DNA of 64,000 nucleotides from Persephonella sp. GTDB lineage: Bacteria > Aquificota > Aquificia > Aquificales > Hydrogenothermaceae. The notes under the pieces were generated by a model that saw only the letters and a program-made list of their open reading frames with translations, made no database searches and was not told where the DNA came from. Of the stretch, positions 1 to 64,000 are shown piece by piece. The stretch is taken from assembly GCF_027023985.1 (NCBI RefSeq), contig NZ_JALVTW010000032.1:1-64000 (forward strand), given 5' to 3'. The stretch's first letter is position 1. Each line of letters begins with the position of its first letter. The translations under genes were made by a program, and so were the position numbers.

Positions 1-178
1 TTTTATGGAATTCGTTTGCTTTTTTTTCTAATAATGAAATGTCAGCATCTTTAAATACTTCAGCCTTAAATTGAAATGCAGGTTTCCAAGCAAATCTGAC
101 TATTGTGTTTAACCCCCATCTAACCGGGGACAATAAAGCTAATAAAAAAAGTTGCAACAGAAAATACAAATAAAACAT
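1..178 (-). CDS. Phage small membrane-associated protein, partial
   Basis: An open frame starts at an ATG at 178 (minus strand), preceded by a GGGAGAG ribosome-binding site that overlaps the end of the preceding gene, and runs off the window edge without a stop (59 codons visible). The first about 17 residues are hydrophobic (MFYLYFLLQLFLLALLS), then a basic WGLNTIVRFAWKP stretch and a charged segment follow. It could be a signal-anchored lysis or virion protein at the end of the late operon. I do not recognise the family. The tight spacing to the next gene argues for the same operon. Confidence 0.5.
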   Translation of the reverse strand, partial: MFYLYFLLQLFLLALLSPVRWGLNTIVRFAWKPAFQFKAEVFKDADISLLEKKANEFHK

Positions 179-180
179 CT

Positions 181-408
181 CTAAATCTCTCCCGTCTCTG
201 TTCTCATACATCTTTTATATGCTCTTTGAAACACTTCAATTTTTTCTTTTTCACTTTCTGCAGTTGCTTCTGCTTTCACAGAAGCGAGCTCTCTACACAT
301 CTCAAGCTTCGTTTTCGGGAAATTGTTTTTGTATATATGTGTTTCAAAAACTTGTTGTGCCTGGGCGGCAATTGCCAGCCCAAGCAAAAAAAATGTAAAA
401 GTTTTCAT
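181..408 (-). CDS. Small exported phage protein, unknown
   Basis: A 75-residue protein with an N-terminal signal peptide (MKTFTFFLLGLAIAAQAQ, probable cleavage after AQA) and a mature part of about 57 charged residues with two cysteines (near residues 38 and 67). It lies immediately downstream of the endolysin gene with a Shine-Dalgarno (aaggagataacc) before the ATG. A small exported protein beside an endolysin could be a spanin-like or lysis accessory protein, but there is no transmembrane or lipobox evidence. Function unknown. Confidence 0.55.
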   Translation of the reverse strand: MKTFTFFLLGLAIAAQAQQVFETHIYKNNFPKTKLEMCRELASVKAEATAESEKEKIEVFQRAYKRCMRTETGEI

Positions 409-410
409 GG

Positions 411-884
411 TTATCTCCTTTTAACGATGTGATTATAGGTTTCCGTGTCTTGGAAATGGGGCATTTCTTTAAATCGTTTCCAATTGCCTGCCCATTCAAG
501 TTCCGCTTGTTTAGCTATTTCACCAAGTATTTGGTAAGTTTCCTTGTTATTCCAATCAGGTTTACCTCCTGCAAGTGGAACACAATCAAAGGCAAATCCG
601 TATTGATGAAAAGATTGCCAAGCTCTGGCATTGGTGACTTTTCTTTTTGCTTCTTTTTCTGAAAGTTTCCAAAGTCCAAGTTTAAGTCTTCTTTCGTTTA
701 GCTCTTCAAGTGTAATTCCAAATTGCTCTAATCTGCCTTGCATATATAAAATTTCCTGCTCCTCAGGCGACCTATAAGTGCAGTATATAAGCACATCTAA
801 GCCGTTTTGTTTTGCAATTTCTAAAAACTGTTTTGCTTTCTGTTGCGTTATTGGGTGTAAATCTTCCAGTTTCCTACTTGCCAT
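411..884 (-). CDS. Phage endolysin, M15-family L,D/D,D-peptidase
   Basis: A 157-residue protein resembling the M15 (VanY/Ply500-like) zinc peptidases that phages use to cut the peptide stem of peptidoglycan. Visible motifs are a YRSPEEQ segment near residue 38, the zinc-binding SFHQYGFAFD motif (His, then Asp seven residues on) around residues 91-100, and a C-terminal MPHFQ supplying the last zinc-ligand His. The length fits a single catalytic domain with no separate wall-binding domain. It has no signal peptide, so export would need a holin; the next gene upstream has a single N-terminal membrane segment. Probable lysis enzyme of this phage. Confidence 0.82.
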   Translation of the reverse strand: MASRKLEDLHPITQQKAKQFLEIAKQNGLDVLIYCTYRSPEEQEILYMQGRLEQFGITLEELNERRLKLGLWKLSEKEAKRKVTNARAWQSFHQYGFAFDCVPLAGGKPDWNNKETYQILGEIAKQAELEWAGNWKRFKEMPHFQDTETYNHIVKRR

Positions 885-1147
885 TATTTCTTATCCTCCT
901 TTCCGTCAAGCTCCTTTCTGATTTGCTCCTCAAATCTGTCAAACCTCTTGTGAAGAGACTTAAATCCTTCCTTGATGTAGTCCCTAAGTCCTGAAATATC
1001 CTTATCATGGTCTTCTTTAGTTACATATTTCTCTGCAACGTGAATACGAAAATCATTGTGTTGTTGCTGAAGTCTACCTATCCAGTAGATAATTGGGAGA
1101 ATAACAATAGTTGCTATAGCTTTCAGGACATCAAACCATTCACCCAT
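884..1147 (-). CDS. Small membrane-anchored phage protein (holin-like position)
   Basis: An 87-residue protein with one hydrophobic segment near residues 8-24 (VLKAIATIVILPIIYWIG) followed by a charged, helix-prone tail (KEGFKSLHKRFDRFEEQIRK). Its start overlaps the upstream gene and its stop abuts the endolysin start, so the two are co-translated. Small single-span proteins with a charged coiled tail beside endolysins are often holins or hemolysin-XhlA-like proteins. Function is inferred from position and topology, not from a recognised family signature. Confidence 0.55.
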   Translation of the reverse strand: MGEWFDVLKAIATIVILPIIYWIGRLQQQHNDFRIHVAEKYVTKEDHDKDISGLRDYIKEGFKSLHKRFDRFEEQIRKELDGKEDKK

Positions 1148-1373
1148 TTTTAACTCCTTTTGCTTTTGTTAAATCCATTTCAAGAAGTTTTTCCAGTCTC
1201 TTTACTGCTCTATGCATAGCCTGTATTTCTCTTAATTCATTCTCTCCACTCGCATTTAGAGCTTGAGTCTTCAATTCTTCCTCAATTTTTTCAAATTTGG
1301 TTTTTAAGTGTTTTAAACATTCCTGTGAAAGTTTAGCTTCCTTTAAAATCTTTGCTATTTTTGCATCATCCAT
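1140..1373 (-). CDS. Small coiled-coil phage protein, unknown
   Basis: A 77-residue, entirely helical and charged protein (LKEAKLSQECLKHLKTKFEK...) that overlaps both the portal gene upstream and the membrane protein downstream by 8 nt. The composition suggests a coiled coil. There is no membrane segment and no recognisable motif. It could be a small virion or head-completion accessory; function unknown. Confidence 0.55.
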   Translation of the reverse strand: MDDAKIAKILKEAKLSQECLKHLKTKFEKIEEELKTQALNASGENELREIQAMHRAVKRLEKLLEMDLTKAKGVKNG

Positions 1374-3288
1374 TTAAAGCTCCTTGCATAGCTTGTGCTT
1401 GCATTTGTTGTTGCATCATTATTTGAGCCATTTGCTGTAGTTCCTCGACAGTAGGTAAATACTCATCAACAGCTTTAATCCCAATAAGTTCAAGCTGCTT
1501 TTTATAGTAATTTCTAAACTTCTCATAAAGATTTGGATATTGCATAAACACTTGAAGCATCTGGACAAACTGAGGATAAAACTGTCCAACGATTTGCATA
1601 GCCTGCATTTGTGTTTCTTTGGTTCCCATTCCAACAGATGTGTCAACTACAAAATCAAACTCTCCAACAAGGTCATCAGGTCTAATCACAATGGGCTCAT
1701 TTGTCAGTCTAATTACGGTCTCTTGGTCTATATACCTTTGATTAAGTTCAACTAAGTATCTAAACAATGGTCTTAAAGCAACTTCTGAGATAATTCTTAC
1801 AATCAGTTCTATACGCTGATTGCTGGCTTGCATTATCATTGAAATTCCTGTCGCGGTTTTGTTCAAGGCCTTTCCGTCAAGCCCTTGAGAATAGCGGGTT
1901 ATACCGCTCAAGTTTTCAGTAGTCATTTCAAGCATTTCTAAAACATTACCAATCTGAGGAAAGATTGGCTCTATTGGCTCATACTGGATATAGTTGTTTA
2001 TACTTCCTTTTCCTTGTAAATCTGCAAAAATAATTTCCCTATCATCAACAAGCCCATCAGGTTCTACAACGGAAGGGTCTATAAAGGTTTTTCTTTGATT
2101 GTTTTTAGCAACATTGATAATAAGTTGTTTCCAAAGAGCAGTTTTTAAATCCTGTAGCTGCCCTATTATTTCAGAAAATCCAGAGCCTTCAAGTTTTTCA
2201 CTTTCAATTACTGCTGGAGTTCCGAAAAACGGATGTCTGCCAGTTATGTTTTCTTCTATTCTTAAAATCTGCTCTCCAGCTATCCATACAATTATATCTT
2301 CTAAAATCCCATCATTGTTAATATCAAACTTTGTATAACACTCATAAAGGTCTATCTGTCTTAAGCTTTCATCTTGAGTATCTTTGTATTCTTCATTTTC
2401 ATAGTTGTTTACAACATCTTCTAAGCTTTCAGTTGTTGCATCTTCTGCGTTTTCTATCGCTTCTTTGACATTTTTATAAAAGCCTTCTTTCCCTTTTTTA
2501 CGAAGATAATCAACAGAAACTTTTTTCTTATGAGCTACAAATGAAACATCATTAATTGTCTTTCCGTCTGGGATATAAAGGAACTCCCACGGAAGAAGAT
2601 TTTCTATAATAGGAGCATTTTTCTTAAGTCTTTTAAACTTAACCTTTGCTTTATAAAGTGCTTTTTCTTCATCAAAAGTTGTTTCTTCTATTTCAATACT
2701 TTTAAGTTGTCTAAGCAGTAGTTTTTTATATCTCGGTAGGTTTTCTTCTATGTATTTTAAAAGCAGAGATTGTGCTTCTTGTTGTTGTCCAGCTGCCTGA
2801 AGAAGTTGTAGTTGCTCTAAAAGCTCAGAAGTTATATAGATTTCTTCAGTAGCAGTGCTAATATCTCTTTCCCATCTAACTTTTAAAACAGAAAACTGGT
2901 ACTTCATAACATCTTTTGCAAATCTGTAAAAAACTAAAAAGCCTTCATTTTCTCTTTGAATTTGCCAGTTGATTAACTTCTTGAGCTTTTCGGCTGCGTC
3001 ATCATCTTCAGGGGTTCTGCCTTGAATCGCAACTATATCAGTCTGACCATAGATAAGCCTCATTATAGAAGGCATAGCCCATTCAATCTTGGCCATTATA
3101 TCTTTGATTACTATTTTTGATTTTTCTGCCAGTTTTCCAAATCTTTCTTGGTATTCTTCATTTGCATAATATCTTTTAGCAGCTTCTATATAGAAAGGCT
3201 CTCTAACATTTCTATAGTAGTCTTCTGACTTTTTGATTTTTCTTAAGGTATTCTCTAAAAGTTTCTTTTCTTGCTCTTTTGTCAGCAT
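1366..3288 (-). CDS. Phage portal protein (P22-type)
   Basis: A 640-residue protein with the look of P22-like portal proteins, which form the dodecameric ring at the capsid vertex through which DNA is packaged. The N-terminal region has the NVREPFYIEAAKRYYANEEY and AKIEWAMPSIMRLIYG segments. A wing region with aspartate-rich loops (residues about 300-330) follows, and the C-terminal part from about residue 590 is rich in Gln and Met (QMAQIMMQQQMQAQAMQ), like the barrel helices of this family. It sits directly after the large terminase subunit with 2 nt between them, the standard packaging-module order. A P22-type portal suggests a short-tailed virion, though the tail genes are not in view. 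Confidence 0.85.
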   Translation of the reverse strand: MLTKEQEKKLLENTLRKIKKSEDYYRNVREPFYIEAAKRYYANEEYQERFGKLAEKSKIVIKDIMAKIEWAMPSIMRLIYGQTDIVAIQGRTPEDDDAAEKLKKLINWQIQRENEGFLVFYRFAKDVMKYQFSVLKVRWERDISTATEEIYITSELLEQLQLLQAAGQQQEAQSLLLKYIEENLPRYKKLLLRQLKSIEIEETTFDEEKALYKAKVKFKRLKKNAPIIENLLPWEFLYIPDGKTINDVSFVAHKKKVSVDYLRKKGKEGFYKNVKEAIENAEDATTESLEDVVNNYENEEYKDTQDESLRQIDLYECYTKFDINNDGILEDIIVWIAGEQILRIEENITGRHPFFGTPAVIESEKLEGSGFSEIIGQLQDLKTALWKQLIINVAKNNQRKTFIDPSVVEPDGLVDDREIIFADLQGKGSINNYIQYEPIEPIFPQIGNVLEMLEMTTENLSGITRYSQGLDGKALNKTATGISMIMQASNQRIELIVRIISEVALRPLFRYLVELNQRYIDQETVIRLTNEPIVIRPDDLVGEFDFVVDTSVGMGTKETQMQAMQIVGQFYPQFVQMLQVFMQYPNLYEKFRNYYKKQLELIGIKAVDEYLPTVEELQQMAQIMMQQQMQAQAMQGALNG

Positions 3289-3290
3289 AT

Positions 3291-4679
3291 TTACACTCCT
3301 GCGTAAAATTTAGGAACTTGAATTTTCTTTCTTTTGATTTGTGCTTCATTAATTGGCTGTGCATAAGTTAAAGCAACTGCATCAGCTTTGTCTGGTGAAC
3401 GACCTATAGCCTGTTTGATTTTGTCTTTTTCTATTAGCTTTATTTCACCTTTGTTTGTGTAGTCGTATTCTGTGTTTATAAGTTCCAACAAAAGGTCATT
3501 GTCTTTAGGTAAATTACCGTTTTGCTTAATATGTTCATCTTTAAGTCTTAAATACATTTCAGCTCTTTTGTTTAAAACCCCTTCCATTGTTGATTTTTCT
3601 GCAAAATTTACCGCATAAACAGGAATGCCAAGTTGTTTTAATCTGTCATAAACTCCCCAGCCTATTCCTGTAACATCAACATTTATTTGATAAGGTTTTT
3701 CAGGGTCTTTGCTGTATTCATTAGCTACCCATTCCGCCAGTTTCATTGTGTCGTTAAAATCAACAGATTTAAGTTCAAAAAATCTTTTGCCTTTTCTTTT
3801 TGCTATAACTGATGAATCATCTCCGTGTCTTGCTATATCAAGCCCCCAGATTACAATGCCGTCCGCAGGTGGATTTATTCTCATTGCTTTTTCTACTTCT
3901 TCATAAGAGAAAAGTTCGGCTCCAACTTCGTCTACAAATTCGCCGTAAATTTCTTGTCTGATTGCTTTTTCTGACAAGCCTTTTTTGAGTTCTTCTATAT
4001 CTTCTTCAGATAGTAGAGGGTTTTCATAAGTTGAGAATGTATAACTTTTCCATCTTGGATAGTCTGGAGAGTGTCCTTTTTGCCAAAGCTCATAAAAAAG
4101 ATTTTTGCCCTTTGGAACTCCTCCAATAATAGCTTTAGAGTTTGGATTATCCAGCATCATCGGGGCGACGGAATGTTCCCATAAATCCCTGTTTTTCAGG
4201 ATTATCCCCGCTTCGTTCAGGACTATAATGTCATATCCAAATCCCTCCCAGTTTTCAGGTTTATCTGCACTTCTAAAATCTATAATTGACTTTCTCTTGC
4301 CGTTATAGACTATAAGCATTGAGTCTTGAGTCTTGTACTCGTAAAGCTTAAAGTCTTTAACTTTGTTTTTAATTTTCCTTTCTATTTGGTCTAAAACAGG
4401 CTTAAAGTATCTTTGGTAATATCTTCTGATGTTTGAATGTGTAGTATCTCCCCAAAGTATATATATTCCTTCATCTTCTTTTTTGTTGTCCCAAACGGAA
4501 AGTTCATTTGAGCCGAGCATGGTTTCTATAAGATACTGAGCTGTTGACCTTGTAAAACCAAGTCTTCTACCTTTAGCAATAACTTTGTATCTTAATTTTT
4601 GCCAGTCTGAGCTAAAGAATATATCATCTGCCCATGGAAGATAACTTATATTAAAGCTTATAGCTGTATCTGTATTCAC
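3291..4679 (-). CDS. terL: Terminase large subunit
   Basis: A 462-residue packaging motor and nuclease. The N-terminal ATPase domain shows a Walker-A-like KGRRLGFTRS (residues about 35-44) and a Walker-B-like DIIVLNEAG (about 150). The C-terminal RNase H-like nuclease shows the acidic motifs GLDIARHGDD (about 280), DVTGIG (about 340) and PDKADAVALT (about 433). The start is GTG at 4679, overlapping the TAG stop of the small-subunit gene. It translocates phage DNA through the portal and makes the packaging cuts. All key acidic residues appear present. Confidence 0.9.
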   Translation of the reverse strand: MNTDTAISFNISYLPWADDIFFSSDWQKLRYKVIAKGRRLGFTRSTAQYLIETMLGSNELSVWDNKKEDEGIYILWGDTTHSNIRRYYQRYFKPVLDQIERKIKNKVKDFKLYEYKTQDSMLIVYNGKRKSIIDFRSADKPENWEGFGYDIIVLNEAGIILKNRDLWEHSVAPMMLDNPNSKAIIGGVPKGKNLFYELWQKGHSPDYPRWKSYTFSTYENPLLSEEDIEELKKGLSEKAIRQEIYGEFVDEVGAELFSYEEVEKAMRINPPADGIVIWGLDIARHGDDSSVIAKRKGKRFFELKSVDFNDTMKLAEWVANEYSKDPEKPYQINVDVTGIGWGVYDRLKQLGIPVYAVNFAEKSTMEGVLNKRAEMYLRLKDEHIKQNGNLPKDNDLLLELINTEYDYTNKGEIKLIEKDKIKQAIGRSPDKADAVALTYAQPINEAQIKRKKIQVPKFYAGV

Positions 4680-5047
4680 TACTCTTTACCTTTTGAGATA
4701 ATCTTTCTTTTTGTAATTAGAGCTATGCTTACTTCTCCGGAGAGTTCTACTTTCTCAGTTAAATCTCCTCTCATTTTCAAAGCCATTTCTATCGCTTTTG
4801 TATTTCCTTGTTGTATTTGTTCAAAAAGAGATTTATAGATAGTGTCTGTAACTTTTTGTAAGTTTTTCTTTAAAAGCTGATTTCTTTCTTCATAAAATTT
4901 ATCTGTTCCATATTTGTTCATCTTGTTTTTAACTGATTCATAATTCCACCCAAGCTCCTCACACATTGCCTTTAAAGATTTTCCCCAGTTGTCAGGTTCA
5001 GCCCATAACTCTTTTAAAAGCTCTAAATCAATTCTTTTCCTTGCCAT
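4679..5047 (-). CDS. terS: Probable terminase small subunit
   Basis: A 122-residue protein directly upstream of and overlapping the large terminase gene, the usual position of the DNA-recognition subunit. The N-terminal part (ELWAEPDNWGKSLKAMCEELGWNYESVKNKM) reads as a helix-turn-helix. It is followed by a helical, probably oligomerising segment and a short basic tail (TKRKIISKGK). The identification rests on position, size and the HTH. Confidence 0.72.
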   Translation of the reverse strand: MARKRIDLELLKELWAEPDNWGKSLKAMCEELGWNYESVKNKMNKYGTDKFYEERNQLLKKNLQKVTDTIYKSLFEQIQQGNTKAIEMALKMRGDLTEKVELSGEVSIALITKRKIISKGKE

Positions 5048-5113
5048 ACTTCAAACCTATAAAATCCCTAAAATGATTTCAAAGTTAAAAAGCGAAAAAA
5101 GGGAATTATGGGA

Positions 5114-5338
5114 TTACACCCTCTCTTTGATGATTGCTCTGAGCAGATTGTCTAAATCATCTTTTCGTATCACTCTGTATTTGTTGACCTTTAGAATTTG
5201 AATTCCCTCTTTATCTGCTATGTCTATTACTGGGTCAGAAGATGCAAACCCCAAAACCTTAGCAACTACAGATAGTTTAATAAAAACTGCTTCATGCCCG
5301 TTCTTTCTTAAGATTTTTTGTCTTATTTCTGCAATCAT
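5114..5338 (-). CDS. Small HTH (excisionase-like) DNA-binding protein
   Basis: A 74-residue basic protein with a winged-helix/MerR-like look: a KLSVVAKVLGFASSDPVIDIADKEGI helix-turn-helix and a KVNKYRVIRKDDLDNLL wing and C-terminal helix, the pattern of excisionase or HTH_17 proteins. It lies between the terminase genes and the replication module. It could act as a directionality factor or as a late-gene regulator; the serine recombinase at 19151 would need such a factor to excise. The specific role is speculation. Confidence 0.55.
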   Translation of the reverse strand: MIAEIRQKILRKNGHEAVFIKLSVVAKVLGFASSDPVIDIADKEGIQILKVNKYRVIRKDDLDNLLRAIIKERV

Positions 5339-5351
5339 ATTTATCCCTCAT

Positions 5352-5681
5352 TCAAATTTTTAAATCTGCCCAAACATCTGGGATGTATATATCCCATCTT
5401 GTTGGTTCTTTCTTTTCTTCAAGCCACAGAGGAAATTCAAAGGTCTTTGCATAGTTTTTAGATACTCCGAATAAAACCTGGCAGGCAGGTAGTGCAGCTC
5501 CAAACTGGAGAGAGTATTCATCTGGTCCTTTCAGACTTCCGTTAATGATTTGTGGTCCGTTAACTCTTTCCATAGTCGCCGGTTGATGGAAGTGTCCCAT
5601 ACAAACTCCATCCAATATTATTTGTGTTTTGTTTAGTCCTTGTTTGAATAATTTAATTATCTGTTTCTGTAGTTCCGTCAT
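5352..5681 (-). pseudogene. Metallophosphoesterase remnant (internal deletion)
   Basis: The 109-residue frame joins two unlike pieces. Residues 1-21 (ELQKQIIKLFKQGLNKTQI) look like the start of an HTH domain. From about residue 24 (DGVCMGHFHQPATM) it reads as the last third of a calcineurin-like phosphoesterase: GHFH metal-binding motif, NGSLKGPDEYS loop and a C-terminal beta region. The N-terminal metal-binding motifs (DxH, GDxxD, GNHD) are absent. Phage proteins with HTH plus phosphoesterase exist, so the simplest reading is an in-frame internal deletion that removed the HTH end and most of the catalytic domain. The remaining product is unlikely to be a phosphoesterase. It has its own start and is still open, so a residual role cannot be excluded. 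Confidence 0.55.
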
Positions 5682-5704
5682 TTTACCCCTCAGGTTAGTG
5701 GTTT

Positions 5705-7084
5705 TTAAAATGGAACATCTTCTGTTTCTGTAGTCTGCCCGTAATCGGATATATCCATTTCTGTCTGTGAAACTTTAGGTGTGAATCTGGCATATTTAGG
5801 ATGGAATTCCAGATTAACCGTTCCCAGCTCGCCGTTTCTCTGTTTTGCAATAATAAGTTCTGCAAGGCCAAGCTCTTCAGGGATTGGGTTTTTCTTGTAA
5901 TACTCCGGTCTATGGATAAACATGATAAGGTCTGCATCCTGTTCAATCTGCCCGGAATTCCTAAGGTCTGACAGCATAGGTCTTTTGTCTGACCTCATCT
6001 CCACAACCCTGTTAAGCTGTGCAAGGGCTACGACGGGGATGTCTAATTCCATTGCAAGGGCTTTAAGGGTTCTGGAGACTTCGGATACTTCCCTTTCTTT
6101 GCTTTCTAAGAATTTGTCAGCCTGAACAAGCTGAAGATAATCAACAAAGAGTATGTCTATATCATGTTCTCTTTTGAGCTTCTTTGCATAAGCCCTTAGC
6201 TCCGTTATTTTCATTCCTGATTTATCGTTAATCAGGATAGGCATTTGGGCAAGTTTGAGTGAATAGTCTTGCAATTTCTCTAACTGCTCATTGTCAAGCA
6301 ATCCGGTTCTGATGTTATACAGGGGGATATCTGCATAGTTTGACAACATCCTCATTGCAATCTGTTCTTTTGGCATTTCAAGGGAGATAAATCCAATCCT
6401 GTATCCCTCTTGGGCAGCATTAAGTGATACTGAGGTTGCTAAGGCTGTTTTCCCCATTCCGGGTCTTGCACCGATGATAATAAGTTCTCCGGGTTGGAAA
6501 CCTGCAGTTCTTCTATCCAGCTCTGAAAATCCTGAAGGCACTCCGGTTATGAAGGTGTCTATTTCTTTTCTTTTTTCTACCGTTTCGTAAAGCCTGAAGA
6601 TAACGGAACTAATCGGTTCCGTTTTATCTTCAAATGAGCGTTTTTCTATGTCGTATATAGTCTGTTCAAGGGTTGAAAGGATTGTAGATATTTCATTTTC
6701 CCTTTCCAGTTCTGAGGGAATTTGCTGGGATACTTCAAGTATTTTTCTTTTTGCTGCTTTTTCTTTAAGCAGTTTGATAGAGGTGGGCATGAGTTTTACC
6801 GGGAAAATATCTCTATCTTCTATGCTGAGTATATATTCAACCGGAATTTCTTTTGATATCGGGTCTTCACGGAAATGGGCAAGGATAATTGATGTTTCTG
6901 CTACTTCTCCGGAAGACAGCAGAGTCTTAAGCCAGTTAAACAGCTTTCTGTGTTTAAGGTCTGCAAAGTCTTCCGGTTCTATTAGGTGCAGGTATTTCTC
7001 AGACTCTTCAGGAGCAAATATAAAAGCTCCCAGTATCGCCCTTTCCAGTGATTTATCCGCAAATTTTTCACTAAGCAGCTGCAT
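5705..7084 (-). CDS. dnaB: Replicative DNA helicase, DnaB-type (phage)
   Basis: About 459 residues with an N-terminal helical domain and a C-terminal RecA-like motor. Walker A is GARPGMGKT (near residue 205), Walker B is DILFVDYLQL, and the LNRVVEMRSDKRPMLSDLR arginine-finger region is present. The start is placed at ATG 7084 because GAGGGGG lies 7 nt upstream; an in-frame ATG at 7099 lies upstream of this site. The gene overlaps the end of the initiator gene, like lambda O-P coupling. The last residues are TETEDVPF, matching the acidic tip of SSB proteins and the SSB encoded at 8442 (DEDVPF); this is unusual for a helicase. It unwinds the fork for phage replication. Confidence 0.93.
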   Translation of the reverse strand: MQLLSEKFADKSLERAILGAFIFAPEESEKYLHLIEPEDFADLKHRKLFNWLKTLLSSGEVAETSIILAHFREDPISKEIPVEYILSIEDRDIFPVKLMPTSIKLLKEKAAKRKILEVSQQIPSELERENEISTILSTLEQTIYDIEKRSFEDKTEPISSVIFRLYETVEKRKEIDTFITGVPSGFSELDRRTAGFQPGELIIIGARPGMGKTALATSVSLNAAQEGYRIGFISLEMPKEQIAMRMLSNYADIPLYNIRTGLLDNEQLEKLQDYSLKLAQMPILINDKSGMKITELRAYAKKLKREHDIDILFVDYLQLVQADKFLESKEREVSEVSRTLKALAMELDIPVVALAQLNRVVEMRSDKRPMLSDLRNSGQIEQDADLIMFIHRPEYYKKNPIPEELGLAELIIAKQRNGELGTVNLEFHPKYARFTPKVSQTEMDISDYGQTTETEDVPF

Positions 7085-8162
7085 GGTAAACCCCCTCATG
7101 TTTTATTGAAAAATCCTCTATCAGGTCCTTAAGGTTTCTTTCTATCTGCCAGTGAACGTGCTGTGGTGCTGAGATAAAGACCTTATCACCTGAATGGCTG
7201 TTGTAGTGTTTTCTAAAAAGCGACAGGGTTTCAGTTGCTTTGTAGTGGTGCTGTGCAAACGGATGTTGTTTGATTTTCTGTATGAGACTAAGGCTATAGG
7301 CTTTGATGATTGGGGTTTCTTCAGGTTCTGGTTCTGATACCGGTTTATCAACATATTGTCCTTCTATCACCTTCACAAAGTTTTCCGGTTTTATAAACCA
7401 GTCAAAGGTTGCAAAGGTCTGCGAGTATAACCAGCTTGAGTTTTTAAACAGGTTGCAGGCTTCCTTCCAGCCCACCCCACTTTTTTCTAAAATGCTTTGT
7501 ATGTTTTTAAGAGCCTGTTTTCTTTTGTCTGTTAGAGCGACTACCCGTTTGTCTGGACATATAGCGTTAAATGTTTGCAAGTAAGCGTCAAATAAAGGTT
7601 CTTCTGGATTTTCTAAATCAAAATCTACATTAACAGACTCAAATTCTTCTTTATTACTTATTTTTTCATTGTTAGTTATTTCATTGTTAGTTTTCTTATT
7701 GTTAGTTATATTATTTTTAGTTTGGTGTGCCGTTGCTGTTTCCGTTGCTGTTTCCAGTGCTGTTTCCTGAATTTGCTCTGGATATTGATATTCCTTGTTA
7801 GGTGCTGTTTCCGTTGCTGTTTCCAGTGCTGTTTCTTTTGCTGTTTCCATTTTTTCTTCCCAGTTGTAAGTCAATAACTTATAAACAGATTGACCATACT
7901 GATTTGGAGCATCGGAAATTTTCTGGATATATCCCAGTTTAATCAGGTTATCTATTATGGTTTTTGCTCTTTTTCTACTACATTCGAGTTCTTCTGCAAG
8001 TTTACTTATTGATAGGTAAAAAGTTCCTGTCTTGGTGTTGACCCAGCTGGTTATGATTGTGATAGCAAGCAGATGTTGATTTCTGTCTCTCCTGTTTTTA
8101 AAATTTTCTTTAATTAGTTTTGTTGGCAGGTTTGCATAATAATATTGCTCTTTCATTTTCAT
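7071..8162 (-). CDS. Phage replication initiator (lambda-O-like), origin within the gene
   Basis: A 363-residue protein with a winged-helix N-terminus (residues about 20-90: LLAITIITSWVNTKTGTFYL, ISKLAEELECSRKRAKTIIDNL). A low-complexity middle follows, containing ETALETATETA repeats and an Asn/Thr-rich stretch (residues about 105-165). The folded C-terminal half (FDAYLQTFNAICPD... WLYSQTFATFDWFIKPENF) resembles replication proteins that pair with a helicase or loader. The gene directly precedes and overlaps dnaB. As in lambda O, the DNA repeats inside this gene (7668-7848) are good candidates for the phage origin. It probably binds these repeats and recruits the DnaB encoded next. Confidence 0.75.
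   Translation of the reverse strand: MKMKEQYYYANLPTKLIKENFKNRRDRNQHLLAITIITSWVNTKTGTFYLSISKLAEELECSRKRAKTIIDNLIKLGYIQKISDAPNQYGQSVYKLLTYNWEEKMETAKETALETATETAPNKEYQYPEQIQETALETATETATAHQTKNNITNNKKTNNEITNNEKISNKEEFESVNVDFDLENPEEPLFDAYLQTFNAICPDKRVVALTDKRKQALKNIQSILEKSGVGWKEACNLFKNSSWLYSQTFATFDWFIKPENFVKVIEGQYVDKPVSEPEPEETPIIKAYSLSLIQKIKQHPFAQHHYKATETLSLFRKHYNSHSGDKVFISAPQHVHWQIERNLKDLIEDFSIKHEGVYHAAA
7668..7848. other. Candidate phage replication origin (iterons plus AT-rich repeats)
   Basis: Inside the initiator gene, the decamer TGCTGTTTCC (plus strand) occurs at 7734, 7746, 7758, 7803, 7815, 7827 (last base T) and 7839. That is three copies and then four, each 12 bp apart, with a 45-bp shift between clusters. 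Beside them, ATTGTTAGTT occurs at 7668, 7683 and 7698 and ATTTTTAGTT at 7713, exactly 15 bp apart in an AT-rich tract. Direct repeats plus an adjacent AT-rich repeat block within an O-like gene is the lambda origin layout. The repeats also encode low-complexity protein, so a purely coding origin is the alternative. Confidence 0.6.
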
Positions 8163-8422
8163 TCCTCCTTTGTTTTAATCTTGACAGGTCTGTTAAAAGC
8201 TCGTTTTAATTGGTAAAGGTTTTCTTTTAAAACTTTTTCAAATATTTCAGGAACTGTTATCTCCACGATTTCTTCTGTGATTTTTACTTCTGTTGTCTGG
8301 TATAATAAGGCTGCTTGTAGAAGAGAGCCTCGTAGTCTCTTTACAACTTGTTCTAACTCTGTTGATTTTTGCCAGAGTTCCTCCAAGAGTATGAGGTCTC
8401 TGGTTTCCTTTTTTACTGCCAT
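8159..8422 (-). CDS. Phage protein, unknown, helical
   Basis: An 87-residue charged helical protein between SSB and the replication initiator, overlapping the initiator start by 4 nt. It contains a coiled-coil-like stretch (LLEELWQKSTELEQVVKRLRGSLLQ) and a basic C-terminus (KRAFNRPVKIKTKEE). Its place in the replication operon suggests an accessory role. No motif is recognised. Confidence 0.6.
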   Translation of the reverse strand: MAVKKETRDLILLEELWQKSTELEQVVKRLRGSLLQAALLYQTTEVKITEEIVEITVPEIFEKVLKENLYQLKRAFNRPVKIKTKEE

Positions 8423-8441
8423 GCTTTACCTCCTATTGTTT

Positions 8442-8846
8442 TTAGAAAGGAACATCTTCATCTGAGGAAAAATCCTCAGTTTCGATATCAAGGTCTGATT
8501 CTTTTGATTTTTCTTCTTTGGATGATTTCCCGGAGAGAATACTAACCCTATCCGCTACTATCTTTATTTTTGATTTCTTATTTCCTGCTGCATCTGTCCA
8601 TCTATCCTGTCTGAGCTGTCCTTCAACAAGTATCTGTGTTCCTTTGTTAAGCTGCTTCCCAAGTCTTTCTGCAAGCTGACCGAATGTCTCAATATCAAAG
8701 AAATATGTTTCTTCTTTCCATTCGTTATTAACTCTATAAGGTCTGTTAACAGCTATAGAAAAACTTGTAACCTGAGAACCGCTCGGAAGAAATCTAATCT
8801 CCGGGTCTCGTGTAAGTCTGCCAATTAGAAAAACTTTATTCAGCAA
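8442..8846 (-). CDS. ssb: Single-stranded DNA-binding protein
   Basis: A 134-residue SSB. The OB fold begins MLNKVFLIGRLTRDPEIRF and contains the TSFSIAVNRPY and YFFDIETFGQLAE segments. It ends in an acidic linker and the DEDVPF tip that binds replication and repair partners. The length is slightly short for a bacterial SSB and usual for a phage-encoded one. The start overlaps the end of the rusA gene by 11 nt. It coats single strands at the phage fork and probably works with the RecT annealase encoded at 15572. Confidence 0.94.
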   Translation of the reverse strand: MLNKVFLIGRLTRDPEIRFLPSGSQVTSFSIAVNRPYRVNNEWKEETYFFDIETFGQLAERLGKQLNKGTQILVEGQLRQDRWTDAAGNKKSKIKIVADRVSILSGKSSKEEKSKESDLDIETEDFSSDEDVPF

Positions 8847-9201
8847 TGTTTATCTCCTTTATTTCTATGATTGTTAGATGTCCTTTTTCTTTGGAAACTC
8901 TTTTCTTGAAATGTCCGTCTGTGATGAGGTTGTCGTCTGCTATAACACCGGCTTCCTCAAGACAGTCATTTAGTATTTTGAGTCTGTTATCTACATCTCT
9001 TTTTTTACGGTCTGGAAAATAGAACGTATAGAATATTTCAACTTCCTGGGTGATTGTTGGAAGTCTCCACTGCTGTTTTATCTGCAGAACTATGTCTTTT
9101 ATTTCCTTTTGCTGCGTTTTGTATATAAAAGGTTTCCCGTTTTTCTTCCCTATTGCTCTTCTGTTGCCCGATGGGATTTTGCCCTGGATGATTATTTTCA
9201 T
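8836..9201 (-). CDS. rusA: RusA-family Holliday junction resolvase (phage)
   Basis: A 121-residue protein with the RusA signature KRDVDNRLKILNDCLEEAGV-(x)-DD around residues 60-80. The aspartates correspond to the metal-binding residues that cut four-way junctions. It is placed in the replication operon between the CII-like regulator and SSB. It would resolve recombination or replication intermediates before packaging. A second, only distantly similar RusA-family gene lies in the chromosomal part of the window at 39710. Confidence 0.9.
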   Translation of the reverse strand: MKIIIQGKIPSGNRRAIGKKNGKPFIYKTQQKEIKDIVLQIKQQWRLPTITQEVEIFYTFYFPDRKKRDVDNRLKILNDCLEEAGVIADDNLITDGHFKKRVSKEKGHLTIIEIKEINIAE

Positions 9202-9620
9202 TTGAACTCCCCGTTTATTAAGGCTTTTTCCAGCTTGTCTAATATTTCTTTTGCTTCTTTAACTTCTTTTACAAGCTTTTGTCTTTCAAAGAGTGTTAAT
9301 TCCCCATCCTCTAAGGCTTTCATCATCTCGTTGATTACATCTGTTAGTTCTTTTGTGATTAGATGAGGGAGCAAATTGTGATTTTGCTCTACCTTTACAT
9401 GTGCAACAAACCAATCAACCAATAATGTGGTATTTAAAACTTTAGAAAGGGTTATGATATGGTCAGGTCTTGGATGGTATTCCTCATTAGGATTGAAGTA
9501 TTTCTTTATTGCAGATAAAGGGATGTTGCTTTCATTTGCTATCTGCTCATAAGTTTTGCCTGATTTTTGATAAGCAATAAACAAAACCGCTTTAAAGCTT
9601 AACTGGTCTAAACCTATCAT
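9198..9620 (-). CDS. CII-like phage regulator (HTH)
   Basis: A 140-residue protein with an N-terminal helix-turn-helix (KSGKTYEQIANESNIPLSAIKKYF, residues about 19-42) and a helical C-terminal half (ITKELTDVINEMMKALEDGEL...) suited to oligomerisation. It resembles phage regulatory proteins of the CII family. It is the first gene after the terminator that follows the Cro-like gene, the position of cII in lambda (cro - tR1 - cII - O - P). It probably controls the lysis/lysogeny decision. Ribosome-binding site GGAG lies 9 nt before the ATG. Confidence 0.65.
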   Translation of the reverse strand: MIGLDQLSFKAVLFIAYQKSGKTYEQIANESNIPLSAIKKYFNPNEEYHPRPDHIITLSKVLNTTLLVDWFVAHVKVEQNHNLLPHLITKELTDVINEMMKALEDGELTLFERQKLVKEVKEAKEILDKLEKALINGEFK

Positions 9621-9696
9621 TTTGTTCTACTCCAATCAGTTTTTCCTGTTTTACCCTTATTAACAAGGAGGGTCGCTAATGAGCTACTTAAAAACA

Positions 9697-9718
9697 GGGG
9701 CAGAGCCCTCTCTGCCCC
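9697..9718 (-). terminator. Rho-independent terminator after the cro-like gene
   Basis: A 9-bp perfect stem (GGGGCAGAG / CTCTGCCCC) with a 4-nt loop is followed on the minus strand by TGTTTTTAA. It separates the cro-like gene (9772-10038) from the CII-like gene and replication operon, the position of lambda tR1. This suggests read-through or antitermination control of phage replication. Confidence 0.8.
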
Positions 9719-9771
9719 ATTGGAGGTTAGGAGGACCTCATGGCAACTGCCGAGGGAGGGGGAGGTGCTTC

Positions 9772-10038
9772 TCATTTGGCCGCTCCGGTAAGGTTTTTAT
9801 TCAAGTATTCTTCTATTTCTTTTTGATACTCTTCAGGAAATACAAGCCATTCTTTTTTAATTTCTCCACCTGTTGCTCTTTCTATGGCTATGGCGGTGTC
9901 TGCTCCAATATCTCTATCCCCCTTAAGCAAAAGCCACAGAAATTGATAAGAAATTCCAACATTTTCAGCAAATTTTGTCTTAGGAATTTCATGCCTATCA
10001 ATGTAAGCCTTTATTATCTCTTTAGGTTCTATCTGCAT
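9772..10038 (-). CDS. Cro-like XRE-family regulator
   Basis: An 88-residue protein with a helix-turn-helix (KTKFAENVGISYQFLWLLLKGDRDIGADTAIAIERATGG, residues about 20-58). It is transcribed divergently from the CI-like repressor with shared operators between them, the position of lambda cro. GGAGG lies 8 nt before the ATG. A strong sigma70-like promoter at 10060-10088 drives it. It is followed by a terminator. Confidence 0.78.
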   Translation of the reverse strand: MQIEPKEIIKAYIDRHEIPKTKFAENVGISYQFLWLLLKGDRDIGADTAIAIERATGGEIKKEWLVFPEEYQKEIEEYLNKNLTGAAK

Positions 10039-10059
10039 GTTATTAACCTCCTGTATGAA

Positions 10060-10088
10060 AATATAAACAATAGTTTGTATAAAGTCAA
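10060..10088 (-). promoter_or_regulatory. Leftward early promoter (pR-like) with operator
   Basis: On the minus strand, TTGACT (10083-10088) and TATATT (10060-10065) are separated by exactly 17 nt. The spacer contains an imperfect operator built from TATAAACAA (10062-10070) facing TTTGTATA. The architecture is the same as the rightward promoter at 14278, so one repressor can silence both. It drives the cro-like gene and, past the terminator, the replication operon. Confidence 0.8.
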
Positions 10089-10093
10089 TAGAA

Positions 10094-10139
10094 AAATAAA
10101 CAAAAATTTATTGAGTTTATCAACACTTGTTTATATGCT
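10094..10139 (+). promoter_or_regulatory. CI promoter and additional operator half-sites
   Basis: Half-site AATAAACAA lies at 10095-10103 and TTGTTTATA at 10127-10135. With TATAAACAA at 10062 this gives three sites about 32-33 bp (three helical turns) apart. A plus-strand promoter candidate for the repressor is TTGAGT (10111-10116), a 17-nt spacer and TATGCT (10134-10139). The last half-site overlaps its -10 box, which would allow autoregulation. Confidence 0.6.
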
Positions 10140-10157
10140 TAAGGGGAAAGAAAAGTA

Positions 10158-10850
10158 ATGGTTTATATGGATATGGAATTAGACATTAATAGACGGGAAA
10201 TTCAGGATAAGATAAGGGAAAAAGTTAAAGCATTAATGCAAGAAAGAGGGCTAAAGCAAAAAGACTTGGTTGAAAAAAGCGGATTGTCGCAGGTTTTTAT
10301 TTCTTATTTTCTTACTGGAAAAAGAAATATAGGTTTTAATGCATTAGAAAAAATCGCCCAAGCCTTAGGGGTTAGTGTAGCGGAGTTGTTATCCAGTCCT
10401 GAAGAGAAGAGAAGCAAATTAGAGGAAGTGGAAGAGATAACAGATGTAGTATTATTGCCCGTTGTAGCTGATGTGCCAGCTGGGGGATTTGAGAGTGGAG
10501 ATGTAGAGATAGAGGATTACTTACCAGCTCCAAAATCCATGCTTGCAGGAGTGCCGAAAGAGTTTGCAGCATGGTGGAAAGTTTCAGGAACTTCAATGTC
10601 TCCAGAGATAAATCCCGGGGATTTAGTTTTGGTTGCTTACGGTGGATTTGTGGACATAAAAAACGGAGATAGAGTAATAGCTGTTATAAATGGAGAAAGG
10701 ACATTAAAAAGATTTTACGATAAAGGAGAATACATAATTCTCCAGCCGGTAAACGACAAAGACCATGAACCAATAATAATAAAAAAAGACCAGTTAAAAG
10801 AAAGCCCGATATATCTGTATAAAGTGCTTGGAGTGTTTAAGAGGTATTGA
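10158..10850 (+). CDS. cI: CI-like phage repressor, XRE + S24 (LexA-like) peptidase
   Basis: A 230-residue protein. The N-terminal HTH (residues about 27-80: GLKQKDLVEKSGLSQVFISYFLTGK) binds DNA. The C-terminal S24 domain carries a PAGG cleavage site near residue 112, the catalytic serine in SGTSMSPEI and the catalytic lysine in GERTLKRF. RecA filaments formed after DNA damage would trigger self-cleavage and induction. Starts at 10158, 10167 or 10173 are all possible; the predicted promoter leaves only a short leader. Its likely operators carry the half-site TATAAACAA both here and at 14287. Confidence 0.9.
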   Translation: MVYMDMELDINRREIQDKIREKVKALMQERGLKQKDLVEKSGLSQVFISYFLTGKRNIGFNALEKIAQALGVSVAELLSSPEEKRSKLEEVEEITDVVLLPVVADVPAGGFESGDVEIEDYLPAPKSMLAGVPKEFAAWWKVSGTSMSPEINPGDLVLVAYGGFVDIKNGDRVIAVINGERTLKRFYDKGEYIILQPVNDKDHEPIIIKKDQLKESPIYLYKVLGVFKRY

Positions 10851-10884
10851 AGTTACATTATTATTGCCTCATAAAAGAAAATAT

Positions 10885-11931
10885 ATGATAATTAAAAATA
10901 TGGAAACCTTAAATTTATTAACTCAACTTGGGAATAAGATAAAACTTGCAAGAAAAGAGCTTGGATTTAAAAAAAGAGAGGATTTTGCGAAAATAATCAA
11001 TATAGATGTTTCTATATTGAAAGAAATAGAAAATGGGAAGACCGCTCCACCATACAAAATAATAAGTTTTTTATGCAAAGAACTGGGGATTTCTCCTCGT
11101 GCTTTCATTTATAGTAGCAAACAAGAAGTTTCATATAGGGGGAATAAAAAATTAGCAATTTCAGATAAGATTAAAATACAAACTATAATACAAAATATTA
11201 ATGATTTAATAGAATTAAATGCAATTAGACATAATAGGTTTGATTTTGAAGGAGATAATAATCCAGTTGTGGCTGCAAGAGATTTTATAAAATATTATAA
11301 ATTATCCGACAGAGATTTTAATACTTGGGACAAAATAAAAGACATTCTTTCAGAAAAAGAAATATATATTTTTGGTTTACCATTAAAATCAAAATCTGGG
11401 GCTGTTCCTCAGGAAGAGCCTTTTTTCATTATTTTAAATTCAAATGAACCAATAGATAGATGGTCATTCTCTTTGCTCCATGAAATAGGACATTTAATAG
11501 CTCCTCCCGATTTCAAAAAAGATGAAGAATATGCGAATGCCTTTGCTTCAAATGTTTTAATTCCAGAAGAATTGGTTCCAGAGTTATGGAAAAAGTTAAA
11601 AGATTATATTACTAATTATAAATTTGGGACTTTTTATAGGAAAGTAAGACAAATGAACAAATATATTTCTCCCGAAGCTGTTTTTTACAAACTTATTTCA
11701 GTATACCTTCCAGATGAAATTTGGAAGTTCCAAAAGTTTAAAAAATATTCACAAGAGGAGAGAAGAAAGGAAAAACATACTACTGTTACTAAAAATAAAA
11801 TATTACTTCCTAAAGTATATGCAGAGAAAATTTTAGATTTATACGAGAATAACAAAATCACCGAAAAAAGAGCAGACGAGTTATTATTAGGTCAATTTGA
11901 AAAAATATCAGATTTAAGAAAAAGAAAATGA
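10885..11931 (+). CDS. XRE + ImmA/IrrE-type metalloprotease
   Basis: About 349 residues from the ATG at 10885. The N-terminal HTH (LGNKIKLARKELGFKKREDFAKIINIDVSILKEIENGK) is followed by an ImmA/IrrE zinc-protease domain with LLHEIGHLI near residue 195 and the second motif DEEYANAFASNVLIPEE. Proteins of this family cleave phage or ICE repressors, or act as antitoxins. The next gene, a PIN-like protein, overlaps the stop by 4 nt, so they form a pair. The start is uncertain: ATG 10900 is also possible, and neither has a strong ribosome-binding site. Base composition is more AT-rich than the phage replication genes. Confidence 0.8.
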   Translation: MIIKNMETLNLLTQLGNKIKLARKELGFKKREDFAKIINIDVSILKEIENGKTAPPYKIISFLCKELGISPRAFIYSSKQEVSYRGNKKLAISDKIKIQTIIQNINDLIELNAIRHNRFDFEGDNNPVVAARDFIKYYKLSDRDFNTWDKIKDILSEKEIYIFGLPLKSKSGAVPQEEPFFIILNSNEPIDRWSFSLLHEIGHLIAPPDFKKDEEYANAFASNVLIPEELVPELWKKLKDYITNYKFGTFYRKVRQMNKYISPEAVFYKLISVYLPDEIWKFQKFKKYSQEERRKEKHTTVTKNKILLPKVYAEKILDLYENNKITEKRADELLLGQFEKISDLRKRK

Positions 11932-12473
11932 AAATATATTTAGACTCAACTGTAATTTTAAATTTTATCAAACCCTATAAAGATAACCATCAAATACATC
12001 GACATTTAATAACATTTGTAGAAAATAGGAAGAAAAATCAAGAAACAGTAATTACTACCACCTACATTTATGAAGAAGAAATAAAATATCCCGAGGAAGC
12101 AAAAGAAGAAGTCTTTTTGTTTGTTGAAAAAGAAGAGGTTCCCTTTGATTTCTATTCGGAAGAACCTCCACCTAATATAGATTTAGGAGAATGGAGTATC
12201 TGGCAATGTGCTAAAAAGAAATTAGAGAATTCAGAGAGATGTTGTGTATTGTCAGATGATAGCCACGCCAGAGAATTTTTTTCTAATAAAGAATTGTTAC
12301 CTTGTAGATATATAAATCCTCCCAAAGAAGGGGTTGGCGGGACAATGGGAATTTTAATTCATTTAAAAGAAGAACAAATAATCTCAGAAGATGAATATAA
12401 CCAATTAATTAATACAATGAAAAAATACGGAGCCAGACTTCCTGTCAAAAAAACAAATCAAAGCAACGAATAA
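11928..12473 (+). CDS. PIN-like RNase (toxin-like partner)
   Basis: A 181-residue protein beginning MKIYLDSTVILNFIKPY, the first beta strand and first Asp of PIN domains. A central acidic region (EEEIKYPEEAKEE, GEWSIWQCAKKK) follows, then a VLSDDSHARE segment near residue 105 that supplies the later acidic residues. PIN domains are metal-dependent RNases. The overlap with the XRE-ImmA gene suggests a toxin-antitoxin or abortive-infection pair expressed from the prophage. There is no PIN crystal-type certainty from sequence alone; substrate unknown. Confidence 0.65.
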   Translation: MKIYLDSTVILNFIKPYKDNHQIHRHLITFVENRKKNQETVITTTYIYEEEIKYPEEAKEEVFLFVEKEEVPFDFYSEEPPPNIDLGEWSIWQCAKKKLENSERCCVLSDDSHAREFFSNKELLPCRYINPPKEGVGGTMGILIHLKEEQIISEDEYNQLINTMKKYGARLPVKKTNQSNE

Positions 12474-12495
12474 AATAAATCCAAATATCTCTTAA

Positions 12496-13392
12496 TCAAA
12501 ACAGTTTCTTATTTTCTGAAGGAGGAATGACTTTATGAACCTTCACGACAGTAAACTCTTTATTTACAAATTCATCCAATTTCGTGTCATATACTTGTAG
12601 TATTTCTAAATCACATAAAAGTTTGGTTCCTTTTTTAAAAGAGTAATTATCAATAGATGTAAAGAATTTATCATCTTTTATATGAGCGGAAATTTTGTTA
12701 CCTTCATATAGAAACTCCCATTTCCTATTTTCAGCAAATACTACTTTTACGACAGTGAGGTAAACATTTTCTTTTGTGATTATTCTTGTTCTTTCCTCAA
12801 ATATAGGGTTAGGTATTTTTAGATACCCTAAATCTTCATTGCTTACTTTTACAGATTTACCAATTTCACTTTTAACTTCAAACCCTTCTATATTTTCGTC
12901 ATCTGCAACAGGTTCTGCTATTTTGATAATAGCCTCATCTATTAGTTCATCTTCTTTTGCAAGTTTATAAACAGTTTTATCTATCTCTAATTGATTATTG
13001 CTTCCATTGATAATAATGACTTTTCCATCCTCTTCTTTTACTTCCTTGGGCTTTTCTCCTTTTAAAAAGACTTTTAGGATTATTAAACCAATAGCGATTT
13101 CTATAATATCTTTCACATTATCTAATGAAATGCTATCTCCGAGTAAGGATTTAATCTTATCAATAGTGTCAAGAGCGAGATTTAAATCAACAATAAAGCT
13201 GCCTTTTTCTGTTTTGCTTATATAGATATTTAGCTTCTTGGGAATATTTAATTGGCTGTGAACTTCTTCAAGTAGATTAACATACCCAAGAAGAGAAACA
13301 AGAAGTGTGTTTGCCTTAATTTCTTCTATGTCACCATTATATTTAAACTGAACAGAAACAGGTTTCATTTTAAACCACAAAAATTTTTTCAT
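12496..13392 (-). CDS. Unknown phage protein, about 298 aa
   Basis: Start chosen at ATG 13392, with AGGATTTAGGATT upstream; ATG 13368 (MKPVSVQF) is an alternative. The N-terminal domain (FKYNGDIEEIKANTLLVSLLGYVNLLEEVHSQLN... KGSFIVDLNLAL) resembles a widespread uncharacterised family found in mobile elements that I recognise only by pattern. A hydrophobic segment around residues 100-115 (IIEIAIGLIILKVFL) may be membrane-associated. The C-terminal 150 residues are beta-rich. It lies in the immunity segment between CI and the second operator, so it may be expressed in the lysogen. Function unknown. Confidence 0.65.
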   Translation of the reverse strand: MKKFLWFKMKPVSVQFKYNGDIEEIKANTLLVSLLGYVNLLEEVHSQLNIPKKLNIYISKTEKGSFIVDLNLALDTIDKIKSLLGDSISLDNVKDIIEIAIGLIILKVFLKGEKPKEVKEEDGKVIIINGSNNQLEIDKTVYKLAKEDELIDEAIIKIAEPVADDENIEGFEVKSEIGKSVKVSNEDLGYLKIPNPIFEERTRIITKENVYLTVVKVVFAENRKWEFLYEGNKISAHIKDDKFFTSIDNYSFKKGTKLLCDLEILQVYDTKLDEFVNKEFTVVKVHKVIPPSENKKLF

Positions 13393-13425
13393 AATCCTAA
13401 ATCCTATTAGTAACAAAATCAATAC

Positions 13426-13470
13426 CACTACATATAGTAGTCATCTCAAGAGTCAAAGCACTATATATAG
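13426..13470. promoter_or_regulatory. Paired CACTAYATATAG repeats between divergent genes
   Basis: CACTACATATAG at 13426-13437 and CACTATATATAG at 13459-13470, 33 bp apart, lie between the divergent unknown genes 12496 (minus) and 13521 (plus). The first sits in an inverted repeat ACTAC-ATATA-GTAGT. The spacing of three helical turns suggests binding sites for one regulator of both genes. No function is known. Confidence 0.4.
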
Positions 13471-13520
13471 CCCATCTCCTCCAAAGTTTGATAAAATAAA
13501 ACCCAAAAAGGAGGGCAGCT

Positions 13521-13946
13521 ATGCTGGAGAAATTAGCCACCCAAAACCACAAATACTTGTTTTTTACAACCGCAGAGAAGGCAATAAGAAATAGACTTAA
13601 AGAAAGAATTAAAACCAATTGCCAAGAACTTGAAAAATTTTTGTTAATTAATGAAGAAGATGTGCCTATTGTGATTGACGAGATTTTACTCAAACTTGTT
13701 GATGAATTAAAATTCACATACAAAGATATCAATTCTACAGCATATATAGATGTTAAGCTGTTTGATAAGTTTATAGGAAATTTCAAATTAGCGGAAGAAA
13801 AACCTATAAAAATAGGATACGTTACCATGTATAGTTTCTCTCTACTCATAGATTCGGAAATTTTGAACCAAATAGCCGCACAAATAGAAGAAGCACTGAT
13901 TGCAGATTTATTTTCTTTTATCCATCTCATATCGGATAGCTTTTAA
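13521..13946 (+). CDS. Unknown phage protein, 141 aa
   Basis: A soluble charged protein (MLEKLATQNHKYLFFTTAEKAIRNRLKERI...) with no membrane segment or recognisable motif. AAGGAGGGCAGCT directly before the ATG is a strong ribosome-binding site and favours this frame over the longer antisense frame. The 3' end overlaps the convergent gene at 13908. It lies in the immunity segment, so it is a candidate lysogen-expressed accessory gene. Confidence 0.6.
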   Translation: MLEKLATQNHKYLFFTTAEKAIRNRLKERIKTNCQELEKFLLINEEDVPIVIDEILLKLVDELKFTYKDINSTAYIDVKLFDKFIGNFKLAEEKPIKIGYVTMYSFSLLIDSEILNQIAAQIEEALIADLFSFIHLISDSF

Positions 13947-14210
13947 ATTGATTTTTACTAATGTTTGTATAACATCAGGGTCTACTAAAGCCCATTTTGC
14001 ATAACTATAGGTTTGTCCGTATGTTATATTTTTTAAATCTTCTTTATAGTGGTTTACAATAACATCCAAAAGCTCCATTACCGTTTCTATAGCAAGACTT
14101 TTGTTTTCATGGTCCAGAACTGCATCATAATGCTTACTAAGCACCTCTGTTAAATCCCTAACAAATGGATGTATCACATCCACAAGCAAATCAGGTTTTT
14201 TGTTTTCCAT
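13908..14210 (-). CDS. Unknown small phage protein, 100 aa
   Basis: A helical soluble protein (KPDLLVDVIHPFVRDLTEVLSKHYDAVLDHENKSL...) transcribed leftward from the second operator region. It ends convergently with, and overlaps, the 13521 gene. GGAGATGAGATG gives a plausible ribosome-binding site. No family recognised. Its divergence from the early rightward operon across a shared operator suggests repressor control. Confidence 0.6.
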   Translation of the reverse strand: MENKKPDLLVDVIHPFVRDLTEVLSKHYDAVLDHENKSLAIETVMELLDVIVNHYKEDLKNITYGQTYSYAKWALVDPDVIQTLVKINLKAIRYEMDKRK

Positions 14211-14252
14211 CTCATCTCCTCCAATCCCTTTGTTTCCTTTATTTTAGCATAA

Positions 14253-14320
14253 AATAAACAAAAGTTTACAAAAAGGGTTGACATTCTATAAACAATTGTT
14301 TATATTAATAAACAACAAAG
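14253..14320 (+). promoter_or_regulatory. Early rightward promoter (pL-like) overlapped by CI operators
   Basis: TTGACA (14278-14283), a 17-nt spacer and TATATT (14301-14306) form a near-consensus sigma70 promoter. The 18-bp perfect palindrome TATAAACAATTGTTTATA (14287-14304) fills the spacer and overlaps the -10 box. Further half-sites are ATAAACAAAAGTTTAC near 14254 and AATAAACAA near 14307. The half-site is the same as in the cro/cI intergenic region. It drives the operon of small genes, recT and the RAMP-like gene, and would be silenced in the lysogen. Confidence 0.85.
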
Positions 14321-14340
14321 CATGAAGGAGGTGCAGGAAG

Positions 14341-14571
14341 ATGCAATACATCTACTACTCAAGGAAGAAAACAGAGGTTCCAAGAAAAGTTGAGAATGAG
14401 GGGCTCTTGGCAGCTGCATTGGTAGATGAAGGGTATTATGTTCTGGTTTCTGACTTTGCTTATCCAGAAAACTACAGAATGAAAGACATAGAAAAAGCAG
14501 AAGGTAAAAAAGCAAGGAAGAAAACATACAGAATAGGCAGGAGAGGACAAAGAAAATGCTTGATTTCATAA
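14341..14571 (+). CDS. Small basic early phage protein, unknown
   Basis: A 76-residue protein, the first gene of the rightward early operon, about 35 nt downstream of the promoter -10 box, with GGAGGTGCAGGAAG before the ATG. The C-terminal half is strongly basic (KAEGKKARKKTYRIGRRGQRK). First genes of early operons are often anti-termination or host-takeover factors. The basic tail would fit RNA or DNA binding, but no family is recognised. Confidence 0.65.
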   Translation: MQYIYYSRKKTEVPRKVENEGLLAAALVDEGYYVLVSDFAYPENYRMKDIEKAEGKKARKKTYRIGRRGQRKCLIS

Positions 14572-14585
14572 AGGAGGTGGCAAGG

Positions 14586-14759
14586 ATGCAAACAGCAACA
14601 GAACTACAGGAACTCATTTACCTTAGAACCAAAGTAAATGAACTGGAGATGAAAATTCATCTCCTGGAGAAAGCTCTGGAATTTGTCGCACAGAGAGTAG
14701 ATGAAGAAAGAGAAAAGAAAAACACAGAATACTTAGTTAAACAAATCTTACAAAAATAG
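14586..14759 (+). CDS. Small coiled-coil early phage protein
   Basis: A 57-residue helical protein. The ATG at 14586 is preferred because AGGAGGTGGCAAGG lies directly upstream. The sequence (LQELIYLRTKVNELEMKIHLLEKALEFVAQRV) has leucine-rich heptads typical of a coiled coil. Function unknown. Confidence 0.6.
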   Translation: MQTATELQELIYLRTKVNELEMKIHLLEKALEFVAQRVDEEREKKNTEYLVKQILQK

Positions 14760-14771
14760 GAGGTGATTATC

Positions 14772-14984
14772 ATGCAAAAGTTTAGTGTAGCAACCCGTAA
14801 GGGTTTAATTCACACAACAGATTTCAAATCAGCCTGTAGAATTTTGCAGTTTGAGTTAGAGCAACAGAAAAAAAGAAAGTCCCAGCAAACACACGACTGG
14901 GACAAAGAATTCCAAGCACTCTTAGACAATTACATCCCAAATTCACAAAAAGAAATAGAAAAAATGAAAGGAGGGCAGCTGTGA
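14772..14984 (+). CDS. Small early phage protein, unknown
   Basis: A 70-residue charged protein (MQKFSVATRKGLIHTTDFKSACRILQFELEQQ). The ATG at 14772 is preferred over a GTG three codons upstream because of the AGGAGGTGATTATC spacing. Its TGA stop overlaps the next ATG (TGATG), indicating translational coupling. Function unknown. Confidence 0.6.
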   Translation: MQKFSVATRKGLIHTTDFKSACRILQFELEQQKKRKSQQTHDWDKEFQALLDNYIPNSQKEIEKMKGGQL

Positions 14985-15214
14985 TGAACAAGATAGCAAA
15001 AACTAACCACTTAAGGAATGATTTATGTTGGGAAATTTTTTGTTGTGAACCCATCAGATGGTATGGATATAACGATTCTTATTGGTGGAATAAAGTATCA
15101 AAAAGACAAGAGGTTAAAAGACAAAAATGCAGCAAATGCGGGAAAGTTTACGAGATAGATTTTGAAACAAACATCGTTAAGGAGGTAAACAATCATGATG
15201 GAATACATCTATGA
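14984..15214 (+). CDS. Small zinc-ribbon-like early phage protein
   Basis: A 76-residue protein with aromatic- and cysteine-rich sequence (DLCWEIFCCEP, then KCSKCGKVYEI). The CSKCG knuckle with upstream cysteines suggests a bound metal. It is coupled to the upstream gene by a TGATG overlap with AGGAGGGCAGCT upstream, and it overlaps the next gene by 20 nt. Function unknown. Confidence 0.55.
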   Translation: MNKIAKTNHLRNDLCWEIFCCEPIRWYGYNDSYWWNKVSKRQEVKRQKCSKCGKVYEIDFETNIVKEVNNHDGIHL

Positions 15215-15575
15215 ACTCATTGAGAAAATCAAGAATCAACAAATCAAGATTTTAGAACTGGAAAGAGAACTCTTTTATCTCAAAGAAGTAAAAGCAGATA
15301 AAGAAAAAGAGAAAAAAGACATAGAAGCAACAGTATGGAATGAGGTTGTATTTGACAAAGAACTCAAAAATGAAGCACAAAGAAAAGCAAGATATCAACA
15401 GAAATTGGAAGAATGGGACGCTTATTTAGGAGTTTTAGACAGGATTGCAGAACTGGAGAAAAAAATCTCAGACCTTATCTATCAAATCAAAAAAGAAAAC
15501 ATAGAGCTTGATTATCTCAAAAGGCTCTATGAGATAGAAAAACTTAAAAAAGAAAAAGAGGAGGCAGTGTCATGA
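15195..15575 (+). CDS. Coiled-coil phage protein preceding RecT
   Basis: A 126-residue, almost wholly helical protein (IKNQQIKILELERELFYLKEVKADKEKEKKD...). AAGGAGG lies upstream of the paired ATG codons 15195 and 15198. It overlaps the recT start by 4 nt. The position upstream of recT could suit a recombination partner such as a small SSB-binding or Gam-like factor, but the sequence is only a coiled coil and no family is recognised. Confidence 0.6.
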   Translation: MMEYIYELIEKIKNQQIKILELERELFYLKEVKADKEKEKKDIEATVWNEVVFDKELKNEAQRKARYQQKLEEWDAYLGVLDRIAELEKKISDLIYQIKKENIELDYLKRLYEIEKLKKEKEEAVS

Positions 15576-16744
15576 ACGAGAAAGCAATAGAACTAAAGGT
15601 AAAAAACTTTTTAGAATCATTCAAAAACAAAGACATCTATAACTATGCTATCACACTTAGTCCAGTATTTAAAGAACCTGAAAGATACATAGACTACCGT
15701 AAACAACTTGCACAGCTTCTTATAGCAGTTCCCAAACTTACCGAATACGACCCAAAAAGTCTGATATTTGCAACAGCTAAAGCTTATGAGCAAGGATACT
15801 CCTTTGACCCCAAAGATGCAGAAGCTTATTTCATTCCTTATGGAAAAGAAATCCAGTTCCAGAAAGGATACAGAGGCATTCTCAAAGACCTGATGAAAAG
15901 ACCCGATGTTGTTGATGTTATAGCAGATGTAGTTTATGAAGATGATGATATAGAAATAGACAAAGACCCACACGGTAGATTAATCCTGAAAAGACACAAG
16001 TCTAACCCATTCAAAAGAAGCAAAGACAAGATAATAGGTGCTTACGCATTCGTTTACTACAAAGTAGATGGGAAGATAGTTTCAAACGGGGTAGCCATGT
16101 CAGCAGAAGAAATAGAAGAAGATTTTAGAAGTCTTTCCAAAGCGGATAAATCCATGGGCAAAAACTCCTTCTGGGAAAAATGGAAAGCAGACATGTATAA
16201 AAAGACCGTCATTAAGCAGCTCAGGAAAATCCTACCACCACTACCAGAAGAAAAGATAGATTTCTATCATGAAACAAGCAGAAAAGAAGAGCCCGAAATA
16301 TCAGATGAGAGAAAAGAACTTATAAAAGCATTCAACAAAGCATATACAGAGTCAGGTTTAACAGCTCAGGAACTCAAAAGCATTATTTACACAAGATACT
16401 TTGTGAATGAACCGGCTGAGCTTACAGATGAACAACTTACAGAAATAACACAGTTGCTAAGAGAGAAAGGAAAGAGCTTATTGGAAGCAACTGTATTAAT
16501 CGGAGCAAAAGAGCAGAAAGAACTGGAAGAACTATTTGTAGAGAAGCAGCTCAACGACGAACAGCAGGCAAAAGTCTATGAATATCTCGGAATAGAGGAT
16601 GACAAAATCCCAAGCTATGAAGAATACACATGGATAAAGAACTTCCTCTCTCAGAATGAAAGAGAGCAAATCCTTGCTGCAATAGGCTGGAAAGAGAAAA
16701 AGATAGACCAGAAAACTCTTGAAGAAACATTAGAAACAGTTTAA
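15572..16744 (+). CDS. recT: RecT-family single-strand annealing protein
   Basis: A 390-residue protein whose first about 240 residues match RecT: YDPKSLIFATAKAYEQGYSF, DAEAYFIPYGKEIQFQKGYRG, GAYAFVYYKVDGK, MSAEEIEEDF and WKADMYKKTVIKQLRKILP. The C-terminal about 150 residues (ELIKAFNKAYTESGLTAQELKSIIY...) are an extra helical region of unknown role. RecT proteins anneal complementary strands and promote recombination of phage ends. No separate RecE-type exonuclease is obvious in the operon. The stop is followed by a strong inverted repeat (16756-16809). Confidence 0.9.
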   Translation: MNEKAIELKVKNFLESFKNKDIYNYAITLSPVFKEPERYIDYRKQLAQLLIAVPKLTEYDPKSLIFATAKAYEQGYSFDPKDAEAYFIPYGKEIQFQKGYRGILKDLMKRPDVVDVIADVVYEDDDIEIDKDPHGRLILKRHKSNPFKRSKDKIIGAYAFVYYKVDGKIVSNGVAMSAEEIEEDFRSLSKADKSMGKNSFWEKWKADMYKKTVIKQLRKILPPLPEEKIDFYHETSRKEEPEISDERKELIKAFNKAYTESGLTAQELKSIIYTRYFVNEPAELTDEQLTEITQLLREKGKSLLEATVLIGAKEQKELEELFVEKQLNDEQQAKVYEYLGIEDDKIPSYEEYTWIKNFLSQNEREQILAAIGWKEKKIDQKTLEETLETV

Positions 16745-16755
16745 CCCTGCACCTG

Positions 16756-16809
16756 CCTGGAGGGCAGAAAGGCCTCCAGCTTTCAACTGGACTGCCGATG
16801 CCCTCCAGG
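16756..16809 (+). repeat. Two-level inverted repeat between recT and the next gene
   Basis: An outer stem of 11 perfect bp (CCTGGAGGGCA / TGCCCTCCAGG) encloses an inner hairpin TCCAG-CTTTCAA-CTGGA. The segment is far more GC-rich than its surroundings. There is no T-tract after it, so it is not a typical terminator. It lies about 20 nt before the next gene and may be an RNA structure that protects the mRNA end or controls the ratio of recT to downstream genes. Confidence 0.65.
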
Positions 16810-16831
16810 GCAAAAACAAAAGGAGGAGAAA

Positions 16832-17269
16832 ATGAACGAACTTTGGGAGTTATACAAAGAGATACATGAAAACTGGAAAGGCTACATAATCGTTGTAGCA
16901 AGAAATAACAGAATAGAACCAGACGATTTACTTGACGCAGTCATAGACTACCTAATTGATTACAAAGTAGACAACATAAAGCAACTAATACACAAAAAAG
17001 CCTATGAGCTTAGATACAAGAAGGAATTACCAATATCTAAATTCTACATAGAAGATGAAAAGCAAGAAGAAAAACTTTTTGAAGTGCTTCAGTTTTACAA
17101 CTATGAGGAACCACAGGAACAAATAGACTGGTTTTCAGGTCTACCAGAAGAGCTGAGAACCTATCTACTTTCCAGAGTTCGCATTGAAAAAACTCTCCCT
17201 ATCCAAGAAAGGGTGAGGTTTAGACAAAAACTTAGAGAAGCACAAAAACTATTAGGAGGACAACAATGA
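16832..17269 (+). CDS. Unknown phage protein, sigma-like helical
   Basis: A 145-residue protein with AAAAGGAGGAGAA upstream of the ATG. The sequence (MNELWELYKEIHENWKGYIIVVARNNRIEPDDLLDAVIDYLIDY...) has the rhythm of sigma region 2-like helices (EPDDLLDAV). The C-terminal part (LPIQERVRFRQKLREAQKLL) could be a second helical bundle. It overlaps the next gene by 4 nt. A regulator role is only a guess. Confidence 0.55.
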   Translation: MNELWELYKEIHENWKGYIIVVARNNRIEPDDLLDAVIDYLIDYKVDNIKQLIHKKAYELRYKKELPISKFYIEDEKQEEKLFEVLQFYNYEEPQEQIDWFSGLPEELRTYLLSRVRIEKTLPIQERVRFRQKLREAQKLLGGQQ

Positions 17270-17979
17270 TTAAAAAAGAAGAAGCAACAATAACACTTGC
17301 AACAACAACAGACCTATTAGGGTCAAGTCCTTCTACAGACCCGGCTAAAGAATTAAAAAAACAAGAAGCGAAAAAGGAAATAAAAAGACTTGAAAAGGCT
17401 CTGAATAGAAGAAGCACAACAGCAGAAGAAGCAGAGATAATAGAACAGAGAATAGCTCAGATATTGGAAGACCTTGAAGAACATGGAATAAGTCTTGACG
17501 ATGAAAGACAGATAACTATTTTTCCAAGAGATGAGCAAGGTAGACTTTCAATACTTCACTATCAGATATTAGGCTTACTCAAGGAAACAGCCTATAACTT
17601 CAAAAGAGAAAGAAATATCAAGAACCTGATTAGTCGTTATGTAAAAATTGAGCCAAGAATTATTCCAATGAAAAGAGATGGAGAATATATCTATCAGCCC
17701 GATGACTTGCTTACAAGACCACTAAGGGCTATGACTCCTCAAGGGCCAATAGTTAGTCTTGCAACAAGCGAACTACTACATCCAGAAATAGAGATTAGTT
17801 TCAACGTCAGAGTTGCAAATTTAGAAGGAATGAACTTGCAAAAGATCTTAGATCTCTTTGAAGTAGCAGAGGAATGGGGAGGATTGTTACAGTGGCGAAC
17901 TGGAGGATACGGTAGGTTTGAAATAAAAGAAGTGGCTACATCTAAAAAAAATAAGAAGAAATTAGCTGCGGCTAAGTAA
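17266..17979 (+). CDS. Phage protein with RAMP-like C-terminus
   Basis: A 237-residue protein. The first about 85 residues are charged and helical (KELKKQEAKKEIKRLEKALN). From about residue 85 there is a compact beta-rich domain with a central RPLRAMTPQGPIVSLATSE motif (near residue 150) and a C-terminal EWGGLLQWRTGGYGRFEI motif (near 205-222). I associate these two motifs with a widespread, uncharacterised siphophage family, and the Gly-rich GGYGRF end with RAMP (Cas7/Cas6-like RRM) proteins. No catalytic residues are evident. The gene is followed without a gap by the G-phased array (17965-18191), its last five codons already falling within the array phase. A nucleic-acid-binding role is inferred. 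Confidence 0.65.
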   Translation: MIKKEEATITLATTTDLLGSSPSTDPAKELKKQEAKKEIKRLEKALNRRSTTAEEAEIIEQRIAQILEDLEEHGISLDDERQITIFPRDEQGRLSILHYQILGLLKETAYNFKRERNIKNLISRYVKIEPRIIPMKRDGEYIYQPDDLLTRPLRAMTPQGPIVSLATSELLHPEIEISFNVRVANLEGMNLQKILDLFEVAEEWGGLLQWRTGGYGRFEIKEVATSKKNKKKLAAAK

Positions 17980-18191
17980 AGATTAGATAGGCGCAGTGGA
18001 GCTATGGTCGAGTATTGAAAAGTATGGTTATGGTGAAGCCAAGAGCTGTTAGGCACTGTCTTGGTAAAGTTCTGAATAGCATCGCAGGGCCAGGGCTGAG
18101 CTTTGCTGTGAGGGGTTTAGTGTGGGTTATGTATCGAGTTGTAATGCCAAGGCGGCGTCCAGTAATGCAGAGCAAAGTATAGTTTTGTCGC
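17965..18191 (+). ncRNA. G-phased 5-nt array (candidate structural RNA)
   Basis: Counting by hand, G falls at 17965, 17971, 17976 ... 18182, 18187: 44 consecutive G residues 5 nt apart, with seven 6-nt steps (units starting 17965, 18001, 18027, 18058, 18089, 18120, 18146). Mean spacing is about 5.16 nt. The base after each G is C or T in 37 units, A in 7 and never G; the other three positions vary freely. There is no sustained open frame on the plus strand. It lies in the rightward transcription unit and ends before a hairpin and terminator. The unit is neither a CRISPR (no constant repeat) nor codon-periodic. Confidence 0.7.
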
Positions 18192-18193
18192 AA

Positions 18194-18212
18194 TACCCTC
18201 ATCAAACGGGTA
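18194..18212 (+). other. Short hairpin after the G-phased array
   Basis: TACCC (18194-18198) and GGGTA (18208-18212) form a 5-bp stem with a 9-nt loop starting three bases after the last phased unit ends. It may mark the 3' boundary of a processed RNA. It is weak alone; position makes it notable. Confidence 0.4.
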
Positions 18213-18247
18213 AGTTTCAAGGGTAAAGCGTGATTAAGCTATACAAT

Positions 18248-18264
18248 GGGGCTCTTGCCCCTTT
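18248..18264 (+). terminator. Rho-independent terminator after the array
   Basis: GGGGC-TCTT-GCCCC (18248-18261) is followed by TTTATT. It closes the transcription unit containing the RAMP-like gene and the G-phased array, just before the ribosome-binding site AAGGAGG of the next small gene. Confidence 0.75.
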
Positions 18265-18284
18265 ATTAAATAAGGAGGTTTAAG

Positions 18285-18464
18285 ATGAACAAAGATAAAT
18301 GGATTAAACAACAACTTGCCCTAAAGGGCATATACAACTATTCACAACAAGACTTTGACAGGCTGAAGTCCTTGTTTATTGACAACATTACCAGTCTAAA
18401 GATGGATAAATACACCGCCTTTGACAGGGCTTTTCAGGCGGTGTTTGGGAGGAAAGGAAATTGA
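18285..18464 (+). CDS. Small phage protein, 59 aa
   Basis: Short open frame with TAAGGAGGTTTAAG before the ATG. The product is basic and helical (MNKDKWIKQQLALKGIYNYS... KYTAFDRAFQAVFGRKGN). Its stop overlaps the TTG start of the next gene by 4 nt, supporting real translation. Function unknown; it could be a small DNA-binding or regulatory peptide. Confidence 0.6.
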   Translation: MNKDKWIKQQLALKGIYNYSQQDFDRLKSLFIDNITSLKMDKYTAFDRAFQAVFGRKGN

Positions 18465-18676
18465 AAATATTTGATAAGAAGCTCGGATATAAATTCATCT
18501 GCGATATTTGTGAAAAACCTGCTTCACTATGGTGTGATAGCGAGGAAGAAGCAAGGTTGCAAGCAAGAGAAACAGCGAGAAGAGAAAATTGGAAATGGGA
18601 GCATCCAGGGTGGGTTCTTTATTGTTCGAAATGTTTTATTAAAAAACATGGAGGAGAGAGAGATGAGGCAGATTAA
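18461..18676 (+). CDS. Small zinc-finger phage protein
   Basis: A 71-residue protein starting at TTG 18461, with GGGAGGAAAGGAAA upstream. FICDICEKPA near residue 14 and LYCSKCF near residue 54 form two CxxC knuckles, a probable zinc ribbon. It overlaps the next gene's start (18663) by 14 nt. Role unknown; such proteins are common in phage early operons. Confidence 0.6.
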   Translation: MKIFDKKLGYKFICDICEKPASLWCDSEEEARLQARETARRENWKWEHPGWVLYCSKCFIKKHGGERDEAD

Positions 18677-19064
18677 ATTCAGGGCTTTTATAGAACCTTT
18701 AAATTCTATGATTCAAGTGAGTAAACTCACTTTGGCTACTTCTGGAGATGTAATGGTGTGGATAAATGACACATTCTACTTTGATGGACATGAAGCTCAT
18801 TTGATGCAATACACAGGTTTAAAAGACAAAAACGGAAAAGAAATATATGAGGGGGATATTGTGAGGGTAAATATAGATGAATTACCGCCTTATACCACTG
18901 TTGGCCAAATAGTATATTCAGCACCAGCGTTTGCGTTGAAAAATAAAAGTGGGGCTTTGGAGAGCCTGGAACTACTAATAATGAATTATGCCCCAGAGAA
19001 AGTATTAGAAGTCATCGGCAACATTTACGAAAACCCTGAATTGTTAGAGGAAAACAATGTTTAA
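18663..19064 (+). CDS. YopX-family phage protein
   Basis: A 133-residue protein starting at ATG 18663 with GGAGAGAG upstream. It has the YopX pattern: an N-terminal RQIKFRAF, the LMQYTGLKDKNGKEIYEGDIV core near residues 41-61 and a C-terminal EVIGNIYENPELL. YopX proteins are frequent in phages of Gram-positive bacteria and others; their function is not established. Confidence 0.82.
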   Translation: MRQIKFRAFIEPLNSMIQVSKLTLATSGDVMVWINDTFYFDGHEAHLMQYTGLKDKNGKEIYEGDIVRVNIDELPPYTTVGQIVYSAPAFALKNKSGALESLELLIMNYAPEKVLEVIGNIYENPELLEENNV

Positions 19065-19257
19065 ATGCACAGATAACCTCAAAGATGACAACTTTTATTT
19101 AGAAGATAGTATTATAAAAGAAATAGCAAACTTTATTATTGGGGTATCTCATGAAAAAGGCCGTGATTTATGCGAGGGTATCAACAGACCAAGCAACACA
19201 GAAAGAAACACCAATCAGCTCACAGATAAGCGAATGCTTCAAGTATGCAGAAAATAA
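19057..19257 (+). CDS. Possible small protein overlapping the recombinase start
   Basis: A 66-codon frame starts 8 nt inside the YopX gene and runs 107 nt into the recombinase gene in another frame. The N-terminal about 30 residues (MFKCTDNLKDDNFYLEDSIIKEIANFII) have protein-like composition, while the tail is probably just antiphase coding. It may be a small translated leader that couples the recombinase to the operon, or no gene at all. Confidence 0.25.
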   Translation: MFKCTDNLKDDNFYLEDSIIKEIANFIIGVSHEKGRDLCEGINRPSNTERNTNQLTDKRMLQVCRK

Positions 19258-20707
19258 AGGATTTACTGTTGTTCAAGTATTCACAGATGAAGGAATAAGC
19301 GGGACAACAGACAAAAGACCCGCCTTTCAGCAAATGTTAGATTACATACAGAATAACGATATTCAAGCTATCATTACCTTTGACACATCAAGATTATTCA
19401 GAAATATTAAGCATAAAATGAACTATAAAGAACTCTTTGATAAGTTAGGAGTAGAAATACACTATGCCTCAAACCCCTTCTTATCCGGAAATCCTAATAA
19501 TGACGAAGAAAGGTTGGCAAGATTTTGGGCAGAAGGTGGAGCTATGCTTTTTGATGCATGGTATCCAATCTTTTGCTCTGTTCATATAAAAAGAGGGAAT
19601 AGAGAAAATGCAAAACAGGGGTTTTGGAACGGCAGACCCTTACCTATCGGATATAAAACTGTAAAGGTCAAATACGGGAACACAACAAAATCAAAGATAA
19701 TAAAAGCAGAAGAAGAAGCCCATATATATTTCAGAATTTTATCTCTGTTTAAGCAAGGATTTGGAACAAAAGAAATAGCTAAAAGATTAAATGAAGAAGG
19801 GCTAACAAACAGAGGAAAACCTTGGAAATACCAATCTATTCTAAAACTCCTGAAAAATGAATTATACAAAGGTGTATTATACGGTGGAGGAGAAAAGTTT
19901 CAGCATGAGCATTTAAGATACATTTCGGATGAAGAATTTGAAGAAATTCAACAGGAACTGTCCAAACGGATTAAACACAGCCGAGGGAAGATGAAATCAA
20001 ACCTCTATTTTATCGGCATTTTAAAGTGTGGTAGATGCGGTTCTGCAATGGTCACAGAAACAGCAAAAGGGAATAGATACCACTACTATGTATGCAGCAA
20101 AAGAAGAAAACATAACCAGTGCGACCAGAAGAGATTACCAGCAGATAAAGTTGATAATTATCTGTTGGATATAGTTTTAAACAAAATATTAAACGAAAAA
20201 GTTCTACTTCAAATTAAAAAAGCCATAGAGGAAGAAATAAACACTCATATAAAGCAGATAAAACAAGAACGAGAAAGCATTAAAAAAGCAATTCAGGCTA
20301 TAGATACTAAATTAAACAATATCCTGAAAGCCATAGAAAATGGACTGATAGATTTCAATGATGACGAAATAATAGAAAGAAGAAGGCAATTAAAAGAAGA
20401 AAAGAAAAACCTTGAAAGCAAATTAAAGATTTTAGAACACCAAGCCAACAAGAACTGGGTAGAGATAAATATAGACCTGCAGGAATTTAAAAACATAATC
20501 ATTGACTATTACAAAACTGGGAATGCCAAGCAGATTAGAAGACAGTTAGAAAAACTGATTGATTATATTGAATATGACAACGATGAATTCAGGATTTTTT
20601 ATAATCTGGACATGTTCAAGTTCGCCCAACCTTTTCTTTTGGTGGAGGCGGGGGGAATCGAACCCCCGTCCGAGAACGGCCGTTGCTCGGGCTTTCTACA
20701 GGCTTAG
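19151..20707 (+). CDS. int: Large serine recombinase (integrase)
   Basis: About 518 residues from ATG 19151. The N-terminal resolvase domain contains YARVSTDQ with the catalytic serine (residue about 11) and the TFDTSRLFRN arginine motif. A recombinase domain (FGTKEIAKRLNEEGLTNRGKPW) follows, then a zinc ribbon (KCGRCG near residue 295, YVCSKRRKHNQC) and a long coiled coil (residues about 355-455). The last about 24 codons, from 20637, are read from the antisense of the tmRNA 3' end, so the stop codon is supplied by the attachment region. It would catalyse integration into the tmRNA gene and, with a directionality factor, excision. Confidence 0.92.
   Translation: MKKAVIYARVSTDQATQKETPISSQISECFKYAENKGFTVVQVFTDEGISGTTDKRPAFQQMLDYIQNNDIQAIITFDTSRLFRNIKHKMNYKELFDKLGVEIHYASNPFLSGNPNNDEERLARFWAEGGAMLFDAWYPIFCSVHIKRGNRENAKQGFWNGRPLPIGYKTVKVKYGNTTKSKIIKAEEEAHIYFRILSLFKQGFGTKEIAKRLNEEGLTNRGKPWKYQSILKLLKNELYKGVLYGGGEKFQHEHLRYISDEEFEEIQQELSKRIKHSRGKMKSNLYFIGILKCGRCGSAMVTETAKGNRYHYYVCSKRRKHNQCDQKRLPADKVDNYLLDIVLNKILNEKVLLQIKKAIEEEINTHIKQIKQERESIKKAIQAIDTKLNNILKAIENGLIDFNDDEIIERRRQLKEEKKNLESKLKILEHQANKNWVEINIDLQEFKNIIIDYYKTGNAKQIRRQLEKLIDYIEYDNDEFRIFYNLDMFKFAQPFLLVEAGGIEPPSENGRCSGFLQA
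20640..20707. other. Probable attachment region (tmRNA 3' end / recombinase 3' end)
   Basis: The phage recombinase gene runs through the tmRNA T-arm and acceptor end and stops at 20707 within it. The tmRNA retains a full acceptor stem and encoded CCA, so the crossover lies within or just left of this segment, at or near 20640. The exact core cannot be set because the other attachment site is outside the window. Confidence 0.6.
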
Positions 20708-20991
20708 CCTGTGTTTAAATTCTCGCCTGCAGCGACCCCACAGGCAGGGTATCTGCAGGCAAGCCCTGTAAGGTTTCGGAAAGTGCCTACAGGGCAGTCA
20801 GCACTTTCCTATCCCGTGTGTCTTACGCCCTTCCTGAGCCCACGGGCAAGCTCAGGAGGACGTCGCTGCGCTAATTAGGCAGCGAGAGCGATTTCGCGTT
20901 CGGGAATTGTTGTTGTTTGGTTTTTTACGGAGTATCCTTCTCCGGCCTGCTGACCCGGCGTAACCGTTCCCGTCGAACCCGGATCGCCCCC
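20640..20991 (-). ncRNA. ssrA: tmRNA (ssrA)
   Basis: 352 nt on the minus strand. The 5' end GGGGGCGATCCGGGTTCGACGGGA pairs with the 3' CGCCTCC-A-CCA: seven acceptor-stem pairs, one of them G-U, with CCA encoded. The T-loop GGTTCGATTCC is at the 3' end. The mRNA-like segment ends in a tag reading ...IPEREIALAA followed by TAA TTAG; counting back, the resume codon is probably GTA (tag VKNQTTTIPEREIALAA). It rescues stalled ribosomes and tags products for proteolysis. A TTGACA lies at 21035-21040 (minus) as a possible -35 box. Confidence 0.95.
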
Positions 20992-21043
20992 ATATTCAAT
21001 TTGAGCATAATAAATTTAGACCTTTAATAAAAATTGTCAAGAC

Positions 21044-22063
21044 CTATCCAAATATCTGATGAACTACTTTTGTTACTATCATTCCTCCAAAGAAAAGAAA
21101 AGCAAATATTAATGCAGCAGCATAGATAGGTTTCATACCTACACCTTTAATTTTGTTTATATTCGTTTCCAGACCCATAGCTGCCATTGCAACTGTGAGT
21201 AAAAACCCATCAACTATTCTTATATAATGAACAATGTTGTCAGGGATTATATGAAGAGAGTTAACTCCAACCATTGCTATAAATCCAAATACAAAATATG
21301 GGATAGGTATGTCTCTCAGAGTTACACCTGCTCCGTGAGTTGCATGCTTTTTGGCAAGATAAAAGCTAAGTGCTATCAGAAGAGGTGCAAGCATCATAAC
21401 CCTTGTCAACTTAGCAATAGTCGCCGTATTTCCGGCTGGTTCAGAGATAGCAAAACCAGCTGCCACTACTTGAGCTACTTCGTGAACAGTTGCTCCTGTC
21501 CATATTCCATATAAAATATCGTCAAATCCAAGGGTAGAGGCAAAATATTTATATATGACTGGATAAACAAACATCGCAGTAGTTCCGAATATTGTTACGG
21601 TTGCAACTGCCATAGCTGCATGATGCATTTCTGCCCTAACAACAGGAGCAGTCGCTAAAACTGCAGATGCTCCACATATAGAACTTCCGGAAGCAACAAG
21701 ATAGCTGATTTCTGGGTCTAAGCCAAAGAATTTTCTGGAAATAAATACACCAAGAAGAAATGTAGATGTAAGCATTATCGTATCAACTATTAATCCTTCA
21801 ATCCCAACTTCCATAACGTTTTGAAAGGTTAATCTAAAACCAAGGAATACAATTGCTATTCTCAAAATTTTCTTTAAAGAAAATGTTACTCCAGGTTTAA
21901 AACTTTCCGGCATTTTCCATATATTTCCTATAAAAACACCAAGCAAAATGGCTATTATTAATGGACTAAAATTTACAGTCTCTTTTACAACTTCAAGCTT
22001 TGATATAAATGTTGCAATAATGGCAATTACTGTCGCAAAAATTACCCCTGGAATGTATTTCAT
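21044..22063 (-). CDS. YeiH/UPF0324-family membrane transporter
   Basis: A 339-residue polytopic membrane protein with about ten hydrophobic segments and the family hallmarks LGVFIGNIWK, VFLGFRLTFQ, ASGSSICGASAVLATAPVV and GIWTGATVHEVAQVVAAGF. Members are annotated as putative sulfate exporters on thin evidence. Beside a sulfur-respiration cluster, export of sulfate or uptake of a sulfonate is plausible. It is separated from the upstream gene by a terminator hairpin, so it is probably transcribed separately. Confidence 0.85.
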   Translation of the reverse strand: MKYIPGVIFATVIAIIATFISKLEVVKETVNFSPLIIAILLGVFIGNIWKMPESFKPGVTFSLKKILRIAIVFLGFRLTFQNVMEVGIEGLIVDTIMLTSTFLLGVFISRKFFGLDPEISYLVASGSSICGASAVLATAPVVRAEMHHAAMAVATVTIFGTTAMFVYPVIYKYFASTLGFDDILYGIWTGATVHEVAQVVAAGFAISEPAGNTATIAKLTRVMMLAPLLIALSFYLAKKHATHGAGVTLRDIPIPYFVFGFIAMVGVNSLHIIPDNIVHYIRIVDGFLLTVAMAAMGLETNINKIKGVGMKPIYAAALIFAFLFFGGMIVTKVVHQIFG

Positions 22064-22168
22064 TGATTTACCTCAAGATTTTATTTGATAGCTAAATATA
22101 ATAAAGAATTGTTTGTGATATTATCCAATTTGGAAATTTTATAAATGTATTGAAAAATTTAAAATAAG

Positions 22169-22182
22169 GGGGCAAAAGCCCC
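22169..22182 (-). terminator. Rho-independent terminator
   Basis: GGGGC-TTTT-GCCCC on the minus strand, followed by CCTTATTTT, ends transcription of the SCP2-like gene and separates it from the YeiH gene. Confidence 0.75.
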
Positions 22183-22188
22183 TTCTTA

Positions 22189-22689
22189 TTATGGACATTC
22201 CATTGTATGAGGAATTTTATCTATATTGAGGAGAAAAGCTTTGAAAGGTCCCATGTTGTTCATAGCTTCCCATTTTGAACCAATAAAATCCAGTTTTGAC
22301 ATTATACCCATTCCCATAAAACCAAATTCACCTTTTGCAAGAGATTCCCAGTTTTCGTCTGTGGCGGACATGATGAAATCTGCTTTTTCATCTGTTGCTT
22401 TTCCGCCATAAACACAGATAGCCTTTCCATCTTTTGGGGCTATATGAAGTTCAACGGCTTTATCTGCTCCGCATTTTTTTCTATAAAATCTGATAATTCT
22501 ATATTCTCTTTTTTCTTTAATTGCTTTTGTTGCCCATTTTCCAAGACCATCTACCAATTTTGGTGTTTTGTTCCATAATTCACAAAACTGTTTTGCATAC
22601 TCTTCATCCATAAATTTTGGTGTCGCATATGAGAATCCAATTGTGAATATGAATGTAAGTAATATTACTCCCATTTTTTTCATTTTCAT
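22189..22689 (-). CDS. Secreted SCP2-like lipid-binding protein
   Basis: A 166-residue protein with a signal peptide (MKKMGVILLTFIFTIGFSYA). The C-terminal part (KAICVYGGKATDEKADFIMSATDENWESLAKGEFGFMGMGIMSKLDFIGS) shows the SCP2 pattern of a hydrophobic-pocket sterol-carrier fold. Four cysteines are present. It follows the FadL gene, so the pair may move hydrophobic compounds or sulfur in the periplasm; this link is inferred. Confidence 0.65.
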   Translation of the reverse strand: MKMKKMGVILLTFIFTIGFSYATPKFMDEEYAKQFCELWNKTPKLVDGLGKWATKAIKEKREYRIIRFYRKKCGADKAVELHIAPKDGKAICVYGGKATDEKADFIMSATDENWESLAKGEFGFMGMGIMSKLDFIGSKWEAMNNMGPFKAFLLNIDKIPHTMECP

Positions 22690-22715
22690 CTCCCCTAATG
22701 ATATTTTTTAAGCAA

Positions 22716-22732
22716 GGGAGCAAAAAGCTCCC
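22716..22732 (-). other. Intercistronic stem-loop
   Basis: GGGAGC-AAAAA-GCTCCC lies between fadL and the SCP2-like gene. The T-tract on the minus strand is weak, so attenuation or mRNA-end protection is as likely as full termination. Confidence 0.55.
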
Positions 22733-22739
22733 TAAAATG

Positions 22740-24035
22740 TTAGAAATGCCAGTCTAAAGATACACCTATAGAATCTTGAGCATTTTTAGCTCCTGCTAAA
22801 AGCCTTCCACCGTTTGCTGTTGATTCAACTTTTTTCTCAAATGCATGAACATAAGATGCATTGAGAGTGAAGTTTTCTGTAAACTGATATCCAAATCCCA
22901 GTGTTATATGGTGTTCTGTAATAGCTGGAAATCCGATTAGGTTAAACCATTCAATCTCATAATCTGAAAATCTACCACTAAAATCTGGAACTGTATTGTT
23001 TCTATTAACAGCATCTAAATTATTTTTATCTCTAATAGGAGATTTTGCATAGTTATAACCTGCTCTTAATGCCAGTCTTGGTGTGGCTTTATATTCTCCA
23101 CCAACTGCAAATACCCATTGGTCTTTCCACTTAAACTGCTTATATCCATCTGCATCTGACCAGTTAATCCATCTTATATCAAAACCCATTTTTAATTCAG
23201 GAATTGGTTTAAATCCAACTCCAACAGAGACTTCCTGAGGTTGTTCAAGTTTTAAATCATCAAGTTTTCCTGTCATAGGATTAGAAATAAATACATTTTT
23301 GTATTTCATTTTTACTGGAGATTGATAATATGCACCCAGACAAACGTTATGTAAAGGCTTGTAATTAATACCGATAGATGCGCCTATCCCATAAGACTGT
23401 GACTGACCTCCACCTGCATTCCATGTTGTTCCGGGAACACCATCTCCATCAGCGTCATAAGCCATTGTAGCACCTAAATCTAAAGAACCCCATGCCAGAT
23501 GTAAGGCTCCACCGATAGCCAATTGGTCATTTACTTTATATCCGATAGCCGGAACAATTCTCATAAACTGCAAAGATGTATGCATTCTGTTTAAACCATT
23601 TTTATCTCTATAATCAACACCCATTCCGGAAACACCATAAGCACCAAGACCGATAACTATTCTGTCATTTATCTGGTTTGTAATTGCTATTTCTGGGATA
23701 GTAAAAGTATCTGCATCTGAAGTTTGATAACCGGAATCTACCGGAACTACTCCTCCGGCTGTTGTGTCATCAGTATCCCAATAACCTTTACTTCTACCTT
23801 TAACATGAGGCATAAATAAAATTCCACCAAAGCTAAGGTTAAAACCTTTTTGTCTTGCAAGCCAGCCAGGGTTTCTGAAAATAGAATCTGTCGGTTCAAG
23901 GCAAATACCTGTGCCCAGTCCTCCCATAGCCCTTGATGCAGGAGATACACCAATCATGTTATCCCCATTTGTAGCAAATGCTGCTGTGGAAACCACCGCT
24001 GTAATTAGAGCTACCGAACCTGCCACCTTTCTCAT
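22740..24035 (-). CDS. FadL/OmpP1-family outer-membrane porin
   Basis: About 431 residues from ATG 24035, chosen because GGAGG lies 8 nt upstream. A signal peptide ([18 protein letters not shown]) precedes the family's start [17 protein letters not shown]. The rest is an amphipathic beta-barrel pattern ending in ...[10 protein letters not shown], with a C-terminal Phe for outer-membrane insertion. FadL-type channels take up hydrophobic substrates. In this cluster it could admit polysulfide or other sulfur species, an inference from context only. Confidence 0.85.
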
Positions 24036-24124
24036 GATACAAACCTCCAAATATATTTAATATAGTTTTTATATTTTTAATAAAAAATCATAGTGTTATG
24101 CGGGTTGTCAAACACTAACTTTGA

Positions 24125-25219
24125 TTATTCACCAATTTGGAGAAGGTCTCTGATTTCATCCTCCAATTCTCTACATCTTGGACAGAGTGTTGTATCCCCC
24201 TTATATGAGAAAGGTATCATGCATTCTTCACAAGGTATCATAATATGTTTAGCAAGAATTTCTGTTTCATTTAAAAATGTGTTGAGAGTTAGTTCCTCTT
24301 TTAGATGAAGACAATCTTCAGGACATACTTCGTGACAAACTCTGCATTTTATACATAAGGCAGGTTCAAAAAGAATTTGTAGTCTCTCTGCACCCGGTTT
24401 TAATGCTCCTGTTGGACAGATGTTATAGCATACTGAGCAATTTGTGCATCTGTAATTATCTATCCATTTGTCTGAAGTAAAAGATATTTTTTCTACAGAA
24501 AATTTAATTTCCTTCTGTTTTTCTTCAGGTATGTTTAGACTATTTAATGCTTCTATTAGTGCTTTTCTTTTTTTAAGGCGAACTTTTTCCTCTACTATAT
24601 TTTTAGGAGTATCCTCTTCGTTTTCTTCTTTAACCGGGATTTCAGGCATTAATGCCCAAAATGTGAGTCCAGCTGCTGTTTTTGTAAATCTTTTTAAGAA
24701 AGACCTTCTGTCATTTTCTTGTTTACTTTCAGGTTGTATTTTTAATTCCTCAAGTCTTACTCTAAATTCAGAACCTATTTGTTCTAAAACATAATTTGCT
24801 TCTTCAGCTAAGTTTTTTATTCTTTCAAGTAGATTTCCTATTTCACATTTAGAACAATGGCCAATATCCAGAACCAAATCTTCCTGAAGCTTTAAAACAG
24901 TAGCTATAAGATACTCAATATTAAAGGCTGATAAACAAGGTAAATCTCTTTTACAGCTGAGAGTGTTTTGTTTTTGTTCTACTAATTTTTTATGTAATCC
25001 ATAAAAATCTAAATTCTCAAAAGAAAAGGCTTCTGAAGGACAGATTCCTGCACACGCTCCACAGGATACACATTTTTCAAAATCAACTATTATCTTGTAA
25101 TCTTCCTGAGTTATAGTTTCCTCAATAGGACATATAGAAGCACACAAATTACAGGAAGAATCTTTGTAATAGATATGAACACAGTCTGAAAATTTAAATC
25201 TTAATGGATTGTTTTTCAT
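24125..25219 (-). CDS. Multi-cluster ferredoxin with internal Tat-like motif
   Basis: A 364-residue protein with a ferredoxin pair near the start (CNLCASICPI, CVSCGACAGICP), further cysteines (CKRDLPC, HCSKCEIG) and a second ferredoxin pair (CTNCSVCYNICP, CIKCRVCHEVCP). A CEEC...CPRC zinc-knuckle-like end completes it. Between the halves, near residue 171, lies DRRSFLKRFTKTAAGLTFWA, a textbook twin-arginine motif and hydrophobic stretch, odd for a protein centre. It follows the TorD chaperone and molybdoenzyme genes, so it probably transfers electrons for that complex or assists its maturation. Location (cytoplasm, membrane-tethered or split) is unresolved. Confidence 0.75.
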   Translation of the reverse strand: MKNNPLRFKFSDCVHIYYKDSSCNLCASICPIEETITQEDYKIIVDFEKCVSCGACAGICPSEAFSFENLDFYGLHKKLVEQKQNTLSCKRDLPCLSAFNIEYLIATVLKLQEDLVLDIGHCSKCEIGNLLERIKNLAEEANYVLEQIGSEFRVRLEELKIQPESKQENDRRSFLKRFTKTAAGLTFWALMPEIPVKEENEEDTPKNIVEEKVRLKKRKALIEALNSLNIPEEKQKEIKFSVEKISFTSDKWIDNYRCTNCSVCYNICPTGALKPGAERLQILFEPALCIKCRVCHEVCPEDCLHLKEELTLNTFLNETEILAKHIMIPCEECMIPFSYKGDTTLCPRCRELEDEIRDLLQIGE

Positions 25220-25221
25220 GA

Positions 25222-25863
25222 TTAAACTGCTGCTTCTTCACCTAATTCTTCTGCAAGGGCATCATAGTCTGACAGGATAAACTCCAGTGCAAGCTCACAA
25301 ACATCTTGATAAAAAGGTGTTTCTGCCATGTCCTTTGCAGATAGAAGATAAATAGTTCCCCAGTTTGCGAGATGTTCTTCTAAAAACTGTTTTTGGATTT
25401 TTCTTAGTCTTTCTGCTTCTTTCTGATTTCCTTTCTGTAAAGCTTCTAATTCTTCTTTTGCAAGGGTCATCATAAATTCCATTTCTACCGCAATATGGTC
25501 TGGTGATAAGGCTCTTGTTTCATTAAGGTCAATTGAGTATCCATGTTCTCTATAAAAAACAAGTGTCGGGTTTGTTATGGAAGCATCTATATGCCCCTCA
25601 TCATTCATAAATACTGACTCATAGGGATATACATTAAGGAGAAATACAGTTGTGAAATCTACATTTAAATCTTCTTCAATCAATTGTTTAATATCCTTTT
25701 CATTAAACTTGTTCCATTCTTTTGTTTTAGGGAACAAATCAAGTAGTTCCGGTGTCTCTTTTATTTTTCTTAATGTTTGTTCATCTATTTCCTCAATAAA
25801 TAGTCTTGATAACAGACCATACATATTTATTCGTGCTTGCAACTCCTGAATCTTCTCTTCCAT
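25222..25863 (-). CDS. TorD/DmsD-family molybdoenzyme chaperone
   Basis: About 213 residues from ATG 25863, chosen because of GAGGTGG 6 nt upstream. An all-helical protein with the TorD-type YPYESVFMNDEG and ALSPDHIAVEMEFMMTLAKEE (His in EPDH-like position) segments near residues 80-125. These chaperones bind the Tat signal of a molybdoenzyme until cofactor is inserted. It follows the catalytic gene (25915-29205), whose signal it probably guards; the type II enzyme upstream (33671) may share it. Confidence 0.85.
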   Translation of the reverse strand: MEEKIQELQARINMYGLLSRLFIEEIDEQTLRKIKETPELLDLFPKTKEWNKFNEKDIKQLIEEDLNVDFTTVFLLNVYPYESVFMNDEGHIDASITNPTLVFYREHGYSIDLNETRALSPDHIAVEMEFMMTLAKEELEALQKGNQKEAERLRKIQKQFLEEHLANWGTIYLLSAKDMAETPFYQDVCELALEFILSDYDALAEELGEEAAV

Positions 25864-25887
25864 AATTACCACCTCTAAAAATAAAAT

Positions 25888-25903
25888 GGGGGCATCTGCC
25901 CCC
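25888..25903 (-). terminator. Terminator-like stem-loop between molybdoenzyme and chaperone genes
   Basis: GGGGGC-AGAT-GCCCCC on the minus strand followed by ATTTTATTTTTAG, located 12 nt after the molybdoenzyme stop. Because the TorD and ferredoxin genes follow directly, it may act as an attenuator that reduces their expression relative to the catalytic subunit. Confidence 0.6.
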
Positions 25904-25914
25904 TATTCAAGTTT

Positions 25915-28900
25915 CTATTCTTCAGATTGATTATGTTCGTATCCTGGCATTCTGTATGCTTTATCAGTATGTGGATACCATGGTCTTGGGAACCATTTTG
26001 GTCTTCTCAGTCCGTTTGGTCCAGGTGCTGGTCTTGTAAGCTGGTCTCTCCATGCTTGATAGACTTTAAATGTCTTGTCTGTATCAACAACAACATCACC
26101 AATTCTATCTTCTGGACCTGCTTTTTCTATAAGAACTTTCTTATGCCAGCACTGCATACCTGATAATGGATCTGGGTTTGGTGGGAATACTGCGTTTTGC
26201 CATACACCTGTAGTTCCTTTCCACCATACCTCTTTAATATCTTTGTTAAATTCTGGATATGGCCATTTAAGCCATTTTTCACTATGTTCTTTTTCAATTT
26301 CTCTTGGAATAGTTCCTTCTTGGGTTCTCATTTTCCATGTATTGCCTTCTCTCTTGATATCAACTCTTACAGAGCCAAATGTCATTATACCGAGAGGTTG
26401 ATCGAAGCCTTCTACATTTACAAAGTTTCTTACTCTCCATCTACCTTGGTGGTGGGAGCAAGCAACAACACCTGGTCTTACAGCTTGAGTTGGCATTGCC
26501 ATACCAACAAAATATCCTGTTTCTATTCCGGTTAGAGTATCGACCACTCTGAGCTTAATAGCATCTCCTCTCCTAATACCTAATCTTTTAGCATCTGCTT
26601 CATTGATCCATACAGGGTTGTGGTTTTGTGATATTTCCATAAGCCATTTTGCGTTTACAGACCTTGTGTGAATATTGTAAGGAAGTCTGTAAATTGGGTT
26701 TAAACAGAATGCGTTTTCTTCATTCATAAATGAGTGGTGAACTTGAGAAAGGATATGTATCCATTTTCTCTTATGTTCTTCTTTGTATGGATATATTGGT
26801 ATTGCATATTCAGGCCAGTGGAACTCTACAAGTGTTTTTGAGTAGTATTCAAGTAGTCCTGTGGCTGTATGGAAACCTTTTAGAAGTTTTCCATCTTTCA
26901 TTACACCGATAACGTGTCTTTCTGAGTGGTATTTATCTCCGCCGTGTCCTTTAAGGTATACAGTTCCTTCTATTGGGTCTATCTCAAGGGCACTTCTTGG
27001 TATCCATTTTCCTTTGTATTTATATGCATCTTTTTCGGGATCATAAGGAATTTCTCTTTCCATTACGTAATAAACATTGGTTTCTTCTGTCCATGCACCT
27101 CTGTCTCTCATATATTCGTAAGGAGTAATACCCATTTTTTCACATACTTTCTTAAGACCTGGTATTGTGCTAAATGCAGCGTTATACCACTCTTCAACTG
27201 TTACAGGGTGTCCTGGATTTTTCTTAGATTCCCAGTATTGTCTAATTCCAAGTGAACCATCTGGGTCTATTGCCCATGCCAGATTAATCCAGAATTCATC
27301 GTCTTCCCAAACTTCACCAAGTCCTGCTTTTTTATGTGCTTCCAGAGTTGCTTTCCATGGTTCTTTAGGTTTCCATCCCATCTTTTGAAGGGCAACTCTG
27401 AGAACTGGTTGTCTGAATGCTGTCCATCTTTCTGGTTTTGTTTCTGCTGTTTGGTTATCGTGTCTTTCTCCTGCAAGACCTACAGGCAAGATATAGTCAA
27501 CAAACCAGCTTGTTTCTGACCATGTTGGAGAAAGATGAACAGTTAATCCAAATTTGTTTTCATCTGTTAAGGTTTGTATCCATCTAAATCCGTCTGGGTT
27601 TGTCCAGACAGGGTTATACATTCTTCCAAACCATACTTCTATTTTATCCGGTATTTTAAGTCCTCTTTGTTCCCATTTCTTTCTCCATTCATCATCAGAG
27701 AGGAGGTGAGGAAGTATTATACTCATTTCATAAGCAGCTATAGGCCATTCAGGTGGGAATAATAGCTCACTCCATGCATCTACAGGTTTAGGCTTGTCTT
27801 TGAGAGTAGAAGCTCCACCATTGTTTCCAACACCCAATCCGTGCCAGTGGTGCCATCCTGTCCCACCAACACTACCGATAGAACCTGTAAGAACGAGGAG
27901 GAATTCTCCTGTTCTACCTGCATTCATCCAACCACCACGGTTTCCTGCAGCTTGTGCTCTCCAGTAATAAGAAGTAATTCTATCTCCTGCCCAGAGTATC
28001 ATTTCATAAAGTTTTTCCAATCTATCAAGTGGAACTCTTGATTCTTTTGCCGCCCATTCAAATGTGTATGGAGCATAAAGTTCTTTAAGAACTGCTATGA
28101 AATCGTCAAATGTTTCACCTTCAGGTAACTTAGAGATTAATCCTTCATTTTTAAGATAGTTTAGATACTCTTTATCTTTTATAAATGTTTTCCAGTTAAC
28201 CCATCTTTCAACAAATTTTCTATTGTATTTATCTTCTTGGAGCAATCTGTTTGCCATTGCTAAGAATATAGCACCCTCTGTTCCAGGCCACACAGGAAGC
28301 CATAAATCAGCCATTCCAGCAGAGTTAGAAAGCCTTGGGTCTAAAACAACCAGTTTCGCACCTTTTGCCCTTGCATCTGCAATGTATCCTGCGTGCTGTT
28401 GATAGTAGTGTCCAGCATCCGCTGCGTGCGAAGATGAGAGGAGTATAAGTCTTGAGTTTGCAAAGTCTGGAGAAGTTCTATCATCACCAGACCATGTGAT
28501 TGAACCAAGACGTCCACCTGAAGAACAGAAGTTTGTGTGGGAGTTATGGTAATCTCCTCCCCATGTCCATACGACTCTTGGCTGAAAACCATTATAGTTT
28601 GGTCTTCCAACGTGATACATTATCATTTTCTTGGCATATTCATCACCATTTTTTGCTTTCTTTATAACTTCTCTCATTCTTTTTCCTATAGTTTCAAGAG
28701 CCTCTTCCCAGGTTGTTCTTACCCATTTACCTTCTCCTCTTTTGGAACCTGGGGCTCTTTTCAGTGGAAATGGGATTCTATCTGGGTCATACATTTGAGA
28801 AAGAGCCGCATATCCTTTACCACAGTTTCTTCCCCTTGAGCCTGAGTGGAAAGGATTACCCATAAATTTCCTTACTCTAAGACTATCTTTGTCAACCCAT

Positions 28901-29205
28901 GCTGTAAGACCACAGGCAGCCTCACAGTTACTACATACAGTAGGAATAATCATATAATTAATAAGTTTTACACCGTTTCTTAAAGCACCACCATGTTTTT
29001 TCCAGTAGTCCCCATCAGGTTCTTTCCAGTCATTCCATTTATCAAATGGTGGATAATAATCTAATCTTGATGGTGTAAAAGTAAGTTCAGAATTTGTTTC
29101 TGCCTGTGCGGCAGGATTCATTTTTCCAACAACACCTTTAGCTAAAGCTGCTCCACCGATTGTTGCAGCAATTCCTTTTATAAAGTTTCTTCTTGTGGTC
29201 CTCAT
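25915..29205 (-). CDS. Large Tat-exported molybdopterin oxidoreductase, catalytic subunit
   Basis: A 1096-residue protein with a Tat signal (MRTTRRNFIKGIAATIGGAA). The first [4Fe-4S] binding motif is CSNCEAACGL, with the fourth Cys in GRNCGKGY (near residue 128). The NFCSSGG segment around residue 226 is a candidate Cys molybdenum ligand, unlike the Asp-type enzyme encoded at 33671. The C-terminus holds the molybdopterin-binding MopB_CT region. With the Fe-S (30109) and NrfD (29223) genes it makes a periplasmic complex of the psr/ttr/soe type. Candidate substrates are tetrathionate, polysulfide, sulfite or selenate/arsenate; sequence alone does not decide. Confidence 0.82.
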   Translation of the reverse strand: MRTTRRNFIKGIAATIGGAALAKGVVGKMNPAAQAETNSELTFTPSRLDYYPPFDKWNDWKEPDGDYWKKHGGALRNGVKLINYMIIPTVCSNCEAACGLTAWVDKDSLRVRKFMGNPFHSGSRGRNCGKGYAALSQMYDPDRIPFPLKRAPGSKRGEGKWVRTTWEEALETIGKRMREVIKKAKNGDEYAKKMIMYHVGRPNYNGFQPRVVWTWGGDYHNSHTNFCSSGGRLGSITWSGDDRTSPDFANSRLILLSSSHAADAGHYYQQHAGYIADARAKGAKLVVLDPRLSNSAGMADLWLPVWPGTEGAIFLAMANRLLQEDKYNRKFVERWVNWKTFIKDKEYLNYLKNEGLISKLPEGETFDDFIAVLKELYAPYTFEWAAKESRVPLDRLEKLYEMILWAGDRITSYYWRAQAAGNRGGWMNAGRTGEFLLVLTGSIGSVGGTGWHHWHGLGVGNNGGASTLKDKPKPVDAWSELLFPPEWPIAAYEMSIILPHLLSDDEWRKKWEQRGLKIPDKIEVWFGRMYNPVWTNPDGFRWIQTLTDENKFGLTVHLSPTWSETSWFVDYILPVGLAGERHDNQTAETKPERWTAFRQPVLRVALQKMGWKPKEPWKATLEAHKKAGLGEVWEDDEFWINLAWAIDPDGSLGIRQYWESKKNPGHPVTVEEWYNAAFSTIPGLKKVCEKMGITPYEYMRDRGAWTEETNVYYVMEREIPYDPEKDAYKYKGKWIPRSALEIDPIEGTVYLKGHGGDKYHSERHVIGVMKDGKLLKGFHTATGLLEYYSKTLVEFHWPEYAIPIYPYKEEHKRKWIHILSQVHHSFMNEENAFCLNPIYRLPYNIHTRSVNAKWLMEISQNHNPVWINEADAKRLGIRRGDAIKLRVVDTLTGIETGYFVGMAMPTQAVRPGVVACSHHQGRWRVRNFVNVEGFDQPLGIMTFGSVRVDIKREGNTWKMRTQEGTIPREIEKEHSEKWLKWPYPEFNKDIKEVWWKGTTGVWQNAVFPPNPDPLSGMQCWHKKVLIEKAGPEDRIGDVVVDTDKTFKVYQAWRDQLTRPAPGPNGLRRPKWFPRPWYPHTDKAYRMPGYEHNQSEE

Positions 29206-29222
29206 TTATACTACCCTCCTAA

Positions 29223-30107
29223 TTAGCTTAATGGTAAACATTGTGGAGCTATAAGCCATGCATGTTTTATAAGCCACAATCCAATTAATGCAAAAATTGC
29301 AGCTATCCACGCATATCTGTATTTTCTAAACTCATTTGCAATTCCAACTAAAACAATTGGAATAATGAATGCAAATAACATTCCAAGCCAGAAGAATGGA
29401 GCAACTTCACCAAAGGCAAGAACTTTAATTACTTCGTAAGAGAACTCACTGTGCATTTTAGCAAATACAAGTTCTCCTATGAACATTGCTGCAGCAAGGA
29501 ATGTGCTTCCAAGGAGGATATAACCAAGTTCTCTCCTAATCTCCTCTTTTAAAATATGTCCATAAATTGCATCTATTATCAGGTATGCTGCAGAACCGGC
29601 TATCATTGCACTGAGGAGCATAGAAATCATTTCTGCTGGGAATACCCATACTTCCCTTGCAGTTGCTTCTCCCATAATGCCGGCTGTGTATATTGTTGCG
29701 AAGAATGCAAGTATAAATCCTGGGATTGCTACTCTATCAAATAATTTTTTATTTCCTGTAGCCCATGCCCAGAAAGAAATCAAAAGGACTATAACAAATG
29801 CAGAAACAACCCATGCACCGAGAGTTACTGCTGATGTAAAGTGTGGATGGAAGAATATATGCCAGAATCTAAACATATGATGAAGGTCTAAAACAGTTAC
29901 AAGGAGCGTAATACCGATAAATATAATTCCTAAAATTGGAAGCCATTTTCTAAAGAAATTGTCTTGCTCAGGATATCTTCTAATGAAATAAAATCCAAGT
30001 AAGAATGAACCTGTTGCTATACTTTTTGCCCACATGTTTGTTGAAACGAGCCATCCCCAAACTATTTTAGGGAGAGCCACATCAAAGGTTACTTCTGCCC
30101 CTATCAT
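29223..30107 (-). CDS. NrfD/PsrC-family membrane subunit
   Basis: A 294-residue polytopic protein with eight hydrophobic helices. The N-terminus (VALPKIVWGWLVSTNMWAKSIATGSFLLG) and LLVTVLDLHHMFRFWHIFFHPH match NrfD/PsrC-type quinone-reactive subunits. It sits between the Fe-S and catalytic subunit genes (spacing 1 nt and 17 nt). It would exchange electrons between the quinone pool and the periplasmic Fe-S subunit, without heme. Confidence 0.85.
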   Translation of the reverse strand: MIGAEVTFDVALPKIVWGWLVSTNMWAKSIATGSFLLGFYFIRRYPEQDNFFRKWLPILGIIFIGITLLVTVLDLHHMFRFWHIFFHPHFTSAVTLGAWVVSAFVIVLLISFWAWATGNKKLFDRVAIPGFILAFFATIYTAGIMGEATAREVWVFPAEMISMLLSAMIAGSAAYLIIDAIYGHILKEEIRRELGYILLGSTFLAAAMFIGELVFAKMHSEFSYEVIKVLAFGEVAPFFWLGMLFAFIIPIVLVGIANEFRKYRYAWIAAIFALIGLWLIKHAWLIAPQCLPLS

Positions 30108-30108
30108 T

Positions 30109-30744
30109 TTAATGCCCTCCTATGTGGTCTAAAAACTTAACTTCTGTAAATAATGTGTAACCTTCCGGTCTTTCTGATGCTAATGGATCTAATGCAACTG
30201 TAGAACCTCTTACGTAGAAATGTTTTGGATGTGTGTTTAGTTCAGGTTTTCTGACCATAACATCTCTGTGATTTTTAAGATACTTAGAAATTTCAGACTC
30301 TGGATCATCAAGGTCACCGAAAATGTTTGCATGTGTTGGACATGCTACAACGCAGGCTGGCATCATTCCAACCTCAATTCTGTGTGCGCAATATGTGCAT
30401 TTGTCTGCAGAATTTGTAATTGGGTCAAGATAGATTGCGTTATAAGGACAAGCCATCATACATGATGCACAACCGATACATCTATCATGGTCAACATTAA
30501 CAATACCGTTAGGTAGATAATGAAGAGCTGATACAGGACATATCCTTTCACAAGGTGCATTATCACAGTGATTACATCTGAGTGGAACAAAATGTCTTTT
30601 TACATCTGGGAATTCACCCTGATCAATGTATTTAACCCTTAATCTCCAGCTGTGCAGTGGAACATTATTTTCAGCTTTACAGGCAACTGCACAGGCCATA
30701 CATCCCATACATCTGCTCAGGTCTACCAAGAATCCTAATCTCAT
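30109..30744 (-). CDS. Four-cluster Fe-S subunit (PsrB/TtrB type)
   Basis: A 211-residue protein with four clear cysteine groups: CMGCMACAVACK, CNHCDNAPCERICP, CIGCASCMMACP and CTYCAHRIEVGMMPACVVACP. This is the electron-transfer subunit of complex iron-sulfur molybdoenzymes. It has no signal of its own, so it is expected to be co-exported by the Tat system with the catalytic subunit (25915). It is one nucleotide away from the NrfD gene. Confidence 0.9.
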   Translation of the reverse strand: MRLGFLVDLSRCMGCMACAVACKAENNVPLHSWRLRVKYIDQGEFPDVKRHFVPLRCNHCDNAPCERICPVSALHYLPNGIVNVDHDRCIGCASCMMACPYNAIYLDPITNSADKCTYCAHRIEVGMMPACVVACPTHANIFGDLDDPESEISKYLKNHRDVMVRKPELNTHPKHFYVRGSTVALDPLASERPEGYTLFTEVKFLDHIGGH

Positions 30745-30773
30745 GGGATACCCTCCTAATAATATTTACCAGA

Positions 30774-30791
30774 GGGGAGTAAAAACTCCCC
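30774..30791 (-). other. Intercistronic stem-loop
   Basis: GGGGAGT-AAAA-ACTCCCC between the secreted protein gene and the Fe-S subunit gene. There is no T-run on the minus strand, so it is more likely an mRNA stability or processing structure than a terminator. Confidence 0.5.
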
Positions 30792-30805
30792 GTAACATAT
30801 TCGTA

Positions 30806-31264
30806 TTACAAACAACCTTTAAAGAATCCAGGTTTTGGTTTTGGTGTAATTTCATATTCATCTAATTTCAGAACAGGAATTCCATCTTTTTTACCTACTA
30901 TAACACCGGAAGCATCCATTGAACCATCGTATCCTTCAAGTAATTCGTAGTAATATACGCTATCTTTAGAGGTTTGAATGTAATAATAGTCTCCTTCTGT
31001 AACATCAAATACAACTATTTTAGGTTCTCCTGTATAGATGTCCTTTACACCTTCCCATGCTTTGTGTGGAGGGCAGGAAATAAGACTATCAACATCTCCT
31101 GTTTCTTCAGCATCTTTAGCACAGGCAAGGGCTGTTATAGTAGCACTGGTGAATTCAACTTCATTATCCTCATCATCTTCTGCAAATGCAGTTTGAACAC
31201 TTACAGCCGTTATTCCAAGAGCTAATGATAAGCTAAGTGCAGATGCCAAAATATGCTTAATCAT
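30806..31264 (-). CDS. Secreted protein with terminal Gly-Cys-Leu, unknown
   Basis: About 152 residues from ATG 31264, which has GGAGG 8 nt upstream. A signal peptide (IKHILASALSLSLALGITAVSVQTAFA) precedes an acidic start (EDDEDNEVEF). A Cys pair lies in ALACAKD and ISCPPHKAW. The mature domain is acidic and beta-rich, and the C-terminus is KPKPGFFKGCL. The free penultimate cysteine on a Pro/Gly-rich tail is notable next to sulfur enzymes. It lies between the genes for two molybdoenzymes; possibly a small electron- or sulfur-transfer partner. Family not recognised. Confidence 0.6.
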   Translation of the reverse strand: MIKHILASALSLSLALGITAVSVQTAFAEDDEDNEVEFTSATITALACAKDAEETGDVDSLISCPPHKAWEGVKDIYTGEPKIVVFDVTEGDYYYIQTSKDSVYYYELLEGYDGSMDASGVIVGKKDGIPVLKLDEYEITPKPKPGFFKGCL

Positions 31265-31278
31265 TTTATTAACCTCCA

Positions 31279-32460
31279 TTATTTGAAGTTTTTCCAGTTT
31301 TTCAATGTAGAAAGATAAGCAACTATGTCTTTTATATCTTGTTCACTGAGATGAGAGAAAGGAGGCATTTTGGATTGCTTTTTACCGTTAACTACAATAT
31401 ACCATTGATACATGCTATTGTTGGGATATGCTTTGAATTTATCAGGTTTCTGGTTCTTATCATAATGTCTATTTGGGTTAAGGTTTCTAATTACTATTGC
31501 ACTTGGATCTACTATAGACTCTTTTAAATATACAGGAAGTGCTATAGCTCCAATGTCTGAAAGATTAGGTGCCATTCCAGGAACAGCTGTATTTTGGTCA
31601 TCAAATCTGTGGCATCCTGTGCATCCATTTTTAAGCATAAGTTCTTTTCCTCTTTTCGGATCACCTAATTTTTCTCCAGGGTATCCCCAGGATACATATT
31701 TGAGATATTCTGGGTCTACTCTGTAGTTTCCAAGTTTTATAAATTTCCAGCTTGAGAGAGATTTATTTCCATCTCTTTCATTTTTGTTCCCATCCCATAT
31801 AGCAAATGCTATAGGAACAAGTCCTGCTGCTAAGTTTGAGTTTTCTGTCTTAAGTGGTCTTTTGAATACAGCTGTCCATTGTTTTGTATCCTTGTTGTAT
31901 TTCATCTCAATTTCAGCAGGTTCTTTTATCTCTGTAAGTGAACCAAATCCTTCTGAGATAAATACTTTTTGATAATCTCTTCCTGCTACATCTTTTTGGA
32001 GATAAACAGTTACAGGATGGTTTTCATCTCCCATTCCAATATATGGAAGTGTGGTTCCTTTCCCAAATTTGTTTGGAAATTCAATACTTACACCATCTGC
32101 AAACTGGTTAGTAGTTAGTGTTGGCTGGACAGATGGAGTTTCATCTTTCCACTGAACGTAAACAGCTATGTTATTTTTGTTGTATGCAACTTTTACTGTT
32201 GCTTTTACTACATCTTTTTTAGGTATAAGTTCATTCGCCTTTTTATCATTAAGTCTTACAGATATTTGTGGATAAAGTGCAATCTCTTTTCCTGGAATTG
32301 AATTCCAGAAATTTGCAGATGGGTCTGCAGGAATAGTTCCATTTACAGCTTTAGCATTTATTACTTCTTCCTTCATAAAGTCTTCTTCAGTAGCACCGGC
32401 AACATTTGAAAGTATCAATGCTGATAATCCTAATGCTGCGAATTTTATGCCTCTTTTCAT
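31279..32460 (-). CDS. Heme-b gamma subunit fused to cytochrome c (type II DMSO reductase family)
   Basis: About 393 residues from ATG 32460, with AAGGAGG upstream. A signal peptide (IKFAALGLSALILSNVAGA) is followed by an ethylbenzene-dehydrogenase-gamma-like domain (residues about 25-260: TVKVAYNKNNIAVYVQWKD, WTAVFKRPLKT). A C-terminal cytochrome c domain follows with CTGCHRFD and an axial Met candidate in SKMPPF. In SerC/EbdC/DdhC the gamma subunit binds heme b; the added c-type domain would pass electrons to periplasmic carriers. It follows the beta and alpha genes in the minus-strand operon. Confidence 0.8.
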   Translation of the reverse strand: MKRGIKFAALGLSALILSNVAGATEEDFMKEEVINAKAVNGTIPADPSANFWNSIPGKEIALYPQISVRLNDKKANELIPKKDVVKATVKVAYNKNNIAVYVQWKDETPSVQPTLTTNQFADGVSIEFPNKFGKGTTLPYIGMGDENHPVTVYLQKDVAGRDYQKVFISEGFGSLTEIKEPAEIEMKYNKDTKQWTAVFKRPLKTENSNLAAGLVPIAFAIWDGNKNERDGNKSLSSWKFIKLGNYRVDPEYLKYVSWGYPGEKLGDPKRGKELMLKNGCTGCHRFDDQNTAVPGMAPNLSDIGAIALPVYLKESIVDPSAIVIRNLNPNRHYDKNQKPDKFKAYPNNSMYQWYIVVNGKKQSKMPPFSHLSEQDIKDIVAYLSTLKNWKNFK

Positions 32461-32497
32461 TACTTTCCTCCTTGCTCCATTTTTCAAGAAGGGGAAA

Positions 32498-33655
32498 TTA
32501 CTCCCCTTCTTTCTCCTCTTTTAATGCAGGTTGTGTCTGGAAGTAAACTTTTCCATAAATTCCTTCTACTTTTGGAGTATTTGCACCTTGAACATATCTT
32601 TGGTCTATCAGCTTGAAGTATTCTGTTCCTTTTAATCCTTGTTCTGCAGCAACTTTTTGGTAATAGTTTTCATCAAGTCTGAACATATCTGCGTGGTTGT
32701 AAGCAATCAGAATATCCATTAATTCAGACTCTTCTCCTCTCTCTCTTTTTGCCATCTCTTCTTTGAGGGTTTTAATAGCCTGATGAACTTCAGGTCCAAA
32801 GAGTTTTTCAAGATATTCAATAGGAATTCTTTGTTCGTTTTCTATAAGTTTTCCTTCTTCATCAAATTTTGGAGGAGCAATTACAGGTGGAACATAGTAA
32901 ACGTTAGGCTGTGTTCCAAAGTCCGGTCTGAGTGGAAGTGCAACTTTATATTTGTGAACCAGCTTATATACCTGTCCTTCTTCATCATCAAGGAAACCTA
33001 CAAATCTTATTCTTCCTACGCACTGATGAGCACATGCAGGAGGAAGGCCTTTCTCAATTCTTGGGAAACAGAATATACATTTTTCTGATTTAGAAAGTTT
33101 AGGGTTGAAGTAGATTTTCTTATAAGGACATCCTGCAATACAGTATCTGTATCCTTGGCATCTGTCAAGGTCAACAAGAACTATACCGTCTTGCTCCCTT
33201 TTGAAGATAGCTTCCCTTGGGCAAGCAGCAAGACATCCTGGGTTAGAACAGTGGTTACATATTCTTGGAATATAAAAGTAGTAAGAGTTAGGCCAGTCAC
33301 CTATACCAACATCCTCATCCCAGTTTGGACCCCATTTAGGGTCTTCGTCTGGGGAAAGAACAAATTCATCTGCTGGAGTGTTAAATATTTCATCATGGTT
33401 ATAGTCCCATGGCACTCCATAGTCAACCATATCTGGAATAATTCCGTCTCTCAGGTTCCCATTTTCATCAAATCCACCACCGGCTTCCATCCAGTTCCTT
33501 GGATAACCTGCACCCGGGTGGGTTTCTACGTTGTTCCAATACATATATTCTCTACCGTTTCTGTTTGTCCACTGGGTTTTACATGCAACTGTACAGGTTT
33601 GGCAACCAATACATTTATTTAAGTCCATTACCATTGCTAATTGTCTTTTAGCCAT
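32498..33655 (-). CDS. Beta (Fe-S) subunit of type II DMSO-reductase-family enzyme
   Basis: A 385-residue protein with the NarH/SerB layout: CIGCQTCTVACK, CNHCSNPGCLAACP, CQGYRYCIAGCP and CIFCFPRIEKGLPPACAHQC. The CxGYRxC pattern is typical of EbdB/SerB/DdhB subunits. It relays electrons from the molybdenum subunit to the gamma heme b. It lies 15 nt after the alpha gene. Confidence 0.9.
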   Translation of the reverse strand: MAKRQLAMVMDLNKCIGCQTCTVACKTQWTNRNGREYMYWNNVETHPGAGYPRNWMEAGGGFDENGNLRDGIIPDMVDYGVPWDYNHDEIFNTPADEFVLSPDEDPKWGPNWDEDVGIGDWPNSYYFYIPRICNHCSNPGCLAACPREAIFKREQDGIVLVDLDRCQGYRYCIAGCPYKKIYFNPKLSKSEKCIFCFPRIEKGLPPACAHQCVGRIRFVGFLDDEEGQVYKLVHKYKVALPLRPDFGTQPNVYYVPPVIAPPKFDEEGKLIENEQRIPIEYLEKLFGPEVHQAIKTLKEEMAKRERGEESELMDILIAYNHADMFRLDENYYQKVAAEQGLKGTEYFKLIDQRYVQGANTPKVEGIYGKVYFQTQPALKEEKEGE

Positions 33656-33670
33656 TATTAAACCTCCTTA

Positions 33671-36580
33671 TTAAGCTTTCTCAATATCTACTGTTGTTTC
33701 GTATGCATGCTGGTTACCATCCCAGTTTCCACCAAACATAAGGTGTCCCCAGCCATCTGAAAGCTCAAGTAAGTTCAACGGAGATGCGTTAACAGCGTTA
33801 TGTGATTTGTTTCCTTTGAAGAAGAACGGTTCCCATCCGTGTTCAAGTATAATTGCATCTTTTGGACATGATGGATAAACCTTAGCCATTGCGTAGAATT
33901 CACCGAGATCGTTAAATACTCTTATTTCATCTCCGTCTTTTATTCCTTTTTTCTTAGCGATTTCCGGATTAATCATTACGTATGGAACACCCCTTTGTAA
34001 TCTTTGGAGAAGTGTTGATTCTTTATATGTTGAGTGGATAGACCATCTTGCGTGAGGTGTCATCATAACAAATGGGAATCTCTTAGGTCTGATTGGTTCT
34101 TTTGCTGTTGGAACGTTAGCACCAAACTCAATCCACCTGTCATGGTCAACGTAGTATGTAAGTCTTCCTGAAAGTGTTTCAAATCTTTCAAATAAATAAA
34201 GATTATTTTCAAATGAGTTATAAGGTTTGTCAGGATAAAGTGGGGATGATTTTCCTGCTTTCTCGTTAAGAACTATGAAACCACCTCTTTTTCTAACTGT
34301 TTCAATATCGTTAGGTTGGAATTGGTCAACACTTTCAAGTGCAAGCTCAACTGCATCTCTGTCATTTCTGAGTTTTCCGCCGTATGTATATTCTTCAACA
34401 ACTTTATCAAGGTCTCTGTATCCTGTTTTAGAGTGGGTTGGGTCAGGTATCTTGATATACTTTTTGTCTCCGGTTTCTTTGTATTTCTTCATAGCAAGTT
34501 CTTGTAGTTTTTCAACAATCAGTGTGCAGATTTCCCACTCAGATTTTGATTCGCCAACAGGTTTAAGATTTTGAGGTGGTTGTGCCATATTAGCGTATCT
34601 ATGGTATCCAGGGTTTGTTCTTATATCCCATACTTCATACATAGATTTAGCTGGGAGAATTATATCTGCATATTGAGCAGTAGAGTTCATTCTCCAGTCA
34701 ACATAAGCGAAGAATTTAGCTTTTTTGAGGAATGCTTCTCTGTATGTGGCACCTTTACTTCTTCTGAATCTTGAGTCACCGAAAATCAGGAATGTTTCTA
34801 CAGTGTCCCAGTAAGGTTTACCATCTTTATTGTGGAAGTTTTCTTTCCATTTTTCGTCGTTTCCAAAGTTTGCAAGGTCTTCTTTGATTTTCTTAAGGTA
34901 TTCCTCTTTAGAAAGACCTGTTGCTCTTTTTACATCTTCATCATCATAAAGTTTTTCAATATCTTTAAGCATATTTCCTAAAATGAATTCTTGGACAAAA
35001 CCGGAAGCAAATCTCTGTTTGTATTTTCCAGAGAATCCGGAAAGTTTGCTCATTCCAGAAATTGACCATTCATTTTCTGAGTTAAATCCACCGTAAGGTC
35101 CGAGTCTTCCAACGAGTCCCGGTATTGATGCTATAGCTCTTTGTGTTAATAATCCATTGAAATATTTTCCAATTGTGAATCCCATAGAAATCATTACAAC
35201 TTTTGGAAGAGCTATATCTTTAGCAAGTTCTTCAACTATTGTTGGGTGAACCCCTGTTAGTTTCCATGTTTTTTTAGCATCAAATTTAGCAGCTTCTTGT
35301 TTTACAAGCTCAAATACTGTTGTGACTTTTACTTTTTTACCGTCTTTGAGTGTTACTTCCCAAGAACCTTCAAGTGCAGGGTCAATATCCCAACCTACAT
35401 CTTTAAGTTTGAGTGTTTTTACAGGAGCACCTTCAGTTCCAGGCATTGCTGTAAGTTTATTTGTTTTTGTATTCCATGCGAAGAATGCTTTTTCTGGTTC
35501 CCACTCTTTTCCTTCACCTTTTTCTTCAAAGAGTTTGTAAAGGTCTTTGTCAAACTCCGGTGTTTTTTCAGGGTCAATATCAGAAAGTCTGAGAAGTTTT
35601 TTGTTGTCAAGTCTTACCAGGAATGGAAGGTCTGTAAAGTGTTTTACAAATTTAGGTTTATATAATTTTTTCTTGATTATCTCATTAATAATTGCCATTG
35701 CTAAGAAACCGTCATATCCGGCTCTTACAGGCACCCATAAGTCTGCGTGGACACAAGATGCGTTGAAGTCCGGAGTAATAACTATATTTTTAGCACCGTT
35801 GTATCTACCTTCCCAGAGGAAGTGGGCATCCGGAATTCTTGTTTTGTTAGGGTCTTGTCCCCACCAGATATTTACATCTGTTGTGTAAAAGAAATCATAG
35901 GAACAACCAACGTTTCCCTCTCCGTAAACCACTGTAACACCTGGGAACATATCACCAACATAAGAAGCTATGTAGTTTCTTACAGCTCCAAGGAGTGTTC
36001 CAAGTCTTTTTCCTGCAGCCCCTCTACCTTCTGTGAGCATTCCGGCACCAACGTGGATAAAGAGGCCTTCAGGACCTTTTGTGAGCATTGTTTCATATAT
36101 GTTTTTAGCTACTTCTGTGATAGCCTCGTCCCAGGAGATTCTTTTCCATTTTCCCTCTCCTCTTTTTCCCACTCTTTTGAGAGGATAAAGGATTCTATCT
36201 TTTTCATAAGTTACATGTGAATGTTGAACCCCTTTGTTACATCCCCTTGGGTTAAAGTCTGGAATTTTAGGGTTAATAGGTGTGTAGTTTGCTACCTGGT
36301 TTTCCCTTGTGATTATTCCGTTATTTACCCATACATCCCATGCACAGTTACCCTGACAGTTTACACAGTGATAAGCGGTTCCGTGATCCTCTTTGCTACC
36401 GTAAGTAAATGCGAATTCTTTTCTATACATTGTTTCAGTATAGCTGGTGTTCGGATACGAGCTTCTTGGGTCTTCTACTATTGTCGCCTGGTCTTTTGCA
36501 AAAGCAGCATTTCCACCTAAAGCTATTCCTGCGCTTGATGCTGTTAAGGCTTTAAGGAAATCTCTCCTTGACAGTGCCAT
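33671..36580 (-). CDS. Type II DMSO-reductase-family molybdoenzyme, alpha subunit
   Basis: A 969-residue protein with a Tat signal (SRRDFLKALTASSAGIALGG). The first cluster site is HCVNCQGNC (His-x3-Cys-x3-Cys) with a fourth Cys in RGCNKGVQH. SYVGDMFPG near residue 213 supplies an Asp expected to ligate molybdenum, as in nitrate, selenate and chlorate reductases and ethylbenzene and dimethylsulfide dehydrogenases. The C-terminal molybdopterin domain is complete. It forms a complex with the beta and gamma products downstream. Neighbouring rhodaneses and a YeeE/YedE gene hint at a sulfur substrate, but family members vary and sequence does not identify it. Confidence 0.85.
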   Translation of the reverse strand: MALSRRDFLKALTASSAGIALGGNAAFAKDQATIVEDPRSSYPNTSYTETMYRKEFAFTYGSKEDHGTAYHCVNCQGNCAWDVWVNNGIITRENQVANYTPINPKIPDFNPRGCNKGVQHSHVTYEKDRILYPLKRVGKRGEGKWKRISWDEAITEVAKNIYETMLTKGPEGLFIHVGAGMLTEGRGAAGKRLGTLLGAVRNYIASYVGDMFPGVTVVYGEGNVGCSYDFFYTTDVNIWWGQDPNKTRIPDAHFLWEGRYNGAKNIVITPDFNASCVHADLWVPVRAGYDGFLAMAIINEIIKKKLYKPKFVKHFTDLPFLVRLDNKKLLRLSDIDPEKTPEFDKDLYKLFEEKGEGKEWEPEKAFFAWNTKTNKLTAMPGTEGAPVKTLKLKDVGWDIDPALEGSWEVTLKDGKKVKVTTVFELVKQEAAKFDAKKTWKLTGVHPTIVEELAKDIALPKVVMISMGFTIGKYFNGLLTQRAIASIPGLVGRLGPYGGFNSENEWSISGMSKLSGFSGKYKQRFASGFVQEFILGNMLKDIEKLYDDEDVKRATGLSKEEYLKKIKEDLANFGNDEKWKENFHNKDGKPYWDTVETFLIFGDSRFRRSKGATYREAFLKKAKFFAYVDWRMNSTAQYADIILPAKSMYEVWDIRTNPGYHRYANMAQPPQNLKPVGESKSEWEICTLIVEKLQELAMKKYKETGDKKYIKIPDPTHSKTGYRDLDKVVEEYTYGGKLRNDRDAVELALESVDQFQPNDIETVRKRGGFIVLNEKAGKSSPLYPDKPYNSFENNLYLFERFETLSGRLTYYVDHDRWIEFGANVPTAKEPIRPKRFPFVMMTPHARWSIHSTYKESTLLQRLQRGVPYVMINPEIAKKKGIKDGDEIRVFNDLGEFYAMAKVYPSCPKDAIILEHGWEPFFFKGNKSHNAVNASPLNLLELSDGWGHLMFGGNWDGNQHAYETTVDIEKA

Positions 36581-36608
36581 ATATCTTACCTCCTTTTATT
36601 GTCTTGGT

Positions 36609-37109
36609 TTATAGACAACCACCGCCTCCACCAGCGGATGGTGGTGTATATTCATCTTCATCTTCTGGATAACCGGCTTCGTCCCAAGCAACTATGCCAC
36701 CTTTAAGATTTCTGACAAATTTGAAGAATTTTTTACATTTTTCAAATACTTTTGGGTCTCCGTTTTTAGATACTATTACTGTAGGAACATAAGGGCTTAT
36801 TTGTGGACGTGCGTCTTTTGGAGTTTTGCTAAGGTCACAATCTGGCATTGGGATAGCACCTGGAATATGAACCAGTGTGTAGAAATCAGTATCTTCTGCT
36901 TCATCTTCTTCTTCTTCAGATGGTTTATAAGGTCTTACATCTATAATTTGAAGATTAATTTTTGGATTTGACATTTTGTCTGCCAGTTCATCAACGGTCA
37001 TAGGCAGATTGTTTCTCAACTCTACTTCTTTTTTACCAAAGGCAAGGAGAACCCCTGATAGAACTATTATTACTGCGATATAAATGGCTCTTTCAATTTT
37101 AGGACTCAT
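36609..37109 (-). CDS. Membrane-anchored rhodanese-like protein with GGGGGCL tail
   Basis: A 166-residue protein with an N-terminal hydrophobic anchor (IERAIYIAVIIVLSGVLLAFG). A rhodanese-type fold follows (LQIIDVRPY, LVHIPGAIPMPDCDL, GGIVAWDEAGYP). The usual active-site loop cysteine is replaced: the loop reads VIVSKNGDP. The C-terminus is SAGGGGGCL, a flexible glycine tail with one cysteine, reminiscent of the SoxY GGCGG arm. It is translationally coupled (TAATG) to the small membrane protein upstream. A role in holding or passing a sulfur intermediate in the periplasm is inferred. Confidence 0.7.
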   Translation of the reverse strand: MSPKIERAIYIAVIIVLSGVLLAFGKKEVELRNNLPMTVDELADKMSNPKINLQIIDVRPYKPSEEEEDEAEDTDFYTLVHIPGAIPMPDCDLSKTPKDARPQISPYVPTVIVSKNGDPKVFEKCKKFFKFVRNLKGGIVAWDEAGYPEDEDEYTPPSAGGGGGCL

Positions 37110-37246
37110 TATTCTCCTCCTTCTGAAGAAGCCTGAACTTGTTGTGCTTGTTGTTCAAGTTTTGAAATATCGGCTTTAACACCTATTATTCCGATTATAA
37201 GGACTAAAATTCCTATCCAGAATAAAATTCTTTCTGTCATACTCAT
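37109..37246 (-). CDS. 45-residue single-span membrane protein
   Basis: A small gene with AGAGGTGG before the ATG at 37246. The product (MSMTERILFWIGILVLIIGIIG then KADISKLEQQAQQVQASSEGGE) has one membrane helix and a short helical tail. Its TAA overlaps the ATG of the rhodanese-like gene, so the two are coupled. It probably associates with the anchored rhodanese or the transporter encoded at 37265. Confidence 0.7.
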   Translation of the reverse strand: MSMTERILFWIGILVLIIGIIGVKADISKLEQQAQQVQASSEGGE

Positions 37247-37264
37247 GATAATCCACCTCTTATA

Positions 37265-38401
37265 TTAGTCGTAAACAGCATCTGATTCTTTTTTGGCTTG
37301 AATAAATTTGCTCCATCTACCAAAGTAGATTAAGTTTGCTGTTAAAACTCCTACCACAAAATAAGTTGCAGATTGTGCCATTGAGCCTACAGAAAGTGTT
37401 GGATAAGCTGATAAGAAAGCTCCTGTTGTGCATCCACCACCTATCATTGCACCAAGAGCAAGGAAAACACCTGCAAAGAACACGAGTATAAGTCTTACCC
37501 ATGGGAATGGTGCAACACCTTTTGCAAATGCTGGTGGAACCACATCAAATTTGAATGTTCCTGAAATTATTGCAGAGAGAAAAGCACCAGGTAAAACTCC
37601 CATAATTAATCCTGCGTGCCAGATTATTTTAGGACTTATTTTTGGCACTACAGCAAGAGGATGTCCTATCAGATGTGCTACCCATCCTACAAAAGCAAGT
37701 GCACCACCTGAGAAACCTAAGTATTCACCCTGTGCGGTAGCCCAGGCTATTATTAAACCTGCTAATATACCTGATATAGCCCAGTGCCACTCACCTTTAA
37801 TGATTTTAGCAGCAAGTGATTCACCTTGAGGCTGGTCATAGCCTATTTTCTTAGCAGGATCAACCCAATCTGCAATTAATGCGAATATTATGAATAATAC
37901 ACCCCAAGCTACAGCAAGAGGTCCATAAGGTATACCCAATACACCATATAGAGTGATTTTTTCTTTCATTCCTAAGATGCCAACATCAACAAGCCATGGT
38001 TTTATCATTGAATAAATTACTATTCCTATTATTAGCCCGATAACACCGGCTATAGAAACAAATTTTCCTGCACCAACTCTGGCAACACATGTTCCTGGAC
38101 AAAAACCTGCTGAAGCCATTGCAATACCAAACAGGAATCCTCCTACAAGATGAGCAATTCCCATATACGGCATAATTCTTGGCAGGAGATTTGTTTGTTC
38201 GGCTATACCAAATATATCAGCAAGTCCGTATATTATGGATGCAGTTGCAATACCCATAAAAGCAAATTTCATAATTTTCAGGTCTCTGAGTAAAAGCATT
38301 CCTTCAACTCTGGAATATCTGATGGCACCAACTTTGTGAAGAACAATTCCAAAGAGTGCACCTGTTAAAAGTCCCATTAGCAGATGGTTTATATGTTCCA
38401 T
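37265..38401 (-). CDS. YeeE/YedE-family sulfur transporter
   Basis: A 378-residue polytopic membrane protein with two related halves, each carrying the family's cysteine motifs: AGFCPGTCVARVGAGK near residue 105 and MIGGGCTTGAFLSAYPTLS near residue 325. TsuA (YeeE) of this family imports thiosulfate using conserved cysteines. Set between two rhodanese genes and next to molybdoenzymes, import of thiosulfate or another sulfane-sulfur compound is likely. Confidence 0.87.
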   Translation of the reverse strand: MEHINHLLMGLLTGALFGIVLHKVGAIRYSRVEGMLLLRDLKIMKFAFMGIATASIIYGLADIFGIAEQTNLLPRIMPYMGIAHLVGGFLFGIAMASAGFCPGTCVARVGAGKFVSIAGVIGLIIGIVIYSMIKPWLVDVGILGMKEKITLYGVLGIPYGPLAVAWGVLFIIFALIADWVDPAKKIGYDQPQGESLAAKIIKGEWHWAISGILAGLIIAWATAQGEYLGFSGGALAFVGWVAHLIGHPLAVVPKISPKIIWHAGLIMGVLPGAFLSAIISGTFKFDVVPPAFAKGVAPFPWVRLILVFFAGVFLALGAMIGGGCTTGAFLSAYPTLSVGSMAQSATYFVVGVLTANLIYFGRWSKFIQAKKESDAVYD

Positions 38402-38427
38402 CGCAAAAACCTCCTTTTATGTAAAAG

Positions 38428-38444
38428 GGGGACACAAAGTCCCC
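38428..38444 (-). other. Intercistronic stem-loop
   Basis: GGGGAC-ACAAA-GTCCCC between the secreted sulfurtransferase gene and the YeeE/YedE gene; no clear T-run on the minus strand. It belongs to a series of similar gene-end hairpins in this cluster. Confidence 0.5.
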
Positions 38445-38454
38445 AGATTTAGAA

Positions 38455-39438
38455 TTATCTTCTTCCCATTTTTGTTTCTACTGGAACGTTTGGATCGTTA
38501 CCCCATTCATCCCAAGAACCTACGTAAACTTTAACTTTCTTAAATCCAAGGATTTTGAGTGCTGTAAATACGAAAGAACCTCTACCTAAACCAACGTGAC
38601 AGTATGTAATAACTGTTTTGTCAGGAGTTAAACCTTTTTTCTCAAGTTTTTTGAGAACTTTTTTGAGTTTTTTAAGTGGTTTGAAAAGATGTTTGTTTGG
38701 TTTTCCTTTTGGGTTTCCTGCATATTTTTTCCACTCAGAGAATACAGCTCCTGGTATGTGTCCACCTCTTTTAACCTTTTCATGTTTTCCTGGTTCAGCT
38801 AAAGCTTCAAGAAGTTTTTTACCTGTGTATTCTTGAATTCTTCTTGCGTCAAGGATAAAATAGTGGTCTGGATCTTTAATTGCTTTGAGAACCTCTTCTT
38901 TTGTAGCTATGATTTCTTTTCTAATATGAGGTGTGAATTTCTTAGGTGGAGGTTTTTTAGCTGGACCTGTTTCAACAGGGTATCCTTTAGCTTTCCATGT
39001 GGCAAAACCACCATCCATCATTTGAACATTGTCAACACCGTACAGATAGAGGAAAAACCATACACCTGAAGCGTTTGGACCTCTACCATCGTCATAAGCT
39101 ATAACATGTGTATTGTTGTCAATTCCGAGTTCTTCTCCAATGAATTTTGCAGCTCTGTCAGGACACATTGGAAGTCCACATTTTTTGATATCGTTGAGAA
39201 GGTGAAGGTCGTGTGCAAAAGCGTTTACTGAACCTGGGATATGTCCTTCTTTGAATTTTTTAGGACTGTCACCATCAACAAATCTTACATTAGGTTTTCC
39301 AAGAAGTTTGTGAGCTCCATCAACATCAATGATGAACTTCTTAACAAACTCTTCGCCTGTTGGAACTTCAGCGAAAGATGGTGCTGCGAATGCAGCCATT
39401 CCTGCAATAGTGAGTATTGCCTTGTTTACTTTTCTCAT
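38455..39438 (-). CDS. Secreted two-domain thiosulfate sulfurtransferase (rhodanese)
   Basis: A 327-residue protein with a signal peptide (MRKVNKAILTIAGMAAFAAPSFA). It has an inactive-like N-terminal rhodanese domain (VRFVDGDSPKKFKEGHIPGSVNAF) and a catalytic C-terminal domain with the active loop YCHVGLGRGS near residue 285. It transfers sulfane sulfur from thiosulfate to an acceptor in the periplasm. It is the first gene of the minus-strand cluster, directly behind the inverted-repeat region at 39488-39602. Confidence 0.88.
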   Translation of the reverse strand: MRKVNKAILTIAGMAAFAAPSFAEVPTGEEFVKKFIIDVDGAHKLLGKPNVRFVDGDSPKKFKEGHIPGSVNAFAHDLHLLNDIKKCGLPMCPDRAAKFIGEELGIDNNTHVIAYDDGRGPNASGVWFFLYLYGVDNVQMMDGGFATWKAKGYPVETGPAKKPPPKKFTPHIRKEIIATKEEVLKAIKDPDHYFILDARRIQEYTGKKLLEALAEPGKHEKVKRGGHIPGAVFSEWKKYAGNPKGKPNKHLFKPLKKLKKVLKKLEKKGLTPDKTVITYCHVGLGRGSFVFTALKILGFKKVKVYVGSWDEWGNDPNVPVETKMGRR

Positions 39439-39487
39439 TTAACTACCTCCTGAAAGGAAATTTCTAATTCACATATTCATAGATTTC

Positions 39488-39602
39488 TTGACCTAAGTCA
39501 ATAATATACTCAAAGTATATGGGGTTAACAACAGCTAACCATTGAAATTTCTTATTTTTCTGGAAATTAATAACTTGATTACCTTGATTCCTAAGGCCTT
39601 AG
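39488..39602. promoter_or_regulatory. Inverted-repeat-rich control region upstream of the sulfur cluster
   Basis: Four inverted repeats lie in the 271-nt gap: TTGAC-CTAA-GTCAA (39488-39501), TATAC-TCAAA-GTATA (39505-39519), GGTTA-N8-TAACC (39523-39540) and the perfect CTAAGGCCTTAG (39591-39602). The first provides TTGACT on the minus strand as a possible -35 box, with a weak GAATAT 17 nt further. They may be operators for a regulator of the sulfur cluster. No transcription start can be fixed by eye. Confidence 0.5.
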
Positions 39603-39709
39603 AAAATAATAATTTTTAAGCTGATATGATTTTTAATAGGGTGTTGTATTTAAAAAGTAAATATAGGTATTTGTATGTTAAAAAATTTTAACAAAAGGCA
39701 GGTAAACTA

Positions 39710-40153
39710 ATGAAAAAAGAGTTTTATCTATCTTTTATCCCTCCCTCAAAAGCAAATAGGGTGAAGATAAACCTCAGAGCTTACTCAAAAAGTGGAAAAA
39801 GATATATAGTTCCTAAAGATGTTTCTCTGAAAATAAATAAAGCTATATGGGAACTTCAAAATCAACATGACGGAGAAACTTTTTCAAAGCCGGTTGAGGT
39901 GGACATTCTTTTTATTCTGCCTAATAAAAGAAGAAGGGATTTAGATAATATTATGAAAACCCTTGGAGATTGTCTGGTTTATGCAGGAATTATCAAAGAC
40001 GATAATTTAATCTATAGACAGGTTCTTGAAAAAATTGTGGTGAAAGGTGAAGAAGGTGTTATTATTAAAATAAAGGAGCATAAAGAAAAATCTACGCAGA
40101 CAAAGGTTCTGGAAAAATTAAAAAAGTATAAAGAGAGTGTTGATGGAATTTAA
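39710..40153 (+). CDS. rusA: Chromosomal RusA-family Holliday junction resolvase
   Basis: A 147-residue protein with KRRRDLDNIMKTLGDCLVYAGIIKDDNLI near residues 68-97: the RusA motif with its three catalytic aspartates. It is only distantly similar to the phage RusA at 8836 and lies in the non-phage part of the window. Aquifex is known to carry a functional RusA homologue; here it is probably the cellular resolvase. AAAAGGCAGG precedes the ATG. The stop overlaps the MgtC-family gene start. Confidence 0.85.
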   Translation: MKKEFYLSFIPPSKANRVKINLRAYSKSGKRYIVPKDVSLKINKAIWELQNQHDGETFSKPVEVDILFILPNKRRRDLDNIMKTLGDCLVYAGIIKDDNLIYRQVLEKIVVKGEEGVIIKIKEHKEKSTQTKVLEKLKKYKESVDGI

Positions 40154-41402
40154 ACTCACGCCTGAAACATATGAACTGTTATTCAAAATAATTTTTTCAA
40201 TGGCTGCAGGCCTTCTTATAGGACTAGAAAGGGAGCATAGAACAAAATCTGAGATATTTGCAGGAATCAGAACATTTCCTCTTATTTCCCTTCTGGGAAT
40301 GTTATCAGGATTGATTTTTGATAAATATTGGAATGGAGTTCTTTATTTTACTTTTGGTGCGATTGTTATTCTTGCAGTTATTAATTACTATATGGAATAT
40401 AAAAAAGATATAGGTTCAACCACAGAGATAGCAACTTTCATTGCCTTTGTAATAGGACTACTTATCTATTATGAATACTACTATATAGCCGCTTTTCTTT
40501 CTGTAGCTACTACCGGTTTACTTGCCCTTAAAAGAACCCTTGAAGGATTTGCAAAGAATATTTCAGAAGAAGATATTTTTGCCATAATAAAGTTTGTCTT
40601 AGTGACTGTTATTATTTTTCCTCTTTTACCAGATAAAAATTATGGTCCTTTTGATGCAATTAATCCCAAAAATATATGGGAAATGGTTGTTCTTGTATCT
40701 GTAATTGATTTTATTGCATATATAATCCTGAGATGGAAAGGAACTAAAACATTATGGATTACAGGTGTTATTGGTGGCATGATTTCTTCTACTGCTGTTT
40801 CTTATGAACTTGCAAAATTATCCAAAAGATATTCTGCAGTTATATATTCTGCATTTTTTGGGATTGTTCTGGCCTGGTTAATAATGAATTTTAGAGTTTT
40901 AGTGCTTGCAGGTATAGTAAATTTTAGAATTTCTCTTATTTTGTCTTTGCCGCTAATTCTTCTTTCAATTATTTATATATTGATTCTTGGGTTTATTTTC
41001 TTTAGAAAAAAAGAGGAAATTAAAAAAACATCAGAGCAAGAAATACAGTTTAGTAATCCATTTCAAATAACATCTGCATTACAATTTGGATTGATTTATG
41101 GAGTTATTTTGTTTTTAACAAAGGCTTTAAATTACTACATGGGAACGAAAGGTGTTTTTATAGCAAGCTTTTTGTCTGGGGTAATAGATGTTGATGCTAT
41201 AACACTTTCTTTATCAAATATGGCAAAACAGGGAAATATTGAAAGTATAATTGCTGCTAAAAGTATAATGCTGGCTGTAGTTTCAAATAGTATTTTTAAG
41301 TATCTGTATATATTCCTTTTTGGAGACAAAAATTTGGTAAAAGAGATGGCACTTATTACTATTATTACAATTGTTCTTGGAGTTGCATATTTACTTATTT
41401 AA
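40143..41402 (+). CDS. MgtC/SapB-DUF4010-family membrane protein
   Basis: About 419 residues from ATG 40143, inside the rusA stop region. The N-terminal MgtC/SapB domain (MAAGLLIGLEREHRTK, AGIRTFPLISLLG) is followed by a DUF4010-type membrane half (WITGVIGGMISSTAVSYELAK, GVIDVDAITLSLSNMAKQG), with about twelve hydrophobic segments. Proteins of this family are uncharacterised membrane proteins thought to affect ion balance. Confidence 0.82.
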   Translation: MEFKLTPETYELLFKIIFSMAAGLLIGLEREHRTKSEIFAGIRTFPLISLLGMLSGLIFDKYWNGVLYFTFGAIVILAVINYYMEYKKDIGSTTEIATFIAFVIGLLIYYEYYYIAAFLSVATTGLLALKRTLEGFAKNISEEDIFAIIKFVLVTVIIFPLLPDKNYGPFDAINPKNIWEMVVLVSVIDFIAYIILRWKGTKTLWITGVIGGMISSTAVSYELAKLSKRYSAVIYSAFFGIVLAWLIMNFRVLVLAGIVNFRISLILSLPLILLSIIYILILGFIFFRKKEEIKKTSEQEIQFSNPFQITSALQFGLIYGVILFLTKALNYYMGTKGVFIASFLSGVIDVDAITLSLSNMAKQGNIESIIAAKSIMLAVVSNSIFKYLYIFLFGDKNLVKEMALITIITIVLGVAYLLI

Positions 41403-42110
41403 TAAATCTTTAAACTGCTGTGCATTTTCTGGAGCATATCCATAGTAATCATTATTAAAATAAACAAAAAGTTTGTCTGGTGGATTGGTTTTTATTTTTT
41501 TAACCCATTCTGCAAGTTCTTCTACTGAATACTTGTATTTATACCAGTCTGTTTTTCCGTGAAATCTTATATATGCTATGTTTGTATTTTTAACAAAAAT
41601 TTCAGGGAGTTTAGGGGCACTTACACTGCAAAAAACAATATTATTTTTACCTAAGATTTTAAAAACCTCTTCATTCCACCACGATTTGTGTCTAAACTCA
41701 AATACATTTGTAAATTCAGGATTTACAACATCCAATACTCTGTTTAAATTTTCTTCAAAATATTTAAAACTTGGTGGCATCTGGAACAAGACAGCACCTA
41801 ATTTTTCTCCTAATGCTTCTGATACAATTGAATAAAATTCTTTCATCTCTTGTTTTATATCTTTTAATCTTTTTATATGGGTAATATGCTTATTTACCTT
41901 TACTGAGAAAACAAAATTTTCAGGTGAAATTTTGTGCCATTTTTTTAAGCTACTTTTTTTAGGAAAGTTATAAAATGTGGAATTTATCTCTACTGTATTA
42001 AATTTTGAAGCGTAGAACTCAAACCATTGGGAAGGTTTAAGTTCTTGTGGATAAAATCTTCCTTTCCAGCCCCAATAAAAAAAGCCTGAAGTTCCAATAA
42101 ATGTATACAT
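41391..42110 (-). CDS. DUF72-family protein
   Basis: A 239-residue TIM-barrel-like protein with the DUF72 signature: IGTSGFFYWGWKGRFYP at the start, NTVEINSTFYNFP near residue 38, and FSVKVNKHITHIKRL, VFEFRHKSWW, YIRFHGK and DKLFVYFNNDYYGYAPENA further on. The function of the family is not established. Its 3' end overlaps the convergent MgtC-family gene by 12 nt. Confidence 0.88.
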   Translation of the reverse strand: MYTFIGTSGFFYWGWKGRFYPQELKPSQWFEFYASKFNTVEINSTFYNFPKKSSLKKWHKISPENFVFSVKVNKHITHIKRLKDIKQEMKEFYSIVSEALGEKLGAVLFQMPPSFKYFEENLNRVLDVVNPEFTNVFEFRHKSWWNEEVFKILGKNNIVFCSVSAPKLPEIFVKNTNIAYIRFHGKTDWYKYKYSVEELAEWVKKIKTNPPDKLFVYFNNDYYGYAPENAQQFKDLLNK

Positions 42111-42193
42111 ATATCTTAATATAAGGTTGTCATTATCCGATTCAATTATTAATAATTATTTATAAATAATATTAACACATCAGGAGCAGGCCA

Positions 42194-43537
42194 ATGTTAT
42201 CAGGATTTTTTAAGGATTCTAAAAATAATAATAATTCCCAAGAAATTAGAACTTCATTTGAAACTACAGATATCAACTGTAATGATACTTCAGATGAAAA
42301 AATAATGCTTTTTGAAAGTTTCCTGAAAAGTTTTAATAATGGTTTGCTAATTTTAGATAAGAATAAACAGATAGTTGAGATTAATTCTAAAGCAGAAAAA
42401 ATACTTAAAAATCTAGGGATATCTACTGCCGAAATAGACAGATTAGATATTTATATAGATGAAAATAATACTATTAATGTAAACGGAGTAATATATCAGG
42501 TAGAAAAACGTTCCTTTCCGGAAGGAAATTTTATTGTTTTCAGAGATATAACTTCTTTGAAAAGATTGTTAGATGATGTTGTATGCGTGCTTGCAGATAA
42601 CGCAGCAATGTCTGTATATAACATGAGTAAATCAAAGCTCCTAACCAATATTTTGAATGTTTATATGGAAAGGAAACTAAAGGATATACTTAATCAATTG
42701 TTGATGAAAAGTGATGATTTAGAAGAACTTAATAGTTTTATTGCTACAGTTAAAGAAGAAGTAGAAAAAAGTCATAAGGTTTTAGATATTATTGAGAATA
42801 TATCAAATCAAACTAATCTTTTATCTCTTAATGCTGCTATTGAAGCTGCAAGGGCAGGTGAAGCTGGAAAAGGTTTTTCTGTTGTTGCCGAAGAAATAAG
42901 AAGTCTTGCTTCTAAAACCTCACGTAATACAGAGGAAATTCGTAAACTAATTGATGAAATTGTAAAAACTGTTGATAAAACCCTTGAGATTTCTAATATA
43001 ACTTCTTCAGGGATCAAAGATATTGTTAATGCTTTTAAGTTTGAATTTGAAATTCTATACAATTCAATAAAAAATCTAAATCAGTTTATTACAGATACCT
43101 TTGATGAGCAGTTACAATCTTGGGATAATGTTATGAAATCACAGGAAATTCTCCCAGATAAAAGATTTAGAATGTTTTTAAGTCTTTTACAGAAAATAAT
43201 AGACCATTCTATTTATATGGGTAATATATCTTCTGTTATTACTGAGGAAAAACCGTGGGAACCTCCGGGGTATACTGAATGTGCTTTCGGAAGATGGTTT
43301 TATTCTGTAGGTAAAGAAGAAATTAAATCTTTAGGAGGTGGCAGTCTTGATTTGCTGATTAAAATTGAAAATCCCCATAAAAAGTTCCATGAACTTGGAG
43401 AAGAAGTAATAAAACATTTTAAGGCGGGAAATCTTGATAAAATGAAGGAAATCGGAGTTAAGATGGTTCACCAATCAAATGAATTAATTGCTGCCTTGAG
43501 AAAACTTGCTGATAATGTAAAGACCTGTAATGTTTAA
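42194..43537 (+). CDS. Cytoplasmic chemoreceptor: PAS + MCP signalling + CZB domain
   Basis: A 447-residue protein without membrane segments. It has a PAS-like domain at residues about 45-125 ([19 protein letters not shown]) and an MCP signalling hairpin ([32 protein letters not shown] near residue 210). A C-terminal chemoreceptor zinc-binding domain ([12 protein letters not shown] near residue 360, with surrounding His) completes it. It is a soluble sensor for chemotaxis or another CheA-linked output, possibly sensing redox or zinc. The gene is not next to che genes here. Confidence 0.85.
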
Positions 43538-44196
43538 AGGAATAGATTTGTAGGTATATTTTTTATACATTCTGCCACAGGATTATTGGAATTTTTACAT
43601 TTTGCAATAACAGGGATACCAGTCATTTCTTCTATAATATAGGAATTATAAAGTTCATTTTTATCTTCAGAAAACCCGTTCATAACTATACCTATTATGT
43701 CTGCATTTATGCTATTTAAAACATCAATTGTTAGGGTTGTATGGTTTATTGTTCCAAGAGAAGCTCTGGAAACTACCAGAACAGGCATTTTTGTTTCATA
43801 AACAAAATCCAGATATGTAAATATCTCTTCATCTCTGCGGGTTATTGGGACTTTGATACCTCCTGCACCTTCAACAATCAGATAGTCATATTTTGAGATT
43901 AATTTATCTAAATGGCTAAAGATATTTTCCAGATTTATTTGAACACCCTCAATCTCTTCTGCTACAAGGGGGGCAACAGGGGTTTTAAATTTATATAAAA
44001 CAATTTCATCTACAGGCTGACCTGTTATTTGAGCAAGTGTTGAGGCATCTAAACAATCTGGTGAACATCCAGTTTCAACAGGCTTAAAATAGCCTACTTT
44101 ATGGCCTTTTTCTTTCAATAAATAAGCAAGGGCAGCAGACACAGTAGTTTTACCAACCCCTGTATCTGTTGCAGTTATAAAAATAGACTTTCCCAT
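43534..44196 (-). CDS. bioD: Dethiobiotin synthetase
   Basis: A 220-residue protein starting [23 protein letters not shown] (P-loop), then [23 protein letters not shown] and a C-terminal P-x-I-A segment. It makes dethiobiotin from diaminopelargonic acid, CO2 and ATP in biotin synthesis. It is encoded directly after fabD with coupled stop and start, so fatty-acid and biotin synthesis share a transcript here. Confidence 0.93.
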
Positions 44197-45107
44197 TAGA
44201 GTTTTTCAATACTTTCTATTGTCTGGATGTTTATTAGTTTCGCAGGTTTTACAATTCTCCTTATAAGCCCTGTTAAAACCTTTTTAGGACCTATTTCTAT
44301 AAAAGTATCCACTCCATTATTTGCCATAAATTCAACAGATTGAACCCATTTAACAGGTGAATAAAAATGCTGGCTCAGTTCTTTTCTTATTTCTTCTGCA
44401 GATTGTATCGGAGTTGCTGTTATATTTGATACAACAGGTATTTGTGCATCTTTTATTGGAATCTCATTAAGATATTTTTCAAATTCCTTAGCTTTATCCC
44501 TGAGCAGTGAAGAGTGTGCCGGAACTGATACTGCAAGAGGAACTACTTTTTTGGCTCCTTTTTCTTTCAGAACTTCCATTGCTTTTTCTACTGCTTCTTT
44601 TTCACCTGAGATAACTGTTTGTTCATAAGAGTTGTAATTGGCAATTTCAACTATTCCTGAGATTTCTTTTAGTGTTTTTTCTATCTCTTCAGCAGGAAGA
44701 CCTATGATTGCTGCCATTCCTCCAACACCTTCAGGAACGGCTTCCTGCATTAGTTTCCCTCTAATGTTTGTTATCCAGACTGCATCAAGAATATCAAGGG
44801 AATTTGCTGCAACAAGGGCAGAAAATTCTCCAAGTGAATGGCCTGCAACAAATTTAGGGACGATGTCAGGTTTTTTCTGTTTTAACACATATAAAAGTGC
44901 GTAAGATGTTAAAACAAGTGCCGGCTGTGTGTATTCTGTGAGATTTAGTTTTTGCTCATCTTCAAATATTATTTTTTTAAGGTCAAATCCAAGTCTTTCA
45001 TTAGCTTTTTCGTAAAGCTCTTGTATCTCCGGATAAGCTTCATATGCATCTTTACCCATTCCTATTTCTTGTGAACCCTGTCCTGGAAAAACAAATGCTA
45101 CTGCCAT
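44196..45107 (-). CDS. fabD: Malonyl-CoA:ACP transacylase
   Basis: A 303-residue protein with VFPGQGSQEIGMG at the start, the nucleophile serine in GHSLGEFSAL near residue 90, the catalytic His in VSVPAHSSLL and GPKKVLTGL near the end. It loads malonyl groups on acyl carrier protein for fatty-acid synthesis. Length is normal for the family. Confidence 0.95.
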   Translation of the reverse strand: MAVAFVFPGQGSQEIGMGKDAYEAYPEIQELYEKANERLGFDLKKIIFEDEQKLNLTEYTQPALVLTSYALLYVLKQKKPDIVPKFVAGHSLGEFSALVAANSLDILDAVWITNIRGKLMQEAVPEGVGGMAAIIGLPAEEIEKTLKEISGIVEIANYNSYEQTVISGEKEAVEKAMEVLKEKGAKKVVPLAVSVPAHSSLLRDKAKEFEKYLNEIPIKDAQIPVVSNITATPIQSAEEIRKELSQHFYSPVKWVQSVEFMANNGVDTFIEIGPKKVLTGLIRRIVKPAKLINIQTIESIEKL

Positions 45108-45150
45108 TTTACTCTCCTGAGATTTTTTGTGAATATTTTACCAGAGAGGT

Positions 45151-45167
45151 GGCGGGAAAATCCCGCC
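45151..45167 (-). other. Intercistronic stem-loop
   Basis: GGCGGGA-AAA-TCCCGCC between the rhodanese gene and fabD on the minus strand; no strong T-run. Another member of the gene-end hairpin series in this genome segment. Confidence 0.5.
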
Positions 45168-45174
45168 TGACTGA

Positions 45175-45567
45175 TTATTTTTTGTAGAGTTCAATAAGGT
45201 CTGCAATATCTGTGTCTAATACATAAACATTTTGATATCCAAGGGCTTCAAGATATCCCATTACCCTGTTTGCAAATTTTACCAGTTTGCAGCCAACAAT
45301 AATTGGTGTTGTTTTGTCCTGTGGAATTCTTCCATCTTCATACTGCTGAACAAACTCAATAACAGGAACATAATAAGCATTTGGAACATTTGCTTCTTCT
45401 GCATTTTCTCCTTCAACTTTAGCAGGAGGTCTTACATCAAGAACAACTGCTCCGGTTTCTTCAATAAGCTCCCTTGCTTTGTGAATATCCACCATTCCAA
45501 GATTTGGTTTTTCTTTGTCTGCTTCAATAGCCTGTCTGATATTAACCAGAACATCTACTTCTGACAT
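45175..45567 (-). CDS. Single-domain rhodanese-like protein
   Basis: A 130-residue cytoplasmic rhodanese-type protein: GAVVLDVRPP near residue 40, VPNAYYVP, and a candidate active Cys in PIIVGCKLVKFANRV near residue 92, then ALGYQNVYVLDTDI. The loop after the cysteine is unusual for a rhodanese (no GxR). It may act as a sulfur carrier linked to the sulfur enzymes of the region. No signal peptide. Confidence 0.75.
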   Translation of the reverse strand: MSEVDVLVNIRQAIEADKEKPNLGMVDIHKARELIEETGAVVLDVRPPAKVEGENAEEANVPNAYYVPVIEFVQQYEDGRIPQDKTTPIIVGCKLVKFANRVMGYLEALGYQNVYVLDTDIADLIELYKK

Positions 45568-45581
45568 TTCCTTACCTCCTT

Positions 45582-45974
45582 TTATCTGAATATTTTATTT
45601 ATTTCGCAGTTTTCCTGGGATAGAGCCTCCCTGATTTCTTTTTTGATTTCTTCCATCTGCAATTCATATCCATATCTGCAACTTCTTACACAGCTTAGAC
45701 GCATCTTTTCATTTTTAAAAAGGGTGTCTATGATTTCGTTGTATGCTTTTTTATTCCCAAGCTTTTCTTTTGCGTATTCAGCTGCAACGTCAGGGGCAAA
45801 TACACAGTTTTCATATCCTTCTTTTCTATCCTTTATTACTTCTCCAATCTGTCCACAGTATAAATGTAAGACACCTAAAATATTTAATATACTACATTTA
45901 TCTTTATGCGAGGGCTCGGCAATAGAAAAATTAAATAACATGAAAAATAAAAACAAAGAAATAATTTTTCTCAT
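45582..45974 (-). CDS. Small secreted cysteine-containing protein, unknown
   Basis: About 130 residues from ATG 45974, with AAGGAGAAAATT upstream. Signal peptide MRKIISLFLFFMLFNFSIA, then a mature part with six cysteines (KCSILN, YCGQ, NCVFA, SCVRSCRYG, NCEINK). Probably disulfide-bonded and periplasmic. No family recognised. It is followed at 8 nt by the rhodanese gene. Confidence 0.6.
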   Translation of the reverse strand: MRKIISLFLFFMLFNFSIAEPSHKDKCSILNILGVLHLYCGQIGEVIKDRKEGYENCVFAPDVAAEYAKEKLGNKKAYNEIIDTLFKNEKMRLSCVRSCRYGYELQMEEIKKEIREALSQENCEINKIFR

Positions 45975-46065
45975 AATTTTCTCCTTGTTTTTACTGTTTG
46001 CCAAATTGTAGCACATTACTTATTATTAATTTTTAAATTTATTGTTAAATATAGATGGAGGGGCT

Positions 46066-47361
46066 ATGAAAAAAATACTTTTAGATGAACATGAAATCCC
46101 AACTCACTGGTATAATGTTCTCCCCGATTTACCTTCACCTTTGGAACCACCTTTAGATCCTCAAACAAAAGAACCAATGAATCCGGAAAAATTGAAAGCC
46201 TTATTCCCTGAGGCTTTGATAGAACAAGAAATGTCCACAGAAAGATGGATAGAAATTCCTCCGGAGGTGAGGGAAGTTTATGCAATCTGGCGTCCAACAC
46301 CTTTAATCAGGGCTACTAATCTTGAGGAATATCTGGATACTCCTGCCAAGATATTTTATAAATACGAGGGGATAGCACCTCCTGGCAGCCATAAACCAAA
46401 TACCGCTGTAGCACAGGCCTATTACAATGCAAAGGAAGGAATTAAAAAGCTGACAACAGAAACAGGTGCTGGTCAGTGGGGTAGCTCTCTGGCATTTGCA
46501 GGTCAATATTTTGGTGTTCAGGTTAAAGTCTATATGGTTAAGGTCAGTTATCAACAAAAACCTTATAGAAGGATTCTTATGGAAACATGGGGAGCAGAAG
46601 TTGTTCCAAGCCCCAGCCCATATACAAAATCAGGTAAAAAAATACTTGAAGAAGACCCTGATAATCCCGGTAGCCTTGGGATAGCAATTAGTGAAGCTGT
46701 TGAAGAGGCTCTGGAAAATGAAGATACCCATTATGCTCTGGGAAGTGTTTTGAACCACGTTCTATTACACCAAACAGTTATTGGCCTTGAGGCTAAAAAA
46801 CAACTTGCAAAAGTAAAACATTATCCTGATATAGTTATAGGTTCTGTAGGTGGTGGAAGTAATTTTGGTGGTCTTGCTTTACCATTTATGATTGAAAGAT
46901 TTTCCGGGGAAAGCTGCACAAGATTTATAGCTGTTGAACCTGCTTCCTGTCCGACATTAACACAGGGTAAATATGAGTATGATTTTGGAGATACAGTAGG
47001 ATTTACTCCTCTTATGAAAATGCATACTCTTGGACATGATTTTGTTCCACCATCAATACATGCAGGTGGACTTAGATATCACGGAATGGCACCTATAATA
47101 TCAAAGTTATATGATGAGAGATTAATTGAAGCAGTTGCTGTTCCTCAAACAGAGATATTCAAAGCTGCTATAACATTTGCCAGAACAGAAGGTATAGTTC
47201 CTGCTCCTGAAAGTGCCCACGCAGTAAAAGTCGCAATAGATGAAGCCTTAAAATGTAGAGAAACAGGAGAACCAAAAGTAATATTGTTTAACCTCAGTGG
47301 ACATGGATTGTTAGATTTATCTGCATATCAGCAATTTTTGGAAGGAAAATTAAAGGATTAA
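46066..47361 (+). CDS. trpB2: Tryptophan synthase beta chain, TrpB2 type
   Basis: About 431 residues from ATG 46066, preceded by GGAGGGGCT. TrpB2 features are the long N-terminus ([22 protein letters not shown]) and [15 protein letters not shown]. The PLP lysine lies in GSHKPN near residue 113, [10 protein letters not shown] follows, and the glycine loop [10 protein letters not shown] binds the phosphate. TrpB2 enzymes are typical of thermophiles and work without, or with little dependence on, TrpA. No trpA is adjacent. Confidence 0.93.
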
Positions 47362-48731
47362 ACCTTCAGATATTCTAAGAAAAATGTAGCTATCCCAAGA
47401 TAAATAAGTATCCCGAATATATCGTTAAGTGTTAAAGTAATAGGACCCGTAGCTACAGTCGGGTCTTTATTTAGTTTAAGGGATATGTAGGGAAGTATCC
47501 CTCCGACAAATGCGGCAATAACAATATTGAAAAACAAGGCTATTCCAACAACGATACCGATTACATGTGCACTTATCCAAATACTTGCTATAACTCCAAC
47601 TATAAGAGCAACAACAAAAGCTATAATAACAGCAACTTTGACTTCTCTTAAAAGAAAATGTAAAAAATCTTTGAAATATTCTGTTATTTTACCTGTGGCA
47701 AGTCCCCGTGCTGTGATAATTGCAGATTGGGAGCTGATCATTCCACTTATTGCAGCAACAAGGGGTAAAAAGAATATGATTGGTAAAAACTGTTTTATCG
47801 TAAAATCAAAAGCACTGATAATAAATGCAGAAACAAGCTCACCGAATACAACGACCAGAAGCCACGGAAGACGAAGTTTTGCTGTTTTTAATATCTGATT
47901 GGTATAGAAAAGCTCTTCTTCCTGAGCCCCTGCCATTTTAAAGAAATCTTCTGTTGTTTTTTCTGTTATGGCATCAAGAATATCATCTATATAAATAACT
48001 CCTATTAGCTCATTTTCATCATTAACAACCGGAATTATTAACAGGTCATATCTCTGGAATATATCAATCGCTTCAGATTTGGTTGCATTTTCTTTTATAG
48101 ATATAACATCTGTGGTCATAATGTCTTTAATCTGGGCATTAGGAGGAGCAGTTAAAATTTCTTTTATTGAAGCTACACCAATAAGCCTGTCTTTTTTATC
48201 GACTACATATATATAAATAACTTCAACATCTTCTGGAGCACTTCTAATAACATTTAAAACTTCTTCAATGGTTTTTTCCTCTTCAACAGCAATATATTCT
48301 TCACTTATTAGTGGAGCTATGCTATCTTCGCCATAAGATATGAATTTTTCCAGTTCTTCTCTTTCTTCTGCAGCAAGTTTTTGGAGTAATGCATTTTGAA
48401 GGTCAACAGGGAGCTTATCTATAATTTTTGCAATTTCCCCTGTGGAGAAGGTGATTAGAATTCTAACTGCTTCTTTTGTAGGTAAGGCTCTCAATATTTC
48501 AAGCTGAATATCTTCATCAAGGTCGTAAAGCAGGTCAGAAGCTTTTTCTATATCAACATTCATAAGTATTTGAAATATTTTTACCCTTTCCTGATGGGAA
48601 AGATAACGGAATATAGCAACAAGGTCACCTTTGTGAGTTTTTTGCAATATACGTTCTAATGCTTTGTAATTTCCCTTATATAAAAGCCTCTTAAAAGTTT
48701 CTTTTAAAACATTTAGTGTTGGTGTTAGCAT
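47358..48731 (-). CDS. mgtE: MgtE-family magnesium transporter
   Basis: A 457-residue protein with a helical N domain ([26 protein letters not shown]) and two CBS domains (residues about 140-255: [37 protein letters not shown]). Five C-terminal membrane helices carry the conserved [15 protein letters not shown] segment. It is a magnesium channel gated by the cytoplasmic domains. It converges on trpB2 with 4 nt overlap. Confidence 0.93.
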
Positions 48732-48739
48732 ACATCACC

Positions 48740-49648
48740 TTAGGAAATATACTGGTATCCAAGCATTTTAAGAAGTCTTATATCTTCCTTCCATCTTGGT
48801 TTTACCTTTACCCATAAATTGAGATGAACTTTTTTACCAAGTAATGCTTCAAGCTCCTGTCTTGCCTGCTGTCCTATTTTCTTAAGCATCTGTCCTTTTT
48901 TACCTATGATAATTCCTTTGTGATTTTCTTTTTCCACATATATGGTGGCATTTATTACAACTAAGTTTCCTTTTTCTTCAATACTTTCTACCTCAACAGC
49001 AGCAGAGTAGGGAAGCTCTTGTCTTGTGTTGTGGAATATTTTTTCTCTGATAATTTCAGCTATATAAAATCTCAGTGGTAAGTCTGTAATCTGGTCTTCT
49101 GGAAATAATGGTGGAGACTCAGGGAGATATTTTTTCAGAGTTTCAACAAATCTATCCAGATTTTCTCCCTTTATTGCAGACATTGGGATGATTTCTACAA
49201 AATCATGTTTTTGGCTGCTTTCTTCTATTAATGGAAGGAGGAGTCTTTTGTCCTGCATTTTGTCTATTTTGTTTATTACTAAAATTGTTGGCTTATTTAA
49301 TTTTTTGATGTAGTTGTTCAGTATAAGTTCATCCTCTTTAGTCCAACCTTTGTCTGCTTCTATTATCATCACAAGGATATCGGCTTCCTCCATGCTGCCA
49401 ACAGCAGATTCCATAACCACTTTTGTAAGCAGGTCTTTCCCTTTCTGGACACCTGGTGTATCCAAGAAAATAATCTGGGCATCTTTATCATGTTTCACTC
49501 CCAGTATCCTCATTCTTGTTGTCTGGGGCTTTGGGCTGACAATAGATAGTTTTGTTCCCAGTATATTGTTCATAATTGTTGATTTTCCAACATTTGGTCT
49601 TCCTATTAAAGCCACAAATCCAGCCTTAAAATTTTTGTTTTCTTCCAT
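48740..49648 (-). CDS. era: GTPase Era
   Basis: A 302-residue protein. GTPase motifs are GRPNVGKSTIMN near residue 18, DTPG, and NKIDKMQ near residue 128. The C-terminal KH domain contains GIIIGKKGQMLKKIG near residue 250. It acts in 30S ribosome assembly and binds the 3' end of 16S rRNA. Confidence 0.95.
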   Translation of the reverse strand: MEENKNFKAGFVALIGRPNVGKSTIMNNILGTKLSIVSPKPQTTRMRILGVKHDKDAQIIFLDTPGVQKGKDLLTKVVMESAVGSMEEADILVMIIEADKGWTKEDELILNNYIKKLNKPTILVINKIDKMQDKRLLLPLIEESSQKHDFVEIIPMSAIKGENLDRFVETLKKYLPESPPLFPEDQITDLPLRFYIAEIIREKIFHNTRQELPYSAAVEVESIEEKGNLVVINATIYVEKENHKGIIIGKKGQMLKKIGQQARQELEALLGKKVHLNLWVKVKPRWKEDIRLLKMLGYQYIS

Positions 49649-49708
49649 GATTTTCCCTTTTGAATATTATTTTTTTTATATTTTCTGACAGTATTGGTTT
49701 TTTTGCAA

Positions 49709-50449
49709 TTAATAATAAACTTCTTTTAGGAATAATCCTTCGGGTGGGGCTATATATATCCCTCTATTCGGGTCAGTTGCATCAAGTATTTCTTTTAGTT
49801 CATCTATAGATAAAGAACCTGTTCCCACCCGAACAATATGTCCCACAATTTTTCTGACCATATATCTTAAAAAATGTGAAGCTGTAATATGGACTTCAAT
49901 AATTGTTCCGTCATATTTTAAAAATAACTCTCTTATATCTATCTCTTCCCGCAGGTAATCTCCTTTTTTGGCAAGACTTTTTAAGTTTTTGTATTTTGAT
50001 ATCAGTGATAGAGCTTCCTGCATTTTGAGAATATTAAGTCTTTTTGAAATATACCAGCCAAATCCATATAAAAATGGGTCTGGTTTGGTGTAGATACGGT
50101 AAAAATATGTCTTTCCTTTTGCACTAAATCTAGCATTAAAAGATAGGGGAACTTCTTCACAAGAAACTATTCCTATATCCCGTGGCAAAGTGGCATTTAG
50201 ATACTTGTATATCTCCTTTGGTTCTCTGTAAGAAACTGTTTTGAAATTTGCAACCTGGCCAAGAGCATGAACTCCTGCATCTGTTCTGCCTGAAGCAATA
50301 AGTGTGATTTTTTCTTTAAACAGCTGGCGTAGATTGTCCTCTATAACCTGCTGCACTGTAATATGATTAGGTTGTCTTTGCCAGCCGTGGTATTTTGTTC
50401 CGATATATCGGATTGTAAGTTTGTAGTTATGCTTTTTCTTATCTGACAC
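49709..50449 (-). CDS. truA: tRNA pseudouridine synthase A
   Basis: A 246-residue protein with YIGTKYHGWQRQPN near the start, the catalytic Asp in ASGRTDAGVHALGQVA near residue 57 and the FLRYMVRKIVGHIVRVG C-terminal motif. It modifies uridines 38-40 in tRNA anticodon stems. It overlaps recN by 11 nt. Confidence 0.95.
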   Translation of the reverse strand: MSDKKKHNYKLTIRYIGTKYHGWQRQPNHITVQQVIEDNLRQLFKEKITLIASGRTDAGVHALGQVANFKTVSYREPKEIYKYLNATLPRDIGIVSCEEVPLSFNARFSAKGKTYFYRIYTKPDPFLYGFGWYISKRLNILKMQEALSLISKYKNLKSLAKKGDYLREEIDIRELFLKYDGTIIEVHITASHFLRYMVRKIVGHIVRVGTGSLSIDELKEILDATDPNRGIYIAPPEGLFLKEVYY

Positions 50450-52031
50450 TGCTCAGTAGCTCCTGTGCCAGTTGAAGACTTTTTGTATCTTTTTTGCCGC
50501 TGAGCATTCTTGCTATTTCCTCAATTCTTTCTTTCTGGTCAAGCTCTTTAATAGAAGCAACAGTATAATCTTCTTTGTGTAATTTTTCCACATAGAAATG
50601 TTTGTCTCCGTAAACTGCTATTTGAGGTAAGTGTGTTATCAGGATTACCTGATATTTTTCAGAAAGTTTCTTTAGTTTTTCTGCCATATAAAGTGCCGTT
50701 TTTCCGCCTATTCCTGTGTCTATCTCATCAAATATCATACAACTGACATCACTTCCGGCTATCAGCTTGATTGCAAGAGATAAACGGGAAATCTCACCAC
50801 CTGAGGCAACCTCATCTATAGGTTCAGGCTGGAAACCTTTATTTGCAGAGAATTTAAATACAACATTGTCTTTACCATCTATATCAAGGGGTTTTTCTGT
50901 AATTTCAACTGTAAAAACAGCCTCTTTCATTGCAAGGTCTTTGAGGTGCTTTATTATTTCTTTGCTAAAGTTTTCAGCTGCGGATTTTCTTTTGTGTGAT
51001 ATCTCTTCTGCAAGGGATTTTACTTGCTGGAGTATTTTCTCCTTTTGGTTTTGAATTTGAGGTAGTTTAAATTCAAGGTTTTCTAACTGTTCAATTCTAT
51101 TCTTAAATTCCTCTTTAAGTGCAATAAGACCTTGTTCGTCTGTGTTGTATTTGATTTCCAGTCTGTTTATCAGATTTAATCTATTTTCTATTTCCTCCAG
51201 CGATGACTGGTCATAATCAAGGTCTATTTTTGATAGAGAAAATCCTGCATCTTCTAAAATTGCCTTTGCTTCTTCTAAAGCATTTAAGGTATTTTGGATT
51301 TCTTTTGAAAATTCTGATACTTTTTGTAGTTCTTTTATGATTTCTGATAGTTTTTCTATTACGGAGTTTTCATCTTCAGCTAAATTCCAGCTGGCATTAT
51401 AAACTGCTTCTTTTATTTTTAAAATATTTGATAAGTAGTTATATTTTTCCTCAAGTTGCTGTTTTTCTCCTTCTTTTAGGTCTGCTTCTTCCAGTTCTTG
51501 AAGCTGATATTTAAGTATGTCCAGTTCCCTTAAACGATTTGATTGTTGCTGGATAAGTTCCTGCTCTTCTTTCTCAAGGGATTTATACTCTTTGTAAAGT
51601 TTTCTATATTTTTCAAGTAAATCATCTATTTGGGCGTATTTGTCTAACATTTTTATATGTTCTTTACGGTTAAATAAAGCCTGTTGATGATGCTGGCCAT
51701 GGATTGCGATAATACCTTCAGAGGCTTCTTTTAACGTGGATAGGGTTGCTCTTTTCCCATTTACGTAATAGTAGCTTTTGCCGTTTTTTACCTCACGGGC
51801 TAAAAAAAGTAGTCCATCTTCTGCATACTGATTATCAACATTTTCAAAGCTAAGCTCTACATAATCCCCTTCAGAATATTTGCCTTTTTTACCTAAGACG
51901 AAAGATATGGCATCAACAATCAGGGATTTACCTACCCCTGTTTCTCCTGTAAACACATTAAGGCCATCTGTAAGCTCAAGCTCTATATCCTTTATGTATA
52001 AAAACTTTCCGATTTTGATTTTTGACAGCAT
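50439..52031 (-). CDS. recN: DNA repair protein RecN
   Basis: A 530-residue SMC-like ATPase with Walker A in TGETGVGKSLIVDAISF near residue 30 and a long central coiled coil (residues about 150-345). The C-terminal ABC signature is VASGGEISRLSLAIKLI, with the Walker B in CMIFDEIDTGIGGKTA. It acts in double-strand break repair. Length is normal. Confidence 0.94.
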   Translation of the reverse strand: MLSKIKIGKFLYIKDIELELTDGLNVFTGETGVGKSLIVDAISFVLGKKGKYSEGDYVELSFENVDNQYAEDGLLFLAREVKNGKSYYYVNGKRATLSTLKEASEGIIAIHGQHHQQALFNRKEHIKMLDKYAQIDDLLEKYRKLYKEYKSLEKEEQELIQQQSNRLRELDILKYQLQELEEADLKEGEKQQLEEKYNYLSNILKIKEAVYNASWNLAEDENSVIEKLSEIIKELQKVSEFSKEIQNTLNALEEAKAILEDAGFSLSKIDLDYDQSSLEEIENRLNLINRLEIKYNTDEQGLIALKEEFKNRIEQLENLEFKLPQIQNQKEKILQQVKSLAEEISHKRKSAAENFSKEIIKHLKDLAMKEAVFTVEITEKPLDIDGKDNVVFKFSANKGFQPEPIDEVASGGEISRLSLAIKLIAGSDVSCMIFDEIDTGIGGKTALYMAEKLKKLSEKYQVILITHLPQIAVYGDKHFYVEKLHKEDYTVASIKELDQKERIEEIARMLSGKKDTKSLQLAQELLSSVR

Positions 52032-52144
52032 TTAGACCTCTACTTCCTGGATTTAACAATAAATTTTAAACTGTAAGGGGGTAATAAATAAATAGGATCT
52101 GGTTAAAAATTTTTTATAAGGTTAGAAATGATATTATCCTGCTT

Positions 52145-52924
52145 TTATTTATTTTTCTTTAAAATTTCTTTAACAAATTCTACAGGAAGTTCTAAAACTT
52201 CAGCTATTTTATTGGAATCCCAGCCAATTTTTTTATGTAAATTTAAAATATCTTCCTTTTTAGCTTCTAATTTGCCTTTCTCTACCCCATCCTTATAAAG
52301 TGGATGCTTTTCCATTGTCTCTTTATCTATGGTAAGTGGCATCTTATTCTCCTCCTTTCTTAACTCCTCCATTAATTTAGGTCTATATGATAATAAATTC
52401 AATAATTTCTTCAAATAGTCTCTCCTTTTTCTTTCCGGTAGTTTTGATAACTCTGTAAGTATCTCCCTAAAATATTTTGAAGGATTTTTGACATCACATA
52501 AAACTGCCAGTATTTTGTCTGTTAAATCCTCACTTTCCAAAAGTTCTTCACATTTTATCTCTTTTATATCTTTTAAAATATAGCTAAATTTTAGATTTTC
52601 CTTTTCAATTTTATTTTCCATTTTTAGAGGTTTTTCTCCCAGATATAAGACCATCTGAAGAATATCCTTTGATGGATATTTTGGGGAAATCAGCGTGTAA
52701 TATTCCAGCATTCTAAAGGGCATATTTTTATCGTTTGTTGTCTGGAGTTCCAGATGAAAAATCTTTCCATCTTCCAATTCCACAAGGAAATCAACTCTTC
52801 TGTCTTTTACTTCCGGTAGAGATGTATCAAGTAGTTTTGTAGCAGATTTACCTGTTAATATCTGGATAAACTTTGGTGGTATCTCTTGAATTACATCCCT
52901 TAGAGTTATGTCTAATTTTGCCAT
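52145..52924 (-). CDS. Rpn-family PD-(D/E)XK nuclease-like protein
   Basis: A 259-residue protein. The N-terminal PD-(D/E)XK core is visible as RRVDFLVELEDG...FHLELQTT near residues 42-64, a pattern of Rpn recombination-promoting nucleases and PD-(D/E)XK transposase-like proteins. The C-terminal part is helical and charged (YKDGVEKGKLEAKKEDILNL). These are often multi-copy in thermophiles and possibly mobile. No terminal repeats were seen around it. Confidence 0.75.
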   Translation of the reverse strand: MAKLDITLRDVIQEIPPKFIQILTGKSATKLLDTSLPEVKDRRVDFLVELEDGKIFHLELQTTNDKNMPFRMLEYYTLISPKYPSKDILQMVLYLGEKPLKMENKIEKENLKFSYILKDIKEIKCEELLESEDLTDKILAVLCDVKNPSKYFREILTELSKLPERKRRDYLKKLLNLLSYRPKLMEELRKEENKMPLTIDKETMEKHPLYKDGVEKGKLEAKKEDILNLHKKIGWDSNKIAEVLELPVEFVKEILKKNK

Positions 52925-53012
52925 CCTCCCCTTTTATTCCTCCCTAAATTTTTATTTGAAATGGTTTTGTATAGATTATAAGATATTTTTGATTTCCCTC
53001 AGGAGAGGTTAA

Positions 53013-54962
53013 ATGAAAGAAATTAAGCTTACAATAGATGGACAGGAAATAGCTGTCCCCGAAGGAACAACAGTTTTAGAGGCGATAAAAAAATTAAATA
53101 AAGTGGTTCCAACCTTCTGTTATCATCCTAAGCTGCCTGTTTTCGGCGGTTGCCGTATGTGTCTTGTTTATGAAAAAAGATGGAGAACCAATATAATTGC
53201 CTGCGCAACTCCGGCACAAGAAGGAATGGAAATAGAAACAGAAAACAAACAAACATTTGAAGAAAGAAAATTTATTCTTGAGATGCTTTTTACCCGTCAT
53301 CCATTAGACTGTCCTATCTGTGATAAAGCTGGTGAGTGTGATTTACAAAATTGGGGAACTTATTATGGGCCTCAGATAAATCCTTCCACAATAACTCCTT
53401 TTGAAAAAATTAGACCTGAGGAAGACTGGCAAAGTGATTATTTTGAGTTTGTTTCCAATAGATGTGTTTTATGCCTTAGATGTATAAGTGTTTGTAAAAA
53501 TGTAGTTGGGGCTGATGCACTATTTCAGGAAGAAAGGGGATTTGAGATATTAATATCCCCTGACAAAAAACCTATGGATAGTGAAAGCTCCTGTGAAGCC
53601 TGTGGATTATGTGTTGATGTCTGCCCTGTTGGTGCAATCCTATTTAAACCATTTAAATTTAATGCAAGGGCATGGCTTCTTGATGAAACTGTCACCTACT
53701 GTGGAATGTGTTCAATGCAATGTCCTGTTGCAATAGACCATGACCAGCAGAAGATTTACAGAATTCGTTCAACAGCTGACCTTGAGATATGTGCAGGTGC
53801 GTATCTTGGATATGATATCCATTCCTCAAACAGACTAAAAGGTGCACTGATAAACGGCCAGCCTACAGATATAAACAAAGCCATAGAAAAAGTAGCACAG
53901 ATAATAAATGAAGCACTCCAAGAAACAGCAATAATAGTTTCACCTTATATAGAAAATGAAGCACTGGATAAGATTAAAGAATTACAGGAAAAAACAGGAA
54001 TGTATATAAGTTCAACAACTTCAATCACGCTTCTTCCAGTAATAAAAGGTTTTGTAGAAGAAAATGGCAGTTATACACTTCCGGACAAAAATGATATTTT
54101 AGAAGCAGAAAGAATAATAATTGTTGGAAACGATGTTGCAGACATAAACCCTGTAATCAGTTATTTCTTCCACAAAAACTACCTTGAAGGATTTGAGATA
54201 GGAAAAGACAAAGAGATAATTTTTGTCGGTGAAAAACTTGGGCATCTAAAAAAATATAACCCTAAACATATTCAGACAGATGATTTATTCCAAATTAAAA
54301 ATATAAACTTAGATGAAAATACCGTTGTTGTCTACTCAACCACAGCATTAAAAGGTAAAACTGCTTATGAATTTGGAAAACTCCTTGGACAGCTTCATAA
54401 AGAAACAAAGGCAAAAGTCCTGATACTTCCTCAAGAAACAAATGCCTACGGAGTAATAAATAAACTTGACCTTGATTATCTACCTGATATTCTCCAAAAA
54501 ATTAAAAAAGGAAAAATCAAAAATCTAATACTATACGGAGAAGATATAGTAGACCATATATCAGATGAAGAATTACAGGAAGTTTATACACAATTGGAAA
54601 ACAGCATTGTAATAACACCTTTCTCAGACGGATTGGCATTGTCCTCAAATATAGCAATTGGTTCAGCCTTATGGATGGAAAAAGAACAAACAACAGAAGG
54701 ATTTGGAGGTATAAGAAAAGGCAGAAAAGCATTTGAAAATATTTTTACGGAAGAATATATTACAGATAATATTTTACAAATAGTAAAAACTACTCCCGTA
54801 TCTCTTAGAGAAAAAAGAAAAACAGAAATTGAATTTTATAATTACGAAGGATTTGATTATCCCCAGATAAATCTGTGGGATTTTGGATATTTAGGTAGAA
54901 GGTCTAAAAATCTGGCAGATATGAGAGCAAAACGTTCTCAAATAATTTACACGGAGGAATAA
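53013..54962 (+). CDS. nuoG: NADH-quinone oxidoreductase subunit G
   Basis: A 649-residue protein with an N-terminal [2Fe-2S] domain (CYHPKLPVFGGCRMC...CATP), the His/Cys3 N5 motif (HPLDCPICDKAGECDLQ near residue 95) and two further 4Fe-4S groups (CVLCLRCISVCK, CEACGLCVDVCP). A molybdopterin-like region begins YCGMCSMQCP. The Mo-type domain from about residue 230 is shortened and no longer catalytic. It is the electron-entry subunit of complex I. The other nuo genes are not in this window. Confidence 0.88.
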   Translation: MKEIKLTIDGQEIAVPEGTTVLEAIKKLNKVVPTFCYHPKLPVFGGCRMCLVYEKRWRTNIIACATPAQEGMEIETENKQTFEERKFILEMLFTRHPLDCPICDKAGECDLQNWGTYYGPQINPSTITPFEKIRPEEDWQSDYFEFVSNRCVLCLRCISVCKNVVGADALFQEERGFEILISPDKKPMDSESSCEACGLCVDVCPVGAILFKPFKFNARAWLLDETVTYCGMCSMQCPVAIDHDQQKIYRIRSTADLEICAGAYLGYDIHSSNRLKGALINGQPTDINKAIEKVAQIINEALQETAIIVSPYIENEALDKIKELQEKTGMYISSTTSITLLPVIKGFVEENGSYTLPDKNDILEAERIIIVGNDVADINPVISYFFHKNYLEGFEIGKDKEIIFVGEKLGHLKKYNPKHIQTDDLFQIKNINLDENTVVVYSTTALKGKTAYEFGKLLGQLHKETKAKVLILPQETNAYGVINKLDLDYLPDILQKIKKGKIKNLILYGEDIVDHISDEELQEVYTQLENSIVITPFSDGLALSSNIAIGSALWMEKEQTTEGFGGIRKGRKAFENIFTEEYITDNILQIVKTTPVSLREKRKTEIEFYNYEGFDYPQINLWDFGYLGRRSKNLADMRAKRSQIIYTEE

Positions 54963-54963
54963 A

Positions 54964-55476
54964 ATGGAAGAAAAAAATATTGAAAATACACTTAAAAAGA
55001 TGGCCATTGTTTTAGACAAAGTTGTTAAAAAAGTAGATGAACTGGACAAAAGAATTACAAAACTTGAGATGAAACTTCTTGCAGAAGAAGGAAAAAAGGA
55101 AACTACAACCCAAGCTCAATCACAACAAATATCACAACCGGAAAGTAGAAGCGCCTCAGGAATAGGAAACTTTGGAACAGGATTTTTAAGCTCACTTTTT
55201 GGAACATTTGCGGGAATGAGCCTTTTCAACTTGCTTTTTAATAACAATATTTCTGCACATGAAGTTGCACAGCAGTCAGGACTTTCTGAGGATGAACTAT
55301 CAGAGATAGACCACAAACTTGATGAATTATCCCAAGAAATATCACAGATAGATGAAAAACTTGATGAAATAGACCAGAGCATAGATGAGATAACAGATAA
55401 CTCTATTGAGCCTGATATTACTGATTTTGGCTTTGATGATTTTGGAACAGGATTTGATGATATAGATATGGTGTAG
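54964..55476 (+). CDS. Unknown protein with glycine-rich hydrophobic segment and coiled coil
   Basis: A 170-residue protein one nucleotide downstream of nuoG. It has an N-terminal coiled coil (VLDKVVKKVDELDKRITKLEMKL), a Gly/Phe-rich hydrophobic centre (FGTGFLSSLFGTFAGMSLFN) and an acidic C-terminal coiled region with repeats of D/E-L-D-E-I-D (SEIDHKLDELSQEISQIDEK, LDEIDQSIDE). It ends in DDFGTGFDDIDMV. The FGTGF motif occurs twice (near residues 70 and 160). No family recognised. Confidence 0.65.
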   Translation: MEEKNIENTLKKMAIVLDKVVKKVDELDKRITKLEMKLLAEEGKKETTTQAQSQQISQPESRSASGIGNFGTGFLSSLFGTFAGMSLFNLLFNNNISAHEVAQQSGLSEDELSEIDHKLDELSQEISQIDEKLDEIDQSIDEITDNSIEPDITDFGFDDFGTGFDDIDMV

Positions 55477-55485
55477 GGGTAAAAA

Positions 55486-56646
55486 ATGGATATAAAAATG
55501 GGTGTTGCTAAAGCAGGAATAAAACCTTCTGGAGATTACGATATTCTTGTTTTAAAATTTAAACCTTCTGTTTATAGCCTTGTCCTTACCCAAAACTCCC
55601 TTGCAGCAGCACCTGTCATTTATGACAGAAACCTTAGAGAAAAAACAGATAAAATCTCTGCAATTGTTGTAAATAGTGGAAATGCTAATGCCGCAACAGG
55701 AGAACAGGGATTAAAGAATGCAATCCAAATGGCACAACTGACTTCACAGCTTTTAGATATTCCAGATGACCAGACTTTTGTTTTTTCAACAGGGGTTATA
55801 GGTGTTCAACTTCCTATGGAAAAGGTTGAAAAAGGAATAAAACAGGCCTGTGAAAACCTTACAGAACTTGACCTTGAACTTGCAGCAAAGGCAATATCCA
55901 CAACAGATAGTTTTCAAAAATACTACACTTTATCAGACCAGATAGACGGAAAAGCATTTCAAATTATTGGCATAGCTAAAGGGGCAGGGATGATACATCC
56001 TTCAATGGCAACAATGCTTGCTTATATATTTACAGATGTAAAAATTGAAAAAAACATCCTTGATGAAATAATGAAAGAAGTCACAGAAAAAAGCTTTAAT
56101 TCAATAGATGTTGATGGTTGTGAAAGCACAAATGATAGCTTTTTGGTAGTGGCAACAAGGGAAGGTGAACTTGAGATAACAGAAAAAAATAAGGAAATTT
56201 TCAAAGAAAAACTTCTTGAAGTAGCTACCCAGCTAGCAAAAATGATTGTCAAGGATGGAGAAGGTGCAACAAAACTAATACAGATTAATGTCCATCAGGC
56301 ATCTTCAGAAGAAGAAGCAAAGAAAATAGGAGAGGCTATAGCACTTTCAAATCTGTTTAAAACTGCAATGTTTGGAAATGACCCAAACTGGGGAAGAATT
56401 CTTTCTGCTGTAGGACAGCTTCATCTGAATATAGATTTTTCAAAAGTGAAACTGTATATCGGAGATTTTCTCATATATGATGGTGAACCTACAGACTACG
56501 ATAGACAAAAAGCAGAAGAGTATCTAAAAAACAATACTGAAGTCAAAATAGACCTATATCTTGGTAGAGGTGATAAAAACTGGACTTATTACACTTGTGA
56601 CCTCACATACAAATATGTTGAAATTAATGCAGAATATACGACATAA
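55486..56646 (+). CDS. argJ: Bifunctional ornithine acetyltransferase / N-acetylglutamate synthase
   Basis: A 386-residue protein. It has the autocleavage motif KGAGMIHPSMATMLAY with the nucleophile Thr near residue 180, VNSGNANAATG near residue 60 and SFNSIDVDGCESTND. The C-terminal GNDPNWGRILSAVG is near residue 297. The enzyme makes N-acetylglutamate and regenerates it from N-acetylornithine in arginine synthesis. Confidence 0.94.
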   Translation: MDIKMGVAKAGIKPSGDYDILVLKFKPSVYSLVLTQNSLAAAPVIYDRNLREKTDKISAIVVNSGNANAATGEQGLKNAIQMAQLTSQLLDIPDDQTFVFSTGVIGVQLPMEKVEKGIKQACENLTELDLELAAKAISTTDSFQKYYTLSDQIDGKAFQIIGIAKGAGMIHPSMATMLAYIFTDVKIEKNILDEIMKEVTEKSFNSIDVDGCESTNDSFLVVATREGELEITEKNKEIFKEKLLEVATQLAKMIVKDGEGATKLIQINVHQASSEEEAKKIGEAIALSNLFKTAMFGNDPNWGRILSAVGQLHLNIDFSKVKLYIGDFLIYDGEPTDYDRQKAEEYLKNNTEVKIDLYLGRGDKNWTYYTCDLTYKYVEINAEYTT

Positions 56647-56826
56647 AAGATTTAAAAAATAATTTATGGACTAGAAAATCTTAGAAAATTAAAACCTTTG
56701 TAATCATACAATTCTTTCAATTTTTTTCTTTAACCCCAAATATTAAGAAATTTTAATCAAATCTTCATAAAACCTTAGTAATCAAATTTTAAACTATTTC
56801 CAGAAATTAAAAAGGAGGTAAAAGTC

Positions 56827-57009
56827 ATGCAAAAACTAAAAACTAAGGAAGAGCCGAAAATTAAATTTGACCAGGTTGAGTATCAATGTAGATGTAGTCA
56901 AAAAGGCAAAGAAATTATCCTCGTTGCAAACAACACAGGAGTGTTAGACATAACCTGTCCCAAATGCAATAGAAGATTATTAGAAATCAGAATTTTTGAT
57001 TTTTGCTAA
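56827..57009 (+). CDS. Small zinc-ribbon protein, 60 aa
   Basis: A 60-residue protein with AAGGAGGTAAAAGTC before the ATG. A CRCSQKGKEI knuckle (residues 21-30) and ITCPKCNRRL (residues 42-51) make a CxC...CxxC zinc ribbon; a final Cys ends the protein. The 180-nt upstream gap is AT-rich with no other clear gene. A translation- or transcription-associated zinc ribbon is likely, but function is unknown. Confidence 0.6.
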   Translation: MQKLKTKEEPKIKFDQVEYQCRCSQKGKEIILVANNTGVLDITCPKCNRRLLEIRIFDFC

Positions 57010-57108
57010 TTCCCTGTTTCTCTTTCTTCTTTTATTCCTGATATAAATCCTGTTCCAAGAAAAATTCCATAAATATGATTTTATTAGTTATTTTTCGTAA
57101 AATAAGTA

Positions 57109-57155
57109 TTGACATTAATTCTGTTTAATCTTACCTTTAATAGTAATCATTACTA
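57109..57155 (+). promoter_or_regulatory. leuA promoter with palindromic operator
   Basis: TTGACA (57109-57114), a 17-nt spacer and TACCTT (57132-57137) form a sigma70-type promoter. The perfect palindrome TAGTAAT-C-ATTACTA (57141-57155) covers the expected start region, between the -10 box and the Shine-Dalgarno of leuA. It is a good candidate operator for a repressor of leucine or amino-acid genes. Confidence 0.55.
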
Positions 57156-57169
57156 ATAAGGAGTCAGAA

Positions 57170-58720
57170 ATGGAAAAAGAAAAAATAATAATATTTGATA
57201 CAACTTTGAGAGACGGTGAACAGGCTCCTGGATTTTCTATGACAGTTGAAGAAAAAATAACTATGGCACAACAACTTGAAAAACTTGGAGTAGATGTTAT
57301 AGAAGCAGGTTTTGCTGCAGCATCACAGGGGGATTTTGAGGCAATAAATTCAATAGCAAAAACAGTTAAAGAACCAATTGTATGTTCACTTGCAAGGGCA
57401 CTTGAAGCGGATATTGAAAAAGCAGGTGAAGCCCTTGCACCTGCAGAAAGAAAAAGAATTCATACTTTTATAGCAACTTCTCCTATACATATGCAATATA
57501 AGCTTAAAATGACACCGGAACAGGTATTGGAAAGAGCTGTTTCAGCGGTAAAATTCGCAAGAAATTTTACAGATGATGTTGAGTTTTCAGCAGAGGATGC
57601 ATTCAGGTCAGAAAGGGATTTTCTATTCAAAGTGTTTGAAGCTGTTATAGATGCTGGAGCAAGGACAATAAACGTTCCCGATACTGTAGGATATGCAATT
57701 CCTGATGAATTTGGGCAGTTAATAGCTGATATTAAAAATAATGTTCCAAATATAGATAAAGCTATTATATCTGTTCATTGCCACAATGACCTTGGGCTTG
57801 CTGTTGCAAACTCCCTATCCGCAATAAAAAATGGTGCAAGACAGGCACATGTAACAATTAACGGTATCGGAGAAAGAGCCGGTAATGCTGCCCTTGAAGA
57901 AGTTGTTATGGCAATAAAAGTTAGAAAAGATTACTTCAAAGATGTTTATACTACAGTAAACACAAAAGAAATCTATAAAACGAGCAGACTGCTTTGCAGG
58001 ATTACAGGTAGTTTTGTTCAACCTAATAAGGCAATTGTTGGAGATAATGCTTTTGCCCATGAGGCAGGTATCCACCAGCATGGTTTACTTGCCCATAGAG
58101 AAACCTATGAAATAATGCGAGCCGAAGATGTAGGAGTTCCTGAATCTAAAATAGTTTTAGGTAAACACTCAGGAAGACATGCATTTAAAACAAGACTTGA
58201 AGAGCTGGGATACAAAAATCTAACAGAAGCAGAAATAGACCATCTATTCAAAAAGTTCAAAGAGCTTGCAGATAAGAAAAAAGAAGTGTTTGATGAAGAT
58301 ATAGAAGCACTGCTTCTTGAAGAATTATTTAAAAGCTATGAAGAAGTTAAACTTATTTATTTCCATGTTTTAAGTGGAAATAAAGCAATCCCATCGTCAA
58401 CTATAAAAATTGAAAAAGATGGAGAGGAAATAATATCAACCTCTTCAGGAGATGGTCCTATAGACAGTGCTTTAAAAGCCCTTGAAAAAGCACTGGGTAT
58501 AACCGGAAGGCTTAAGGATTATACGATCCGTTCTTTAAGTGCAGGTAAAGACGCAATGGGAGAGGTTAGAGTGGTTGTTGATTTTGGAGGAACAATCAGC
58601 TCAGGAAAAGGAACATCTACCGATATTATAGAAGCAAGTGTTAAAGCCTATCTTGATGCTTATAACAGATATCTTGCCAGAAAAATATTCCTTGAAAAAA
58701 GAATTACAGAAGGCATTTAA
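57170..58720 (+). CDS. leuA: 2-isopropylmalate synthase
   Basis: A 516-residue protein with [16 protein letters not shown] near residue 8, [15 protein letters not shown] near residue 204 and [15 protein letters not shown]. The metal/His motif is [11 protein letters not shown] near residue 300, and there is a C-terminal LeuA allosteric domain ([28 protein letters not shown]). It commits 2-oxoisovalerate to leucine. The full regulatory domain suggests leucine feedback. Confidence 0.94.
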
Positions 58721-58732
58721 GGGGGAAAGTAA

Positions 58733-60067
58733 TTGAAAGGAAAGCTAATATTACTATTGATACTAATAGCCGCCGCTGCAGGTGGCTTTTTCTACTATAA
58801 AGGTATTATAAATTTTGATGCACCGCAGGTTAAATTTAACCAAAAACCTCAATATTTAGGTTCCGGAACAGAAGTTGATTTTACTGTAATTGATAAAAAA
58901 CCAGGATTAAATTCTGTAAAAGTTTATTTAGTCCAAAATAACAAAAATATAGAAGTCCTCACAGATACAAACTTTCCCGAAGGATTAACAGATAAAACCT
59001 ATAACCTGAAAATTGATGCAAGAAAATACGGCATTCAGCCTGGAAAAGCAAAATTAGTTTTTGTTGTTGAAGATAGTTCAATTCTCAAAAATAAAAAAAC
59101 TTATTCTTATGACCTTCAGGTTGATTTAACTCCTCCAACTCTTAGTATCCTTTCATCTCCTGCAACAATCATAAATGGAGGAACCGGATTTGTATTTTAT
59201 AGAACATCTCCAGACGTAGTTAAAACAGGTGTAAAGGTGGGAAACCTTGAGTTCAAATGCTTTAATAACGTAATTGATAACCCTAATATCTATGGCTGCG
59301 CATTCCCTTATCCATATTATTGGAGCAGGAAGAAATCTATTGTTGTTTTTGCCATTGATAGAGCAGGAAATAAAACTTCCCATGCCCTTATGTATTACTT
59401 TAAAAGGGTAAAATACAGACGCTCTGTTATTAACATAACAGATGAATTTATTGAAACAAAAGTAAGACCTCTGTCAGACAAAGATATAGCCGACCCTGTT
59501 GAACTTTTTAAATATGTAAATGTTCAGATAAGAAAAAGGAATGAAGATCTTATACATAAAATTACTTCCAATGTTTCAATCCATGAGCCGTTATTCAGGA
59601 CAAATTTTTTACAGCTTAGAAACTCAAAAGTATTAGGGGGCTTTGCAGATTACAGGAAATACAGATATAAAGGCAAAATAATAAAAGGTGCAGATGCTTA
59701 CCACAAAGGCTTAGACATGGCATCTATAAAAAATGCACCTGTTCAGGCTGCAGAGGATGGAAAGGTGGTATTTACAGGATTTTTGGGTATTTATGGAAAC
59801 TCTGTAATCATAGAACATGGAATGGGAGTATTTACACTCTATTCACACCTCGCAGAAATACATGTAAATAAAGGAGATGAAGTTTCAAGGGGAACGGAGA
59901 TTGGACTTACAGACACAACAGGACTTGCTGTAGGAGACCATCTTCACTTTGGAGTGCTTGTTCAGGGACTTGAGGTTCATCCAATTGAATGGCTTGATAA
60001 GAACTGGGTCAAAACAAGATTCTTAGAACCTTATAAAAAAATAAAAACATTATACGGAGGTCAGTAA
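58733..60067 (+). CDS. M23-family peptidase, membrane-anchored
   Basis: A 444-residue protein starting at TTG with GGGGGAAAGTAA upstream. One N-terminal hydrophobic segment (LILLLILIAAAAGGFFYY) anchors it. A beta-rich middle follows, and the C-terminal M23 domain has the HKGLDMA zinc motif near residue 325 and GDHLHFGV near residue 403. It is a peptidoglycan endopeptidase or amidase activator in the periplasm. It ends one base before the fsa gene. Confidence 0.88.
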   Translation: MKGKLILLLILIAAAAGGFFYYKGIINFDAPQVKFNQKPQYLGSGTEVDFTVIDKKPGLNSVKVYLVQNNKNIEVLTDTNFPEGLTDKTYNLKIDARKYGIQPGKAKLVFVVEDSSILKNKKTYSYDLQVDLTPPTLSILSSPATIINGGTGFVFYRTSPDVVKTGVKVGNLEFKCFNNVIDNPNIYGCAFPYPYYWSRKKSIVVFAIDRAGNKTSHALMYYFKRVKYRRSVINITDEFIETKVRPLSDKDIADPVELFKYVNVQIRKRNEDLIHKITSNVSIHEPLFRTNFLQLRNSKVLGGFADYRKYRYKGKIIKGADAYHKGLDMASIKNAPVQAAEDGKVVFTGFLGIYGNSVIIEHGMGVFTLYSHLAEIHVNKGDEVSRGTEIGLTDTTGLAVGDHLHFGVLVQGLEVHPIEWLDKNWVKTRFLEPYKKIKTLYGGQ

Positions 60068-60724
60068 ATGAAGTTCTTCATTGATACTGCAAATATTGAG
60101 GAAATTAGAGCAGCAAATGAGCTTAAAATCCTTGATGGTGTTACAACTAACCCAACCCTTATATCCAAAACAGGTAAACCATTTATGGAAGTTGTTAAAG
60201 AAATTTTAGCGGAAATTCCAGATAAGCCTGTTAGCCTTGAGGTTGCCAGCACAGATTTTGAAGGAATGGTTAGAGAAGGGGAGATGCTTGCAAAATTGGG
60301 AGACAACGTTGTTATTAAAATTCCTGCAACAATAGATGGTCTAAAAGCCGTTAAACATTTTGAATATAACGGAATAAAAACAAATGTAACCCTTATATTC
60401 TCTCCATCTCAGGCACTTCTTGCAATGAAAGCAGGGGCATCTTATATCTCTCCATTTGTCGGAAGACTTGATGATATCAGTCAAAATGGTATGGAGCTAA
60501 TATCACAAATCAGAACAATTATTGATAATTATGGATTCAATACAGAAATTATCGTTGCAAGTGTAAGACATCCAATGCATGTAGTAGAGGCTGCACTTAT
60601 CGGGGCAGATATTGCAACAATACCTTACAAAGTTATTGCACAGCTTATAAAACATCCACTTACAGATATAGGTCTTGAAAGATTCCTGAAAGACTGGGAA
60701 TCTGTTCCAGAAAAACCATTCTAA
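60068..60724 (+). CDS. Transaldolase / fructose-6-phosphate aldolase family
   Basis: A 218-residue protein with [15 protein letters not shown] at the start, [12 protein letters not shown] near residue 24 and the Schiff-base lysine in VVIKIPAT near residue 84. Motifs [31 protein letters not shown] and [10 protein letters not shown] follow. It is the short TalC/FSA subfamily that serves as transaldolase in many thermophiles. A terminator follows. Confidence 0.92.
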
Positions 60725-60733
60725 AAATCTTTA

Positions 60734-60753
60734 GGGGCTTTTGTGCCCCTTTT
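60734..60753 (+). terminator. Rho-independent terminator after the transaldolase gene
   Basis: GGGGC-TTTTGT-GCCCC (60734-60749) followed by TTTT closes the leuA-M23-transaldolase unit, 11 nt before the next ATG. Confidence 0.8.
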
Positions 60754-60760
60754 AAAAGAG

Positions 60761-61051
60761 ATGAAATACAGAAAAAAAGGTATTAAAAAGGAACATCATA
60801 TTATTGAAGACGGGGAAGAACTACTTGAGGATTTAGTAAAAAAGGGGTTGGTGAAGTCTATCATTCCAGGTCGAATAAAAACCACTCCAAAAGGCCAGCC
60901 GGGAAATCCTCGTCTTACATTCCAGTATGAAACCAATTCAGGTGCAAAACTCCTTTTGAAAAAAGGTTCAACAGTTCAAGAGGTTTTTGTGATTACAGAT
61001 AACGTTCAGGCTTTGAAAGAATATATAGCTGAAAAATATAAAAATAGATAG
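60761..61051 (+). CDS. DUF2103-like predicted metal-binding protein
   Basis: About 96 residues from ATG 60761, with AAAAGAG as weak ribosome-binding site. The pattern (KEHHIIEDGEELLEDL, VKSIIPGRIK, LTFQYETNSGAKLLLKKGSTVQEVFVITDN) matches my memory of DUF2103 proteins of archaea and thermophilic bacteria. A HH pair near residue 12 could bind metal. Function unknown. Confidence 0.6.
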   Translation: MKYRKKGIKKEHHIIEDGEELLEDLVKKGLVKSIIPGRIKTTPKGQPGNPRLTFQYETNSGAKLLLKKGSTVQEVFVITDNVQALKEYIAEKYKNR

Positions 61052-61067
61052 TTTGGGAGGGACAGCC

Positions 61068-61529
61068 ATGAATAATAGTGAAAAAGCCTTTAAAGAATGG
61101 CTGGATTCAAAAGGTTATCCTTATATATTTGTGGATCAATCTATTAACACTTTTGCTAGTTTTTTTAGAGGTATAACTAAAAGACCTGATTTTTTGGTTA
61201 TTGTCAAAAATTTTGGGATTATTGCAGTTGATGTAAAAGAAAGAAAAATTAATCCGGATAAAGGTTATACGGATTTTATATTAGATGAAAAAGATGAGGT
61301 TTCTAAATATATAGAGTTTGAAAGAATTACAAGAATTCCAGTTTGGTTTGCTTTTTGTAAGCCAGAAGAAAGATATGAAACTTGGTATTGGATTCCCTTA
61401 TCAAAAGTTCTTGAATGTGAAAAAAAGGTAAGTAGTCGTTCAAAAGAGGAGTTTAGAAGTATAAATGTTTCTGATTGTATTGTTATTCAACAAAACAGAA
61501 ATGATGGATTGTCTAGACTGATGGAGTAA
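61068..61529 (+). CDS. Unknown protein with PD-(D/E)XK-like core
   Basis: About 153 residues from ATG 61068, with GGGAGGG 6 nt upstream. A DFLVIVKNFGIIAVDVKERKI segment near residue 36 has the D-x(n)-D/E-x-K spacing of restriction-endonuclease-like folds (here D and DVK). The rest is mixed alpha/beta with conserved aromatic residues (YETWYWIPLSK). It could be a nuclease-fold protein of unknown role. Confidence 0.5.
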   Translation: MNNSEKAFKEWLDSKGYPYIFVDQSINTFASFFRGITKRPDFLVIVKNFGIIAVDVKERKINPDKGYTDFILDEKDEVSKYIEFERITRIPVWFAFCKPEERYETWYWIPLSKVLECEKKVSSRSKEEFRSINVSDCIVIQQNRNDGLSRLME

Positions 61530-61657
61530 TAAAATATAATTACTTACTTTGCTAATTAACTTTTAGAAAATTTTTTTATAGATTTGTTTTTCCCCGCGTT
61601 AAAGTATTATATTATTAACGAAAATTTAAGGATATAAAAAACTAACTGGTAAAGATA

Positions 61658-62659
61658 TTGGCTAAAAATCCTTTAGAGTATAAGGAAGACTTTCAGACAA
61701 ATCAAGAAAGAATATTTTATCTTTTTACTATTGTAGGTGTTTTCTCTACAGTAACTTTTGCCATAATAAATATATATTTTGGAAATATAACAATAGGTAT
61801 TATAGAAATTGTTTTATCTTCTCTTGCAGTTTTAAACGCCATTTATTTCAAAAAAACAAAAAATTTTGAAATAGCAGCGACAAATATTTTAATTTTAGTT
61901 TTTTTAGTTTTAATGGCATTAATAAAAACCGGTGGATTTAAAAATCATGGTATTTTTTGGATATATACCTTTCCTCTTTTAACATTTTTTTTGAAAAATA
62001 AAAAGATTGCTTTACTGTGGAATTTAATTTTCATTTTTTCTGTCTTTATTCTTTTGCTTTTATCAATAAAGGGTTTTACCAAAATTGCCTATGACTTTTA
62101 CACTATTTTTGAAGCAATGAGTGCATATTTAGCGGTAACTTTTTTAGCCTATTTTTATGCTGATACACTAAGAAAATTAATGGAAAAGTTGATTGATAAA
62201 GCAATTTATGACCCTTTAACAGGACTTTTCAACAGAGAATTTGTTATCCAATATTTGAAAAAGGAAATAGAAAAAATAAAAAGAGGACAAGAGAACTCTT
62301 TGTGTGTAATTTATATTGATCTTGATAATTTTAAACAGATAAATGATAAATATGGCCATGTAGTTGGAGATGATGTATTAAAAGGTATTGCAAAAATATT
62401 TTTAAAAAATTTTAGAAAATCAGACGTAATAGGAAGAATAGGTGGAGATGAATTTTTAATAGTTATAACTTCATGTAAAAAAGATTTTATAGAAGATAGA
62501 TTAAAACTGCTTAGAAAAACTGTAGAAAATCAATTTAAAGAATATAATCTTTCTTTCAGCTATGGAATTATTCTGATCCCGGATGATACTCTTAATTCTG
62601 AAGATGCTATCAGATTGGCAGACCAAAGAATGTATAAAAACAAAATGAGAACATCTTAA
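61658..62659 (+). CDS. Membrane diguanylate cyclase (GGDEF)
   Basis: A 333-residue protein starting at TTG 61658. About six membrane helices span residues 20-175. A GGDEF domain begins YDPLTGLFNREF near residue 187. RIGGDEFLIV carries the active site, and RKSD five residues before it is a product-inhibition I-site. It makes cyclic di-GMP. The membrane part has no recognised ligand-binding motif. Confidence 0.9.
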   Translation: MAKNPLEYKEDFQTNQERIFYLFTIVGVFSTVTFAIINIYFGNITIGIIEIVLSSLAVLNAIYFKKTKNFEIAATNILILVFLVLMALIKTGGFKNHGIFWIYTFPLLTFFLKNKKIALLWNLIFIFSVFILLLLSIKGFTKIAYDFYTIFEAMSAYLAVTFLAYFYADTLRKLMEKLIDKAIYDPLTGLFNREFVIQYLKKEIEKIKRGQENSLCVIYIDLDNFKQINDKYGHVVGDDVLKGIAKIFLKNFRKSDVIGRIGGDEFLIVITSCKKDFIEDRLKLLRKTVENQFKEYNLSFSYGIILIPDDTLNSEDAIRLADQRMYKNKMRTS

Positions 62660-62729
62660 TTTTATTCTAATTTCCATAGCCTATTTCGCCATAAGGTATA
62701 ATTTATTAAAAAACACTGAAGGAGATATT

Positions 62730-63797
62730 ATGAACTCAATTCCCCATATAATTCCTGAAAATCAAACTATTTATAAAATTCTCATACCTGACCCATTTCA
62801 AGAGCCTATTATTGTCAAAAATGAAGATGAGTTTAAAGATTTAATCACAAAATTAAAAAAAGAAGGAAAAAATGAAATAGCCCGCCAGCTTACAGAAAAA
62901 TGGGTAAATCTTCACAAAGAAACTTTCAAAATCAATCACAAGGGAAAATTTTTAAATCTCGGACATAAAACAGCAATTATGGGAATTTTAAATATAACTC
63001 CAGATTCTTTTTCAGACGGAGGAGTCTTTTACAAAAATATAGATAAAGCTGTTGAGCATGTATCCCAGATGCTTGAAAATGGAGCAGACATAATAGATAT
63101 TGGCGGAGAATCTACAAGACCCGGTGCAACCCCTGTTCCTGTTGAAGAGGAAATGGAAAGGGTAATTCCTGTCATAAAAGCCATAAGAAAAGAGCTTGGG
63201 GATAACTTTTTAATCTCAATAGATACCTATAAAGCAGAAGTTGCAAAGGCTGCAATTAATGAGGGAGCAGATATAGTAAATGATATTAGCGGCATGACAT
63301 TTGACCCTAAAATGGCAGAAACTGTAGCACAACTTGACTGTCCTGTGGTTATAAATCATACCCGTGGAAGACCAACAGAGATGCAAAAGGATGTATACTA
63401 CGACGATGTTGTCCTTGAAATAATAGAATTTCTTGAAAATCAGATAAACTATGGAATATCAAAGGGTATAAGAAAAGACAGATTTATAATAGACCCGGGA
63501 ATAGGTTTTGGAAAGTTAGTAGAACATAATATTGAAATCATCAAAAGATTATCTGAGTTCAAAGTCTTAGGTCTGCCAATTTTAATAGGCATTTCCCGAA
63601 AATCATTTATTGGAGTAATTTTGAAAAACCTTATGGGAAAAGATGATGTTCCGCCGAAAGATAGAATAAACGGTTCTTTAGGGGCTACAGCTTATGCTGT
63701 TTTAAATGGAGCTCATATAGTTAGAACCCATGATATAAAGGAAACAGCAGAATTTTTAACAATTATAGATACAATTAGAGGTTATAGGCTTGTTTGA
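62730..63797 (+). CDS. folP: Dihydropteroate synthase
   Basis: A 355-residue protein. The first about 85 residues are a helical N-terminal extension. The core begins TAIMGILNITPDSFSDGG near residue 88, then DIGGESTRPGATP, INEGADIVNDISG, RFIIDPGIGFGK and the C-terminal GSLGATAYAVLNGAHIVRTHD. It condenses p-aminobenzoate with a pterin in folate synthesis. Confidence 0.93.
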   Translation: MNSIPHIIPENQTIYKILIPDPFQEPIIVKNEDEFKDLITKLKKEGKNEIARQLTEKWVNLHKETFKINHKGKFLNLGHKTAIMGILNITPDSFSDGGVFYKNIDKAVEHVSQMLENGADIIDIGGESTRPGATPVPVEEEMERVIPVIKAIRKELGDNFLISIDTYKAEVAKAAINEGADIVNDISGMTFDPKMAETVAQLDCPVVINHTRGRPTEMQKDVYYDDVVLEIIEFLENQINYGISKGIRKDRFIIDPGIGFGKLVEHNIEIIKRLSEFKVLGLPILIGISRKSFIGVILKNLMGKDDVPPKDRINGSLGATAYAVLNGAHIVRTHDIKETAEFLTIIDTIRGYRLV

Positions 63798-64000
63798 TAG
63801 TATCCAGTGGCTTATTGGGATAATCAAGTCAATACGAATCAATGACATAATAGATATCCTTATTGTTGCCACAATTATTTATTACCTTTTGAAATTTATT
63901 ATTGGAACAAGAGGCTGGCAGATACTTATAGGCTTATTTATCCTTCTATCTATATGGCTTGTTGCAAAAATACTTCATCTTCCAACAATTGAATGGATTT
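63790..64000 (+). CDS. cdaA: Diadenylate cyclase CdaA, N-terminus (cut by window edge)
   Basis: A frame starting at TTG 63790, overlapping folP by 8 nt, runs off the end. The visible 70 residues (FDSIQWLIGIIKSIRINDIIDILIVATI, then TRGWQILIGL) are the three-helix membrane part of CdaA-type cyclases, which make cyclic di-AMP. The catalytic DAC domain lies outside. folP-cdaA adjacency is common. Confidence 0.8.
   Translation, partial: MFDSIQWLIGIIKSIRINDIIDILIVATIIYYLLKFIIGTRGWQILIGLFILLSIWLVAKILHLPTIEWI

Follow-up and report, generated by a model that had tools for sequence, protein, structure and literature searches.

A long G-phased array beside a Vipr-like RAMP gene in a Persephonella prophage, probably a divergent form of VIPR

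Background

The closest described counterpart of the locus presented here is VIPR (Viral Interference Programmable Repeat), a system made known in 2026 that may be ancestral to CRISPR (bioRxiv 2026.04.26.720920, PMC13142463). According to this preprint, VIPR associates phage-encoded RAMP proteins, named Vipr, with vrRNAs made of alternating GGY/NN pentanucleotides (YNNGG), and represses competing phages; type II is represented by Escherichia phage SUSP1 and a Pseudomonas fulva prophage. The published vrRNAs keep a strict 5-nt period over 9-16 repeats, form guides of ~100 nt and end, past the repeats, in a structured 3' tail (PMC13142463). Double-stranded DNA is read through pairing of the NN bases, one target base being skipped per repeat, and for SUSP1 Vipr, a protein of solved structure, the binding of pentanucleotide-repeat RNA, the gapped pairing with dsDNA and the silencing have been demonstrated (PMC13142463). 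VIPR loci are typically accompanied by an accessory vap gene, and the same source speaks of seven types, and also of related consensuses and staggered arrays (PMC13142463).

The locus analysed here lies in a stretch of 64 kb of Persephonella DNA, called the window in what follows. Its system can also be compared with Cas7 of type VII CRISPR and with Csm3/Csm4 of type III, which share the RAMP fold and are lined up on a guide RNA in regular steps. It differs from them by a step of ~5.17 nt instead of 6, by the absence of CRISPR repeats and of other cas genes, and by an RNA specificity that resides in a phased G. Single-stranded RNA is likewise read one base at a time, at regular intervals, by TRAP (trp RNA-binding attenuation protein), whose sites are (G/U)AG, and by the coat protein of tobacco mosaic virus. 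The folds of these two proteins differ from the RAMP fold, the arrays of the window type are much longer, and the G of the array is followed by C, T or A, in contrast to the TRAP sites.

The array and the adjoining RAMP gene

On the plus strand of the window, 44 consecutive Gs succeed one another at steps of 5 or 6 nt from 17965 to 18187, within an array that spans 17965..18191 and constitutes the longest such G chain of the 64 kb. Six-nucleotide steps account for 7 of the 43, and the base that follows the phased G is C or T in 37 units, A in seven and G in none; a recount gave figures identical to those of the initial annotation. The first three Gs fall in the last codons of the RAMP gene and the other 41 lie beyond its stop codon (17977-17979), so that the array proper begins at 17981. 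Homologous arrays adjoin homologous genes elsewhere, and the tract is presumed to specify a guide RNA similar to a vrRNA. It contains no constant repeat of the CRISPR repeat-spacer type, only the phased G, as had been stated at the outset, and a search of the tract against Rfam gave no match.

The tract is rich in G (76 of 227 bases), a composition that could by itself suggest a chance pattern or a side effect. The comparison with shuffled sequence that had been proposed along with the original observation speaks clearly against this reading: when these 227 bases were shuffled 5,000 times with their dinucleotides preserved, the best G chain reached 23, against 44 in the actual sequence. Throughout the window, the other bases and step pairs tested produced chains of at most 28, the longest of which consist of A or T. 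The same pattern is moreover found again beside homologues in many phyla, and the chance reading, to which a practically negligible probability is assigned, is for this reason already refuted. The array pattern is real.

The gene directly upstream (17266..17979, plus strand) encodes a protein of 237 aa which ends in a glycine-rich loop, QWRTGGYGRF, corresponding to the conserved C-terminus QWRN(S/A)GxGRF of its family. Searches of this protein in Pfam, PHROGs and NCBIfam returned nothing significant. Its AlphaFold model, with a mean pLDDT of 91.4, was matched by Foldseek first to Cas7 of type VII CRISPR (E=6e-8) and then to Cmr and Csm chains. A profile of the family compared with the PDB retrieved Cas7 (2e-4), Csm4 (2e-3) and the SUSP1 Vipr protein 36pp (0.043), and the hhalign comparison between the family and SUSP1 Vipr extended over nearly the full length with a probability of 90 and E=1.4e-6. 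Judged by its modelled fold and its profile matches, the protein is a RAMP of the Cas7 family, and profile homology makes it a distant relative of SUSP1 Vipr; the RAMP-like character that the initial annotation had attributed to it is thereby confirmed. The start of the RAMP gene is overlapped by a gene of 145 aa belonging to the same operon (16832..17269, plus strand), to which no function is assigned and which is not conserved at other loci. Further upstream, a gene on the same strand (15572..16744) encodes a RecT-family ssDNA-annealing protein (Pfam RecT 2.3e-27, phrog_148) of a phage early recombination module.

Distribution of the array and of its gene

More than 300 RAMP relatives were found in all. 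The window protein used as a tblastn query matched Hydrogenobaculum phage 1, human-gut phages and one of 60 related genomes, and an IMG/VR search with this single protein found none. With an alignment of the tblastn relatives as query, IMG/VR yielded 255 relatives, the best 80 of which were kept, and the GTDB genomes yielded 71 relatives distributed in 70 loci. In most of about 145 loci, an array is situated directly upstream or downstream of the RAMP gene and on its strand, and this linkage spans many phyla. The period-5 tract that the initial annotation had suggested looking for beside homologues is indeed present at most of the homologous loci read. For 73 of the 80 loci, the array is read in the same direction as the gene; the remaining seven seem to have arrays with C as the usual neighbour of G, so that both strands score.

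The linkage is equally visible in the reverse direction. A search of IMG/VR based on the pattern only, with no protein involved, detected 92 stretches, 80 of which are accompanied by the RAMP gene; several of the others are arrays located at a locus edge, or contig pieces with the gene elsewhere on the contig. Among 61 related genomes, the pattern with at most two mismatches is present in exactly two, which are the two carrying the RAMP gene. The loci belong to early regions of temperate phages, with repressors, SSB, RecT and YqaJ as neighbours; apart from such general phage early genes, no conserved accessory gene was found in the homologous loci.

The longest unbroken G chains comprise 120, 119 and 109 units (loci L014, L067 and L015, respectively), and a scan tolerating lapses extends the range to 636 units in L204 and, in L145, to 700 units covering 3.6 kb. 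The latter, from a Clostridia MAG of sheep colon, is a single array (L145:3373-6971) in which 664 of the 700 units have the G; it starts just past the RAMP gene, ends at a strong hairpin with a T-run and contains imperfectly repeated internal blocks. It gives an idea of the size that such arrays can attain. On two IMG/VR contigs of ~73 kb (L190/L177 and L204/L184), the phages have several long G-phased arrays that are separate from one another, tens of kb apart on the contig or at different loci, with rearranged blocks in common. A close RAMP homologue with no clear array nearby was noticed in a MAG labelled Lokiarchaeota (L146), on a contig attributed to an Asgard archaeon, possibly owing to a binning error or a virus.

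Fine structure and evolution of the arrays

Measured on 65 arrays of the family, each with 40 units or more, the period corresponds to 31/6 nt (5.167 +/- 0.019). Steps of 6 nt return at roughly every sixth unit in these arrays, with a spacing variance of 3.4 versus 27 for random placement. The 5-nt unit (GHNNN) consists of the G, then C, A or T and hardly ever G, followed by three variable bases; the 6-nt unit has the form GCAANG and is followed by G.

The phased G is under purifying selection. Between sibling arrays it differs in 2.3% of cases and the extra G of the 6-nt unit in 2.7%, against 7-11% for the other positions; the phased G is thus 3-4 times less variable, and the changes at position 2 are mainly between C and T. 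Blocks of the arrays are rearranged between related phages, which could offer a way to study the gain and loss of guides without a CRISPR adaptation machinery.

The arrays themselves fold no better than their shuffles, no ribozyme was detected with Rfam in 14 long-array loci, and intrinsic terminators 3' of the arrays show no clear enrichment (6 of 210, versus 1-5 in controls). Some arrays are nevertheless followed by a structured RNA. Directly after the arrays of L014 (5213-5291) and L220 (474-552), a common RNA of 79 nt keeps a structure of 25 pairs, with eight double changes and no pair broken; one of its stems is almost wholly different in sequence between the two phages and still fully paired. 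Array tails as a whole are only slightly more structured than controls. In the window, a possible structured 3' tail of presumptive role extends over 18194..18261 on the plus strand (fold z = -2.2), with a first hairpin whose arms are 18194-18199 and 18220-18225 and a second one, of GGGGC, with arms at 18248-18252 and 18257-18261.

Search for targets and for a code

A grid of decoding rules, combining position pairs and skip lengths, was compared with 2.2 Mb of sequence, and no rule surpassed shuffled guides. Target matches that seemed striking at an early stage were rejected, being inside the shuffle range. Against 151 genomes, the window guides gave a single match with three mismatches, which is the chance level, and no natural target; exact IMG/VR searches with three family guides returned 1, 1 and 0 matches, again chance numbers, and a 9-unit guide match in L253 was dropped, as it does not extend. 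A known SUSP1 guide, when searched in IMG/VR, found nothing either, and this database is therefore not a fair target test. Peptides encoded by the triplets were discarded as well: tblastn did no better with them than with shuffled ones, and stop-free runs were no longer than in shuffled sequence.

Stop triplets are rarer than expected at unit positions 3-5. Furthermore, base 5 of a unit and base 3 of the next unit behave like neighbours in DNA, a signal taken as a lead only, since a control with ordinary DNA shows part of the effect. The stop-triplet depletion and the neighbour-base statistic are a hint of three target bases per unit, and a decoding rule for the array is weakly supported.

Relation to VIPR and proposed mechanism

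The comparison with VIPR was extended to the SUSP1 locus itself, which was located and whose Vipr gene product is identical to PDB 36pp; its four vrRNAs, scanned in the same way as the family arrays, display a G-phase of the same kind. Both systems combine a phage-encoded single-domain RAMP possessing a C-terminal glycine-rich loop with tandem G-anchored pentanucleotide RNA repeats that flank the gene on its strand. The unit is GHNNN in the window and the family, whereas the preprint gives GGYNN (PMC13142463). The first G of GGY has largely been lost: G occupies position 5 in 14% of the 5-nt units of the window and 25% in the family, versus 58-92% in three of the four SUSP1 guides. A 6-nt unit occurs about every sixth unit in the window clade and is almost absent in SUSP1. 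The tracts run on without a break, through 44 units in the window and as many as 700 at other loci, in contrast to the guides of 9-16 units described in the preprint, and the window clade has no conserved accessory gene, whereas vap is typical of VIPR and not strictly defining (PMC13142463). Its protein homology, its architecture and its probable logic place the system with VIPR as a divergent form; it is filed as a variant because its arrays have neither the GGY/NN consensus nor the length of 9-16 units. A large clade with 31/6-nt arrays, found from raw sequence, would be added to VIPR; the clade may already be among the seven types of the preprint.

The tract very probably specifies the guide RNA of a VIPR-like system carried by a prophage, and, by analogy with SUSP1, the function of this prophage-encoded RNA-guided system would most likely be the silencing of competing phage DNA. 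The elements of this explanation that come from the present analysis are the array with its statistics, its association with the adjoining gene, the RAMP fold predicted for the protein and the purifying selection acting on the G. The tract would be transcribed with the Vipr-like RAMP gene or just after it. RAMP subunits would then coat the RNA, one per unit of ~5 nt, each gripping the invariant G and the next base, mostly a pyrimidine. The three variable bases of each unit would be left free to read DNA, at a rate of about 3 bp per unit. The complex may bind matching dsDNA of rival phages or prophages and block its transcription, as SUSP1 VIPR does. Finally, the regular 6-nt unit (31/6 nt) would compensate for the geometry of the filament, and this regularity leads to a direct structural prediction of about six subunits per turn.

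A more far-reaching version of the guide hypothesis, with a code and a particle that both differ from those of the published VIPRs, can be put forward tentatively and is rather unlikely. The RAMP proteins would assemble on the RNA into continuous filaments that comprise tens to hundreds of subunits, with six subunits to each turn of 31 nt, and the GH-spaced units would show three contiguous target bases; a single transcript could then read long stretches of the genes of several competing phages. Arrays that are very long and continuous, reaching 700 units, with variable positions that match no known DNA beyond chance here, would also suit a structural or decoy RNA, a long RAMP-coated filament acting as a ruler, a store or an anti-CRISPR decoy and whose variable bases hold no guide information. 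The coat protein of tobacco mosaic virus, which coats G-phased RNA, would be the model for it. The probability of such a role is low: the blocks are reshuffled between sibling phages, as guides would be, stop triplets are depleted at positions 3-5, and the remote homologue that was tested uses its repeats as guides (PMC13142463).

Much less probable still is a DNA element with a G at each half helical turn, an alternative already raised by the initial annotation; a protein that coats DNA would bind it, and it might serve, for instance, in the recombination or packaging of a phage. The appeal of such an element comes from the period of 31/6 nt, which is half of 10.33 bp, and from the RecT encoded nearby. 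It is not favoured, because the arrays have the orientation of the gene (73 of 80 loci; the others are G-C arrays, for which both strands score), a tail shows compensatory changes of the RNA type, and the published relative acts via RNA; the Cas7-type RNA-binding fold modelled for the protein points in the same direction. The original proposal, that of an RNA scaffold and a RAMP-like reader whose footprint measures 5 nt, is supported by the fold, the linkage between array and protein, and SUSP1 Vipr, and neither of the two outcomes named in advance as refuting it occurred. Two points are corrected: the step is 31/6 nt with a regular 6-nt unit, and the role of the RNA probably goes beyond that of a scaffold, because the variable bases are guides in VIPR.

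Other genes of the window

Two further regions of the window were inspected by eye. A large serine-recombinase gene with motifs of the resolvase and zinc-ribbon type, at 19139-20707, probably encodes the integrase at the prophage edge. On the minus strand, 25222-30107 resembles a molybdopterin oxidoreductase operon comprising a large subunit, a chaperone and a membrane subunit, possibly involved in sulfur respiration.
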